Shown piece after piece: positions 1 through 64,000 of a stretch of 64,000 nt of DNA (its first letter is position 1; each line of letters starts with the position of its first letter). This stretch comes from Punctularia strigosozonata HHB-11173 SS5 (lineage: Eukaryota > Basidiomycota > Agaricomycetes > Corticiales > Punctulariaceae). The translations under genes were made by a program, and so were the position numbers. The DNA is taken from contig NW_006767433.1 in assembly GCF_000264995.1 (NCBI RefSeq), forward strand, positions 1,644,876 through 1,708,875, read 5' to 3'. The notes below the pieces were generated by a model that was not told where the DNA came from, searched no databases, and worked only from the letters and a program-made list of their open reading frames with translations.

Positions 1-101
1 GTTGATGACCGCCGGATTCTCGATTGCCCGTGAATTGCTTCCATTCACCCTGGTGTTGGCGAGGCGAGCCCAGCCAAAGCAACTGTAGCTGACGAGGCCA
101 T
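1..101 (-). CDS. possible first exon of a gene leaving the window on the left
   Basis: On the minus strand an ATG at 101 opens a short frame beginning MASSATVALAGLASPTPG and meets a GTGAAT donor-like site at 48, giving a candidate exon 49-101. Nothing beyond the window edge can be read, so no family can be named. The alanine- and serine-rich start would suit a targeting peptide, but that is a guess. It may equally be a chance frame. The stretch from 102 to 496 shows no other supported gene. Confidence 0.2.
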
Positions 102-496
102 GATGAATGTCAGAGTCATGCACGAGCCGCCAGCGCCAGCACCATGAGATTCTTCACGTCCTCCGGCGGCGGTCGGGGACCGCCAAGATCTCGATCGTTG
201 CAACCAAAATACTTCCGCATGCCCCTATCCGTGTGGCGCTCGATGCTTCCGGTCGTAGGGCGAATGCTGGCGGCCATCTCGTCAAAAACAGCGGCAGGCG
301 GAGAAACGACAGTCGCCGATATCGTCGAGGGATTCTAGGGAGGGTCTGCCGTCACCTTGACGGGAGCACGAGAGCGAGGGATCTGCGCGTGGGGAGAATG
401 CAGGCCAGCAAACGCAAATTACGAACTAATTTCGTTCAGAACCCCGCCTCCGCCCTCGAATCTCGACGTGCGTCGGCGTTCCTCGGCTACGCCAGG

Positions 497-504
497 TATA
501 TAAG
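497..504 (+). promoter_or_regulatory. TATA-like box upstream of small-protein copy 1
   Basis: The string TATATAAG lies 111-118 nt before the ATG at 615. Copy 2 has a TATAAGG box at nearly the same distance from its start, which supports both as promoter elements. Confidence 0.5.
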
Positions 505-614
505 ACCTTTGGGCAGCGCCGTCCTCTCCTCATCTCTCACTCTCCCTCCTTGACATTGCAACTCCCCCAGATCCGTCCCTCGTTCAGCTCGCAAAACAAC
601 TTCACTCGTTTGCT

Positions 615-1168
615 ATGGCTTATGCCCCGTACCAGCTCAGGCTGCCCACCTACCGCGGCTCATGGCAGCGTCGCTACCACCCGTACCCGCGGTACCACCC
701 TTCGGTTCGCGAGCAGGTGGACCCACTCATGGTACGTTGCAGTTCGCCTGATGATGGTCCCAAATTTCATCGCAGTCCAGCAAACGGTCGATTACCGGTA
801 TTCGCAACCGCCGCCACGCCCTCCTCCCCGACCATTATTCATCCTAGTTTTGGTGCGTATCATCTTAGGCGTCGTGCAACGGCGCTTATAACCTCGTCTA
901 TAAGGCCCCGATTGACGAGGTCGACGAAACCATCGACAACCTCGAAGAGGTAGTCCGCCCCGAAAACGCCGCGCGAAGGGACAGCACGCTCAAACGGCGC
1001 CCCAGTCTGACTGGGCTCGTAGTCGTGAGTCGTTTCGCCCAACGCTGATCCATCGTCTCTGAAGCCTCTTGCCAGGATCTGGCTATCCGTCTCGTGCTGT
1101 GGCGCCGTCGCCGTATCACCGTCGTCCAGAATGCTGGACCGGACGCCAAAATCGACTTGCTGGAGTGA
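615..1168 (+). CDS. unknown small protein, WQRRYHPYPR family, copy 1
   Basis: Function unknown. Exons 615-731, 781-852, 905-1024 and 1076-1168 join into about 133 residues. All junctions are phase 0 with GT donors (GTACGT, GTGCGT, GTGAGT). The N-terminus carries WQRRYHPYPR, followed by a VDYRY segment and a proline run, then an IDEVDE acidic segment; copies 2 and 3 (near 6.6-7.3 and 18.5-19.2 kb) share this order and the first two intron positions. The C-terminus is shorter and more diverged than in the others: it keeps a VVQ-x3-GP core but lacks the SSWGYG block. The first exon is exactly as long as in copy 3 (117 nt). This may be a degenerating or specialised copy. No signal peptide or membrane segment is obvious. 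The third intron is the least certain boundary. Confidence 0.6.
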
Positions 1169-1767
1169 AGAGCGCCTCCCATGTTCGTCCATTACTTATT
1201 GCGCGTCCGCTCCATACTGGCTGTGGTTCTGTAGAATAATTTTGGCATTATCCTTTCATCATAATTCTTGAGGTCGTCATTCTTTGATTCCGCTTCACAC
1301 TGTGTCCTAATGCTCGCTTCGCTCTTGAAGAACCTCGCTCCTTTCATGTACATATAGAGTGCTTTGCTTTAGTCTCGCAGCAAAAAAGCGTTCCAGTTGC
1401 TTGGAACCAGGAATACATATGTTGGTTCCACCGCGAGCAGACGGCTGCAATGCGTGACCCAAGTGCAAAAGACGAAACCGATGTGATTATAGATAGCAAA
1501 ATAGAGCGTCCGGGGCCCGATACGGTAGATGCTGACACGAAAAGACAGGAATTAATAAACGACGGAAGGCAGCTCGGCTGCACGAGCGGTATACTGGGTG
1601 AGACCGCACGACGTCATGAGGGGTCACAATGCGGATTGCAAGGGTGTGCGGAAGGGTATGTATGCATATGAGCTACTACGACTCAGGCGGGTGACAATAT
1701 TGAGAGTCCAGTGCGAGGGAAAACCGTCAATAGTACGTATTTACTGATGGTTGACGTCTTTCTGCCT
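1169..1767. other. intergenic, nothing recognised
   Basis: This 3'-to-3' gap lies between copy 1 (plus) and the chitin deacetylase (minus). Short open frames exist but show no recognisable motif, and I see no RNA gene. Confidence 0.5.
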
Positions 1768-3511
1768 TTACAGGAGGACGACGACGAAGCCCGCGAGGAC
1801 GCCGAACGCGGCAGTCGCGACGGCCATTTTCGAGCCGGGTGTGAGGGCGATCGCGGCGGACGAGCCGGAACCGCCGGTCGCAGACGCGGAGCTCGAGCTC
1901 GCGCCGTCCGTGTTCTCCGCCGAGCCGGGCGCGCCGGACGAGAGCGTGGCAGGGCCGCCGGACGCCGCGGGCGGGTTGGTCGAGTTGTCATTGAGCTCGA
2001 TGTACGCGTCGCTCATGGGCTTGTTCAAGCAAGAGATGACAGGCTTGAGCGTCAAGTTGGGCTGGAAGGCGAGCGCGTCTGGCAAGATGTAGCCGGTAGC
2101 CATGTCGACCGTCTGCGCAAAGAGGTCGTGCTCGAGGACGATGAAGCCCGTGTCGATCTGCGAGGCATTGCCGAGGATGTTGTTCCAGTTCTGGATGACT
2201 TGTTGCGGAGTTGCGAGACCGCCGGGAATGCTAAAGTCTGCAAGACGTCACCGATGACGTGAGTAGGACAGGGATGCGATTGGCTTCGTAGATCACGTAC
2301 CGTTAGTGTCGAAGGTTGCGGTAGCGCTGATACGCGTCCAGATGACTGGGGTCAAACCCATAGCCAGCGAGATGTTGCGGACACGGTCACTGAGTGATGA
2401 TCAGTACCGTTGCAAGGCTCAGACGGCAAAACACCTACTCGATGTCTCCGTATGGCGGGCGCATGGTATTGGGGGTCACACCGATGATATCTTTTATGAG
2501 CTTTTTGGTCCATCCGAGTTCGGCGATAATTTCCTCGTTGGTCTGTGAAAATTTGTCGGGACCTCATTTCCATCACACCGCAGGCGTGTGCACAACGTGA
2601 CGACGAACCTTAGTGGTCAGCTGCGGGTGCGACCAGGTGTGCACGCCGATTTGGTGGCCCGCCATGTATTCCTCCTGGAGCGACGCGGGGAGACCAAGCG
2701 CACGCGAACCAATCGAGAAGAAGGTTGCCTTGATGTCATGCGCGTCGAGGTATTGCAGAAGGTTAGTCGAGTAAACGGACGGGCCGTCATCGTAGGTGAC
2801 GCCCCAGGTGAACTTGTCTGGGCAGGTCGTAACGTCCGTTGTGCGCGTGCAGGTGCTGCACGTCCACCAGCACCGCTCTTCGGCTTCGGCGACGGCCTCC
2901 GGGTTCGCGGGGCACCCGCCGGCGACAGTGACGTTGAAATCGGGAATGGGGATGCCAGAGTTCGCGACCTCTTGGATCCACTGCTGGACCTCGGGAGAAT
3001 CGGTAGGAGGAGTGACGTCCATGGGAGGATAGTTGGCCCCGATGACGGTCGCCACTGCCAAGACAACCAGTCAGCTAGGTCGCTCGGCTAGATAAGATCT
3101 TCGCTCTTACAGTTCGGGAGACCCGGGGCAGACATGTAGGTTGGAGTAGCGCCTGCGGTCCATGTTGTCGACAAAGGAATGGTCGACGGCGTGATGGTCC
3201 TGCAATTTCACGTCGCGTTCAGTTCGGTTTCCTGGGTGCAAGGTCTGTTGGCACCATACTCACCCTGACGAGATGTCGGACAAAGGCACGGCCGTCGGGT
3301 TCGTCGCGAGAAGCGAGACGGATGGGGTCGGCACGACGGTCGACGGTCCGGTCGATAAGCCCGAGTTGGATGGAACGGCAGTCGCCGCTACGGACGAAAC
3401 ACCGGACGACGGAGCCTGTCGTGCATGCAAGTGGCGCGCGCCGTGGGCGGCGACGAGGGGCGCAGCGAGGGCGACTGCGCCGAGGAGGGCGTACGACGGA
3501 CGGTGAGGCAT
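1768..3511 (-). CDS. GPI-anchored chitin deacetylase (polysaccharide deacetylase family)
   Basis: Removes N-acetyl groups from chitin to make chitosan in the cell wall. Exons (minus) 3264-3511, 3111-3199, 2609-3054, 2439-2542, 2301-2389, 1768-2237 give 481 aa. The ATG at 3511 starts a signal peptide (LLGAVALAAPLVAAHG). The NodB domain shows TYDDGP (motif 1; phenylalanine is more common where Tyr sits), HTWSHP (motif 2, metal histidines), RPPYGDIDDR (motif 3), PVIWT (motif 4) and VLEHDL (motif 5). The C-terminal 80 residues are Ser/Ala/Gly-rich and end in a hydrophobic tail (VLAGFVVVLL), as expected for a GPI signal. Length and layout match the Cda proteins of basidiomycetes such as Cryptococcus. 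A cysteine-rich insert (CWWTCSTC) precedes motif 1. Family is sure; substrate is inferred. Confidence 0.93.
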
Positions 3512-4036
3512 GGGTGCGGACGTCGGCGAACGGAGAGAGCGTGGAGGAGGTTCGTCGTGCAGGCCGCAGATGGGAGACCTCGTCTCTAATAGGCGATGCG
3601 GGGACGGCACGAGTCTTGCCGGCACTATTCTCGGTGTCGTCGTTCGAACTTCGCACCCCCATGCGGCTTCGGTCATCATTTTCAAGCCGCCGACGGCGCT
3701 GGGGTCCATATTATTATTCTCTACTGGGGTCTCACTATCATATTTTCTGTGTTCAGTTGCTCTCATTAGAGTGTATCTGCAGGTGGTAAAAGTTCTCCGC
3801 AGTGGTCAAAGATGTCCGCGGGGAGCCCCGCCAAAAAATGCAGTGTATGGTGAAAGTTCCACCCCACTTCGCCGTGCTGCAGATACACTCCATTTAGGGG
3901 CTTTTGATCGGCTTTTTGATGGCGCATTAGTTTATGACAACGGGCACAGTACATCGTAGAAGCAATTGCGAGCAGGCTTCCTCAGGTTACAGGGAGAGAT
4001 ACTCAGGCTGGGTATACAACAAGCAGTGGGCAGAAT
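3512..4036. other. intergenic, holds a small inverted-repeat element
   Basis: Between the 5' end of the chitin deacetylase and the 3' end of the SET/NAP gene, both on the minus strand. Apart from the inverted-repeat element at 3769-3890 I see no gene or RNA. Confidence 0.5.
3769..3890. repeat. MITE-like element with 14-bp terminal inverted repeats
   Basis: GAGTGTATCTGCAG at 3769-3782 is exactly inverted at 3877-3890 (CTGCAGATACACTC). The flanks read CATTA on the left and CATTT on the right, which could be an imperfect target duplication. Size (122 bp) and structure suit a miniature inverted-repeat transposable element, but no second copy was found in the window, so it could be a chance or regulatory palindrome. 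Confidence 0.35.
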
Positions 4037-5090
4037 CTATGCCGTTTTGGTCTTTTTCGGCCGGGGCTTTTCCAGGTCAATTTCCTCGGCATCGTCGTCG
4101 GAGTCGTCCTCGTCGTCATCCGAGTCGTCCTGGTCATTCATATTCCCGAGGAAGTAGTCGATGGCCTCTGGGAAAACCTCATTCGCGATCTGCACGCCAA
4201 TCTATGGAAAGCAGGACAGGTCAGCCTGAGAGGACGAATTCAAGTGGGGGCGGTGCTCAAGCTTACGTCGAAGGGATCCTCGGCGATCTCAAAGAAGTTG
4301 AAGAATGTGCCAGGCTCAGCGGGCAGGTCGTCCTCGACGTCGTCCGTAACGCGAGGGTAGCGCTTCGTCAGGTTCTTTGAGTCGTCCTTCCAGTTGATTT
4401 TGTATGCCTGCGGACGACATGCGGTGTTAGCGGCTCCCGCTCCTTTGTTCCGATTTCAGAAAACCCTTGCCTTGGGCTCGACGTCGCGCTCCCATGAGAA
4501 GTCAAGCATGGAGGCAGTGATGCCCTCCTCGTCGGGCTTTTCGTTCGCAGCCGCGGGAGGGGGAACGTACTTGAACTCCTTGGTCAGGACCTTGTCGCTG
4601 AAGAACGGGTTCTCCTTGAAGTGCTGCAGAAATAACGACGCGTTTAGGATATTGATCACCAAGAAACTGTCCGAAAAACGCACGAATTCAAGGGTGAATG
4701 CCCGCGTCTCAACGGGGTCGCGGATCATCCACACGTCCTCAAGGTAGCTCAACGCAGCTTGGTCGGTGTTGTGTTGCGCGTGGATGGCGATCATGGGGTG
4801 ATTCATGAGCGCGACCGGCCAGAACTTGGGGATCGCTTTCACGACCGCCCGGCGCTTTTCGTAGGTGGTCAGGAGTTTGGCCTGCGCTTGACGCTCTGCA
4901 CAACAGTCAAACCCGTATGTAAGCCGGCGAGTTACAACTGAAAAAAAATGTAAAACGTACCAAGAATGAGCTCGGCGCGCGCAATGTCCTTTTGGACCTC
5001 TTGCAGCTTGGCAGCGTCCTCGTCGCTCAACTCCACATCTGCGAGCGGGTTCTTCTCCACCTCCGCGCCGGCTTCGCGTTTGACACCCAT
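4037..5090 (-). CDS. SET/NAP-family histone chaperone
   Basis: Binds histones and assists nucleosome assembly in the nucleus. Exons (minus) 4961-5090, 4684-4895, 4471-4623, 4267-4407, 4037-4201 give 266 aa. An N-terminal helix (LQEVQKDIARAELIL-like) is the usual dimerisation helix; KFWPVALMNHP and the earmuff-fold segment DFSWERDVEPK follow. The C-terminus is a long Asp/Glu tract ending in a basic KPRPKKTKTA tail. The size fits SET/TAF-I and Vps75 better than full NAP1 (about 350-400 aa). The intron after residue 165 has a GC donor (GCAAGG at 4470); only this restores EPKAYKINW. The start at 5090 faces the TMEM205-like gene across about 300 bp. Confidence 0.9.
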
Positions 5091-5394
5091 TTTTTCTTGT
5101 TAGTTTTGTGTTGGACTAGGAGGTGTTGGGAGGAGGATGGGAGCGAGCTGTGTTGTTTCAAGCCGCAGAACAAATAGCCCTGGAAAGTCGGCAGCTTTGA
5201 ACTTTCACAGTACACCGGCATCCGAAATTTGGTGCACCGCTACGCCCTCGCACGTGAGTGGCGTCACCGCAAAGGATTCCCCTGAGTCCGGACTCCCGTG
5301 CGTACGGTTGTCGCTTCTATTACTCACTTTGCTACTTATCTTCCGGGGCTTGTTCTGTCCTGCTTACGACTTCAACCACGACTACGACGACGCC
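5091..5394. promoter_or_regulatory. shared divergent promoter, SET/NAP and TMEM205-like
   Basis: The 304 bp between two divergent start codons must hold both promoters and 5' leaders. No clear TATA box is visible. Confidence 0.5.
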
Positions 5395-6287
5395 ATGGCC
5401 AAAGCACTGTACCTCACATTCGCCACCCTGACAGACATCCTTAACCCCAGGTCGTTGTACTTGGTATTGTACGGATGGCTGCTCGGCATGTGTACGTCAA
5501 CCTGGCACGCGGTCATCCCGCATATGTACTAAGCTAACAAACATATTGCACAGCGCTTTGGGTGACCTTCTTTGGAGGTTCGTCTGATGTTCTAACATTC
5601 GGAGTGTGTGTTGCCGTCAGGATTCTAACCCGGCCGCACCATGATCAGGTTTCATAGCCCTCAAAGCTTTGCGTGAGTCGAACTGAACACCCGCTTGGGC
5701 ATCTTCGCTGACTCGCAATGCATCTGCTACGCGCATCCAGCCCGCCACCAATTCGGCGCACTCCAGCACCGGACGTTCCCGGTTTACTTCTCGGTCTCGA
5801 TAGCGCTCTCCACCATCCTTCTGCTTATGTGGACCACGACCCATCCGGACGTACTCTCGTACATTGCCAAGCCCACTCACGTTGACGTTGCCCAGGCATA
5901 TGCGCTCGCCTTCGTCTTAGTCAACCAAACTATCAACCAGTTGGTCGTTGGACCTCTCACGAGCCGGTAAGGGTGTTGAAGGCGTGCGCCTGCGTAGAGC
6001 TATCCAATCTGACTAGCACGGCGTCCGCAGAACCATGTTCCAGCGCCACAAGCTCGAGAAGGACGAAGGCAAGAACTACAATGACCCTGCCGTACGTGTA
6101 CTCAAACCTCTCTTCGCCCGAGCCCTTCTCGACGCTTCCGCAGGCCTCGGACGCCATGAAGGCGCTGAACCGCAAGTTCGGCATGCTGCACGGCGTTAGC
6201 TCGCTCTGCAACCTCGGCGCCAATCTCGCGCTTATCTTCCACGGTCTATGGCTCGGTCATGTCAACACGGCTCTCAAGGGGTATTGA
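5395..6287 (+). CDS. TMEM205-like (DUF4149) membrane protein
   Basis: A small multi-pass membrane protein; animal TMEM205 is linked to secretion and cisplatin resistance, while the fungal role is unknown. Exons 5395-5491, 5554-5577, 5649-5672, 5741-5966, 6031-6091, 6144-6287 give 191 aa. Hydrophobic segments lie near residues 5-45, 70-90, 100-120 and 165-185. Typical family landmarks are the opening LYLVLYGWLLGMSLWVTFF, the conserved FGALQHRTFPVYF and the late MLHGVSSLCNL. Two consecutive internal exons are only 24 nt each, yet the frame and family match hold across them. Its 3' end converges on copy 2 of the small-protein family. Confidence 0.85.
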
Positions 6288-6619
6288 AAAGGGTATTTGC
6301 ATATCGTGCTTGTCTGAATGTGTGAAATGAACCAACCAGTCATTGAATGCGCATCTATTCTGTACATTAAAACTGATGTATATATGCTGTGTGTCAACCG
6401 AAGGAGCTGGTACGTCACTGACTATGTGTACAATCGAAAGCAAGGGCAACTTAACTAGCATCAAGAACTTTAGTATACAAAGGCCAAGGGAGTGTGTGCT
6501 GGGAGGCTTGAGACTTCTGGAAAGAGTCACGACGCACGGGAAGGAGTGCACCTGAGGCAAACTATGCGCTTCGAGAATGATTGGTGGGGTTCTGCGTGCC
6601 AATGTTCGGTCACCGAGTC
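6288..6619. other. convergent 3' gap, nothing recognised
   Basis: This stop-to-stop interval lies between the TMEM205-like gene and small-protein copy 2 and presumably holds both 3' UTRs. No gene is seen. Confidence 0.5.
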
Positions 6620-7261
6620 TCACTGGCGTAGAAGGGAGAGCAGCGTACAATCAATGAGTTCGGGCTCGGCAATCCTCGGTCCGCAAATCTGGACGACTTC
6701 GTGCCTATCGCCGTGTGCCAGGTAGAACGACGCGCCTCCGAGGAAGAAAAGATGTCCGAACGCGGCCCCGTACCCCCACGAGCTGAGGATATCGTAAATA
6801 CGCGTCGCGAGCGACTTCTTCGTGTCGTCTTGCTCGGAGACCTTTCTGGAAGGTCCGGGCTGCATAGAGGTCGTTTCCTGTGTGTCTGTCGCATTTTCTG
6901 CGACAGGGGCGTCTTCGGGAAGCGTAGGCGAATCCGGGCGATTGGTCGCTTCCGGGAGCTCCTGAGTGAGGGGCTAGAAGGGAGATGAGCGAAAGAGGTG
7001 AGACATGACCGAATGTCCACTTGCCACAGTAACAAGGAACGTGGGCACCGGCGGCAGCGGCTCGTAGCGGTAATCGACCGTATTCTGGCACACCACACGT
7101 CAGTCGGGGAGCGCCGATCATCGAGAGAGATACGTTACCATGACTGGCGGGGAATAGATTCTCTCCCTCGTAGAGACTTGGTAACGGGGATACGGGTGGT
7201 ACCGACGTTGCCATGACCCACGATAGGCAGGAAGACGTAGCTGCGACTGTTCCTGGGCCAT
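6620..7261 (-). CDS. unknown small protein, WQRRYHPYPR family, copy 2
   Basis: Function unknown. Exons (minus) 7139-7261, 7025-7084, 6620-6973 give 178 aa; both introns are phase 0, at the same places as in copies 1 and 3. The protein begins MAQEQSQLRLPAYRGSW, then RRYHPYPRY, NTVDYRYEPLPP, an acidic/threonine-rich middle, and the C-terminal block ILSSWGYG, FYLAHGDRHEVVQICGPR. The second intron starts with GCAAGT instead of GT and ends TTCTAG; splicing there is needed to join the two conserved halves. A TATAAGG box stands about 100 nt upstream. The same C-terminal block, with clear residue-level similarity, recurs in copy 3. No known domain is recognised. Confidence 0.75.
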
Positions 7262-7356
7262 TGAGAACGCAGGAGTTTTGCTGTCGACGTTGGAGAATGG
7301 GCAAATGAAGAAAGCTGAGGGGAAGGGACGATAAGGCCCGTCATCCCCAAGGTTCC

Positions 7357-7363
7357 CCTTATA
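7357..7363 (-). promoter_or_regulatory. TATA-like box upstream of small-protein copy 2
   Basis: TATAAGG on the minus strand lies 96-102 nt before the start codon at 7261, close to the spacing seen for copy 1. Confidence 0.5.
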
Positions 7364-10300
7364 TTGCGAGTTAACCGAGACCTCGCACACATGTTGCCGC
7401 GCCGAGGTGAGAGGCGGCGTTCTGAGCGAAAAAGGTTAGAAAATTTGCGATTAGGGCCCGTCTTCTGCCCACGCGTCCGGATCCATGTCACCGCACCGCT
7501 GCTCGTTTACGGCAGCCCCCTGGACCCCGCCTCTGGAACTTCCGAACTTCAGGTCGGGCTGGCGCCGCAAAGGTCTCGAACTGTCGACGGATTTACTTGC
7601 GCGACGGTTGTCTGGGGTTGCCCCTCAGTAGAGGAAGCGGAAGCAAATACGCAGATACGATCGGGCCGTTGATGACGATGGTGCCGACCATCGTACACGT
7701 TCCTCGACGCGACCGCGCTGAGGAGCGGGACTGTATCACTCTGCACAACAGATTGTGTCAGCTAGGAGCTCATGCAACGTTCTCTGGATGCTCAGGATTC
7801 TGGGAGGAGTCGCGGGGACGTGGCCAAAGTTCCCCAGGACTCAGACTATCTCTTGCATGCATCCCGAACCCGCACGCGGTAGCACCTCCCTCCGCCGCCG
7901 TCCTCAGCAAGAGGCTCTTCTCGTCAGCCACCGTCTACGACGACGCACGTAGCAGCATCGCCCGAGGGACAACGGCAGCCCGTCGCGAACGACGCACACC
8001 ACGGTGGAGCATGGGACGTGTGACTGTGCGCGTGAGCGTTACATCACGTGTCACGCTCGCCCATTGATGGCGGTCTGGGGCGGCGAGTCATCCTTCTTCA
8101 TGAACTCTACGTTCCGCATGCCAACGCCGCCAAACACAGACCCTGTTTATCCTGCTCAACGAAACGAGTGTGCGACTGCTTCAAGACGGAAGAAGAGAAA
8201 AACAAGGCATCCACCCATGAAAACGAAATGAAGGCTACACTTCAGATGTATCCGGGAGTGTGAAAACGCCATCAAATAAAATCAAGACACCAAGACCAAA
8301 AAGCAAGAACAAGAGAATGATCAAAGACAGCGGGATGGCACACACCTAAGCGTCCTTGTAAGATCGCCAGTCGACGTCGGCTTGCTGCCCTTCCGAAGCG
8401 GGCGATGTTCTTGAAATGCCTACCCGGCGCGGGGTGCCAGCTGCTTCCATCCAAGGCCAAGCAACGAAGAAATCATCGAGTTGTAAGCGATTGCTCCCCG
8501 CAAAATATCCGGTGCCTTGGTTGTCCATGGCTGTCGTCAACGGTGGACAAGCCGGCATGCGAAGTACACAAGATAACCGTCATAGAGTGCATCAAGCTAT
8601 CCAGATCTCGCGGTGAATGTCCTCGTCTGGACCTCGGAAAGTCGTCTACGTGACGCGGGCGGGTGTTGCCAGTTGTCCGTAATGCAGGCCTATTTTCGCG
8701 CAGGTCGGGGGTGGCATCACGATTTGTCGAAGACTTGACGGTTCAAAAATTGCAGGTACACATCGACGAGCTCTCCGTCGATGGTAGAATGCGCCCGACA
8801 ATATTGCAGGTGAGTGTCGCTCGTTGAGGTTGAGGTGAAGGTCGACTACACGCGACGGCGGAGTTCAACTTTCTAGCCACAGTCAGACGGGAACCGCCTG
8901 GAACCGCTCGCTATCGATGACCTCTCAGTGAGCTCTACGCCCTGCATCTGCTGCTCAAACCTCAGCCCCACTCGCTGTCGTATTGGGAAGGCCGACGCCA
9001 CTTCTCGTGCCAATTTTACCGGATTTCTAAGAAGAGCAATGCCGCCCGCAAGCGGTCGGCCTACCTACGGACGGTGACTACGACTCTCGTGCTTCAAAAT
9101 CACCGTCTTTATTTCCTCCTACGTGGACCAAGAAGAAACAGGATCGGGGGCCTAGTCAGCGGCCGAAAGTCGGTACTGGACAGATGTGTTGAGTGGGACA
9201 TGGGGAAGGCAGGGGCGCATGTAGCACCGAGGAACTGCACGTCGAGTGCACCCTCCCGGAGGCAGATGGATACTACTCATATTCCGGACAGTCCCTATAT
9301 TTTTTGACCGCAATCAGATAAGTTGCCTGTTGCTCGCATTCGCACATTTTCTCTTCCTTCAAAATGTTCCCTGTTCGGATCCGTTTTCCAGGCAAGACGT
9401 CTTTGTCCGCTGTCCTTGTACCTGCATAATCATTTATTGAGATGTTAACCGCCCTATGCAATAGACACCATCGACTCCTGCTACCGTTATCTACGATCCG
9501 TACCAGTAATGATGAGAAACGAAGTCACTGAGGATATCCCTTTGGTATCGCATTTCCGAGTATGGCAGTCGAATCAAACATCCGTTCCCAACGTCCCTAC
9601 GTCCCTTGGCTATGTGCAAGTACGCCCATCCATAATACGATGCGACTACACTGTCGCTTCTGTGGCGGCGGCCATCCCTCATTTTCTCTCGGTGAGTCAT
9701 TCTGATTCGGTACCGGGTCCCAGCGCGGGCCGCAAGTTCCCGAAAAAGGTGTTCGTCGGTGTACTGGACCTGCACTTTCTTGCCACCACTCCGAGGGACA
9801 CGAGACCGTTTGGTCCAGCTACACGGCCGTCGACGTATTTGTTGGTCCGCCCTCCTGAAACAATATGCCCTAGTGCGCTTCGCCTATCGACGCAGCGCGA
9901 AAAATCAAAACCTTCGCGGAATATTTCGAGTGTCATAAAGTATGACAACAATATCTGACCATGTACTTGCGATGCGACCCTTGTACGACGCGATGATGCA
10001 GGGCGAGCTTATAAGGACAGGAACGAAATATAGTCTGACGGTCGCCCCCCATGTCCGCGATGACCATTGAGCAATGGCATGCATGATCAACGCAGTTGGT
10101 GCAAGTGTACACGCAACGCAGTGTCCGGAGGACCAATAAATGCATATGATCATAATGATACAAAGGTGATGCGCTGAGCGCAACGGATGAAGCGATCGTA
10201 CGCAAAGCGACGTCACTGGTATCGAACACCGTCGGGGCGATTGCCATCTGCTTATCCAAAAGACACACCGGGCCATATCTACAGAGGCGCGCGGGGCCGG

Positions 10301-10375
10301 ACACACTGGGCCTGAGACGAAGGCGCACTGGGCCGGAAGGAAAAGCCGCTGAGCTTGGCCCGCTGGGGAACACTG
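7364..10375. other. 3-kb interval without a supported gene
   Basis: Several open frames of 60-150 codons occur on both strands, but none has a recognisable motif or a consistent exon chain. On the plus strand near 8754-8940 two short exon-like blocks are bounded by good splice signals (GTGAGT after 8811, GTGAGC after 8928) and read VHIDELSVDGRMRPTILQ and SDGNRLEPLAIDDLS. No chain into a longer protein could be built, so this may be a gene remnant or a non-coding transcript. Confidence 0.3.
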
Positions 10376-12885
<2,510 letters not shown>

Positions 12886-13210
12886 CGCGACGGACGGCGG
12901 CGGGGCCGTGGTGATATTGCTATATATCCGACGGCGGTGCTCTGCGGAGGATGCTCGCAGAGGCCGTCGGATGCGTAGTCATCGAGCGCCGAGTCGCGCA
13001 TTGCTCCTTGCGGTTCATTATCTGGCGATTGCCGAACTGGGACTGCGTGCGCGATCTCCGTCACGTGGCTGCACCCAGGGCGAGTTCGGGTGGGCCGCGC
13101 CACAGGCGAAGGGCTTATCAGGCTGACAGCCCGCGCTGACTCGCGCACCGTCCGACGCTCGTTTGCCCGCCCTTCACACTCCTCGGTCCCGCGAGACATT
13201 CCCCAGGTGA
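12886..13210. promoter_or_regulatory. shared divergent promoter of two kinase genes
   Basis: The 325 bp between the start codons of the Fray-like and SRPK-like kinases. TATATAT-like sequence occurs at about 12920 on the Fray-like side. Confidence 0.45.
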
Positions 13211-15337
13211 ATGGCATCAAAACAGGTGCGCCCCCGTGTCCGAGCCAGCCACGTCCGACGCCGCCCTGTGCTCATCGCCGCACGCGATACCGTCATCAGA
13301 TTGCCACCACTCAGCAGCAGTGCTCCAAGTACAAGTACGTCGTCACCCCCACCGGGCCCAAGATCCTCCCCGTCCCCGAACCTTCGTCGAAGGACGAAGA
13401 GTCCCCCGCAGAATACAACTCGGGAGGTTACTTACCCAGTCCGTCTCTTATCTCGTGTGCCGCGGAAAAAACGGTTATCGATCCTCCTTTCCTGTTTCAG
13501 TCAAGGTAAAGGATACTTTTAAGGACGGACGCTACCATGTCCTGCGCAAACTAGGGTGAATACAAACCCCTCTCCCCTCTATCTCGTCTTCTTGCCCATT
13601 CTGACGGCCTGCAGTTGGGGCCACTTTTCCACCGTGTGGCTCGTCAAGGACACGCGCGAAAACCGCCACTCAGCCCTCAAGGTCGTCAAGTCCGCCGGCC
13701 GCTACGCCGAAACCGCCCGAGATGAGATCAAGCTCCTCCGCCGCGTCGCCGCCGGACCAACGTCCCATCCAGGCCGCGAGCACGTCGTCGCCTTCTTCGA
13801 CGCTTTCCAGCATGTTGGTCCGACCGACACGCATGTATGCATCGTTTGTGAACCGCTAGGCGAGAACCTGTTGAGCTTGTTGGAACGCAATAAGAAGAAG
13901 GGCGTTCCGATCAATCTCGTGAAGGTCATAGCCAAGCAAGTGCTGCTCGGCTTGCAATATCTTCACGATGAATGCGACCTAGTACATACGGATATCAAGC
14001 CGGAGAATATCAGTGAGTCACAGATTTTTATGTTTCATCCGCACAGACCGTTCTTAAGCCCTGCCGCGATAGTGATTTCCATTCCGGATGTTGAATCGCA
14101 CATCCAAGCGGAGCTTTCCATGTCGCCGTCCCCGACTTCGCGGCGCGTCGGTGTGCCCTTGCCGACCAAGACCCGATCTGGTGTGCGGATTGCCCGTCCC
14201 GCCAACCAGGCACGCGACGGCCATTTAGCCCGGCAGGTCGAGATATTCGACTCGCAGCCGCTTTCTTCGCCCTCCACCTCCGCCGGCTCCTCGCCGCACG
14301 TTCGCAGAGGCCTGCAGATGTCCAGCCTGAGTCAGAGTCATACCGCGGGCACCAGCACCGCGAAGGCCAACTCGCACTCGGCCCCCAGCTCGGTGAGCAC
14401 GACGCCGGCGTCGATCGAAAGCGTTCTGGTATCAGCCTCGGTGGCCGCTTCGAGCACGCCACCGACGTCGCTGGGGAGCGAGATGTCCAAGCTAGCGTTG
14501 TCCTCTACCAGCCCAGAGTCCGTTCGCCCGACATCCGGCTCTGAGGCGTCTGTTTCTCCCGTTGAATCTGCGACCGCCATACAGCCACACTGCAGCGAAG
14601 CGCTCGCGAAACCTTCGGGGCCTTCGCTGCTATCTCAAACCGCCCCTTCACGCGAGCACCAGTTAGAAAGCGATACCCTAGCCGCTCCCACGCCCTCTGT
14701 CGCCACATCCACCACCATCACCCCAGTTGGCACCACCGCACCCACTCCCGTGCCAGCGTGCGAACCGACCCCCGAAGAGACCCTCCCGCTACCTCCAATT
14801 CCGCCAATATCCGTCAAGATCGCCGACCTCGGCAACGCCACGCCTACCAAGAAACACTACACGGAGGACATTCAGACCCGCCAATACCGCTCGCCCGAAG
14901 CGATCGTCGGTCGTTCCGACTGGGGCCCGAACGCGGACATCTGGTCGCTCGCCTGCGTCATCTTCGAGCTCCTCACCGCCGAGTTCCTGTTCGACCCCCA
15001 GGGCCAGGGCGAGCTATTCACCAAGGACGACGACCACATGGCGCAGATCATCGAGCTCCTTGGCGACTTTGAGCTCGAAGCCAAGATGCACGGGCGATAC
15101 AGCCGCGAGATCTTCGACAGCACTGGCTCGCTGCGCTACATTAAGACACTCAAGGTGTGGCCGCTCGACCGCGTGATGGTCGAGAAATACCTCTTCAAGG
15201 AGGAGGACGCGCAGGCGTTCTGCGCCTTTATGCTCCCCATGCTGCAGCCCAACCACAAGAAGCGGGCGCAGGCTAGGGACATGATCGACCACCCGTGGTT
15301 GGACGTGAGCAACGTCACATTCGATGAGCCGTGGTGA
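13211..15337 (+). CDS. SRPK-type SR-protein kinase
   Basis: Phosphorylates arginine-serine repeats of splicing and mRNA-export proteins. Exons 13211-13225, 13300-13438, 13501-13555, 13615-14012, 14073-15337 give 623 aa. The start was chosen because exon 1 (15 nt, MASKQ) joins in frame to the family's usual lead-in EEYNSGGYLP-I-KVKDTFKDGRYHVLRKLGWG-type sequence. Motifs: GWGHFSTVWLV, ALKVVKS, HTDIKPENI, then a spacer of about 245 low-complexity Ser/Thr/Pro residues (about 203-449) splitting the kinase as in all SRPKs, then VKIADLGNAT, RQYRSPEAIVG and DIWSLACVIFELLT. The C-terminus DHPWL is typical. Spacers in this family control nuclear-cytoplasmic location. Confidence 0.95.
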
Positions 15338-18300
15338 ACACACAATCATGCTACGCTGAATGCCGAACAAACAAACAAAGAAATCAGCTCAACGCGCAAC
15401 CTACCTCCATATAATTTATTGGGTCCTCTGCGCGCCGCTTTCCTGGTCTCAAGCCACCCAACGACGAACGACACATTCCGGCCCACGACACGTACCCTAA
15501 CCTGTACAGGTAATCCGTATCTTATTCGCTCCGCCATTAGAGCAGCTCCCGGGTGGTGCCGCGGCGGAATAGAGACGCCGTGCACCCCGCCTCCAATTGT
15601 TTCCATAACGCCGCTTTATTATTTGCCCCCCATTCCCCATTTCCCCTCCCCCCTTTCCCCTCGAACCGACCAGGTGTTCCGATGTCGTCGCTCGCGCGCT
15701 GTTTTATCGTTATTCCCGCGCTTTTTTCTTCTTCTTCCTCCTGGGTTCCCCTGCAGGTGCTTACGAGCTGTGTGGTTCGCGATAGACTTTCTCCGTGCCT
15801 CCGCCCCTTTAGAACTGTTTTGCCCTTTCCTTTTCTCTATATACCTGGGCCTTGCGTACCCTGCGCGCGCGCCTGTGCTTCTCCTTTGTTGTTTATTCCT
15901 TTCAGTCGTCTCACGCTTCTCAAACAGTCTGCGCATTGTTGTATCATGCCAATTCCTATATCGTGCAATATAGTTTTGATTATGCTCTACACCTGAGAAA
16001 TGGGTGGTAACCTGATGTTAATTGGTCACATAATCTTGCAAACGATGCTGATTTCAACTCGGATCCACGGCGGTAATGCAGAGTATTTATCGCTGCGAGC
16101 TAGACGGTGATGACATCCGGGGCGTCAACATGAGATGGGGAATGACAGACAATGTGGTACCCCGGGACGAAAGCCGGTCCAAACAAGTGTTGATAGAGGT
16201 ACTCTGGCCTCGGTTTGGCCAACGACCAGACAATGAAACGGACGACTCAGCTGATATCATGAGGTTGGGGAGACCGAAACTGTGGTGATGACTGTCTGTG
16301 TGGTGCTCACGGTGTGAATACACTATTCAGCGAAGTTGGCGGGTTTCTGTACTTGCGCGAGAGTTTCTGGTTGGTGCGGGACCGGGGAGATGGGAGATTC
16401 TGAAAGGGCAGTATTGAGCGAAGGCACGTCTGGAAAGAGAAGAGGCAGAATCGCATATCTGTTGGGAGGGACGGAATCGCATATATGGACAAAACTCGAC
16501 GATTCGTACCAGGCTTAGTTGACCTTGCCCTCGCATTTGTGTCAGAAATGTTCAAGCCACACAGAGCGGCTGCGTCGCTCTTCTACTCCGCACGGCCCGT
16601 CCGCTCCTGTTCGCTGACGGTTGGATCTGCTATTTTCGGCAGGTTTGACGGGTGACGGGCGTTCGAAGTGATGTTGACTTTATTTTGGCCTGCGTATCGA
16701 AGATGGCACGGTGAATGGGCAGTGTAAGAGGCAGGGAGCTCGCGGGGAGGAACAGCGCCTGACGGGAGGAAGAAACGCCTCCTGCGGAATTTCTCCAAGG
16801 TGGCGGCGACAAATATTCTGGCAGCGAGAACGAAGCGGCGAATCAGCGTAGAATTGTACCAGGAATTGCAGGGGGAGACAAAGACCGCAAGGCCGCAGAG
16901 AGCGAGGGGGTTTGGCCCCTATCAACGGGCTAAAACGTTCAACTCCGCCCTCGCGTGGGGGGTCGATCTTGACCTCGACCGCGACGAGCGCACCCGCATC
17001 CTTTTGTGCTGGCTGCTTTGGCTGACCGGAGGATAGTCTGTTGCCATGCGCTTGCAATTTTTGAGCGGCTAGACCTTCGGTAAACGGGCTCGCCACCGAC
17101 ACGCATCGACCGAGCGCGGACCATGGGTCGACGACGCTCACCACGACCCGGCCGTTGACTGACCAATAGATGCCTTCGTTCTTGCATTGGGATTTTTGCT
17201 CTTGCCTTTGACGCACTCGAAGCCCGACGTCTTCTACCAGCGCTGATACCAGCTACCGCCAATGGGACGGTAACGGACACCAGACCAACTGGACGACCTG
17301 GTGCATCGGACGAAATACTCACAAACCACCGCCGAAATATTGCGACCGGATATCGTCAAGATCCATTGGACAACAGCGGCCAAGAGCGGTCTCAGCTTAT
17401 CGCCCGTTTCGAGGGGCAGGACGGTGCACTGGCGTAGAGGCAGACAGGGTCGGTCTCACAAGTCTCTTGAGGTATGTGCCAATATTCTCTTGCATCTTTC
17501 TTTTCAGTCGGCGTTGTTCTTGCTCTTGCGTCGAGGTACTTGACAGCCTCGCGCCATTGCACGTCACACTCTTCAGGATGTGTCCTTCTGTCCAGTTTCT
17601 TCATGGCGTTTCTTGTGCTTAGGATTGAGGTCGCTACCTCGTCTTGCGGTTTTTCGGGCAACTCAGCACGAGTAGGGGTGGGGGCCATGGCTGGATTACA
17701 GGGCGTCGTCGTGGTTGGAAAGCAATGTGACGCGGTCCCGACGCCCGCCATCAATCGGCGGTGCGTGACGTGACAGGGCGCACGTCGAGTCACGGAATTC
17801 CCAGGCTCGGACCCGAGCGCGCGTCGGTGTCCCGTATGGCGTGCAGAGGTCCAGATGGCGATGAGGGCTGGCTGCAGGCTAGGGAGGACCCAAGTGGTCT
17901 GTGATGATGGCTGGAGGGGTTCGGTTCGACCGCCTCTGTGGAGTCGGCTTTTCGTCAGAAAGCCCTGTAGTCAGTGGTTGAGCCCAAGCTGAACCGGGCT
18001 CTAGCCTCCAGGAGTTGCTGCAGGCGGCACGCGTATGCATGACGCTGACATATCCACAGGTTCCAGTCAGTCGAGCTCGTCGCCATAGAGTACCGACTCG
18101 CCCATGAGTCCGCCCAGTCTTCGCGGTTGTCGCCAAGGGCTTCTGTCGATTTGCTTCCGCGCCGCGCCAGTGACCGGGCCCCATGTGGCGTGTGTTGACC
18201 TCGCGAGGGCGTTGAGAGCCAGACACAGAGCCAAGTCGATGACAGTCTTGGGAGCCCTCAGTCGTTGTTGCCAGAGGGAGGTGTCGTAAACGACGGCGCG

Positions 18301-18524
18301 CGGTCCGAGCATGGCAGATCTGCGTGGGTGGAAGCCGGGCTCGGGCGCAAATTCCGCACCGTTATGGTTTAGACCGCGCCGCCGATGCTCCCCGGCAGTG
18401 GGTTCGCGAGCCTCGGCTGGCCATCTCGTAAAACGGCTGCCAACTTGCCAAAATGCCGCCCTCTCTTTTTTTCTCCCTCCCTCCCCCCCTCTCTCTCCGG
18501 CCTTCGCCTCCTTCATCGTTCAGC
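15338..18524. other. 3.2-kb interval without a firm gene
   Basis: The first part (to about 16000) is pyrimidine-rich and probably includes the SRPK 3' UTR. On the minus strand at about 16680-17700 there are three protein-like frames: one starting MAPTPTRAELPEKPQDEVAT (near 17690), a short one reading MDLDDIRSQYFGGGL (near 17330) and one containing LVSALVEDVGLRVRQRQ (near 17230) that runs on past GIYWSVNGRVVVSVVDPW. They could be exons of an unrecognised gene, but I could not join all of them in phase. No family is recognised. Confidence 0.3.
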
Positions 18525-19202
18525 ATGGTTTTGGAAGTTCCCGAAATGCGGCTCCCCAGCTATAGGAGCGCATGGCAGCGTCGCTATCACCCTTACCCCC
18601 GTCTCAGGCCTTCTCTTAGGGAACAAATGGGGCCGACTGAGGTTTGCGTGCCTCTCGTTTGTTTATATGCGCTCTGTGAACTCGTCTTTTCGCACCAGCG
18701 GCCAACGCTCGATTATTTTCCGCAAGAGGCGCCGCCCCCTCCGCCCGCTTTCTTAGTGACCTTGGTAGAGGAACATTGTGCACTGGTTCTATCATTCACT
18801 TATTCGGATGATTTGCAGCCCGTCATTGATGAGGTCGACGAAGAAGAGGAAGATTCCGAGGGTACTCCGCCATCCGACACCGATGATATGTCGAAGCTCG
18901 GGGACACGAAGGCTCTTGCGCGGCGTATTCACGCCATACTCAGCTCGTGGGGGTACGGCGACGCATTTGGTTGTCTCTTCGACTTCGGGAGCGCCACGTT
19001 CTACTTAGCCCAGGGATGCAGACACGAAGTCGTGCGTATCTGTGGGCCCAGGGTGTCCGTACCGGAGCCTAGCCCTTGTGAGTGTACGAGCAGCCGCGTT
19101 CTGCCTTCCCATACTAAGTCGCCGAAGACAACCATAGTAGATTTTCATTCGCTCCTTGCCCTTATGAAGAGGCGTAACGGGGACTACGCTCGACGTCATT
19201 GA
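18525..19202 (+). CDS. unknown small protein, WQRRYHPYPR family, copy 3
   Basis: Function unknown. Exons 18525-18641, 18699-18764 and 18819-19202 give 188 aa; both introns are phase 0 and sit at the same positions as in copies 1 and 2. Order of parts: MRLPSYRSAWQRRYHPYPR, LDYFPQ followed by a proline run, the acidic IDEVDEEEED stretch, then RRIHAILSSWGYGDAFG and FYLAQGCRHEVVRICGP. Exon 2 to exon 3 could also be read through without splicing, but the aligned copies support splicing. A GTGAGT at about 19079 could be a further donor, so the last 40 residues are less sure. Unlike copies 1 and 2 there is no TATA-like box; a C/T-rich tract precedes the start. Confidence 0.72.
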   Translation: MVLEVPEMRLPSYRSAWQRRYHPYPRLRPSLREQMGPTEVCVPLVCLYALCELVFSHQRPTLDYFPQEAPPPPPAFLVTLVEEHCALVLSFTYSDDLQPVIDEVDEEEEDSEGTPPSDTDDMSKLGDTKALARRIHAILSSWGYGDAFGCLFDFGSATFYLAQGCRHEVVRICGPRVSVPEPSPCECTSSRVLPSHTKSPKTTIVDFHSLLALMKRRNGDYARRH

Positions 19203-19556
19203 CGTGCCACTGCAACAGCTTTCCCTTGCGTTCGTAATAGTAATCACTCTGCTCTTTTTGCTTATCGTCGTACCGCCCAGAAAATCGTAATGTATCACAA
19301 TGTCTTGCACCTACACGCTCCTTAATCGTGTATATTATGTCGATAGTTGATAAATCTGCTTGTTTCGTGCCCATTGACCTTAGCTCAAGTCGCGGCGGTC
19401 TGATGACCCAACTCGCAATGCTTCCGTTCGTGATTGGCCAGTAGCACTTCTTCCGTGTCGGGCACCGATGCAAGCTCTCGTCAGTCCAGTCGAACAAGCT
19501 GTTCTAGTATTACCGGGACATAGTGCAGTAAATACTTCCGTGTATGCTCATGTTGT
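19203..19556. other. convergent 3' gap, nothing recognised
   Basis: The interval between copy 3 (plus) and the Rieske gene (minus), presumably both 3' UTRs. No gene is seen. Confidence 0.5.
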
Positions 19557-20522
19557 CTATCCGATGACGAGTTTGCCCTCCGCATCGTTGAACGAGTACT
19601 CGGGGACTTCGAGGTTGAGAGGAGCAGGCCCCTTACGAGCACGGCCAGCTGGAGCGGAGTAAGTGACCGGAAGCCGAGGGAAAGACGTGGAAACGTACAG
19701 ATGTCGTAGTGAGAACCGTGGCAAGGGCAGAACCATCCTCCGTAATCGCCAGCCTCGCCGATAGGTACACAACCCAGATGGGTGCACACACCCAGCATCA
19801 CCAGCCATTCCGGCTTCTTAACCCGGGCTTCATCCGGCTGCGGGTCCCGAAGGCTCTTCCAGTCAACGGAGCGCGCCTCCTCAATCTCATCCTGCGTCCG
19901 GTGGCGGATGAAGACGGGCTTGCCGCGCCATTTGATGATGACATTCTTGCCCTCGGGGATGGAGTTGATGTCGAGCTCGACCTTGGCCATGGCCAACACG
20001 TCCGCAGAGGCTGCCATGGTGCCCAAGAACTCGGTCACGGTCGACTTCGCGACTGAGGCGGAAAGAACGCCGAAGCCGCCGACCATCAGGTACTGGACGG
20101 CGCGGTTCCTGTTCGGGGAAGCGGCTTCATAATCACGGAAGTCGGGAACTTTAGGGTCAACGTTGGCAGCAGCGGTGGTGGAAAAAAGGCGGGCGCGCTG
20201 AACAGTGGGTGCGGCTGGATGATCACAGAAATTGTGGTTGAGCGGATGAGCCTTAAAGGGGGGGTCACATTGGGCAAAGCGTACCATTAACAAAAGTCTT
20301 GGAAACCAATCCCAGCCCGGACTTCCTGGCAACACCGCCGGCGAACTTTGCAGGTGTATCTGAGCGAGGGCCCGCGGGTCCGTGCCCGTGCCCGTGCCCA
20401 TGGCCAGCGGGGGCGCGAGCGTTGAGGTCAACGTAGAGCGCGCTGGGAGCACCGTTCGCGAGGGTGCGGACGGTGGGAGGTAATGTCACCGCCTTTTTGA
20501 CGACGTGGAGAGCTGCCGCCAT
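19557..20522 (-). CDS. RIP1: Rieske iron-sulphur subunit of mitochondrial complex III
   Basis: Carries the 2Fe-2S cluster that passes electrons from ubiquinol to cytochrome c1 in the inner mitochondrial membrane. Exons (minus) 20285-20522, 19699-20214, 19557-19648 give 281 aa. The long N-terminus is a mitochondrial presequence rich in Ala, Arg and Gly with a GHGHGHGHG run. One membrane helix follows ([20 protein letters not shown]). Cluster ligands are in CTHLGCVP and CPCHGSHYD. The last exon starts [18 protein letters not shown] and ends near KLVIG, as in other fungal Rieske proteins. The start at 20522 was preferred because an upstream in-frame ATG would prepend an unusual leader. Confidence 0.97.
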
Positions 20523-20754
20523 TGCGAAGAGAGGAGAGCTGCGACGACCAGCGGGTGGAGAAATGAGTGAGGTCAAGTTCGTGCAACGGCGGTGGCGATG
20601 GCGGGCCTTCCCGATTCGCTCCGGCCGCGAATCAGCGAACGTCCTTTACAAGCGCATGCAACGAGCAGCACAGGCGCGTTATGGCAACATATCGTCACCC
20701 ATTACACCTCCGATCCATGTATACATGTAGTAGCATATGTAGTGTAGATTAACA

Positions 20755-23536
20755 TCAATCCACTCTCTTCTTGCCCTTTTCCGCGTCGTAAGGACGGTGC
20801 CCCGCGAATTTCCGCCCTTGGAGCATCCAGCTCGCCTTCTTCTCGTCGAATATGGGCACACTCAGGTCGTTGCCCTTGTATCTGGAGCGGTATCCGGGAC
20901 CAACGTATAAAAGAACATCGGTGGGAGGCAATAAACGCGGCCACGCGACGTATTCGGTGCCGTGGGCCAAAATAAACACCAGGGATGCGGTCAACAAGGT
21001 GAACCAGATGAGGAAATAGTACAATAGGGAGTACGCTGAGGGAGAGCAACAGTTCAGCTTCGTGTATCGTAACAGAATACCGTGGAGCAACGTACTGGAT
21101 GTGCGGGGTAGTGTCAGTCCTGCCAGAATCATGAATAGCGAGTACCAGGCCACGTATGGCATCTGGGTTGTGTTGAGTTAGTAGCAACGAAGTGATCACG
21201 TAGCACATACAGCGCGGATATGCAACGGACGACTATCATGCACCAAAGCCCGTGCAGCCCAGGGTGCTTTACCGGGTGTCCACCCTCCGGTGACCAAATC
21301 GAAAGCATCCTATGGAAACTGTCAAAACTTAACTCCTGCACGAGACGATGCTCTTGCCTGTCTTGGACCGTCAAAGTAGTTGTTCTTGAAGTACCTTCCT
21401 GCGGACTTCAGGAAGTCCTCGAATGCTCCCTTCTTCGTGCGTTTGCCCGTCCGCGTGAAATCAGTTTTCAACGCCTCCGTGCCAGAGTAAGCGCGAGATA
21501 TGGCGTCCGCATGGTTCGACCACACTGCAGGGATGTATTCAGTGTGTATGTTTCTTCCACGCCAAGGAAAAGGACTAACGGAAACGGAAGTCAAAGCTTA
21601 GGTCCTCATGGTTGTCGACGTTGTCATGTTCCGCCATCACACCCACAGCCTTCAGCTGCCGATTCAAGGTCCACTTAGCAAAGGCGGCCTGAGCGACGTT
21701 CGTTCGATCCAGGTTATCCATGCAGTTAGTCCTTACGACACCCGTTTGAAGGAGGACCGGCTTGTCTGGGTCATTGGAATCGAGGTGGAAGTACCTACAA
21801 ATTGCAAATGAGCGCACTTGCATTTACCCCTCATACTGTGCCTACAAACCCGTGCTTAATTAAGTCAGGTTCCATTTGCTCGATAAGGATACTGATACGG
21901 TCCCATCGCATGCGGCTGCACTCGCTATGGAAGTCAAAGTATTGATACTTGACATCAGGCATTTTCTCTTCGACCTACGAAGGCACAATTGATTGGCGAT
22001 GCCAAACGCGCACTGACAGCGCTCCACTTACCTGTGTCATGTACTTCTCGTACGCCTCTTTGATTGGTTTCTCATGTCCCTTGTGGTTGATGAGGTTGAT
22101 CAACGCAGTCTTCCCGTACCGGGAGACCTGATCCCGCAGATGAGCCTGCAGCGCCTCCATCTGTGCCATGCATCAAAGTAGTTCTGCGCTCTCAGATAGC
22201 AAATTTAACCGACCGTATCCGGAAGCTCCATGATTTGGAGATCGGGCATATACCTCAAATTGTTGATCTCTGCCCAGAAGATCGGTATGCTTCCTCGTAT
22301 TTGCACGAAGCTCATCCTAGTCACATTGTCGTCTTTGCCTACGCCGCCGAAAGGACCCCCGTGAGCATCGTGACGATGACGACGGCAAGAACTGTATTCT
22401 ACCTTCGACGGTGAGAATTTGCTCGGTCTCGTTGAAATTGGCGGCGTGACCTTCGTGGTCGATTCCGCGCCGGAAGTAGCGCGTACCAGCACGGTACCGA
22501 GACCTACGGGAGATCAGGCACAGATTGACCTTATGTCCGTTCAGAGTGGCGGGGCGTATGTCGAAAGCTGTGCCATGGCCAGATGTCAATGCAAAGACAC
22601 GGACTAGGATACGTCGCAGACTGACTGCCGAAGACCAAGGGCAGAATGTAGGGGCTGAGCTACAGTGTTTCTCTCAGAAAAGGTTGGGAGACCGCAAGCT
22701 GAAGAACTTACATCATGATTAGGTTTTGTGACAGTTATGTCTATGAACTTGGACTGCAAGAATCTGCAGATTATTTAACAACTGTCGCAGGATGGGTTAG
22801 AGAATAATATATACCTATTCCAGAAGAACCGATCGTCCGCCTAACAGCCATTGAGTGGATACCACCGGAGCCGGCCAATAATGAAACCACGTACCACCTC
22901 CCAGAGCGCCTTGCCCTCATCCTTCTTGTTGTTCTCCCATTGCGCTTGCAGCCGCCTTGTCAGATCCCATGTATAGCTGAACAAGAAAGTCCCCGTCTTG
23001 AGGTGTGACTGGAGCAACGCCAAGAGGTGCCCTTCAATAGCATTAAGAGGATGAATCACAGAGGCGTTTGCGTCAAGCGGTAGGATATCAAAGCCGGTAG
23101 CGCTGTAGATGTCCTCGCCCCCAAGTCGACCCCGGTACTCGCGTTGTGTGATGACTATGAGGTATTCCGCTACACATGGGCGATACATGAGTTCGAGCTA
23201 CCCAACGGCCCAGGGTCACTCACATAGCGAGAGTGATATTAAACCGGCTATCCCGAAGACGGTTTTGGGCGCGCGGTGACTAGGTACATTCTTCGGGGCT
23301 ACAGCGTTGTCAACTATGCACAAGGGAGGTTATAGCAGCTGACTCACAAGTGAGGGTAATCTGCCCTGTAAGCCTCTGTATCGTGAGCGGTTGCGCGGCA
23401 GCGGCTCCGTCAACCGGGGTGAAGACGTAGGCTTCATTGCCATCCACGTAACTGCAGCAATATTCGGCATCTATCAAGCAAGCAATACATAGAGGGAACA
23501 TACGCACAGGTTCAGTCGTTGGTGTAGAGACTTCAT
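20755..23536 (-). CDS. SAC1: SAC1 phosphoinositide phosphatase
   Basis: ER/Golgi enzyme that removes the 4-phosphate from PI4P. Sixteen exons (minus): 23508-23536, 23348-23451, 23224-23298, 22895-23169, 22815-22840, 22712-22763, 22626-22659, 22403-22567, 22214-22332, 22032-22160, 21850-21974, 21580-21794, 21358-21524, 21211-21309, 21096-21162, 20755-21035; total 653 aa, the usual size. It opens MKSLHQRLNLYVDGNEAYVF; the Sac N-lobe has FGIAGLISLSLSEYLIVIT and CLISRRSRYRAGTRY; the catalytic CMDNLDR (C402 to R408) is intact. Two hydrophobic helices near the C-terminus (WYSLFMILAGLTL and LLYYFLIWFTLL) anchor it in the ER. One intron uses a GC donor (GCAAGA at 21357), and two donors are weak GT sites (GTCAGT, GTCGGT). 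Confidence 0.95.
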
Positions 23537-23646
23537 GGCGGGGACGAGAGAGGACGCGGTCAAGTTACATCATGACCAGCGCGGGCGAGCTGAGGCGCGC
23601 GTGTTCGCCGCCGCTCCTTCGCGTGCTGCCGACGCCTCCTTAGACG
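23537..23646. promoter_or_regulatory. 110-bp divergent promoter, SAC1 and U2A'
   Basis: Only 110 bp separate the two start codons, so the 5' leaders are very short or overlap the neighbouring gene. No TATA box is evident. Confidence 0.55.
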
Positions 23647-24582
23647 ATGAAGCTCACTCCAGAGGTGCTCGCGCAGGCGACCTCAGCAATCAACCCGAAC
23701 AAGGAGCGCCAGCTCGATCTTCGAGGTGAGCAGTGCCCCGCCTCGCTCCCATACGCCTTACAAACCGCTCACAGGCTACAAAATTCCTGCCATCGAAAAC
23801 CTCGGTGTCACTAGGGTACGAAACCGTTTTCATACACAAGCGAACATGTACTGATGCGTCCTAAATCATAGGATCAACACGATGCGATAGATTTCACCGA
23901 CAACTCAATCATAGTGCTGGGTAACCTGCCGCTTCTGCGGCGCCTTCAGACGCTCCTCCTCGCCAACAACCGAATATCCTCAATCTCCCCCTCCCTACAC
24001 CTCTCCGTGCCCAATCTGACGTTGCTGGTCCTTACAAACAACAACATCTCCGAGCTTGGTGACCTGGAACCGCTCAAGGACCTCAAGAAACTCACCTACC
24101 TCTCCCTGCTGGGCAATCCCGTACGGGAAAAGAAATGGTACCGCGAGTGGCTTGCTTGGAGGCTGCCTGCGCTGAGAGTTTTGGATTTCCAGAGAATCCG
24201 GGACAAGGTGCGCCTCATGCCTCGCCCTTCTACCCGTGTCAGTGCGCTCAACCCGGCGTTCGTTGTCGCGTTTGTGTTCGCGATCTAGGAGAGGAGCACC
24301 GCCAAAGGATTATTCCTTACAACGGACAAAGTTCCAAACGCGCTCGCTGAGAAGATCGCGTCGACGGTCTCGAAGCACGCGGGCAAGCCTGCGGTTACAT
24401 CCGACGAACCTCGGTTACCGAGCGCCAATGGCAACTTGAAGGCCGGTAGGTTGATGTCGAAAGAGGAGCAGGAGAAGGTCAAGGAGGCCATCGCAAAGGC
24501 TACCTCGGTTGAGGAGATACGGAAGCTTGAGAGAAGCCTTAAGGAAGGCTATTTACCCAACATTGAGTCTGTTGGTGCATAA
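23647..24582 (+). CDS. LEA1: U2 snRNP protein A' (Lea1)
   Basis: Leucine-rich-repeat protein that pairs with U2B'' on U2 snRNA in the spliceosome. Exons 23647-23725, 23775-23815, 23872-24207, 24289-24582 give 249 aa. The start MKLTPEVLAQATSAINP and ERQLDLRGYKIPAIENLG are the family signature; LRR units follow (LQTLLLANNRISSI, LTLLVLTNNNISEL, LTYLSLLGNPV), capped by WRLPALRVLDFQRI. The C-terminal third is charged and helical, with KEEQEKVKEAI, as in fungal orthologues. Confidence 0.95.
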
Positions 24583-24761
24583 CGCAGCTGCGTCCCTTCA
24601 GTCAGAAAAAATGTACATAGTGTCTATCATTGTATTGCTCCCAGCTGATATCGCCTGTTGTGATTTCGATAGTACGATAGTATCGAGCAATACGGTCCTA
24701 TGACGGGGTATTATGGTCCGCGTGAACGGTGGTTAGTGAAGGGGTATAATAGCATCTATGT

Positions 24762-26466
24762 CTACTGTAATCTCATATGCTCCTCTAAGCACCGAAAGAC
24801 TCGCTGCTTCGGATATTTCGGTGCAACTGTATATCCTTCGACCTTCGCCCAACGGCGGACAACATTAGGATCTGCAGAAAGATAGTCAGCATTGGGATGG
24901 TTCGTTCTTCCTGAGCGGCTTACAATCGGTGATAATGCCATCCACGTTGAGTGCTGCGATACGCTCTACCACATCCAGCGTATTCGCCTGGAGACAATAT
25001 TGAACATAGTGGCCACGGTACACGCGAGATGGCGTACAGTCCAAGGTTTGACACTTAGGTTCAGCCTATGCGCCTCTTCAACCATGTCTTTCGTTACGAA
25101 CGAGGCGTATTCCGAGGCCTGCATAGATCCATCCAGGTCCGAGTACGTAGAAGCGGGTGAGAGAACGTCTGCGCTAATATCGTGTGCGGCTTGTGCGATA
25201 CGCTGACCAATTGTTTCTCCTGGGAAAGCGTCGATACGACGTCCTGCTAGCCATGGAGATGGGGATCCGTCGACGGTGAAGGCATTATCTCTGCAAGGCA
25301 TTTTGAGCTATAATGCGCCACATCTTGCAAATGGTGGATATGCATACTCGTCTATGAGAGCTGACGTAAGAATATTCCTGTCCAGCTCCTGATCCGTTAG
25401 CTTCAATATATGCCTCCTTTACATACGAGAAAGGACGGACCTTCATGGCTACAAGGGTCCTCCAGTCGAAACTTTGGTACTGAGCAAAGCCCGGCGATTG
25501 GCACCACGCGAGGGAACTGGAAAATAGCGCGTAACATACCGTGATCGAATGCCGATACGGGCTGCCGGCAAAGATTGCATGCTGTCTTGTAACGAAGTCG
25601 TCAACACTCCGCGTGCAATTTGGTTGTGCCGCATTGATCTTCGATTCGATATTCCATTGAATCTGGTGCGTTGGGTCGGCGCACTCTACAAAGCCGAATA
25701 CTTCCTGCATGGTAGAGATGCGTGCACCTGGATAGGTCACCTGCATAGCTGAGGAAACAATGAGGTCGGTCATGAGCACACAAGCGTGGATGCCTGGTCT
25801 TACGGAACGCTGACTGGCGCAAAGACCCACAGTCCAGAGTCCGGATCTGCGCCAGGGTCAAGTTGGCAATGAACTTTCCAACATAGGGAAAGTCGGGGTC
25901 GTGTGGGAACTGCCGATGGCAAGCATAAGCATAGAACGATACGGCACATAGAAGCAAAGAAGAGCGATTTACCGCGGGTCGGGTGTCGCGGCATTTCTGT
26001 GCCACGACGCTCTCGTCATGCCAAACAACAACATGGCCGTCCTGCACACGCGATTAGGTTCTAACAGCCACCTCACGCGAGGCTCGGCGGTGGGATAATG
26101 ACCTTCGTGATCCCGTTATCAAGCTCGAGGGTGGTAGAACCGTCAATCAAACCCCTTTGTCACGCGATCGTCAGCACAATGCTAAAGCATATAGAAGCGT
26201 AAAGCAAGCGCACCAGGCGAAACTTGGCAATGTGCTTTCCACCGTATTGCCTCGACCTCCACGATGAGCCTGCAAGGCAAAGAACGCGTTTGAACCGCGG
26301 GTCTTAGGTGGTGTGAGTACGAGAACGGCACCTGTATGTCGTAAAATCGCGATGAGCCTCGATTCGGTTTGACTTCCCATGCTTCCTGAGCGGGCGATGC
26401 CTGGGCAACGTTGACCGCGAGGAGTAAGATGGGAACGAGCAAACGGCTCAAGCTAGGTAACGGCAT
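24762..26466 (-). CDS. secreted glycerophosphodiester phosphodiesterase
   Basis: Hydrolyses glycerophosphodiesters to an alcohol and glycerol 3-phosphate. Eleven exons (minus): 26332-26466, 26214-26269, 26103-26154, 25973-26041, 25804-25909, 25540-25748, 25441-25479, 25348-25385, 25038-25290, 24924-24987, 24762-24871; 376 aa. A signal peptide is evident (LLVPILLLAVNVAQA). Active-site landmarks: AHRGGRGNTVES, TLELDNGITKDG, VVWHDE, then FGFVECADP-type strand, NVDGIITDYPNVV near the end (the usual DGIxTDxP). No membrane anchor is seen, so it is probably secreted or vacuolar. Donors and acceptors of exons 7-9 are the least certain. Its 3' end converges on U2A'. Confidence 0.88.
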
Positions 26467-28383
26467 GGCGCTCGTAGATGAAGGCGGCTCGCAAACGGGA
26501 GGGTCTCCAAGGTCGCCTGCGACTTCCAGTCGTTTGTATGAGCAGGACCGGCGTCAGACTCGGACCATGACGCTGGACAGGCGAGGTTAGCGGAGACAAA
26601 CGTGCGCTGGCCTCGGTTGCTGGCATTGCCCACGGCAAGGCGCTTACACTATTTTCAACCACCACCGTGACCACCTTCGGGAAAAGGCAGGCCTTTTGCC
26701 CTCACAGGCGGCCCGCCGGCAGAATTGCAACCCCAAGTGCGCGGTGCGTCCTGGACAACGTGCGATGGGGATTTCTCCGCATCACAGCGAGGCGGGAACG
26801 TTCGTCGAGAGACTTGCGTCACAATTGGGGCCGCGAAGGCACAGCTCGTTTACCCGCAAGGTCTACTACGTTGCCACGGCAGGCTGAGAGCCCACACGCA
26901 GCGGCAATACCTATGCGGCCGGGAGAAGGTGCAAGTGCATGGCCAGGAAGAATTGCGGCGAACTTCAAGCCTAAAACGAGTATCGGCGAGCACGATACCG
27001 ATCTTTGAGGCGATGCCGTGCAAGTACCACTCTCATGACCTTGGTCTTCCTGCCTCACTAACTGTTTGTTCAGGGCTGTGATGGAAACAAGTGTTTGGCT
27101 TCGGCTTCCCTCCTGGATACAACATCAGCTGAAACCTGGAGGCGACAATTTCGGCGATGTTCATCTTCCCTCTTGCCCATGGCGTTCGATGTGAGGCGTG
27201 TCTTCCAGCATCCGCCAGCCGGAAGCGATGCACTTCATGACCAGGTCGTGATTATCATCGCACGGCGATTTGGAGCTGTCTGTTCTTGATACCCATCTGC
27301 GCTGAGACGGCAGTGATTCATTGAGTTCGAACAAACGATCGCTTCTCCCATCAAGGTCAGTATTAATATGACGTTAGCGCCCTCATATGGCACCCTTACA
27401 GCGCATTCTTCCTTACTGGCCATTCAGCAGCTTCCGATGCGAGGTTCGCTGCGACTCACGGCTATCCAGGGTCGATGACTGAGCGTCGGGTGCTGGCCGT
27501 GGTGCAAGCTTGCCCGCATGCAGCCGCTTTCGGGCCACCTGGGGCCGATTTCCAAAGAGAAGGCTACAGAAAGCTTAAGCTTGATTTCCCGACTCCGAAC
27601 TGGTGCCTCATGCGTTGTGTCCGTGGAATATCAAGGCGGAAGCAGTACGCAGTGCCGACTGGATTGACCAGGATCGCCAGATCATACCGAACTCGGTGGA
27701 CGCCTGTGTATGCTTCTGTGGCAACCCCTGCCAAGGTCACCGACTGCAGCTTACGATCCAGCTGTACATACAGGGTCGTTGTAACTACGGAGGACTACAG
27801 AGGACTACGGACGCGCCGTCAGTGCATCGCATCTCGGATACCCGTTGGACTCGTTCTCACGCGTAGCTCGCAAGCGCGACTACCAACTCAATCACCACAA
27901 GTACTTATCCAGTTCAGGATGCGGACGTTATCATGCAGTAAAGCCTGAACGGTCGCAGGTTTATTTTCGGTTGCTAGGGGCAACGAACTGTTACGGCCTA
28001 CGTGTTATTCTCCCTCGACACACTGGTAGTGCGCGGTATAAGGTGGAACCGTTAACACCATTCACGGCCTTTGATTTGGGAATGAAATTCCGCGACGATC
28101 TGAAACTATCGACGCCCTGTATCCTACATCAACCCTTGTTCACAGCTTACGCATGCATCTGAGCGTAGATACGTCAGCATAGTTTGCGTTCAGCTGCTTT
28201 ATATAGAGTGCACTTGCGAGCGTGACAATGTAGCGGACATGGTTGGAGGCAAGTGATTCTTGAGCTGGCTGTGCCGTGGCTTCTTTCGTTTCTTTGCACT
28301 GCCATCAGCGGACCCAGAGCAGACGCGGAGTCCTTCAGTACCTGCCCTGACTATTCGCGCGGTCGACCCGTCGGGACGAACTC
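26467..28383. other. 1.9-kb interval without a supported gene
   Basis: Open frames of 60-157 codons occur on both strands (for example plus 27475-27948; minus 27235-27423 with a hydrophobic VILILTLMGEAIV stretch). None carries a recognised motif or chains into a longer protein. A decayed gene is possible. Confidence 0.3.
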
Positions 28384-29714
28384 ATGGCCATATTCCACGG
28401 TTCACTAGCTACACCATTGCCAATCACTCCAAAGCGTGAAGCTCTCGAGCTCGGGATCCCCCTGGTTCCTTTACGCAAAAGAAGACGCGTTCAGGAAACT
28501 GCTGCCGGCGACGCGCCAACACATCTCGCCCCAGTTCATCTCCAGGAACTATGGAATGCGTGGCACTCTGATAGCCGTGTGCCTACTGTGGAATCTCGCC
28601 GTGCTTGGGCGGTCGCGCGGAACGTGGCTCCTGCTCACGTTCATACGTGGTTCAATCGGCGGAAGATACAAGCAAAGAAGAAAGGGACGGTGCTATCTGA
28701 CGGGACGTATGACCTCCTGACTGGCTCTCCCCCTGATGTCAAGCGTCTCGTGGCAGTGAAAAAAGAGGCCTCGCCGGAAACGCCGACCAGAAAGAAGGGG
28801 AAGATGAACCGGACTCCTTCCCAGCCTGATACATCTCCCTTTTTCACGCCAACGACCTGTCTTACGCAGCTCTCCTCCTCTGCTTCTGCTCCAGACTTGA
28901 TCCCAGCACTCCTACAGTTCTCTCTACAGAGGCCAACGGACGACGCATATACTCAGCCACTGAGCGAACCGGATTACTATGGCCCATCCTCCGAGTCTCC
29001 ACTGCAGCTCAGGTCTAGCTGTGTTTCTGTCCCAAATGCAACATATAATTTACGGAATGTGCGCTCTCAGCTTTTGGAGATGTCGTCTACGAGGAATTCC
29101 CAGAGTGCACCTGTTTCTAGTCTTCCGCCGTCTTCCCCGTGCATGCCTTCTTCGTCGGAGTACGAATATCAAATAGGAAGTGAAAGCACTGCGGGGACCT
29201 CCCCGGCACCTTTTCCCCACAAAATCGATGACCAAGACGAAGCGATCCTCGGCATCGTTGACCCAGAGGCTGCGGTGTCGGGGGTTCAGCCATCCGTTTT
29301 CATCGATGGGGGTTCGTGTGATTGGCCATTCCCCACCCGTCTTTCTTTGATACATGCGCAAGCAGACTCAGATACACTGCCTGCCCAACTTTTGCAAGAC
29401 GCCGAGGCGCAGATACATGCACACGACACGATAAATCTAAATCACATCTGCAACCAGGGTGTGCCCTCACGGTCCGACTTCCGGTGCGACCTGTGCGCGA
29501 TGGACGCCGGTGAGATTCGCTGAGTCTGGCATATCGATTTGGATGATGCTTATGCCGCTCAGATACATTCCCGGACCTTGCCCGTTTTTTCTTAGATGGA
29601 ATTCGCCTCAGTCTCGCATCTCCGACGTACGCATTAGGACCCGCGTCCGATGATGCCACAGTGTTCTTGTCTTCGGATGGTTTCATTGCTCCGTACTGCC
29701 CTATCTCCCCATGA
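28384..29714 (+). CDS. homeodomain transcription factor
   Basis: Likely DNA-binding regulator. Exons 28384-29509 and 29563-29714 (53-nt intron, GTGAGA to CTCAG) give 425 aa. A homeodomain-like segment lies at residues about 45-97: LQELWNAWHSDSRVPTVESR, then helix 3 AHVHTWFNRRKIQAKKKG. Helix 3 has WF directly before NRR, one residue shorter than the classical WFxNRR. A basic RKRRR precedes it, and a lysine-rich stretch plus a long Ser/Pro-rich tail follow. The second exon adds FPDLARFFLDGIRLSLASP and ends CPISP, which reads as real protein. No divergent partner homeodomain gene is seen, so this is probably not an intact A mating-type pair. The start could lie further upstream. Confidence 0.72.
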
Positions 29715-30376
29715 GATAATGTTCTGCGCCAGCCGGCGGAAACTGTATCTTGCAGATGGAGCCTCGTGAAATTTTCACGTTTGACGCGGCTCTCGCCCAT
29801 AACGTCTGTGGACTATTACACCACTATTTGCCGATTCGGCGAAGATCTGTAGGAATGTGAAGCTTCACACTGCTCGGGATACCTCTCAAGATTAGCTATC
29901 AGATAGGCTCGCCGGCCACAAAGAGGGACCTTTGGCGCACCCTCTTTCCACATACAGATAACTCTCGCTTTCTGATGTTGTATGACTTCGGTTTGTCGTT
30001 GGTGCTTAAAGAATGCGTCTTGAAACTGTCCGAGGCTATAATAAATCCTGCGTTGCACATCATGTCTGTAGAGCCACACCCTGAACGCTAGCACAGAATT
30101 TGACCGCAGCAGAAAAGCTTAGGGTCATAGGGTCAATTCAACAGAGCGGATTCACATCCATGCATTTTGCGCTTGCATTCACATGGAAATATGAAATTCA
30201 AGTACTGCCTTCATGCAATGAATTGCGCCTGCACTATGTTTACTATCACAATCTATAAAAGCGTATATCGTTCGGGAAGGGTATAAGTGCGAGAGGCCGA
30301 TAGTGGTGGGCTGAGATTCAACATCAGCGGGAGGGCATGCAAGCGAAGTTCAGAAACTACTCACAAGAACGGATGA
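29715..30376. other. intergenic, nothing recognised
   Basis: AT-richer than its neighbours around 30120-30300. Open frames here lack motifs, and no RNA gene is recognised. Confidence 0.4.
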
Positions 30377-32220
30377 TCACTTGCGAGGCGGTGCCATACC
30401 TCCGGGGAACCCTGCGTTCATGTTTGGTGCCAGAGCGATCCCAACCGCGGGATTGCCGCTCCCCCCTCGAGGTCGCCAGCCTGTAGACGGTGGCTGTGGT
30501 CTGTGGACAGGCATCACGGTAAGCATATTTGGATCGCCGGGAGAGTGAACATCATCAACTGACTTGGCACTGCCCTGAGGCTTCGACTGACCCGTGCTGC
30601 TCGGAAGGATTGGAGTGGGATCTTCAGTACACGGTGGCATTGCCACGATCAAAATGGAGACCTACCTTGATACCGGGTACGAAGAGTTGGTCAACGGCTT
30701 ACCCTGACTACTCATACTTGAAGGCTGTGCCGGAGGGTCAATGAGCGCCGAAGTTGTATACATACATCACATAAGTCGGACAACCCTGCATGGTGCTACC
30801 ACACGAATGTCCAGCGGTCGGATGCGCTGGTGTAGGGATCCATGCGCGAATGGTCGTTAACATATGGAAGCTCACCGAACGCGTGTGGGCACGGGGGTGG
30901 CGTCCTGAGATGTTGGGTACAAATCTTCGAGGGTATAGAGGACGATGGATTCGAGCCAGCACCACGAGAAGCTTTATAGGTTGTCGACAGCTGCCCCGAA
31001 ACTCGGAACGTCACAGTCAGGCAGTGCAATTCTCAGGAAGCGCGTGGGCGAGCCATTTGAGTTCCAATGAAACGGCTGGGTGCCGAGGGTAGTGGACACA
31101 TGTGCCTTCACCTCCGCTAGATCCCTGAATTAGTCTTGCCAACCCGCATCCGTTAGGTACGAGATGATCGCGGAGGAAAGTTTCGTCGGCTATACCTCGA
31201 TCCAAACGCTGGCAGTAATCTTCCTGAACCAGTGGCTGCAAATCAATCATACATGCCATGTCAACTAAAGGCGATGAACCGGCAGCAAATACAACGCGGG
31301 GGACCGTTGCGCGATGGTGATGACATGGAAACCTGGAAAATCATCACCATCAGCGTGGATGCTTTGAGGGTGGATCGGCAGACTCGTGTGTATTTCACCT
31401 GTAGGCATGGACGGTGCGTCGAATGCTCCGTAATTCGCGTGCCCCGCCAATGCTACTAAGAAAACCTTTCCCCAAGTAGTTCTACGTAACGACCTCGTCG
31501 CCTATACAGCGCCGGACTGTACCAAGCTCCGAGAAGTATGCCACCCGACGGGTGCAGTGCAAAGGAGAAAAATGAGTGCTAGACAACCATGTCAAGCAAC
31601 TGTCCGGACAAAGGCGCCTCCGATGTCGGACAGGCCATACATCGCCGCTGGGGTTGCGACAGACGTACCGCTGCACTGCGAACTCAACTCCGTACAATGC
31701 GGGCAATGAAGTCAATTGACCAGTGAAAGCGGTAGTAACGAGCAGACCAAACATCCCAGCCTTTGAATTGCCGCAGGGAGAAAATCAGGATAATCTCGAT
31801 GGCGACAACTCTGTGCGATAGAACGATGGGTCATGGATGTCCAGTTATTTGCAATATAGTATTCTGTATGGGCAACGCAGAGGGAGGTTCACATGGCGAG
31901 AATAACATCGCCAAGCGCCGGATATGTACCTGTTGTTTTCAGCTAAGGGCGATATGACGCAGAGAAAAGGACGAACCAGCCATCAGAAGAGCCGTCGGTT
32001 CCTAGCCGTAGACTGCACATGCGACATGCGTAGTACCCGACCGAAACGCGATGTTTTTATGTCACTACCCAAGGCAAAGTCACACTTGCTTCGCGGAGGG
32101 TCCGCACCTAATCCTGCCATGTCTTCGTTCCATTTGTTAAACAAATAGAAAACATGGTTGCGTTCGAATGTCCAACCAAGTCGAAAATGCGATGTACTTC
32201 GTGAATCGCGTTGCATCAAG
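30377..32220 (-). CDS. unresolved multi-exon gene, product unknown
   Basis: Protein-like frames on the minus strand are interleaved with good splice sites, but I could not fix one exon chain. The most solid part is the 3' exon: it ends at a stop at 30377 and reads SKPQGSAKSVDDVHSPGDPN, then a Pro/Gly-rich tail with NPAVGIALAPNMNAGFPGGM. Upstream candidates include DLAEVKAHVSTTLGTQPFHW (about 31085-31145), YVNDHSRMDPYTSASDRW (about 30800-30860), LRQFKGWDVWSARYYRFHW (about 31725-31780) and MAGLGADPPRSK (about 32085-32120). At least two alternative joins near 30650-30800 keep frame. No family is recognised, and there may be more than one gene. Confidence 0.35.
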
Positions 32221-32792
32221 AGTGCTGCGCATATATATGCCGGCTGTGCGCGCTATGATTGCGGCCCCAAGCGAGCGTCGTGCTTGAGACCATCAGGTTT
32301 TGGTATGAGAAGGGAAGTAGACACACGGTGCATACCTCTGATTGAACGTAAATGGATCCCACGACATCTACGACATTCATACCCAGTCCGTCAAAACCGT
32401 CCATGGGCGCCATCCGAGCGCTATACACAGGGATGTGGTGTGATCGGCGTTCGACTTATCAAGAAAAATATGTGATGATCAAGCTCCGCAGGTGTCGAGC
32501 CGAGAATAAAGGTCGAACATTTCTTGTCTGCAACAACTCTTCACTTCATAATACTATTTCCGAACTCTCCTGGTGCCGCCATATATATGCGTGAATCCGT
32601 ATCGTTTTCGGCCCAATGTAAGTGCACCGCACTCCGGTACATTCGTAACCGTCGCCAAGAGATTTTTATCGTCCGGGACTGAGCTTCCGCTATCGTCTTC
32701 CGCAGAGCGCTAAGCACCCAAATACGTATCATTCAGTTCGCAGTAATCTTGGTCTGAGATGGAGGGCTGCGGCTAGGCTACTAGTGATCCAG
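32221..32792. other. intergenic, nothing recognised
   Basis: Lies downstream of COX19 and upstream of the unresolved gene. Short frames only, with no motif. Confidence 0.35.
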
Positions 32793-33240
32793 TCATGTCT
32801 TAGCTGCCGAGCCCACTGGACTGACGGAGTCTTGCTGAGCTAGCCTCGTACCACCGCCCTCTAAGTTGGCCATGCCCAAGTTCTTCCATTCGTCGGCCGC
32901 CATGAGCCCTCTGAGCAGTTCGATTGCGTCGGACACGAGAACATGCGGGTCAGGTTGAAAGGAGCGGAAGACCAGGGAGTGACGCACTTCGTCATCCGAC
33001 AGTCCAGATAGTCCTTGCTCAGTAACCGACAAGGTGTCGAATCATGCCCATTCCTCTTGAGGCAGCCAAGATAGAGCATCATCTGATTCTTGCATTCGCC
33101 TCCATCGCAATACTCAATATCGCTTTAGTGAATAGGAGTGGACACCCGAGCGAACCTTCATGATCTAGGGGGAAAGACCCGCGGTCCGGAGGAGAGACTT
33201 GAAAACCAGCGTTGCCTGACGGAGGGCGACCGAAAGACAT
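32793..33240 (-). CDS. COX19: COX19-like twin CX9C protein
   Basis: Small intermembrane-space protein needed for copper handling and cytochrome c oxidase assembly. Exons (minus) 33156-33240, 32988-33099, 32793-32910 give 104 aa. It starts MSFGRPPSGNAGF and PPDRGSFPLDHEGECKNQ, closely following fungal Cox19; the CHCH fold has C-x9-C (CKNQMMLYLGC) and C-x9-C (CRLLSKDYLDC), followed by RM and DEWKNLGM. The gene was recovered by splicing; its unspliced frames look unrelated. Confidence 0.93.
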
Positions 33241-33515
33241 TTGCGCCTTCCACGTCACGAGCGTTCTGGCTTCTGTGACACTGTCACGTGCTTATGTCCG
33301 CATACGTCACTCGCTTTCGTCGACGATAGCGAACTTCTGCAAGCTTTCTGTGAAGCTTCAGATTCAAGGCTCACAGTGCCAGTATTCGGTCCTGGGCTTT
33401 AGCAGTATTGGTGTGGGCATGCGAAATCTTTGACCACATATTTCGTACAAACAGCATAAATGTTCAAGCGAATGCGCGACCGCTCCGGAGTCCGCAACCC
33501 ACAATCAGCGTACTG

Positions 33516-34574
33516 CTATCGACTCGCCTTCGATGAACTCTCTGGTTCTTGCGGCTTCCCATCGAACTGAGGCGTCTGACCTGCCATGGTCTTCCCCTTT
33601 AATATGATGATCTCCTTGAGCCAGCCATTCTCCCGTCTGAGGTCTGCCGCCTCTCGTTCCAGGTCTTCGGCCCTACCCGTCAGATCTGAAATGGTCCGCT
33701 CCAAACTAAGTATTTGGCTCTTCTTCTTGTTCCGAAACCGTGCTGAATATCCAATATAAGGTCCGTACCTCGATCATATGTCCTTGGACATACCTGATGC
33801 AGCCGTATTACGTCTACGCTTCTCCTCCGCTATCGATGCTCTTTGGGCATCCACATCGACGCCGTCCGCTGCGCTTACAGAACTAGTCGCTCTGGCGCGT
33901 CTAGGTCGAGTTTCATCCGCGGTGCTACTAGCACTCCGAACTGGCTCTGCGGAGACAGATCGCGGATTAGGTACGCCCACTGTAACTTGTGGTCGCACGG
34001 GTTGCGGTTCCACGTTACGGCCAGTGCTCGACGATTCTCCAGCGTGCACCCAAGGGTACGGAGGAGCCATCGGGTCAGGATAGTGCCCCATATGTCCTTG
34101 GCCACTGAGTTGATGAGGATGTATATGGGAGACCGGCCGATGTTGGGGGACCGGCGCGCTGTAGCTCGTCGACGCAACCGGCTGATTACCCCCTGGATGA
34201 GGGCCCGGCGGGTATTGACTGTTGTTCGTGCCAATCAGCCCCATAATTGCCTGGAGTAGTTGGGAGTTGTCCAGTTGCTGAGAGGACAATCGTGGCTCAG
34301 AGCTAGCTAACTCGGCCAGGCTCTCTAGCTGTGCCAGGATGTCGTAAGCGCCGTGGATATTGCGTTGCAGAGACGCATTCCTCACCGTATTCTGCGCATT
34401 GGACTGATTCATGAGCGCCCTGAGCGCGTCCGCGTTGGTGTTCGAATGGGGTTCGTGGTTGGGCGCGTGTTGGTTAGGCATCGCGTATTCTTGCAGAAAA
34501 GATTCCCAACTGGGATCCGGAGCTCCTGGCGACGAGGTATTGCTTGGGGGAGGATGAGACGGGAAATGGGACAT
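33516..34574 (-). CDS. bZIP transcription factor, Cys3/MetR-type
   Basis: Probable nuclear regulator of sulphur or amino-acid metabolism by family analogy. Exons (minus) 33794-34574 and 33516-33742 give 335 aa. The long N-terminal part is rich in Pro, Ser, Asn and Gln. The basic region reads EEKRRRNTAASARFRNKKK (N-x7-R spacing, split by the intron) and runs into a leucine zipper (LERTISDLTGRAEDLERE, then LRRENGWLKEIIILKG). The NTAASARFR signature is that of Neurospora CYS-3, Aspergillus MetR and S. pombe Zip1. The start MSHFPSHPPPSNTSS is the first ATG after a stop-free but uncertain upstream stretch. Confidence 0.9.
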
Positions 34575-35053
34575 GATGGGATCTGCGTAACGAGTGTATT
34601 TACGGTGCTGAAAATGACTTCTAATGAATGCCGGGCAGGGTGGAGTGGGCGAAGAGAGGCTGTCGACGGTCTTCTCATATTCGCCATTAGTCGCACCGTA
34701 TTGCACAATCAGCCGTTTGAAATAGAACCACGCGACGTGATAGCGTTCTCCATCCTTCGTCCCGCGTACCAACGACTACGCAGGAGTGACAGGAAGTCAA
34801 ACGATGCAAAATCGGCCGTGCATGCGTTCTTTCTGACCAGCCAATCCCAAGGAGTCTGCAATTCGGAATTGACAAAGTTCTCAGCAGGCCCCGAATCGGG
34901 GAGCATAGCCACTATTCTGCCTTATTAGGCAAGCTGGTGAAGCGCTTGTCAAAGCCGGATCACGTGGCCAGAGGAGGTGGCTGAAGATGACGCGTCTGGC
35001 TGTCGCAAGCCGCGCAAGGTCGTGCACGTTCAGTACCTTCCTCATCGCGCAGG
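34575..35053. promoter_or_regulatory. divergent promoter region, bZIP and NPL4
   Basis: The 479 bp between the two start codons. It presumably contains both 5' leaders. No distinct element is recognised. Confidence 0.4.
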
Positions 35054-37317
35054 ATGGTGAGCAGCAAACGTATCAACGGACAGGACAGATCTCATGTATT
35101 ATTGTTAGCTTCTACGAATACGATCCCGGGATGGAAACTTCCGATTTGAGCTCCAGCCGACCTCAGATATCTCAGAGCTAATTGCCAAAGTGAGTGTTCA
35201 ATCGTCTTCGTGTATAGTATTCAAATCTCAATGCGCACTTCTTCAGATATCAGATACCGCTCCAGATGCAGATCAGTCGACACTTACCATATCGAACCAA
35301 CCTAGGGGCAATGAAATCTCCATGTCCAGCCTCAAGGGTCGCAACTTGCAAAGTTTAGGTTTCAAGTACGTGCTTCATGTTCGCTTGCGATGCGTAACTT
35401 CTACGCCTTACTTACTTCACTCAGACACGGAGATCTTCTCTTTGTAGGATATCAACCACGCGCCGCTCCTAGCAATGTTGTCAACGAACAAGCCCCATCA
35501 AGATCGGGTCCCTCTACGAGCACTGTCTCTGCAAAACGACCGTTTGAAACCGTCGAAGAAGATGCCGTTGATCACTATTGGCGATCTCAGGACGGCATGA
35601 TACCACGAGGGCGTGATTCTCGGTTCTGCAAACACGGCGCGAATGCCATGTGCGATTATTGCATGCCCTTGGAACCCTACGACGCCGAATATCAGCAGAA
35701 GAACAACATCAAGCATCTCTCCTACCATGCATACCTCAAGAAGTTAGCTCCGAAGACGAGTTCGACAGCTGCAGCTTCGTTGCCTCCTCTCAGTCAACCT
35801 TCGTACAAGGTACAGGTGCCCTGTCCTACCGGTCATGCCTCCTGGCCCGCAGCCCTATGTAGCACGTGCCAGCCATCAGCCATCACACTGCAGTCACAAG
35901 AGTTTCGCATGGTGGATCACCTCGAAATTGCGTCTACAGACGTGATCAACCGGTTCCTGCAGGCATGGCGCGTGACTGGACTGCAGCGCTTCGGGTGGTT
36001 GATCGGCCATTACGAGCCGTACGACAAGGTACCAATGGGCATCAAAGCCGTTGTTGAAGCCATCCACGAGCCACCACAGGAAGGGGAGCTTGACGGTCTG
36101 ACGCTTGGGCTCCCGTGGGAGGACGAACCGAGGATTAGACATCTCGCTAAATCAGCTTCCACTCCGCTGAGCATCGTCGGCTATATTTTCACCGACATCA
36201 CACCTTCTCCCGACGACGTGACGAAGAACCTTTTCAAGCGCCATCCACAGTCATTCTTCCTGTCGTCTTTGGAGGCCATTTTCGCGGCGCATGTCCAGAA
36301 CGCCAACCCGACGCCCACTAGGTCCTCACCCACGGGTAAATTCGCTTCGCGACTGGTGACCGCGGTCTTGACAGGGACGGAGGATGGTGGCATCGACATT
36401 TCGGCATATCAGGTCTCTGAGCAGGCGTGTGCGATGGTTGACGCGGACATGATCGAAGCCAGCGTCGAACCGGGTATCGTACGGGTAAAGGAAGAGGACC
36501 GGAGTACGGATGTTGCGCGATACGTCCCAGATGTTTTCTTCCGTTACAAGAACGAGTACGGCATCGAAGTCAAGAGGAGCGCCAAGCCATGTTTTCCTGT
36601 CGAATATTTGCTTGTGACGGTTAGTAACGGCATATTCTTTGATTCTCAGCACACTGAACCATCTCGGGTTGCAGCTATCTCACGGCTTCCCTCAAAACCC
36701 GTCGCCTGTCTTCAAGTCGACCAATTTCCACATAGAAAACAGACCTGGATTAGAGGATCAGACCATCGAGAAGGTGATGCACGAGCTCGCAAGACTGGGA
36801 GCACCAGACATCGAGGAGAGCCGCTTTGGGGGTGATCACTCGAAGCGGCTGGCTCTCGCTCAGTACCTTAGCGACTGGCATCTTCTAGCATTCCTCGGCA
36901 CGACACAGCTTATATCCGAAGAGGATATGGGGACGCTCATCCGGACGCTGACTTCATCGGACTTCGAGAGTCCTACGCTCTTGGACCCAATCATATCCTC
37001 GACAAGTTGGCAAACGTTGATGACCTTCACGAGGGAGTCAGTTCGTGAGTGCCGTATAGCCACCAACCGATCTCTATCGATCACTGAACTTTGTCGCAGC
37101 TGCTCCTCGACCCAGCGGTCAGACGACGGGGGGCCCGGCACCTCCAAGTGCTATGGACGAGGATATCCCCCAGGAAATTTTGGACCAAATCGCGGCCGCA
37201 GACGCTGCAGCCTCTGGAGGATCGAGTGGGGCGAGTATACGCATTTGCCCTCACTGTACGTTCGAGAACAGCCACAGTGGGTCGGATTGTGAGGTTTGCG
37301 GACTGCCTCTTGGTTGA
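35054..37317 (+). CDS. NPL4: NPL4, ubiquitin-binding cofactor of Cdc48/p97
   Basis: With Ufd1 it brings polyubiquitinated proteins to Cdc48 for extraction from the ER and nucleus. Exons 35054-35056, 35109-35189, 35247-35365, 35425-36619, 36675-37044, 37100-37317 give 661 aa. The first coding exon is the ATG alone; exon 2 then reads LLRIRSRDGNFRFELQ, the exact family opening. Domains: UBX-like fold (about 1-75, TISNQPRGNE), zinc-finger region (FCKHGANAMCDYCMP; CPTGHASWPAALCSTCQP), the inactive MPN domain (RFGWLIGHYEPYDKVPMGIK), and a C-terminal NZF finger (CPHCTFENSHSGSDCEVCG). Yeast Npl4 lacks this last finger; animal Npl4 has it. Confidence 0.95.
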
Positions 37318-37562
37318 AGCGCGTGGTTATCACGAGACAAACCGACACATACTGTACTCTTTCTCTGCACATGTAATCACCGAAGCACCCAATATCAGTT
37401 TAAGTTAGACGCCTGCGTTCTTCTCAAGCGCCCATGGGGAACGCCAAATCATGTGACCGTTCTCCCCCAAGAGATTTGAATATGACGCCTGGGGCGGGCG
37501 AGGCTAAATGCAATCCACAGGCCCGAGGAAGCGGGGGTTTCTCCTTTTCCCCCTCTCCGTCG

Positions 37563-39200
37563 ATGTCGAAAGGTGCATTGATATCTGTTTGGATTGGCCT
37601 ATCGCTGATGTGCGTTATGTCAGAAACCGTACCCTCGATTACGCCCCTGCTCGCTCGGGCTTTGCACCGGATACGTTCCACACCGCCCCGCATTATCGCC
37701 TCGCCCGCGACTCGTACGTCTTGCATTGTATGATCTGTGCCCAACGTGCTCACGGACTTGCAGAACCGCGCCGTGCAGCAGTTGCCCTGATCGTCCGCGT
37801 TGTCCCGTCTCCTCACTCAGGACCGATAACAACCCCATCGGCACCTCCTTCCTTAAACGAATTCTTCGACCTTGACTGGGTGAGGGACCCAGGCGCACGA
37901 CCAGAAATTTTGTTCTTGCGTCGTGAGAAGCCCTCCAACGACGAAGCTGCAAATAGGCCGGGTAGAAATGGCGAAGCGCACGTTGCATTCCCAGGGGGCC
38001 GCATGGAGGACGGAGACGAAGGTGGACTCTACACAGGTGCGAGCAAGACATTCAGATCTGAACGCTCAGAGCTAACTTGTCAACTCTTAGCTATGAGGCA
38101 AACGTGGGAAGAGATAGGCTTGGATCTCGCTGAGCGAGATTACACCTGCATTGGTCAGTTGGACGATCGGGAGATAACAACCTCCCTGGGCAAGCGTCTG
38201 CTCATGATCCTGTCGCCGTTCGGTCTGTTTGTTTCACCTCCACGAATCGATAGAATACTGATTCCCTATGCTCGCACGTAGTATTCTTGCAACTTACACC
38301 AGTTACTCGCGAGACAGACCCGGCGCCTGGAACCACTTTACACTGGGTTCCCTTCTCTTCCCTCGTTTCCTTCAATGGACAGCCAGCGGCTTCCTGGTCG
38401 TACGTGACCGTAGATGCCGCTTCGCGTCTCGCCTCCCGTCATGCAACCCTGCTGCGCCTCCTAGTCCGGTGGCTGGTTGGCAGTATGCAATACCCCGCTA
38501 TCATCCTGGATACCAACGTGCCCCACTCCCCTTCGGGCTCGCATATAGTTGCCTCCCAGTCGTCTCTGCCTACGCCGGCACCTACGCCTGCCAACGAAAA
38601 GGACTGGGATCGCAGCAGAGCGATGCTTGAATCAGGCAAAGCAAAATTGGATAGCAGGAGTTCTCGCTGTTCCGAGGAGCTCAAGCTTTGGGGACTGAGT
38701 CTCGGCATGACGTTGGACCTCATGTCTTACATGACGAGCCCATCCGCTTTCGCCAGTGCGCTGCCCTTCGACGCGGACGCCGTCAACGTCATGGGCATCA
38801 GCATGGGTGCTGGTTTGGCCCCGCCTAGTCTCACGAGTGTGTTCCCTCGATTCTCCTACCCTGATGTCAATTTCTGGATATGGTGAATTTCTCCTGGGTT
38901 CCCCTGCATACAGCTCTGTTAACATCGATGACAGGATGTTCGGTAAGCGTTACCGCGAGGTAATCCGTGGTTGGGAGGCCAGCGTCCGAACGGGAGGGAT
39001 GAATGATCGCCGGTATGAGTGCAGTCTTACGTCTGTTGCCACGGATGTTCACCCCATCACGCAGGATCAACTGGAGCGGCTCAGCACTTAACACGTTCTA
39101 CGCTGCTGTGCGAAAAGCGCTCGTGGTTGTCATCGTCGCGCGCGCTCTCGGGCTGATCTTCGGGATAGCCTTCGCAGGATGGTATCTTTTCTTCCGGTGA
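37563..39200 (+). CDS. Nudix hydrolase with C-terminal membrane anchor (CoA diphosphatase-like)
   Basis: Probably cleaves a nucleoside-diphosphate-linked substrate such as CoA. Exons 37563-37572, 37624-37713, 37764-38036, 38091-38222, 38282-38882, 38935-39012, 39065-39200 give 439 aa. PRRAAVALIVR and EILFLRR lead to the Nudix region HVAFPGGRMEDGDEGG, then YTAMRQTWEEIGLDL. The box has RQTWEE where REUxEE is usual and one extra residue before the first Glu. LHWVPFSSLVS and RLLVRWLVGSMQYPAI follow. Far downstream comes GKRYREVIRGWEASVRTGG and a hydrophobic helix (VVVIVARALGLIFGIAFAGW) at the very end. The start is set by a 10-nt first exon and is less certain than the rest. Confidence 0.82.
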
Positions 39201-39445
39201 TACACATTCCGACGCTATCCTTACGTTATGGGACTTGGGGCGACATAATGATGTGCAACTCGACGTAACACTGATAGAGCAAGACTGTATTTTAGCAATA
39301 TACCAGCATAGCCAATAACGACACTCTTGTTTATACACTTGGTTCATCTATCTCTATTTGTCGACCCTGCGTGTCTCTTCGTTAGGTTGCATACGGTATA
39401 TCAAGGGTATCATTCCGCGGTCGGTGTCGTTCCTGAACAAGACTG

Positions 39446-41426
39446 TCAAAACTTCCATCCCCCCGTCAGACCCATAACATTGTCGGGATCGTATGTTCTC
39501 TTGATCCGCTGTAATTCCGGCAAGTTGTCGCCATATATCTGTTCGAGAGGTGTCGATGCGATCGCGTAATTCCCATACTTTGCATATCCCTCGGCAGGTG
39601 TGACCGGTTGCCCTTCTGCCGCTGCCTTGATCCTCAACGTGCGATACGTCTGCATGATCGAGTCGATGAAGAGGCTGTCTTGGCTTGGATCGGTCCAGCC
39701 GAACGTGATCGAGGTCGGGAGATAGACGACGTCACGGCGCGGAGGGTAGGCGCTTGGCGAGGTGTTGTGCGACAGGATGCTGGGGAGGAACGGCTCTACA
39801 CTGTATAGCAGCGTGGAGAGGGAATAATCTTGCAATGCATGAGACCAAAACTGTGTGCAATTGCGTTGGCTCTATTAGCCATGTGTTTTTTCATACAAAT
39901 GAACTGCTTGCATACAATAGTCTCGTTCACCATGGCATCTAGCATCACAGGGCTATAATCCACAACCGGCACAGTATCGAGGACACCACTGGGGCTATTT
40001 GTCAGCGAAAATCTTGCAGGAGGAGCAGTGTACGAACCGATGGGCTGGACTGACGAGGGTCCGAAAGAACGACAAGAAAGATCGGGTGGAAATGTCCGAG
40101 GACAGTGCCGGTATGGCCAGGAATTGCTCGAATACGCCCGGCGGGGGAGTGGGTCCGTCATAGAACAATATGACGCTTGAAGCAAGCATGCCCGCGGTGT
40201 ACAAGAACGACGGTAATACTACCGCCTTTGGGTCGGTCACGGTCGCGGCGAAGTTGGCAGTGGCATCGACCACGCTCCCGTACTGCTCTGATGATAAGAA
40301 GATCAGACCGCCCTTTCGATGCCGTGAGTGACGGTGATGCTGAGAGCAAGAATAAGGATTTACCCATATCGGTCCTTGCGGAAAAGCTCTCATGACGACT
40401 TTGGTGACAATGCCCTGAACGATGTCCTCGTCTGATCACGATGCAAGGAGAATCGGTGCGTGGAGCTCACGAGATTATTGCTTCCTCCCTGTGTTCATGG
40501 TCAGCCTCGTGTGGTATGTATATTCATGATTGGAAGGCGCCGACCTTCAAAGCAAAGAATAAATCGGGATACGACGAATCTGTCGCAGTGACAATATCAC
40601 CTCCTGGCAACACCACTTCGAACTCGACGACCGTATCAACTGCAAGTCCGTGCTGATTCGTTTGCCAAGAATAACCTTAGTGGTGTTCAGTGGACCGTCC
40701 TTGTGCGTTAGGTGAGAAAGTACCTCCGCCGAGAATAAATCCCGCGACTCCGATGCCCACCACTCTTCCCCCTAGGCAGTTAATTCCCAGAGAGTCGAAG
40801 GCAGCATATACGTCGTCCCAAATGAGTCCTGTGCCGAGAGAAACGGTCTGTGAGGTCGCATCGTATTGTATGGAATCGAAGCGTTTCGTCGTTATTTGGA
40901 CCCCCGGGGTCGAGCTGAAGCCCGGGTTGGAGGCGTGTCCACCGCTTTTGACCTGCGGTACGTGAGTGGTGCGCGTTCAAATAGAAAAAATACGCCCACT
41001 GTATCGACTCACAGCGAACGGCGTCCTGGTCTGGCCAACTATTCGAAGCTGCAATCACGTCAAGTCAATCACCTCGACGACGAGGGTGCATGATCAGCCT
41101 CACGATGATCGCCACATCTTCTGCGGTGCCTGGTTCGACAGCGCATGTCGAGTTTCGGCTACTAGATTGGAAGTAGTGGGATATATCTTGGGCGTACTGC
41201 GTAGATCCTTGAGGCGACAATAGTCGGTTGATTCGGCATACTTGGGCTGCATGGGAACTGGACACGCACGTGGATAGAAAACGGCAGAAGCGTTGGAGAC
41301 GCTTGCTTCTATGGTGTTGCAGGTGGCAAGGTAATCCGGGTCGGAACTCAAGACGCTCTCTTCCGAGGCGTGTATGGCGCAAATCGTTGTTAACAGTATA
41401 AAGAATAACGAACTGTTGGGGCGCAT
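39446..41426 (-). CDS. secreted FAD-linked oxidoreductase (berberine-bridge-enzyme type)
   Basis: Flavoenzyme of the PCMH-FAD family, secreted and likely acting on sugars or secondary metabolites. Ten exons (minus): 41270-41426, 41104-41207, 41013-41048, 40724-40952, 40545-40675, 40471-40488, 40364-40414, 40038-40312, 39916-39994, 39446-39850; 494 aa. Signal peptide MRPNSSLFFILLTTICAIHA. FAD-binding landmarks: CAVEPGTAEDVAII, PFAVKSGGHASNPG (the His is the usual covalent flavin site), GRVVGIGVAGFILGGG and GGSNNLGIVTKVVMRAFPQG. The C-terminal BBE segment ends RIKRTYDPDNVMGLTGGW. One internal exon is 18 nt, and one intron is only 43 nt. Substrate unknown. Confidence 0.88.
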
Positions 41427-42242
41427 GTTAGGCAGGTAACGCGCCGAGCATGAACCAGAGGCATATCGACGCCCGCCCTGGTAAGTATTTATGTGGGACA
41501 CCGAGAGCCCGATGCCGAAGTGCAAGAGCCGGCGAGGAGGCCTGGAAAGGGTGATGGCTGATGCGTGGTCGAGCGCTTGAACCCCATCAAGGCATACTTT
41601 CGCGCCTCCCCTGATCGAGGATTGGACGCGGGCAAGGTCAGCACGGCATTTTTGCCGAAGACCTCGATGGTACGTCTATATCTGCGATATGAGCGTGCTT
41701 CCCGGCGAGCTCATGGGCGAATCGAGCAGGCGGAGTGCCTTCCTTGGCCGGGGCACGGCGAGCAACTGTCAGCGCTCGATCAGCTGAGGGCGCCAGGGTC
41801 CAGTGGGCAGGCGGGAAGAGGACGATCATGAATGGCGTTGACAGCGGTGATTACGAGGCATCCAGGCCTGCGAGAAGCAGGAGAACCGCAGTCCTGCGAT
41901 AGCTCACGGTTCGCACGGCCATGTACGCATACATTCCTCAGGGGCGTTCATTGTCTGTATAGACGTGGGCGCGCGGAAGACCGGTAAAGCAGCACGACCC
42001 GTCTCTTGGCGAAGGACATGTTCCGCGAGATAAGGGCACTGGATCACAACGTGCAGCACCTCGCCGACGTGGACTGATCGTGGCGAACTTCGTAATTCGC
42101 ATTCGCATTCGTCGTCGGCGTCGCTTTCTCAGATAAAAACCTTAATCGCGCCCGTCGAGCGGTGAGATGCGCATACATTGCTTGATTAGTGCACGAGCTA
42201 TTGCGAAAGAAGCCGGAACGAATGATAAAGTAGCGACGTCAC
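41427..42242. other. intergenic, nothing recognised
   Basis: Lies between the FAD oxidoreductase promoter and the 3' end of the UGO1-like gene. Open frames at 41565-41831 and on the minus strand lack motifs. Confidence 0.45.
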
Positions 42243-43806
42243 CTAAATCTCTGCCCAACCCCCGTCCCGGTCTTCAGAGCCTGTCAGGGCGCCCAGGAGG
42301 AACACGAGTACGCTCGCGCCGAGCCGCATCCCGAATCCGCGATATAGCTGGCCAAGGCCGCTGCGCCTTGACCAGCTCTGGTCGTCCGCCTCCGAAGCAC
42401 CGTGCCCCTGCTCTCTGCCGTTGGTACTCGGCCGACGCATCCTGCTGTGCCGGTTGTCTTCTAGTGGTAGATCGGACCGCTCCTCCGTCAGGATATGCCA
42501 GAACGCGTCGACGATGCCGTTGTAGGGCGCCGGGCGCGTCTCCACGCACGTCTTGATGGGCTTGGCCACCCCCCGCACTTGCACCTGTAGCCGCCTTCTG
42601 ATCGTCTCGAACGGCAGCGTGAGCAGCAAACCACCGCAGCTGGCCAAGAACTCGACGAGGCCCCAGAGGAGGGGATGCGAGTCCTCGGAGATATGGGCCG
42701 CGCCGAGATAGGAGGTGAGGATGCCCGGGAGGGCAAGGGAGATGAGCGGGCGGAGGGTGCTGTCGAGAAGCGTCGGGATAAGGAGTTGCGGATGAAGATA
42801 TATCCCCTTCCATCCACCTTCGTGGCGTAGGATCTGTGAGAGAGCATCGACCGGGCCATTGTAGGTCCGATGTTGGGGTAACGATGACTGCACGATGAGG
42901 CGCGTGCGGATCAGGTCGAGAGGGGAAAGGAGGAATCCGGTGAGGAGGTGAGATGCAACGGGGAGGAGAAAGTGGGGTTGCTGGAAGAGAGATACGGGGG
43001 TAACAAGGGCTCCCTGGAGAGCGTAGAGGATCGTGGGTTGTAACGTCGTAGAGAGCATGTCGTGAATGCAACTGGTGAGGAGACCTGATAAGCGTCAGTC
43101 TATGTCCCAAATTCGTGAGGCTAAATTAAGCAAACCTTTTTCCAGAGCGAGCCAACCTTCGCCCCGAAATCGGCCAACACGTTTGATCATTCCCCATACG
43201 CCGCTTGCACTCCCCACAGGGATAACATACTCTGGCTCTACGAGTCCGCCGGCGGCACCGGTATGTCGTGCTGCACCACGACCCCCCTGCTGGCTCCGAT
43301 AAGCCCGAGTGGAATCGGGGTCCGAGGGATCTGCGAAGTAAGAATCATCCTCAATCGAGGATTCACTATCCTATCATGTAGGTGAATATGGCGGTGAACG
43401 ATTATGATAGTGGCGGTCTGAGGCATACCTCTTCCTCCTCCTCGTTGGGCACGCTTTCCGAGGCCGCCAGAGCGTCCGCGTCTCGTGGCACCCATTGTAC
43501 CTGAAGCAGCATCTTTCCCACCTCCCATGGCATGGCGATAGCGGTGCTCCCATACTGGAGGAAGGCAGATGCCACTATACCCTTGAGCAGAAGGGTCGCC
43601 GAGACATAACCCGGATCCATGTCTAGCGCTCCGGTAAGCTCAAATATGGAGTTCTGCGGGACGCGGGCTCTCCATTGTTGAGGACTCGGAGTCGTGGTTG
43701 ACGGCACAGGTGCGGTGGGTTGTGTAGTGGAAGGACCAGATGTCTCGAATGACCAACTCGAGGACGGTGCAGCGTACAGATCTCGCAAGGAGCCGTTAGC
43801 GCTCAT
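42243..43806 (-). CDS. UGO1: UGO1-like mitochondrial outer-membrane carrier
   Basis: Fungal Ugo1 is a modified mitochondrial carrier in the outer membrane that couples Fzo1 and Mgm1 in mitochondrial fusion. Exons (minus) 43429-43806, 43136-43349, 42243-43084 give 477 aa. It starts MSANGSLRDLYAAPSSSW, the usual Ugo1 opening; the first intron ends at GATTGAG so that DDSYFADPSDPD continues the acidic stretch. The carrier signature appears in SPLDLIRTRLIVQ, a second degenerate repeat in LPFETIRRRLQVQVRG, and the last helix is GLGQLYRGFGMRLGASVLVF. It is divergent from the coiled-coil gene at 44092. Confidence 0.88.
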
Positions 43807-44091
43807 GGAGTCATACGTAGGTCGCGCAGAGGGGATGGTTGATCCAGAATGAAGCTCAAGTGAGCTAGAAGCCGCCGAGCTTTGTCGCAAACAGCGACGA
43901 TGTCAAGAGAGTTCGGTGCAATGAACGGACTGTGCCGCGCCGCGCGCGTCTTCGCGGCGCTCAACTCCGCCGAGAGCGCTGAAGCACTTTGCATACTTAC
44001 TCCGCTCGCTGCCTGATCCGCGCCCAACGCCGTGCCCGAGAAGTCGTATCGTGAACATCGCAAGACATCGTTTCTTTCTTTGAGCGCACAG
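43807..44091. promoter_or_regulatory. divergent promoter region, UGO1 and coiled-coil gene
   Basis: The 285 bp between the two start codons. No distinct element is seen beyond C/T-rich sequence before the ATG at 44092. Confidence 0.4.
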
Positions 44092-46295
44092 ATGCCGCTC
44101 CCGAAGTTCAAGACTGTGAGATGCAAAGTGTGACCGATTACCATCTCAGCCATGGACGCTATGCTCAGTTAGTCACAGTATTACGATTTGAGGGGGAACC
44201 CGATCCATGGGAGCTGCCCTTACAACGACAACACATGCAACTTCGTCCACCCGTCGAACCGTGAATGGGATCGAGTCGGGCGGCGATCCAGAAGTCCCAA
44301 CCCGATACCGCGGCCGCGACGCAGCCCGAGCCCCTCTCCACGCCGCCCCGCAGGCCCGAGGTACGGAAGAAGCAGGACTCCTCCGCCACTACACGTCCGC
44401 TCGCGCTCTCGAGACCGCCCTTACGCCCCACCAGCGAGACGCGAAGACGAGCGCGACCTGAGCCGGACGTTGTCGCAGGGGACCAGGGGCGACAGGCCGG
44501 CAGACGCGCCCAGACCCGTCTCATCTTCTGAAACCAGCGCGGCTATCAAGGACAAAAGCCTTAACACCATGTTTCCCGATGCGATCGCGAGACCGCCCCA
44601 GAACAGAACCGCGTCACAGGCGACAGTGACTTCGAGGCTCGCGCAGCCGCCCGTCGCTGGTCCGTCGTCGTCCTCTATGGCACCAGCGCCTGCGCCGCCT
44701 CCACCGACGACATCGGCTCCTCTCCTTCCCCCCGGTCCCCCGCCTGCTCAGTTTCAACCCATCACATCCAAGAGATCCCCGCTGCCCGAGCCCAGTGAGG
44801 AAGAGAAGCGTGCTGCATGGGGAGAACGCATACCGTACGTCATTGATGCACGTCCCCCCATCTCGATCTGACAAAACGTGCCCTCAAAAGACTCTTTTCG
44901 GAGGCGGTCAAGAACCACGACGCTCGCAGCGCCCTCGAGAAGGAGTACAAGCAGGTTAAGGCGCTCGCGGGAAGCCCACACTTTGCACGCCTCCCTCCGG
45001 ATGCGGCGGAAAAGATAACGACGCGCATCGCGATGCTCGAAACACAGCGCGTCGCGTTGGCCAATGCGAACAACGAGATCTTGACCCGCCTCGTGGAGAC
45101 CAACTTCTGGCCCGTCCTGTCCAGCGCGGTTATAATCGACAATGAAGCCCAAGTGGCCAGGATCGAAAGCTTCGTGGAGGAGATCAAAGCTACAACGGCC
45201 GAACTGCACGTCAAGTCCGATGCGGTCGTGGCTGCTCTCCAGGCGTCGCAACGAGCCACCGTCACTGGCAGTACTACGGGTGACGCCGGTTCTTCGCGGC
45301 CCGCGAAACGGAGACGGGTCGAAGACGACGGAGCGGATGCTGACACCATCATGGATGACGTGGGTTCAAAGGAGATAGCAGAGTTCCAATCCCATGTCGC
45401 CAAGCTAGAAGACCGCGTTCTCAGCTTGGAGAACTACTGGATCCAGTACGAGCAAGATCTCGCCGACAACCTCGACGTACGGATCGCGGAGCAGATCGAG
45501 GAACATAGCGAGACTCTTTACAAGCAAGTGGCAGAGGTGAGGGAACAGCTGGTCGCCAAGGTCGCTGCAGATCTCGCCGGAAAGTCCTCGATACTCGAAG
45601 CCGACGTCGTGCGAATCGATCAGGATATCACCGACCTCGCGACCGAGGTGGCGAAGCTTTGGCACGACAGTCAAGATGACGGGAAGATTAGCAGTCTAAT
45701 CCAAGATAAAGAGCAGCTACGAGAGCAATTCGAAAAGGTATGCACCCTCCCCACCCCCCGGAAATACCTATCCCTATCAACGTTTTACCGACGAGCTCTT
45801 CCGTCGCAGCTGCAAGAAGAACATGCAACGTTGATAGCCGAGGAGGAGGTTAATAGCAAGCAGATCGATACGATCAAGTACCTGTTGCAGACACACATCC
45901 AGAACAGGCCCAAGTCCCCTTCACCTCCTCCGGATCCAGCGCCCCTGCCCTTCTCGCCCGACGTACTCTTCGAGCACGTCAAGGAGCCTCTGCTCATCTA
46001 CATTCGCGAGTCTGTACTCCCTCTGCTGCATGCGCTGCGCCAGGAAATCGAGACCATGATGCAGGCGCACCGTACAGAGATATTCCAGACGGTGTGGGAC
46101 AAGCTCGGCCAGACTCTGCGCTTCGTCGATATCATCAGCAAATGGATGCAACGGCAGCAGCAAGCTGTGGCCAATCCGCAGCAGCAACAGCAGCAGCCAC
46201 AACAACAGCAGCCGCAGCCGCGGCCGCAGGGACAAATGCTTCCACCCCCCACCATTCCCTCAGGTGCACAGCGTCGTCCTCCTCCTTCGGCCTAA
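44092..46295 (+). CDS. coiled-coil protein with N-terminal CCCH-like finger
   Basis: Function unknown. Exons 44092-44115, 44179-44834, 44891-45737, 45810-46295 give 670 aa. The N-terminus MPLPKFKT-YYDLRGNPIHG leads into CPYNDNTCNFVHP, which looks like the last part of a CCCH zinc finger, but the spacing C-x6-C-x3-H is unusual and a first Cys is not evident. An Arg/Ser/Pro-rich region resembling SR proteins follows (about 35-110), then a Pro-rich stretch, then long coiled coils from about residue 230 to 600, interrupted by a KRRRVE nuclear-signal-like segment. The C-terminus is glutamine-rich. The mixture suggests an RNA- or chromatin-linked nuclear protein; this is inference. Confidence 0.75.
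46160..46238 (+). repeat. CAG/CAA/CCG trinucleotide tract coding for Gln/Pro
   Basis: A run of CAG, CAA and CCG codons near the end of the coiled-coil gene encodes mostly Gln with some Pro. Such tracts commonly vary in length between strains. Confidence 0.8.
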
Positions 46296-46613
46296 TTGCC
46301 GGTGTAATCCTCTATTTACATCCCGCTTATTGTAATTCCCCTCTTGCATCCTGTGTTGTCGTCCGTAATCTATATCTTAATGGTGTACCCGTTGACCGTA
46401 ATATGAGCAGCATCATTGCCTATTGATCGTCTCGAATACCAGGATCTCCCCCTATCTCCCCCCCATAAGTCGCGACCACCAACGATGGCCACAGCGCGGT
46501 CACGTGTCATACGCGAGGCGGTCACTCGTTCTGGCAACACGCCGTAGTTGTGCTCCAACCTCGGTATCCAGATCTTGCGCCCATATTGTCTTCTGTCTCT
46601 GGTCTTGATTACG

Positions 46614-49600
46614 ATGTCGGGAAGACCGGGAGCTGCGACTCGAGCGTCAAGCCGGAGCAGATCAGTACAGCCCACGACAGCATCGTCAACAACTCGCTCC
46701 ACCAAATCGACAGCGAAAGCACCGGCAGTCAAGACAGCCACCACAAAGGCGGCGCGTCAGCCCCTCGGAAACGCAGAAAACTCTCCAGAAAGGAGGTCAT
46801 ACCTACCTATGCCGAGCCCTGTCAAGCCGTCGAAGAAGGCGGCTAGCAATATGTCCTTCGAGTCCGAGAGAGAGCCGATTAAGGTACGCTTGCTACATGT
46901 ATCGTAGCATAGACGATCTTCATGCGTTTCGCTATAGGCATATCTACGAATCCGGCCGCAAGGGAATGCGGAACAGCTTTCTGCGCCCTATCTTGAACCT
47001 CTGTCGGACACTACGGTGCACATGTCCAACCCTAGCCATACAGAGGCTGCTACGCACACCCGCACGTCCACGGCTCTGGCCGCCGCTCCGACGACATACA
47101 CGTTCACGCACATATTTCCTCCCGCCACCTCCCAATCCACGTTCTTCCAGAAGACGACGCTTCCGTTGATCAGAGCCGCTCTTTGCCAAGGAGAGAACGG
47201 GTTGCTGTTCGCCTACGGCGTGACGAACTCTGGAAAGACGTATACAGTGCAAGGTGCTCCCGGAAAAGACAAGGCAGGAATATTGCCCAGGACGCTGGAT
47301 GTAATCTTCAACAGCATCTATGGTCTCCAGGGCGAGGCAAGGGTAAAGCGTTCAATCTTGTGGTAGTCGTCCTAGATACTAATGCCAATGCTTACAGTAC
47401 CGCCCCGTGCGATTGCAAGGGATCGAACCTGCCCAACCTTCGGACAATGCCCCGTTGCCAAAGTTTCGCGAGCCCGAACTCGCAGAAGTGCTCGGCGACG
47501 ACACGGACTCCGTCGATACCGACGACATGGACTCCGATCCCTCATCCATCGAGGTCGATAGAAACTACGAATACTCCATTTGGTTGTCCTATGCCGAGGT
47601 GTACAACGAGAAGATCTACGATCTCCTCGCGTCTACAACGCCCGACGCCGAGCACGACATCGCGAGCCGCCTGCCCCGACCTGCGGGAGCACCCCCGCCG
47701 CCTTCCCATCCGTTGCTCCTAAAGCGAAAGGCTTTGTCGCTCAAGCCGTCGCCTTCCGCGGACGCGTTCGATGACGACACGCCAGGCTGCACGGGAAAAT
47801 ATGTGGCCGGCCTGAAGCAGGTCAGAGTACGGTCTGCAACGGACGCCAAAGCTGTCGTGAAGATGGGTCAGCTTCATCGTCGCGTATTCGGCACACTCGC
47901 GAACAGCCAAAGTAGCCGTAGTCACGGTGTCGTCACAATCAAGATCTTGAAACACCACCGGGGCGAGAAGAACGTAGGTAACCGCTTAGTCCCGCCGAGT
48001 TCCACTATTTTTATTCGTCATAGGATCCAACAGCCATTCAGACTTCGAGGTTGACCATCGTCGATCTTGCAGGGTCTGAGAGGACGAAGCATACTCAGAC
48101 GACGGGCGACCGGCTCAAGGAGGCGGGCAACATCAACAAATCGCTCATGGTCTTGGGGCAATGTATGGAGATCATGCGTGCCAATCAGAAAAAGGTTGCC
48201 CAGAGCCTGGCTGTTGCGGGAAGGTATGGTTTTGGTTTCCGTATCACGAGTGGACGAGTACTCAGCTACTGCGCAGGAGCGATACCCGGGATGTCAAGAA
48301 GACGCTGGGCGTCATACCGTTCAGACATAGTAAACTGACTGAAATGCTCATGGACTACTTCGTGGGCGATGGCCGAGCGGTACATATCTCCTTCTCAGAA
48401 GAACGTTTAGCTAACTCGATGGTGCTATTAAGGTGATGATAGTCAACGTCAACCCGTACGACACGGGCTATGACGAGAACTCTCACGTTATGAAGTTTGC
48501 CGCCATCGCTCGTGAAGTGCAGATCAACAATGCACCCGCTCCCGTGCGGAATATGCCTGCGCCAGCTCCTGTGGCACCGAAGCCCTCGTCCAAGAAAGCT
48601 CCGGCATTACCAATCAGAATGCCCTCGAAACCCAAGGAGGTTCATCGGAGACAAGTTACCATCTCCAGCGGCGGCAAGGGTGGACGGGTATTGAGCCAAA
48701 CCCAGCTGGAGGTTCTTGAAGGTAAGCCTAGCCGTGACTATTCAGTTTGTGTTGATACATGGTGAAACTCACGACACCGCGAGTGCAGAGGACGAAGAGC
48801 CAGGTGATGGCGAGGACGACGATGACAGTGACTCGAATAATCCACTGGTTGATGCCCTCTTCGAAGAGATCGAGAATCTTCAACATCAGGTCGGGGTCCT
48901 CTTGCAAGAGTATACGACGCATCACTGATATTGTACATATAGCTCTTTGAATCTCAGATGCGTTGTGCTATCGTCGAAGCGGAAACGCGCGAAGAAGTCA
49001 TGCGCGAGATGGAGGAACGCATGCTGCAGATGGAACTCCGATACAGAAAACGATGGGAGCGTGAAGTTGAGCAGCAGGAAGCCAAGACGGATGCCAAGAT
49101 CGAAATGCTCCATCACGCTGGAATGTTGACACCATACGGACATGGACGAGTCGGTAAGGCTCTGGAGGATGTGGAGGAAGAAGAGGACGTGGAAATGAGT
49201 CTGGTAAGAAGAGCCTTACCCTGCGTATGACGTGAGACCATACTCATTCCATACTCAACAGCGCGTCGACGAAGGCGATGTCGAACCTCAAACTCCGCAC
49301 CATGCATACGACGAGGAGCCCGAGGATCGCTCGCCTTCGCCGCTGGCCGGTCGAGGGGCACGCCGTACCATGGACCTGGACGAGCTTCGTCCTCTATCAC
49401 ATCAGTCAAGACAACCCTCACATGAACCACCCGCGCCGTTCGGCTTCCAGCCATATGATGACGATGATGACGATATGTACATGGATCCCGGTTCTCAACG
49501 TGGCAGCCCAGCACCTGATGCTGCACGCCAAAGCAGCGTTAAGCCTGCAAGCTCTAGCAAGGGCAACTTGTTCATCGCGTCGAGCCCTTCGCGATCGCCG

Positions 49601-50183
49601 TCACAAGGCTCAGCGTCTTCCTCCAGCTCAAGTGGCCACAAGCGCAACCACTCGTCTATCGACGACCTCGGCAAATTGGAACTACCCCCTGTGGAGGTGC
49701 CGAAGAAGCCGCGAGCCCGTCGTGTGACCCGTCCCGCGTCGGACGATGATTACGAGGACGACGATATTCAGATCATCGAACCGCCCCTGAAGCAGGCGAA
49801 AGCGCGTTCGACCAGAGCTGGGCGGCATACGGGGACGTCATCTCGGCAGGCAATCGACATCATCGACGTCGACGAGGACCCTTCTGAGGCGGCGGTTGTC
49901 ATCCCCAACAAGAAAGCACGACAGGAAGCCGTCGCGAATGGCGGCCCTAATGTCGAATACGTTCCGCGGAAAGGCGAAACAGATACCGTAAAGAAGAAGA
50001 AGCGGTATGTCTTGAAGCATCGATGCTCGTTGTAGGCTGTCGACTGATGAACCGCCAATCAACAGGCAACTCGGCAAAAAGCCTGTTATGACGGAGGAGC
50101 AGATCGCGTATATCGCGTCCCAGGAAGACCCTGAAGCTGGAAAAACTGTACGACGCGCGAGGACCACACGCAAGTTCACATAA
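46614..50183 (+). CDS. kinesin, kinesin-6 (MKLP/KIF20) type
   Basis: Microtubule motor likely acting in the mitotic spindle midzone and cytokinesis. Exons 46614-46883, 46938-47342, 47398-47973, 48024-48223, 48277-48379, 48433-48721, 48789-48889, 48943-49203, 49262-50004, 50066-50183 give 1021 aa. A Ser/Thr/Lys-rich head of about 90 residues precedes the motor (AYLRIRPQG). Motor motifs: P-loop [13 protein letters not shown], switch I NSQSSRSH, switch [15 protein letters not shown], then [12 protein letters not shown] and [12 protein letters not shown] long acidic/Ser-rich insert sits before [19 protein letters not shown] and another, Pro-rich, after it, as expected for kinesin-6. A coiled coil follows ([20 protein letters not shown]), then a disordered tail with several basic nuclear signals. 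Confidence 0.92.
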
Positions 50184-50461
50184 GGGCGCATTGCTGGCGG
50201 CCTCCAAACCATTTCCTGTGCTATACTATGCATCTTGCATACCAGCCCTTCAACGGATACCTTCATGCGAGCTTAAGATACCTGCGGTTTTGTTGCTGTT
50301 GAATTAGTATCCATGCTATCTAATCACGTTGCTATGCTCTGCACATGCGCGCACGTTCGCTGCTTTCTCATGCAGAGTATCATGCCCTCCTCGAAATACA
50401 ACTATGTTGTACGCGAATACGTTCTACCGTAGATCTACTACACATTACGTGCCATTGCCGT

Positions 50462-51706
50462 TCAAGAAACCCAACGGATCTGAAAAATGCAATAGCCGCC
50501 CTCATCTGCTCTCCCAATACCGTTGACGCGACCCAGCTCTTCCTTGCTCACGATGGCCAGCTCCTGCCCTTGGCGGTTCTCCGAGTGAACCAAACCACTC
50601 GCAGCAGGGAACACGCTCTCGACAGTGGCCGCCATACCCTCGTGCCGGCCAGTGCTTCTGACAGCGACGATGAGCCAGAACACGCCCGCTGGCGAGAGGA
50701 GTTGCTTGACGCAGGACTGAATCCAGGTGGCGTGATTTGGGTGGTATACAACGTCCGCGGCGAGTATCACGTCAAATGGCTGATTCAACGGGCCATCGAA
50801 GCAGGGTTGAGACCAGTCGAGCTTTTCGACGGCGACGGGCTGCGGACGACAATCCGGGAAGTTGATCTCCACGTTCAGCGCGAGATTGCGGAGGACGTCT
50901 TCGTGGAAATCCGTGGCGACGATCGAAGATGTGGACGAGGCATTCTGGCGCATGGCCAATAGCTTCGCCGCGATGATGCTCAGCAAACCCGTCCCTGCAC
51001 CGAGCTCGAGGATGCGGATGGGTTCGTCTCCTGCCATCCCGTACAGATTCGGGTGCGCGCACATGTGCTCTCCAAAGATGACGCAGCTACCCCAACTCTG
51101 GAGGCCGACGGAGGTGTGGTCATCCTCGAGCATCGGCGCATCGTTGGATATGACTTCCACGACGGCCGGCTCTGCGCTGTCTTTAGATGCGCCGAGTGTG
51201 AATTTGAAGCTCCTCGTGATCGCCTCCTCTTCGACGGGTGGTTCTGTGAATGAGGCGAGAAGAGTGCTGGCAGCGTCTACCGCCCGCTCTCGTTTAGTCG
51301 CTTCATCGTCCATTCCGTCAGTTTCATCGGGTACTTCGTAAACCCACTCATCGGAGGTGGCGATGAACCTGGTGAGCCATCCAATGGATAAATCTCGTTC
51401 GAGGGTATCGGCCTGAAGGGCTTCAAGTTCGGCGGAAGCCATATAACCTATAGTCGGTGCTGATTCAAGTTCATCTTCGTCGGCTGACGCGTATCCAGAG
51501 TCAACAATTGTGGCCTCAGATCGGAGCTTGGGTATCCTGAGGTTGAGGGCGAATTGCTTGTTTATGTGCGACGAGTCACTGAGCGGCATGTAGATCGCCC
51601 GCAGATTATCCAGGGCAAGCAAAATATCTGTTAAAGATGGATTGTGTCCACGCCGCAAGGGGGGAAGAAACGTGGAAGGGGGTATTGGACTCGTTATCGC
51701 CATCAA
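50462..51706 (-). CDS. family-16 lysine methyltransferase, Efm2/Rrg1-like
   Basis: Probable SAM-dependent protein-lysine methyltransferase, likely acting on elongation factor 2 by similarity to yeast Efm2. Single exon, 414 aa (a second Met one residue in may be the true start). The acidic N-terminal 200 residues have no named domain. Then VGLQSWGSCVIFGEHM, motif I LELGAGTGLLSIIAAK, IVATDFHEDVLRNL (post I) and DVILAADVVYHP (the D/E-x-x-Y/F signature). It is the only large intronless gene in the right half of the window. It is divergent from MTQ2, another methyltransferase. Confidence 0.85.
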   Translation of the reverse strand: MMAITSPIPPSTFLPPLRRGHNPSLTDILLALDNLRAIYMPLSDSSHINKQFALNLRIPKLRSEATIVDSGYASADEDELESAPTIGYMASAELEALQADTLERDLSIGWLTRFIATSDEWVYEVPDETDGMDDEATKRERAVDAASTLLASFTEPPVEEEAITRSFKFTLGASKDSAEPAVVEVISNDAPMLEDDHTSVGLQSWGSCVIFGEHMCAHPNLYGMAGDEPIRILELGAGTGLLSIIAAKLLAMRQNASSTSSIVATDFHEDVLRNLALNVEINFPDCRPQPVAVEKLDWSQPCFDGPLNQPFDVILAADVVYHPNHATWIQSCVKQLLSPAGVFWLIVAVRSTGRHEGMAATVESVFPAASGLVHSENRQGQELAIVSKEELGRVNGIGRADEGGYCIFQIRWVS

Positions 51707-52054
51707 GCCGAAGTGAAATATCTATATGGCCCACAGGTTGTATGGAAGACCTGTCTAGTGTCTAGGAGCGCAGTCGTCTATAGCCAAGCTCTAGATTGAG
51801 AAAAGAACGCCGGGGTGAATGCTACCACGGAGGGAGAGCCATGGTGGTTGTCGTGAAGCGGGCGGGACAATTCCGTCTCCCCCGCAAGTTTTTTGTGATC
51901 CCTGTCGGCGCGCAACGCGGGGTCAAGCACACGTTTGTCACGTCACGGAGCATGACGTGACACCGAATCAGGTCGTGCTTTTCCCACCTTTCCTGCTTCG
52001 TGCGCCTGTTTGCGTCTTTATGCGCAAGATAGGAGCAATATCGGCTCTTTTGCT
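51707..52054. promoter_or_regulatory. shared divergent promoter of two methyltransferase genes
   Basis: The 348 bp between the start codons of the Efm2-like gene and MTQ2. CACGTCACG/CATGACGTGAC-like palindromic sequence occurs at about 51938-51962 and could bind a bZIP factor. Confidence 0.45.
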
Positions 52055-53054
52055 ATGATACCGACGCCGGATCTCTCCCATCTGACGTCGAAGGACTTCG
52101 ACGAGGTGTATGAGCCTGCTGGTTGGTTACAGCCAAATCTAAAGCTTAATTTCTAAGCAAAAGATCAATAGAAGATACTTTTCTCCTACTCGACGCACTA
52201 GAGGAAGATGTCTCCAATCTAAAGCAGCTGAACCCGCGTATCTGTCTTGAAATAGGGTGTGTCATCTTGCTGTAGCTCGTGCGAGCGCCTAGGGAATGTG
52301 CGATTCCAGATCAGGTTCAGGATGCGTTTCCAGTTTCCTGAGCACATTGCTTGGGCCCTCATCAGCTGGTCAGTCTCGTATTTGACGGATATTCTTGACC
52401 ATCTCAGTCGTCTCTCCCTCGTAGTTTTCCTTTGCACGGACATCAATCCGCACGCAGCGCGATGCACCGTCGCGACCGGGAGACAAAACAAGGCAGGATC
52501 ATTGCAAATCCCACGTAAACCTCTCGTCTGAATCATTCCGCAACAGTAGACCCCGCTCGATTCGGTCAACACATGGTTGCATTTACCTCTATGCAAACGT
52601 CTAGCAGGTGCCGTCGATGTGCTCCTGTTTAACCCACCATATGTCCCGACTGCGGAGCACGAAGCCTCGGATGCCCAGCGTGCACGAGACATCAGCGGCG
52701 CATGGGCGGGCGGCACCGACGGCATGCAGGTTACAGACCTACTATTGCCGCTCGTCAAAGTAAGGCATACCAGTAAACGGCACTTTGCATGGTTTATGTC
52801 ATCCGTTACTACTCAGGGCTTGCTGTCGAGAAACGGAATATTTTATCTCGTGGCTCTGAAACAAAACAACATCCCTCGCATCCAAACTCAAATCTCCGGC
52901 ATGTATGGTTTGCAAAGCGAGGTACTACCTGGTCAGCATCTCATAGATGACGCAACCCTTACCTTTGAGATAGATCGTCATTCAACGACGTGCAGGTCGG
53001 GAACATCTACATATCCTCAAAATCCATCACAAAGATGGGATAGATACCTCATAG
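52055..53054 (+). CDS. MTQ2: eRF1 glutamine N5-methyltransferase (HemK family)
   Basis: With Trm112 it methylates the GGQ glutamine of release factor eRF1. Exons 52055-52121, 52172-52256, 52310-52368, 52425-52492, 52550-52759, 52817-52921, 52974-53054 give 224 aa, the normal size. Motifs: VYEPAEDTFLLLDAL at the start, LEIGSGSGCVSSFL (motif I), CTDINPHAARC (post I), DVLLFNPPYVPT (catalytic NPPY), AWAGGTDGM and RRAGREHLHILK at the end. The fourth intron needs a GC donor (GCAGGA at 52493), which restores a normal join to TPLDSVNTW; that donor is weak. Confidence 0.9.
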
Positions 53055-53262
53055 ATAGAGAGCAATACGGGGTATCGTATTTCTGTACAAGACATTTGTA
53101 GATGGATACAAGGAGGAGACTTTATATTAGTCCTTACGATAGAACTGGTCAGGCTGATAGTTTGCATGGTGGATGTAACAAGGGAGGATGGGAGCAACGA
53201 AAGTCGGAGGATGGGGCCAAACCAAATACAGGGCCCGATTTTAGCCAAACAAGAAATGATAT
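53055..53262. terminator. convergent 3' region, MTQ2 and tricalbin
   Basis: Only 208 bp lie between the two stop codons, so the 3' UTRs probably overlap. The plus strand is AT-rich just after the MTQ2 stop. Confidence 0.35.
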
Positions 53263-56200
53263 TTACTCAGTTTCGGGTGCCGTCACGCGTCGGCGGCTGA
53301 GGCTGAACCTCGACGGCGAACCGAGGGTCCCGACTCGATCCAACGAAGATTGCGTCGAGTGCCGCTCCGCGCTCAGCTGGTTATCAGCGTCAAAGTCGAG
53401 CCGGAAGGTCATCAAGCCGGTGCCGTTCCTGAGCTCCAGGAAGACCTCAGAGGACGTGTTTCCGCGAGGTTGAATATGCCGCCATATCTAGGAAGGAGCA
53501 GTTTTAGGAACGCGATCGAACGCAAATCGGTCTGAAGCCTTACATCAATTTCACCCTCTCCTAGAAGCTTGTCCTTTCCGATGGTTTTGTGATCGTAAAC
53601 CCAGACGTAGATCTTCGACGTGTAGGGGCCAGCAGAGAAGTTGAACGACTCGTTCCTGAACAACACGCGTTAGTCACAGAGTATCACGCGATGCACCGGA
53701 GCGTACCATTGCGGTGCGGGGGTTTTCTGGTTCTTCGTCTTGTGTTCCTTGTCTGCGACGCGGAGTACAACGTATGGCTTGGTGTCGCTGACAGACAGAT
53801 CCTTGGCCTCCACTACCGTAACACGTAGAGTACCCGATTCATTTGCCGAGCCATTAGAAGCCCCATGGCCGTTGGTCGACGCGGAAGGGAACGTTTGCGC
53901 TGTAGCAGGCGCAGTCGTAGGCGGCACGTCCGGACCATTTAACGGTACAGACGCCTGTCCCGCCGGAGCATCTTCTGGCACCGCCAGCTGGGTCTCCGAC
54001 TTGTGGTCCCGCTTGAACAGGTGGCCTATGCCGCTTCCCACCTTGCCCACGCCATGCACGACTTCTCGCCCACCGGCCAACGGCAGACCGCCGACTTGCG
54101 TAACAGCCCGCCCTGCAGTGCTGAAGGTCGAGGTCTTCGTGCGCGTCTTGGCGATGATTTCGGGCGAGAACAGGAGACGGACACGAAGGTGCCCCTTGTT
54201 CCCGTGCTTTGAGTGCGACAGCTCAATAATGCGTTCGGTACCTTCCATAGGCTCGAGGTCGGCCAAGTTGATGCTTGCAGAGCCCAAGGATTTGGCCTGC
54301 TCGATTTGGTTCCAGTCGAACACTTCCACCTTGAAGTCGGCGCCGACGCGAGAGGGCTAAGTCGGTGTTCAATCAACCCAGTCCGCCGCATCTTTGGGTT
54401 GTGGCACGTACCACGGAGACAGTAAACTGCTCGTTCCACTCGGGATTGAGCGTCTTCTTCTTTGTCTGCGACTTGAAGATACGCTGACCGTTAAGGGTAA
54501 ACACCGCGAAAGGATCGGATTTGCCTGTGCATATTGATGAGGGTCGTGCTCGATCATGCAAGTGTACAGGAACTCACCGCCGCGGTCGGCCGCATGAATA
54601 TCACGTCCGTCCAGGAGATCCACACGAAGTAAACCCATATCTGATATAGCGATTCGTGATTATGTTTTATATGAAATACATAGCACGTACTGTTGATGCT
54701 TTCCCTCGGCTCGAGCTGCACGGGCACAGGGACGTAGCGAGTCTCGAGGAGCACAGTGGACTCTTTCTCGCCATTCACGTCAGTTAACGTGAAGGTGGTT
54801 GGTCCATTCTATATCCCCCATCAGATGTTACTCGCGGCGGCGTAAAGATGCACACATACCAAGGTCTTTTGCAAGAACTGCTTCGCGTCTCCTCTCCACT
54901 CACAGATGACGTCGTCCTTGTCCCCTTCGTCCGCCTCATTGAGGCGGAGCCACACGCGGCCGAAGTCGAGCTCCTTGAGGAAGCCCTCGCCAACCGTCTC
55001 CCACTGCGCGTGGGTACCGCGGGCCTTGATGGTGCTAAACGCAGGCCAGTAGCCGTCGTCCAACAGCACCTCCAGACGCGCTTTCTTGTAGATATGGCCC
55101 TCGATAACATTGAAGACGATGACACCCGAACCTGTCTGGTATCAGCGTCCGTACACGATGCGCATCGGACACTAAAACCCACCATATTGCAACAGCTCTT
55201 CTGTGGACAGTTGCACCCCGATTTCTTCCGGGCGCGTCTCGGCGGTCTTCTCCGTCTCCGTCTCCTTCGTGGACACCGTGTTCGTCGTCTCCGTTGTTTT
55301 GGTTGTGTCGGTCGACTTGGCGTTCTTGACGTGCCGCTCCTTGCGCGGGTCGTCGCCAAGCGGCCGGGAGACGGTGACCCCTTGCGGAACGGCCTGCGCC
55401 TCGACGTCGCTCGACGACATCGAACCGCTATCGTCGACCACGACGTCCCCATCGTCATCGCCCTGACCACCCTGCGCCGCGCGCTCCAGTTGATTAGGCC
55501 CGGTCTCAAACTTGACACCCTGGACAGCGAGAGCGGGGATGAACTCGGCGACGTAGTGCAGCTTGCCCTTATACGCGCCCCGGTCGAGCTTGAGCGGATC
55601 CTCGACTTCGCGCTTGCCCGTCGACGCGTACGGGAACCGCTCGTCGTCCGAGGGCGTGCCCAGGTCCGAGACCTTGAGTTCGACGTTGCCGAGCGAACGG
55701 TCCTTAGTCATGTGCTGGTAGTCCATGCACTCCAGCAGCATTGTCTCGCGAAGCGAGTGTACTAAAAATGCGCATAAGGATGTGCATATACGGCGTGATC
55801 CAGAGCCCACTCACCAGGGATGTAGATGATCTGGTCCCATTCCGGGTTGAGGTCTGAAAAGTGATGATCAGGGTTGACTCTGAACAAACGTGATTATGAG
55901 AACGTACTGTTGTTGATGACCTCGGTCCTACCTTGTGTAACGTTGTTGACCAGAACGCGGACGTATGGGTCACTCTGCGATCCGATTTATCATCAGTAAG
56001 GGGCGACAATGGGTCGAATCACTCATACCTTGCCACCGAGCGTCGCCTCGACGTTCTTCACGTCCGTCGCCTTCTGTATCCACAGCCTGACAACGCCGAT
56101 CGGCGGGGTGTACTGGTCCGCACCGTGTAAGCTGCCCGCGAGGTCAAGCGGCTTCCACTCAGCGCTCATGCGCACGCGACCGCTCTTGCAGCCACTAAGT

Positions 56201-58527
56201 GGCCACCAGTCGCGGCCGCCCTCCTTGGTCGCCTTGACAAGGTCGTCAATCTTGACAGTGAGGTAGCCAACGACGGGATCCTTGAGGAAGTCGCGGTCGT
56301 CGATGATCTTGACGGTGACGACAGCTGATGACCGGTCCGAGCACAAGAACTCGGTTGGCGCCTCCCAAACGGGGTTATTCGTGTGCTTGAAGCGAGTCGT
56401 GGTCTGGATCGCGTGTGGGTCGTTGTTGAGGAAGACCTTCGCGAACGGGTTGAGGTCGCCGGACATGGACTTGGTCGCGTCGAGGTCCTTGGCCTGGTGT
56501 AGCGTGAGGCGCACGATACCGACGTCTAGGGGTATGCAAATGTTAGCGCAAATTATGCAATGCAGCGAAAAAATTTATCCCGACTTGTCTCTGGAAGCTC
56601 TTCTTCCGCGCTATCGGCGACGGCGGTGGGCTTGAGAACGGGGTAAAATGAGACGTCGTAGCGTAGCGTGCCCTTCTCCTTCCCGTCCTTGAGCACGGGA
56701 CTCTCGAGGCCCTCCTGTGTCGCGTCCTGTCGGAGCACGCTGAGGTCGAAGAGCACCGCGCCGAGCTCGGTATTCTTCCGGTGGTCGTTGTAGTCGTACA
56801 CGGTGAGCACGAGTGAGTCGGTGAGGTTGTTGATGAGCAAGAACTTGGTCTCGTTCCAGGTCGGGTTGTACGTGTTGTGCTTGTACTTGGTGCGCGCAAG
56901 TTCCGCGCGTTGGTTAATGGAGAGCGAAACGAAGGGATCGGGCGATCCGCCACCGAGCTTCACGCCCTTTAGCGAGCGAGCGTTTTGCACGGTCACCTGG
57001 AGAACACCGATGGCCGTGTCGAGCGGCGCGCCGGAGAGGAGTTGCTCCAGGTTGAGGGTGAAGACGTTGGGCTCGTACATCATGGGACCGAGGTTGTTGT
57101 GTACCATGTCGCGGATGAAGGACGATAGGCCCGGAATCTACGAGTGCTATCAGTCCCGGTGTTCTTGAAATGCTACGAAGCGCCCTACATGTGCAATGTC
57201 GAACCCGAATGTCTCTCCTCCAATAGGTTTAAGGACATAGTCGATGGTTGGCTTCTCTAAGAAGCTAATGTCCACGATTTGTACATGAGGGAACGAAGTC
57301 ATCAGCTTCATTCGTATCCTCAGCAAGCCCTTGAACGTGATATCCTCAAGGAGGACGGGCATTGCGCCGGTGACGACACCCTTACCAACGCGGATGTCCA
57401 GAACGATCTTGGGGTTCACCCGCGCCTTGGCTTGCTTCTCGGTCATGTCCGATGTGTCGTTAGGGGTGAAGGAGAGACCCCAATCCATCATGACGATATC
57501 CTCCGCCGTCTTGGGGAACGTGCGGACCTTATCGATACGGGGAGCCTTAGTGCCGAGGGTGAAAGTGCTGAGTCGGAGCGAGTCGAGGAAGGGCGGCGTG
57601 TTGGCGGAGAGGGCCTGGTCGACGGAGGAGACGACGGTAGCGGCGAGGACGGGCTCGTAGATGATCCAGAAGCGGTCGAGGAAGTTGTTGATCCACTCGG
57701 CCGACTCGTGCTCGGACGCCAGCGGCTGCTTGACGAGCTCACGCTGTATGTCGTCCCGCGCACGGCGGCGGACGCGGACCATGGAGGTGGTATAGTACGT
57801 GTTGCAGACGGAGAGGAGGATGAAGAGCCAGCCCCAGCCGAAGCCAAAACGCGTCAGGAAGTGGGACGTGAACACGGCCTGTTATCGCGCGAGCGCGAAG
57901 ATCAATCGTCGGCAGACTATATGCACGCATACGAGACGTACGAAGAATATAAGTGCGGCGTTGTGGTACCAGTCGCCGTAAAACTGCTCGGCGACAAACA
58001 TCTCGAGCACGGTCTTGTCGCGTGCCTCGTCGTCGTCGAGCGGGCCATCGTCGATTCCGGACACGGCGCGCCAGCCGACCTTGTACCAGTCTGGGATGGC
58101 GGGCGCAGCACCCTCAGGGAAGCCGCCAGGTGGCTCGACTTGCGAGGCTCCGGTGACGGCGCCTGGTGCGGTATTCGCTGCTGCGTCTTCGTCTGCCTGG
58201 ACCTTGTCCGCATCTTCGATGGTGATGGTGGGGAGGACGGTCGCGCCTCCGGTCGTGACAGGTAGTTCTGCGACATCATTCCTTCTCTTAGCACCCGCGT
58301 CTCTGTGCCATGCGAACACGGATGCATGTCGTGTGCTCACCGTGCGCTCCGCCGCCGTTCTGCTCTTTACCGACCCTGGAGAGTTGCTCACGGCCTTTCC
58401 CGGCCGCGGCGGCCTTCTGCTCAGGGCTCGCGTTGGCGTCGAAAGTATGGACGGCGACGCTGTTCTTCGCCGCGTCGTGGTTGATGATGCCGGTGACCTC
58501 GGCCTGGGCAGCGAGGGAGGCCGCCAT
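53263..58527 (-). CDS. tricalbin (ER-plasma membrane tether, SMP and C2 domains)
   Basis: ER protein that tethers ER to plasma membrane and moves lipids. Exons (minus): 58341-58527, 57942-58267, 57189-57878, 56585-57137, 56029-56525, 55908-55974, 55815-55853, 55183-55761, 54860-55131, 54691-54808, 54578-54640, 54412-54524, 53707-54356, 53544-53655, 53263-53487; 1496 aa, the size of yeast tricalbins. After an N-terminal cytosolic part, WYHNAALIFF and GFGWGWLFILLSVCNTYY form the membrane hairpin (about 155-200). The SMP domain starts at SAEWINNFLDRFWIIYEP. Several C2 domains follow (for example GVLQVTVQNARSLKG, GIVRLTLHQAKDLD, GLLRVDLLDGRDIHA, GTLRVTVVEAKDLS) with calcium-loop acidic residues such as SDPYVRVLV and SDPFAVFTL. 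The start is the first ATG, MAASLAAQAEVTG. Confidence 0.94.
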
Positions 58528-58808
58528 GGCGGGCAATGTCGGGGGGAGAAATGCTAACGAGGGACTAGTGGGATCGGGTGCGTGGGTTAGGCGCCGTGCC
58601 CCGTTATTAGACCAAGGCTTTGGGGTGATGTCAATTGGTTGCGAGTCGTTGGCCGTAGCCCGACACAGCCATCCGGCGACTTGCCTCGCTCGACCTCAGT
58701 TCGCTGGCTTCTGCGGCGGGTTATATCGTTCTTGCCTTCTTTCTCTTTGCGTTCAATCTCGCGATCCTGGTCTAATTGCGATCGGCGCAAGGCGTCCTCC
58801 CAGCAAAA
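58528..58808. promoter_or_regulatory. shared divergent promoter, tricalbin and ALG10
   Basis: The 281 bp between start codons. A T/C-rich tract (about 58735-58760) lies just upstream of ALG10, as often seen before fungal start sites. Confidence 0.45.
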
Positions 58809-60574
58809 ATGTCGACGGCGGAGGAGAGCACGACGTACTACCACTTCTTCGTCGTGGCCAGCGTCTATGTCCTCAAAGCTCTCAACGGAATCGTCGATGA
58901 GCCGTACATGGTGCGCATTCCTCGTTGACAGGAGCGATGACCGGTCATTGAAGCTCCGGACAGGACGAGCCGTTTCACGTCCCGCAGGCGCAGGCGTACT
59001 GCAGGGGCGAATTCGACGTATGGGATCCTAAGATCACCACCCCGCCGGGACTGTGAGCTAACCTTCACACACGTATCTATCGTTAGTCCGACAGAATGAA
59101 ATTTCAATACAGGTACATTCTGAGCACCATCCTCAAACGCATCTTCCTCCTCAAGTGCACACTGCCCGTCCTCCGCCTTACCCCGCTCCTCACCCTCATC
59201 TTCCTCCCGCCAGTTCTCACCCTCCTCCTGGCCTTCCACAAACGCATTCGCGCGCCACCTATCTTCCCGCCGTTCGCCAATTCCGAGGCAACGATCCTTG
59301 CCTCCTTCCCCGTCGCGTGGTTCTTCGGCTTCCTGTACTACACCGAGGTCCCCAGCCTGCTCACCGTGGTCGGTACCGTCGTTGCGGCTGGTAACCAGCG
59401 TCACTGGCTCGCCGCCCTCGTGAGATATTCACGTGGTTTTGGAGCAACAGCATGATGGGCTGACGGCGCGCAAGCAATTTAGCTAGGCCTCGTCAGTTGC
59501 GCCTTTCGCCAGACGAACATCGTATGGGTCCTTTACGCCTTTGCCGCCGGGGCCCTCGTGCAGCTCCGCTTCCAACGGGCTGTTTCTGACGTTAAGGTAT
59601 CCGAGAAGCCATCGTCCAAGGGTTCAGCTCAGCTGCACGACCCACTCGCCCTCGAGGCTAGCATAGGTTCGCAGTCCTCCCCTTGTCTGAGTCTCTCTGT
59701 CACGCTGACTAAGTTCTCCTAGATGACCTGCTCCCGCTACTGAGATCCATCCCGCGTAGTGTCTCCACGCTCCTGCGCACGTTCATCCCCTACTCGCTGG
59801 TGCTAGCCGCCTTTGCCGCTTTCGTAATCTGGAACGGCGGCATCGTCCTTGGGGACAAGGCGAACCACGTTCCCGCGCTGCACGTCCCGCAGTTGTACTA
59901 TTACTTCGGTTTCGCGACCGCGCTCGGATGGCCTGTACTCGTTGGCGGCGGGGACAACGCTCTAGACCTTGCGCGCGAGATCAAAGCGCGCATGTTCGGG
60001 TCGAGGCGGTCAGTCGCATATCTAAATTTCATTCCGGGATTATATCAATACGTTTAGCTTTGCAGACGCGTGTTGGTAACGGCGGCGATCTCCGCGTTGA
60101 TGGCGGTCACGGTGCACCTGTTCACGGTTCACCATCCGTTCCTGCTCGCCGACAACAGGCACTACACCTTCTATGTCTGGCGAAGGGTGTTCATGCTCCA
60201 CCCCCTTGTGCCGTACCTGCTCATCCCGGGCTATATCGCGTGTGCCTGGGCCTGGTTCCTCAGAGTTGGTGCGTTGCTACTCCTTTCATGTCCCGCAAAC
60301 GCTGTACGACTGAATGCGATGCGATGCAGGTCACGATCAGACGCTCCTGCAGACGCTGATCCTGCCAGCATGCCTGCTGCCCACCCTCGTGCCTACACCA
60401 TTGCTTGAGCCGCGCTACTTCCTCGTACCCTACATCCTCATGCGGGCCCAAGTCAAGGACATGCGCACATGGGGCCTCGTCGCGGAAGGCGCGTGGTATG
60501 CGGCCATAAATGCTGCGACGATGTATGTCTTCCTGTGCAAGGAGAGGGAAGGTGTTGGCCGGTTCATGTGGTAG
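58809..60574 (+). CDS. ALG10: ALG10/DIE2 alpha-1,2-glucosyltransferase
   Basis: Adds the last glucose to the dolichol-linked oligosaccharide in the ER lumen. Exons 58809-58910, 58964-59052, 59113-59419, 59483-59666, 59723-60008, 60066-60268, 60330-60574 give 471 aa. Family landmarks: [18 protein letters not shown] near the N-terminus (first luminal loop), [65 protein letters not shown] and [12 protein letters not shown]. Many hydrophobic segments fit a multi-pass ER protein. All six introns are 53-63 nt. Confidence 0.94.
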
Positions 60575-60869
60575 GCTCCGGCCTGTCCGTGATGTGTAAC
60601 TATCTGCAATGCTATATATCGCTACGAGCTATTTATCTATTTATCGCCTGGCTGAACGTACATAGATGTGTACAATCGTGGCTGCTGAGAAGATCACCGT
60701 TTTCAAATGCCACGATACCAAATTTTCAGGCCACCGATGACGAGAGAGGAGACGATCGAGTAGTCCGGACACCCGACATATATTGGATAGAAGTCACTAG
60801 TCGGCATGTTCTTTTTGGTGTGTATGCGCTTCAGTAAACATAAACTAAGATATCGGTCGCCATCGTCAT

Positions 60870-61250
60870 CTATGCCTTGTCAAACACACCCAATAGGGCA
60901 GCCCCGAGCAAAGCGAAGATAGGAGCGTAGGACCAGTGACCCCACTGGCCTTGACCCCAAGTCCAGCAAATTATCCCATCAGCGAATGCCACCGCGCTAC
61001 CACCGACCAGAGTCCAGCCGGCGGATTTAGGGGTCCCATAGGCAGCGGCGATCCAGGTCGCGAAACCCCAAAAGATGTCCCGGACACCGTATGCGTACAG
61101 GAGGCTTTCGACGAGTTGCCTCTCTGCGAGAGTGGTGGGCATCTCCCACTCGAAGAAACTGAGGGCGTGTTCAGGGCGGAGTAGGGCGTTGACGCCGAAT
61201 CCAACGGCGATGAGGGCGAAGGCCTTGGCGCCAAGTTGGAGGCTGGGACG
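60870..61250 (-). CDS. DUF4267-like small membrane protein (5' end unresolved)
   Basis: Function unknown. The last exon, 60870-61250, encodes about 126 residues with family-like landmarks: FGVNALLRPEHALSFFEW, LLYAYGVRDIFWGFATW and a final helix APIFALLGAALLGVFD. Four hydrophobic segments are seen. Splicing at CTCAG (ending 61251) is clear, and upstream sequence LPIIVALFP (about 61331-61357) looks like the preceding exon, but I could not find an in-frame start codon. Downstream it converges on ALG10. Confidence 0.65.
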   Translation of the reverse strand, partial: RPSLQLGAKAFALIAVGFGVNALLRPEHALSFFEWEMPTTLAERQLVESLLYAYGVRDIFWGFATWIAAAYGTPKSAGWTLVGGSAVAFADGIICWTWGQGQWGHWSYAPIFALLGAALLGVFDKA

Positions 61251-61742
61251 CTGAGACAGTGTGTTGATTGACGGTCAAGCTTTCAAGTGTCAATCGAGAA
61301 ATCGTTGTTGTTGGGGGTCGGTGTGCTTACTGGGAAGAGCGCGACGATGATGGGCAGGGTGAGTTGACCGGATGTGAGAAGTTACCTGAGCTTGCTGCAG
61401 GAACTACGTGAAGTTGAACATCGTGTGGCGCTGCTGCCCACATATGGACAAGGATGTTGATCGCCGCCACAGTCGCGTCTGTTCCTCCTCAACGCGCATC
61501 TCGTCGATGTTGACTTGAGGCGTATATCCTGCCCATTCGTCCGCGCCCCGGTATAATCGCACACGACGGTCTCCAAGCCTCGTTGACCCGTTGGCCCGAT
61601 CAAGCCGATTTCTGAGAGTTCGCGAGCTTCTGTGTAACGAGGAAGATCACGTGTCCGTTCGAACCCGCTCACGACGACCACGACCATCCAACGACCCCAA
61701 ATCTAATGCACACGTACTGAACACACCCGCACTATACTCAAC
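61251..61742. promoter_or_regulatory. divergent region holding unresolved 5' exon and promoter
   Basis: Lies between the DUF4267-like gene and the coiled-coil gene. It should hold the missing first exon(s) of the former and the promoters of both. Confidence 0.35.
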
Positions 61743-64000
61743 ATGCCGACCCCCACCAAGGCAGCCACTGCAAGGACGAAGGACGCCGGGTCCAAGCCGT
61801 CCACACGCGGTTCTATCCGCCACTCGCTCAACCTTGCCTCCATGGGCAAGGCCCTCGCGGAGGTTATGTCCAAGGATTCATCTGATAGGCCGTCCAAAAA
61901 GGTATCCGCAGCCCAGAAGGACTCCAAGGCGAAGGCGCGCGACAAGGCGCAGGAGAAGGAGAAGGACCAGGACCTGACGGCCACGCGAAGGCTCAGTGCA
62001 ATTCATATAGGGGCCCCGCGCCAGTCGATGGGCTCCGTCCGAGAGAAGGAGAAGGAGAAACCGAACCAGCTCTCGGTGAAGTCGAAGAAGGACTCGCCCG
62101 ACACAAAGACGATATCGCGCACGACGCGCTCTATGGCCAGGAAACTCGCCGAGGCAGCTGCATCCCACTCGTCCACATCGGAAGAGAGCGCATCCCACCC
62201 GCCAGCGGGACATCCACCAGCCATCATGCCCTCCTCTCGCTCTGCCACCCTTCGCCCTCGCCAGAACGCCGCCGCCACTAAAGACTCTGCGTCGTCGGCT
62301 TCTGCTTCTGCCTCCGCCTACAGTGCTGCCCAAGGGAAAGATTCCATCTCTGCCCTGCCCAAATACCGTCCGCGCTCTATGCTCGTTGAGGCCAACAATG
62401 TCCCCAATGCCAAGAAGCCGCAGCAGCCACCCTCCCCCGCGCGTCCCGGCACCCGCCGGCGGCTCGACAGCACCTCCTCCGCCTCCTCCTTCGTCGTGGA
62501 CAGCATTGCGGACGCTCGTCATGCTCACGCGCCAGACCTTGCCGCTCGTTCTATCAGCCCGCTTCCTCGCCGGACCGGGCTCAGAGGTACCCAGAACCAG
62601 AATCAACCGCCTGTGCCGGTGTTCCACAAGCCGCTGCCGCGCGCCGAGTCCCCCGCCCGGCCAGCGAAGGCTGCCAAGGGGTCCACTTCTGCTATTCCGC
62701 GCCCGCCTTCCGCCTCGTCCTCTTCCGTGCTCGCTTCGCCCCGCACGCCGAAGCAGACACCTGCCTTCAAAACGGCCAACAGCACACCTTCGTCCACCCC
62801 CAGTCGCAAAGGAACTCTCCGTCAGCCCGGCACCGCCGCCCTATCCCGAGGAAAGGCGACCTCGTCCAACACACCCACCAGCACCGACTCCGACGTCGGC
62901 ACCGCTACCACCTTCACGACGGTGAATTCCACATGGGTCGAAGGTAATAGCACAGATAGTGCCGGCGACGTGGAGATGATGCTCGCTTCTTTTGCCTCGC
63001 CCACCGCCCCTACCCCAGCGCTCCCTCGGATCCGCCGCACCGCCATGCAGACATTCGGCCCGTCGAAGGCCGAAACGCCTTCGCGGCCCCAGCCCGGCGC
63101 TCCCCCCGCGCGCGCCCACCTCTCCTACCTCTCGCCCGATCCGGGCTCCTCGCCGCGCCTCCGCCCCGGCGCGTCCCATCTAGCGGCGAACGCGAGCACG
63201 ATGCGGGGTTCGATTCTCTCCTGGGAACAGCTCGCCGCGGACGACCATACGCTCGGTCGCGGCGAGATCGACACCCTCCTTGCGGAAGTTCCCGCGCCAT
63301 TCCGCTCCGCCGCACCGAGCCCGAGCTTAAGCACGCCCACTGCGAGCCCATCGAGCCCAGCGCTGAGCGTGCTGCCCTCGCCCGGCGAGTACGGCAGCAT
63401 CTCGCAGGTAATCCTGCCGGACATGACACCGTCGCCCGCGCCCGCCGCGGCGCGGGATGTGTTCCATCGACAGGGACACGGCGACACGCTCGGCGTGCCC
63501 TCGCCCATGGACGGTGGCACGGCGACGCTGCTGCGGCTGCAGCTCGCATCCGTTGAGGCGCAGGCGGCGGAACGCCTTGCGCAGGTGCGGCACCTGGAGG
63601 AGCAACTGCGTATGGCGACGCAGGCGCGCGCGCGCGACGTTGCGGAGCTCGAGGGCCAGATGAACGAGCTGGAGGAGCAGCTCCATACCAGCATGCAAGC
63701 ACGTAACCGAGCGGACGATGAGCGCGGCGCTTACGTAACGGGATTGGAGGAGCAGCTGCACGCAGCTGATGAGGCTCGCGAACGCGCGGTAGCGCAGGCT
63801 AGCGAGCATGCGCGGGCGGAGGCGGTCACAAGGCAGCAGAAGAGATGTGAAGCGGCGTGTCGCGCGCAGGAGATCGCCGGACGGTGGGCGGCCGTGCGCG
63901 AGATTGCGGACGGCGAGCTAGAGCTCGTGCGCTCGAGCAAGGAGACGCTAGGCGTACTCCTAACACAGATGAACGCCCTTCTTCGAACTAAACGCACTTC
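61743..64000 (+). CDS. large Ser/Pro-rich coiled-coil protein, truncated by window end
   Basis: Function unknown. From ATG 61743 the frame is open without a stop or needed intron for at least 752 residues to the window end. The first 470 residues are low-complexity, rich in Ser, Pro, Ala, Lys and Arg, with repeated basic/acidic KEKEK runs and many Ser/Thr-Pro sites; a predicted disordered region. From about residue 590 heptad-like coiled coils begin (LRLQLASVEAQAAERLAQV, LEGQMNELEEQLHTSM, RERAVAQASEHARAEAV). Such layout suits a cytoskeletal or spindle-pole scaffold, but no domain is recognised. Confidence 0.7.
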   Translation, partial: MPTPTKAATARTKDAGSKPSTRGSIRHSLNLASMGKALAEVMSKDSSDRPSKKVSAAQKDSKAKARDKAQEKEKDQDLTATRRLSAIHIGAPRQSMGSVREKEKEKPNQLSVKSKKDSPDTKTISRTTRSMARKLAEAAASHSSTSEESASHPPAGHPPAIMPSSRSATLRPRQNAAATKDSASSASASASAYSAAQGKDSISALPKYRPRSMLVEANNVPNAKKPQQPPSPARPGTRRRLDSTSSASSFVVDSIADARHAHAPDLAARSISPLPRRTGLRGTQNQNQPPVPVFHKPLPRAESPARPAKAAKGSTSAIPRPPSASSSSVLASPRTPKQTPAFKTANSTPSSTPSRKGTLRQPGTAALSRGKATSSNTPTSTDSDVGTATTFTTVNSTWVEGNSTDSAGDVEMMLASFASPTAPTPALPRIRRTAMQTFGPSKAETPSRPQPGAPPARAHLSYLSPDPGSSPRLRPGASHLAANASTMRGSILSWEQLAADDHTLGRGEIDTLLAEVPAPFRSAAPSPSLSTPTASPSSPALSVLPSPGEYGSISQVILPDMTPSPAPAAARDVFHRQGHGDTLGVPSPMDGGTATLLRLQLASVEAQAAERLAQVRHLEEQLRMATQARARDVAELEGQMNELEEQLHTSMQARNRADDERGAYVTGLEEQLHAADEARERAVAQASEHARAEAVTRQQKRCEAACRAQEIAGRWAAVREIADGELELVRSSKETLGVLLTQMNALLRTKRT

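Follow-up and report, generated by a model that had tools for sequence, protein, structure and literature searches.

We report that a 64,000-nucleotide stretch of the Punctularia strigosozonata HHB-11173 SS5 genome (contig NW_006767433.1, positions 1,644,876 to 1,708,875; hereafter the window) harbours three small paralogous genes, here c1, c2 and c3, that very probably arose by duplication at the DNA level and encode proteins with constrained N- and C-terminal blocks. Comparison of the copies shows that the duplicated unit is larger than the genes themselves and includes their introns and upstream DNA. As a whole, we favour, with some reservation, the reading that segmental duplication produced a family of paralogues that are under constraint and probably co-regulated, and whose products are soluble and adaptor-like. 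A small unnamed paralogue family is ordinary in kind; the unusual part is the conserved upstream architecture.

Gene copies and constraint on their products

The three genes are spread over 18 kb, and their exon-intron models were built by hand from the sequence:

615-1168 (+): c1, 133 amino acids; exons 615-731, 781-852, 905-1024 and 1076-1168; GT-AG introns; without the SSWGYG core
6620-7261 (-): c2, 178 amino acids; exons 7261-7139, 7084-7025 and 6973-6620
18525-19202 (+): c3, 168 amino acids when spliced; exons 18525-18641, 18699-18764, 18819-19077 and 19138-19202

These positions and strands agree with the first-pass annotation of this DNA, which had described three copies sharing WQRRYHPYPR, and the string is identical in c1, c2 and c3. 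According to that annotation, introns 1 and 2 also occupy equivalent positions in the alignment of all copies, in phase 0, and the hand-made models agree; c2 intron 2 (7024-6974) needs a GC donor (gcaagt), picked because it is located at the aligned intron place, and c1 and c3 use GT there. Intron 3 of c3 (19078-19137, 60 nt) is optional: the open frame runs through it, both readings stop at 19202, and retention gives a protein of 188 amino acids. The C-terminal SSWGYG...HEVV.ICGPR, likewise ascribed to copies 2 and 3, is common to c2 and c3; SSWGYG is present in these two only, and HEVV is found in them and at one unrelated site, 48364 (-). Profile and BLAST matches join c1 to c2 and c3.

A fourth copy was not found in the window with tblastn (best non-family E-values 0.011 and 0.023 among the matches listed), and all eight pieces that a profile of the three proteins listed in the window at E 1 fall in c1, c2 or c3. 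Comparing the six-frame translations of the window by blastp at E 1e-4 gave five pairs, four within the family and one being an antisense reading of the C block, and no other duplicated protein. Scans of viral contigs and bacterial/archaeal genomes gave 25, 54, 9 and 29 pattern matches, none of which was confirmed as a relative. The earlier remark that no known family was recognised is borne out by the lack of any meaningful score in Pfam, NCBIfam, PHROGs, PDB sequences or Rfam: the best Pfam-A matches (Dendrin, E 0.034; Lycopene_cycl, E 0.17; for protein pieces FeoB_C, 0.075, and QCR10, 0.094) are all below cut-off, NCBIfam gave zero matches, the best PHROGs match (E 0.14) indicates no significant family, PDB sequence searches returned nothing or E-values of 0.53 and above, and Rfam had none at the gathering threshold and one chance match (E 2.3). 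In the literature searched no mention of the WQRRYHPYPR string was found.

Nonsynonymous and synonymous differences (dN and dS) were counted by NG86, as follows:

N block, c1-c2, 55 codons: dN 0.285, dS 1.82
N block, c1-c3, 55 codons: dN 0.43, dS 1.25
N block, c2-c3, 56 codons: dN 0.43, dS 1.69
C block, c2-c3, 49 codons: dN 0.17, dS 1.59
Middle, c2-c3, 33 codons: dN 0.82, dS 1.09

The resulting dN/dS ratios are 0.16-0.34 for the N block, 0.11 for the C block and 0.75 for the middle, and they are rough point estimates, each pair comprising 33-56 codons at dS values close to 1 or higher. The N and C blocks are under constraint, the acidic middle hardly so. Given the low dN/dS in the two blocks, c1, c2 and c3 look like real proteins.

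Since purifying selection is seen at dS above 1, the copies appear to be old, which favours an alternative to the lineage-specific gene proposed in the first-pass annotation: the family may be conserved but unannotated and spread over many related fungi, with three local copies here. We lean only slightly against this alternative. It also draws on the 172 conserved unannotated orthogroups that one study reports among those specific to complex multicellularity in mushroom-forming fungi (PMC8893723); c1-c3 are like such families in being small, without known domain, constrained and present in several copies. Were the family widespread in related fungi, it would represent a protein family as yet without a name, strongly conserved in two blocks and amenable to genetics and structure.

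Upstream DNA and the mode of duplication

Upstream of the genes the following elements are similar between copies (positions relative to the ATG are given with a minus sign):

386-458 (+): c1 proximal promoter block, -229 to -157; GCGTGGG...CGCAAATT...TTCAGA.CCCGCC
7403-7475 (-): c2 proximal promoter block, -214 to -142
18322-18391 (+): c3 proximal promoter block, ends approximate and taken from the alignment
8050-8090 (-): c2 middle upstream element, -829 to -789; CGCCATCAAT
17728-17769 (+): c3 middle upstream element, -797 to -756; also listed among the inverted pairs
8710-8878 (-): c2 distal upstream block, -1617 to -1449
16928-17097 (+): c3 distal upstream block, -1597 to -1428

The proximal block, approximately 150-230 bp before the ATG, is common to all three copies. 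Between c1 and c2 it has 74% identity over 74 columns (blastn, E 7e-8), and for the interval -150 to -260 none of 500 shuffles reached the score in any of the three pairs, the pair scores being 187, 117 and 168 versus a maximum of 97 for 300 random window pieces. The c3 block was unlisted by blastn at E 0.01 and is inconspicuous in the two-way global c2-c3 alignment (27-30 of 60 per alignment segment). The signal is less clear in the nearest 150 bases (6, 1 and 41 of 500 shuffles across the three pairs), and the intervals -260 to -420 and -420 to -614 are background-like, being indistinguishable from shuffles (33 to 452 of 500). TATA-like boxes precede c1 (497) and c2 (7358), which are two of the four exact matches in the window; by the same exact-match scan c3 has none. 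Judged from the shared promoter block, the three copies are probably co-regulated.

Further upstream, the c2 and c3 distal blocks are 64% identical over 171 columns (blastn, E 3e-13), with a score of 66.7 bits versus a best of 29.7 for 200 shuffles and 26.6 for 83 real pieces of the window. Moreover, the score of the 42-column middle element near -0.8 kb was reached by one of 500 shuffles. Measured from the ATG, the positions of these elements in c2 and c3 are offset by only approximately 20-32 bases. For c1 the upstream flank inside the window is 614 bases, and its distal flank lies beyond the window edge. On the divergent strand the letters of the c2 and c3 distal blocks were observed to be partly alike.

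Codon periodicity is absent in the distal block (differences by phase 15, 15 and 17 in the longest run), its frame is shifted by indels between c2 and c3, and neither Rfam nor ARAGORN found anything for the upstream blocks; the simplest reading would be that it is a regulatory or RNA element. Alternatively, the c2/c3 upstream blocks are non-regulatory and were duplicated as passengers, being remnants or exons of a second gene that is read divergently, or of an RNA gene. This is conceivable because the distal block keeps the frame-1 letters VAS.F.E.L..QKLQ.H....LS, and LV.VEVK on the divergent strand, and because a 190-amino-acid open frame is present at 16683-17252 (-); however, differences are even by codon position (15, 15, 17; 1, 3, 1; 2, 2, 2), the indels shift the frame between the two blocks, Pfam is blank for 16683-17252 (-) and Rfam has nothing above threshold, and we consider this alternative unlikely. 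Read as regulatory DNA, the conserved upstream blocks would constitute a small, clean case for the reach of such DNA in compact fungal genomes.

The duplication proposed in the first-pass annotation, local, involving both strands and followed by divergence, can thus be extended to the introns and upstream DNA, which were carried along. Positions and phases of introns 1 and 2 are shared by all three copies, which speaks against copying through RNA, and the flanks are similar too (the promoter block in all three, the distal block in c2 and c3), which settles duplication at the DNA level. Each duplicated copy would have taken its introns and promoter with it, and c2 and c3 still share elements out to approximately 1.6 kb; c3 probably diverged first, with c1 and c2 being the closer pair by the N block.

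Some comparisons were set aside. For the c2 and c3 flanks, a long alignment with gaps was discarded on account of too lenient gap costs, as were the whole-flank upstream scores (0 of 300 for each pair), which had been obtained with the same costs; for the downstream flanks lenient scoring resulted in 39, 47 and 0 of 300, the zero belonging to c2-c3 (197 versus a maximum of 194). We attribute to chance a 40-nt GC-rich match (E 4e-4) that links the c1 region with the far c2 flank.

Movement by a transposable element would be consistent with copies dispersed over 18 kb, on both strands and amid unrelated genes. We regard it as very improbable, given that the two longest inverted pairs (159 and 91 nt) and the longest direct pair (81 nt) listed for 1-24000 are the gene copies themselves and that the other repeat pairs listed there are 44 nt or shorter.

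The short copy c1

It had been claimed that c1 keeps a VVQ-x3-GP remnant of the C-terminal block. A candidate remnant is located in the right place, but its spacing is VVQ-x2-GP and the statistics are weak: the ungapped protein score of the c1 last exon was reached by 152 (c2) and 166 (c3) of 5000 shuffles, and at the DNA level this exon alone was matched by 43 (c2) and 281 (c3) of 500. It was not listed by a profile of c2 and c3 at E-values up to 10. We therefore treat VVQ..GP in c1 as a weakly supported C-terminal remnant.

With c1 being nearest to c2 in the N block, the SSWGYG core is probably missing from c1 through a later, derived loss. In the three-way alignment the donor of c1 intron 3 falls over the SSWGYG codons of c2 and c3, and since this intron sits where the other two encode SSWGYG, the coding stretch could conceivably have become intron. 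Scored from exon 3 through exon 4, c1 exceeds all 500 shuffles versus c3 but is reached by 341 of 500 versus c2. Taken separately, intron 3 was reached by 479 of 500 shuffles for c2 and 136 of 500 for c3, and the 3' half by 125 and 23 of 500, respectively, and intronization was retained as no more than a speculative reading.

The absence of SSWGYG and the slight resemblance of the last exon to the C block would also fit c1 being a pseudogene in decay, or a fragment of a gene whose 3' reading frame is open by chance. However, c1 has kept an open frame across four exons with GT-AG introns, its N-block dN/dS versus c2 is 0.16, and it has retained the promoter block and the TATA-like box; a pseudogene or fragment is therefore improbable in our opinion.

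Predicted protein architecture and neighbouring genes

A full-length predicted structure of c2 was uninformative (mean pLDDT 43.1; best match to known structures E 1.2). The C block modelled alone, built from two sequences (c2 and c3), gave a mean pLDDT of 70.4 and a pTM of 0.54, with a helix at 2-20 and strands at 25-32, 35-42 and 45-52. A helix followed by three strands is like part of the roadblock/longin fold, and roadblock or related proteins (7yh1, 7f8m and 6wj2) are among the weak matches to the C-block fold. None of these is significant, most of the alignments having an rmsd of approximately 10 angstroms or more, and at E ≤ 0.001 none of the 581 PDB structures listed matched the model (best E 0.58).

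A transmembrane-like stretch is absent from the three proteins, the top 19-residue hydropathy being 0.97, 1.14 and 0.96. We infer that they are soluble proteins whose N-terminal docking motif, basic and aromatic (net +4 or +5), would be joined by a flexible proline and acidic linker to a small C-terminal alpha-beta-beta-beta module. Such an adaptor would bind one partner by WQRRYHPYPR and another by the C module, and c1, which has the motif but lacks the full module, would act as a competitor for the first partner. This two-ended, soluble adaptor role is put forward tentatively.

According to the report on Snowball (SNB1, DUF6533), that family is of unknown function with no mechanism assigned and has several paralogues, four in Coprinopsis cinerea (PMC10949477). 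In being a multi-paralogue family of unknown function it is comparable to c1-c3; in contrast, SNB1 has seven predicted transmembrane helices and c1-c3 no transmembrane-like stretch (hydropathy 0.96-1.14), and Pfam reported no DUF6533 match for their proteins.

A more far-reaching reading, to which we attach little weight, would make c1-c3 a co-regulated set under a conserved upstream architecture, with the promoter block in all and with the c2/c3 elements at approximately -0.8 and -1.6 kb, kept at near-constant spacing despite near-saturated silent sites, representing either an enhancer-like element acting at long range or a non-coding RNA element, in a compact fungal genome; c1 would then be a derived short form, its SSWGYG stretch perhaps intronized, and a natural competitor of its paralogues.

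Of 30 open-frame pieces searched against Pfam, ten matched at E 0.01 or better, one of the kinase matches being below cut-off. The gene content and the short introns are consistent with a basidiomycete source. The Pfam-matched neighbours are ordinary genes: two kinase loci, a Rieske protein beside c3, NAP, SacI-domain pieces, NPL4, a mitochondrial carrier and a methyltransferase. A large inverted duplication including both kinases was considered and rejected, their best mutual match (E 0.005) covering 29 residues of a stretch usual in kinases; the two kinases are not close paralogues of each other. The kinase genes, at 9936-13271 (-) and 13523-15334 (+), are arranged head to head in the interval that separates c2 from c3. 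Finally, open frames at 1768-3070 (-) resemble, by the motifs TYDDGPS and HTWSHP, a GPI-anchored polysaccharide (chitin) deacetylase.
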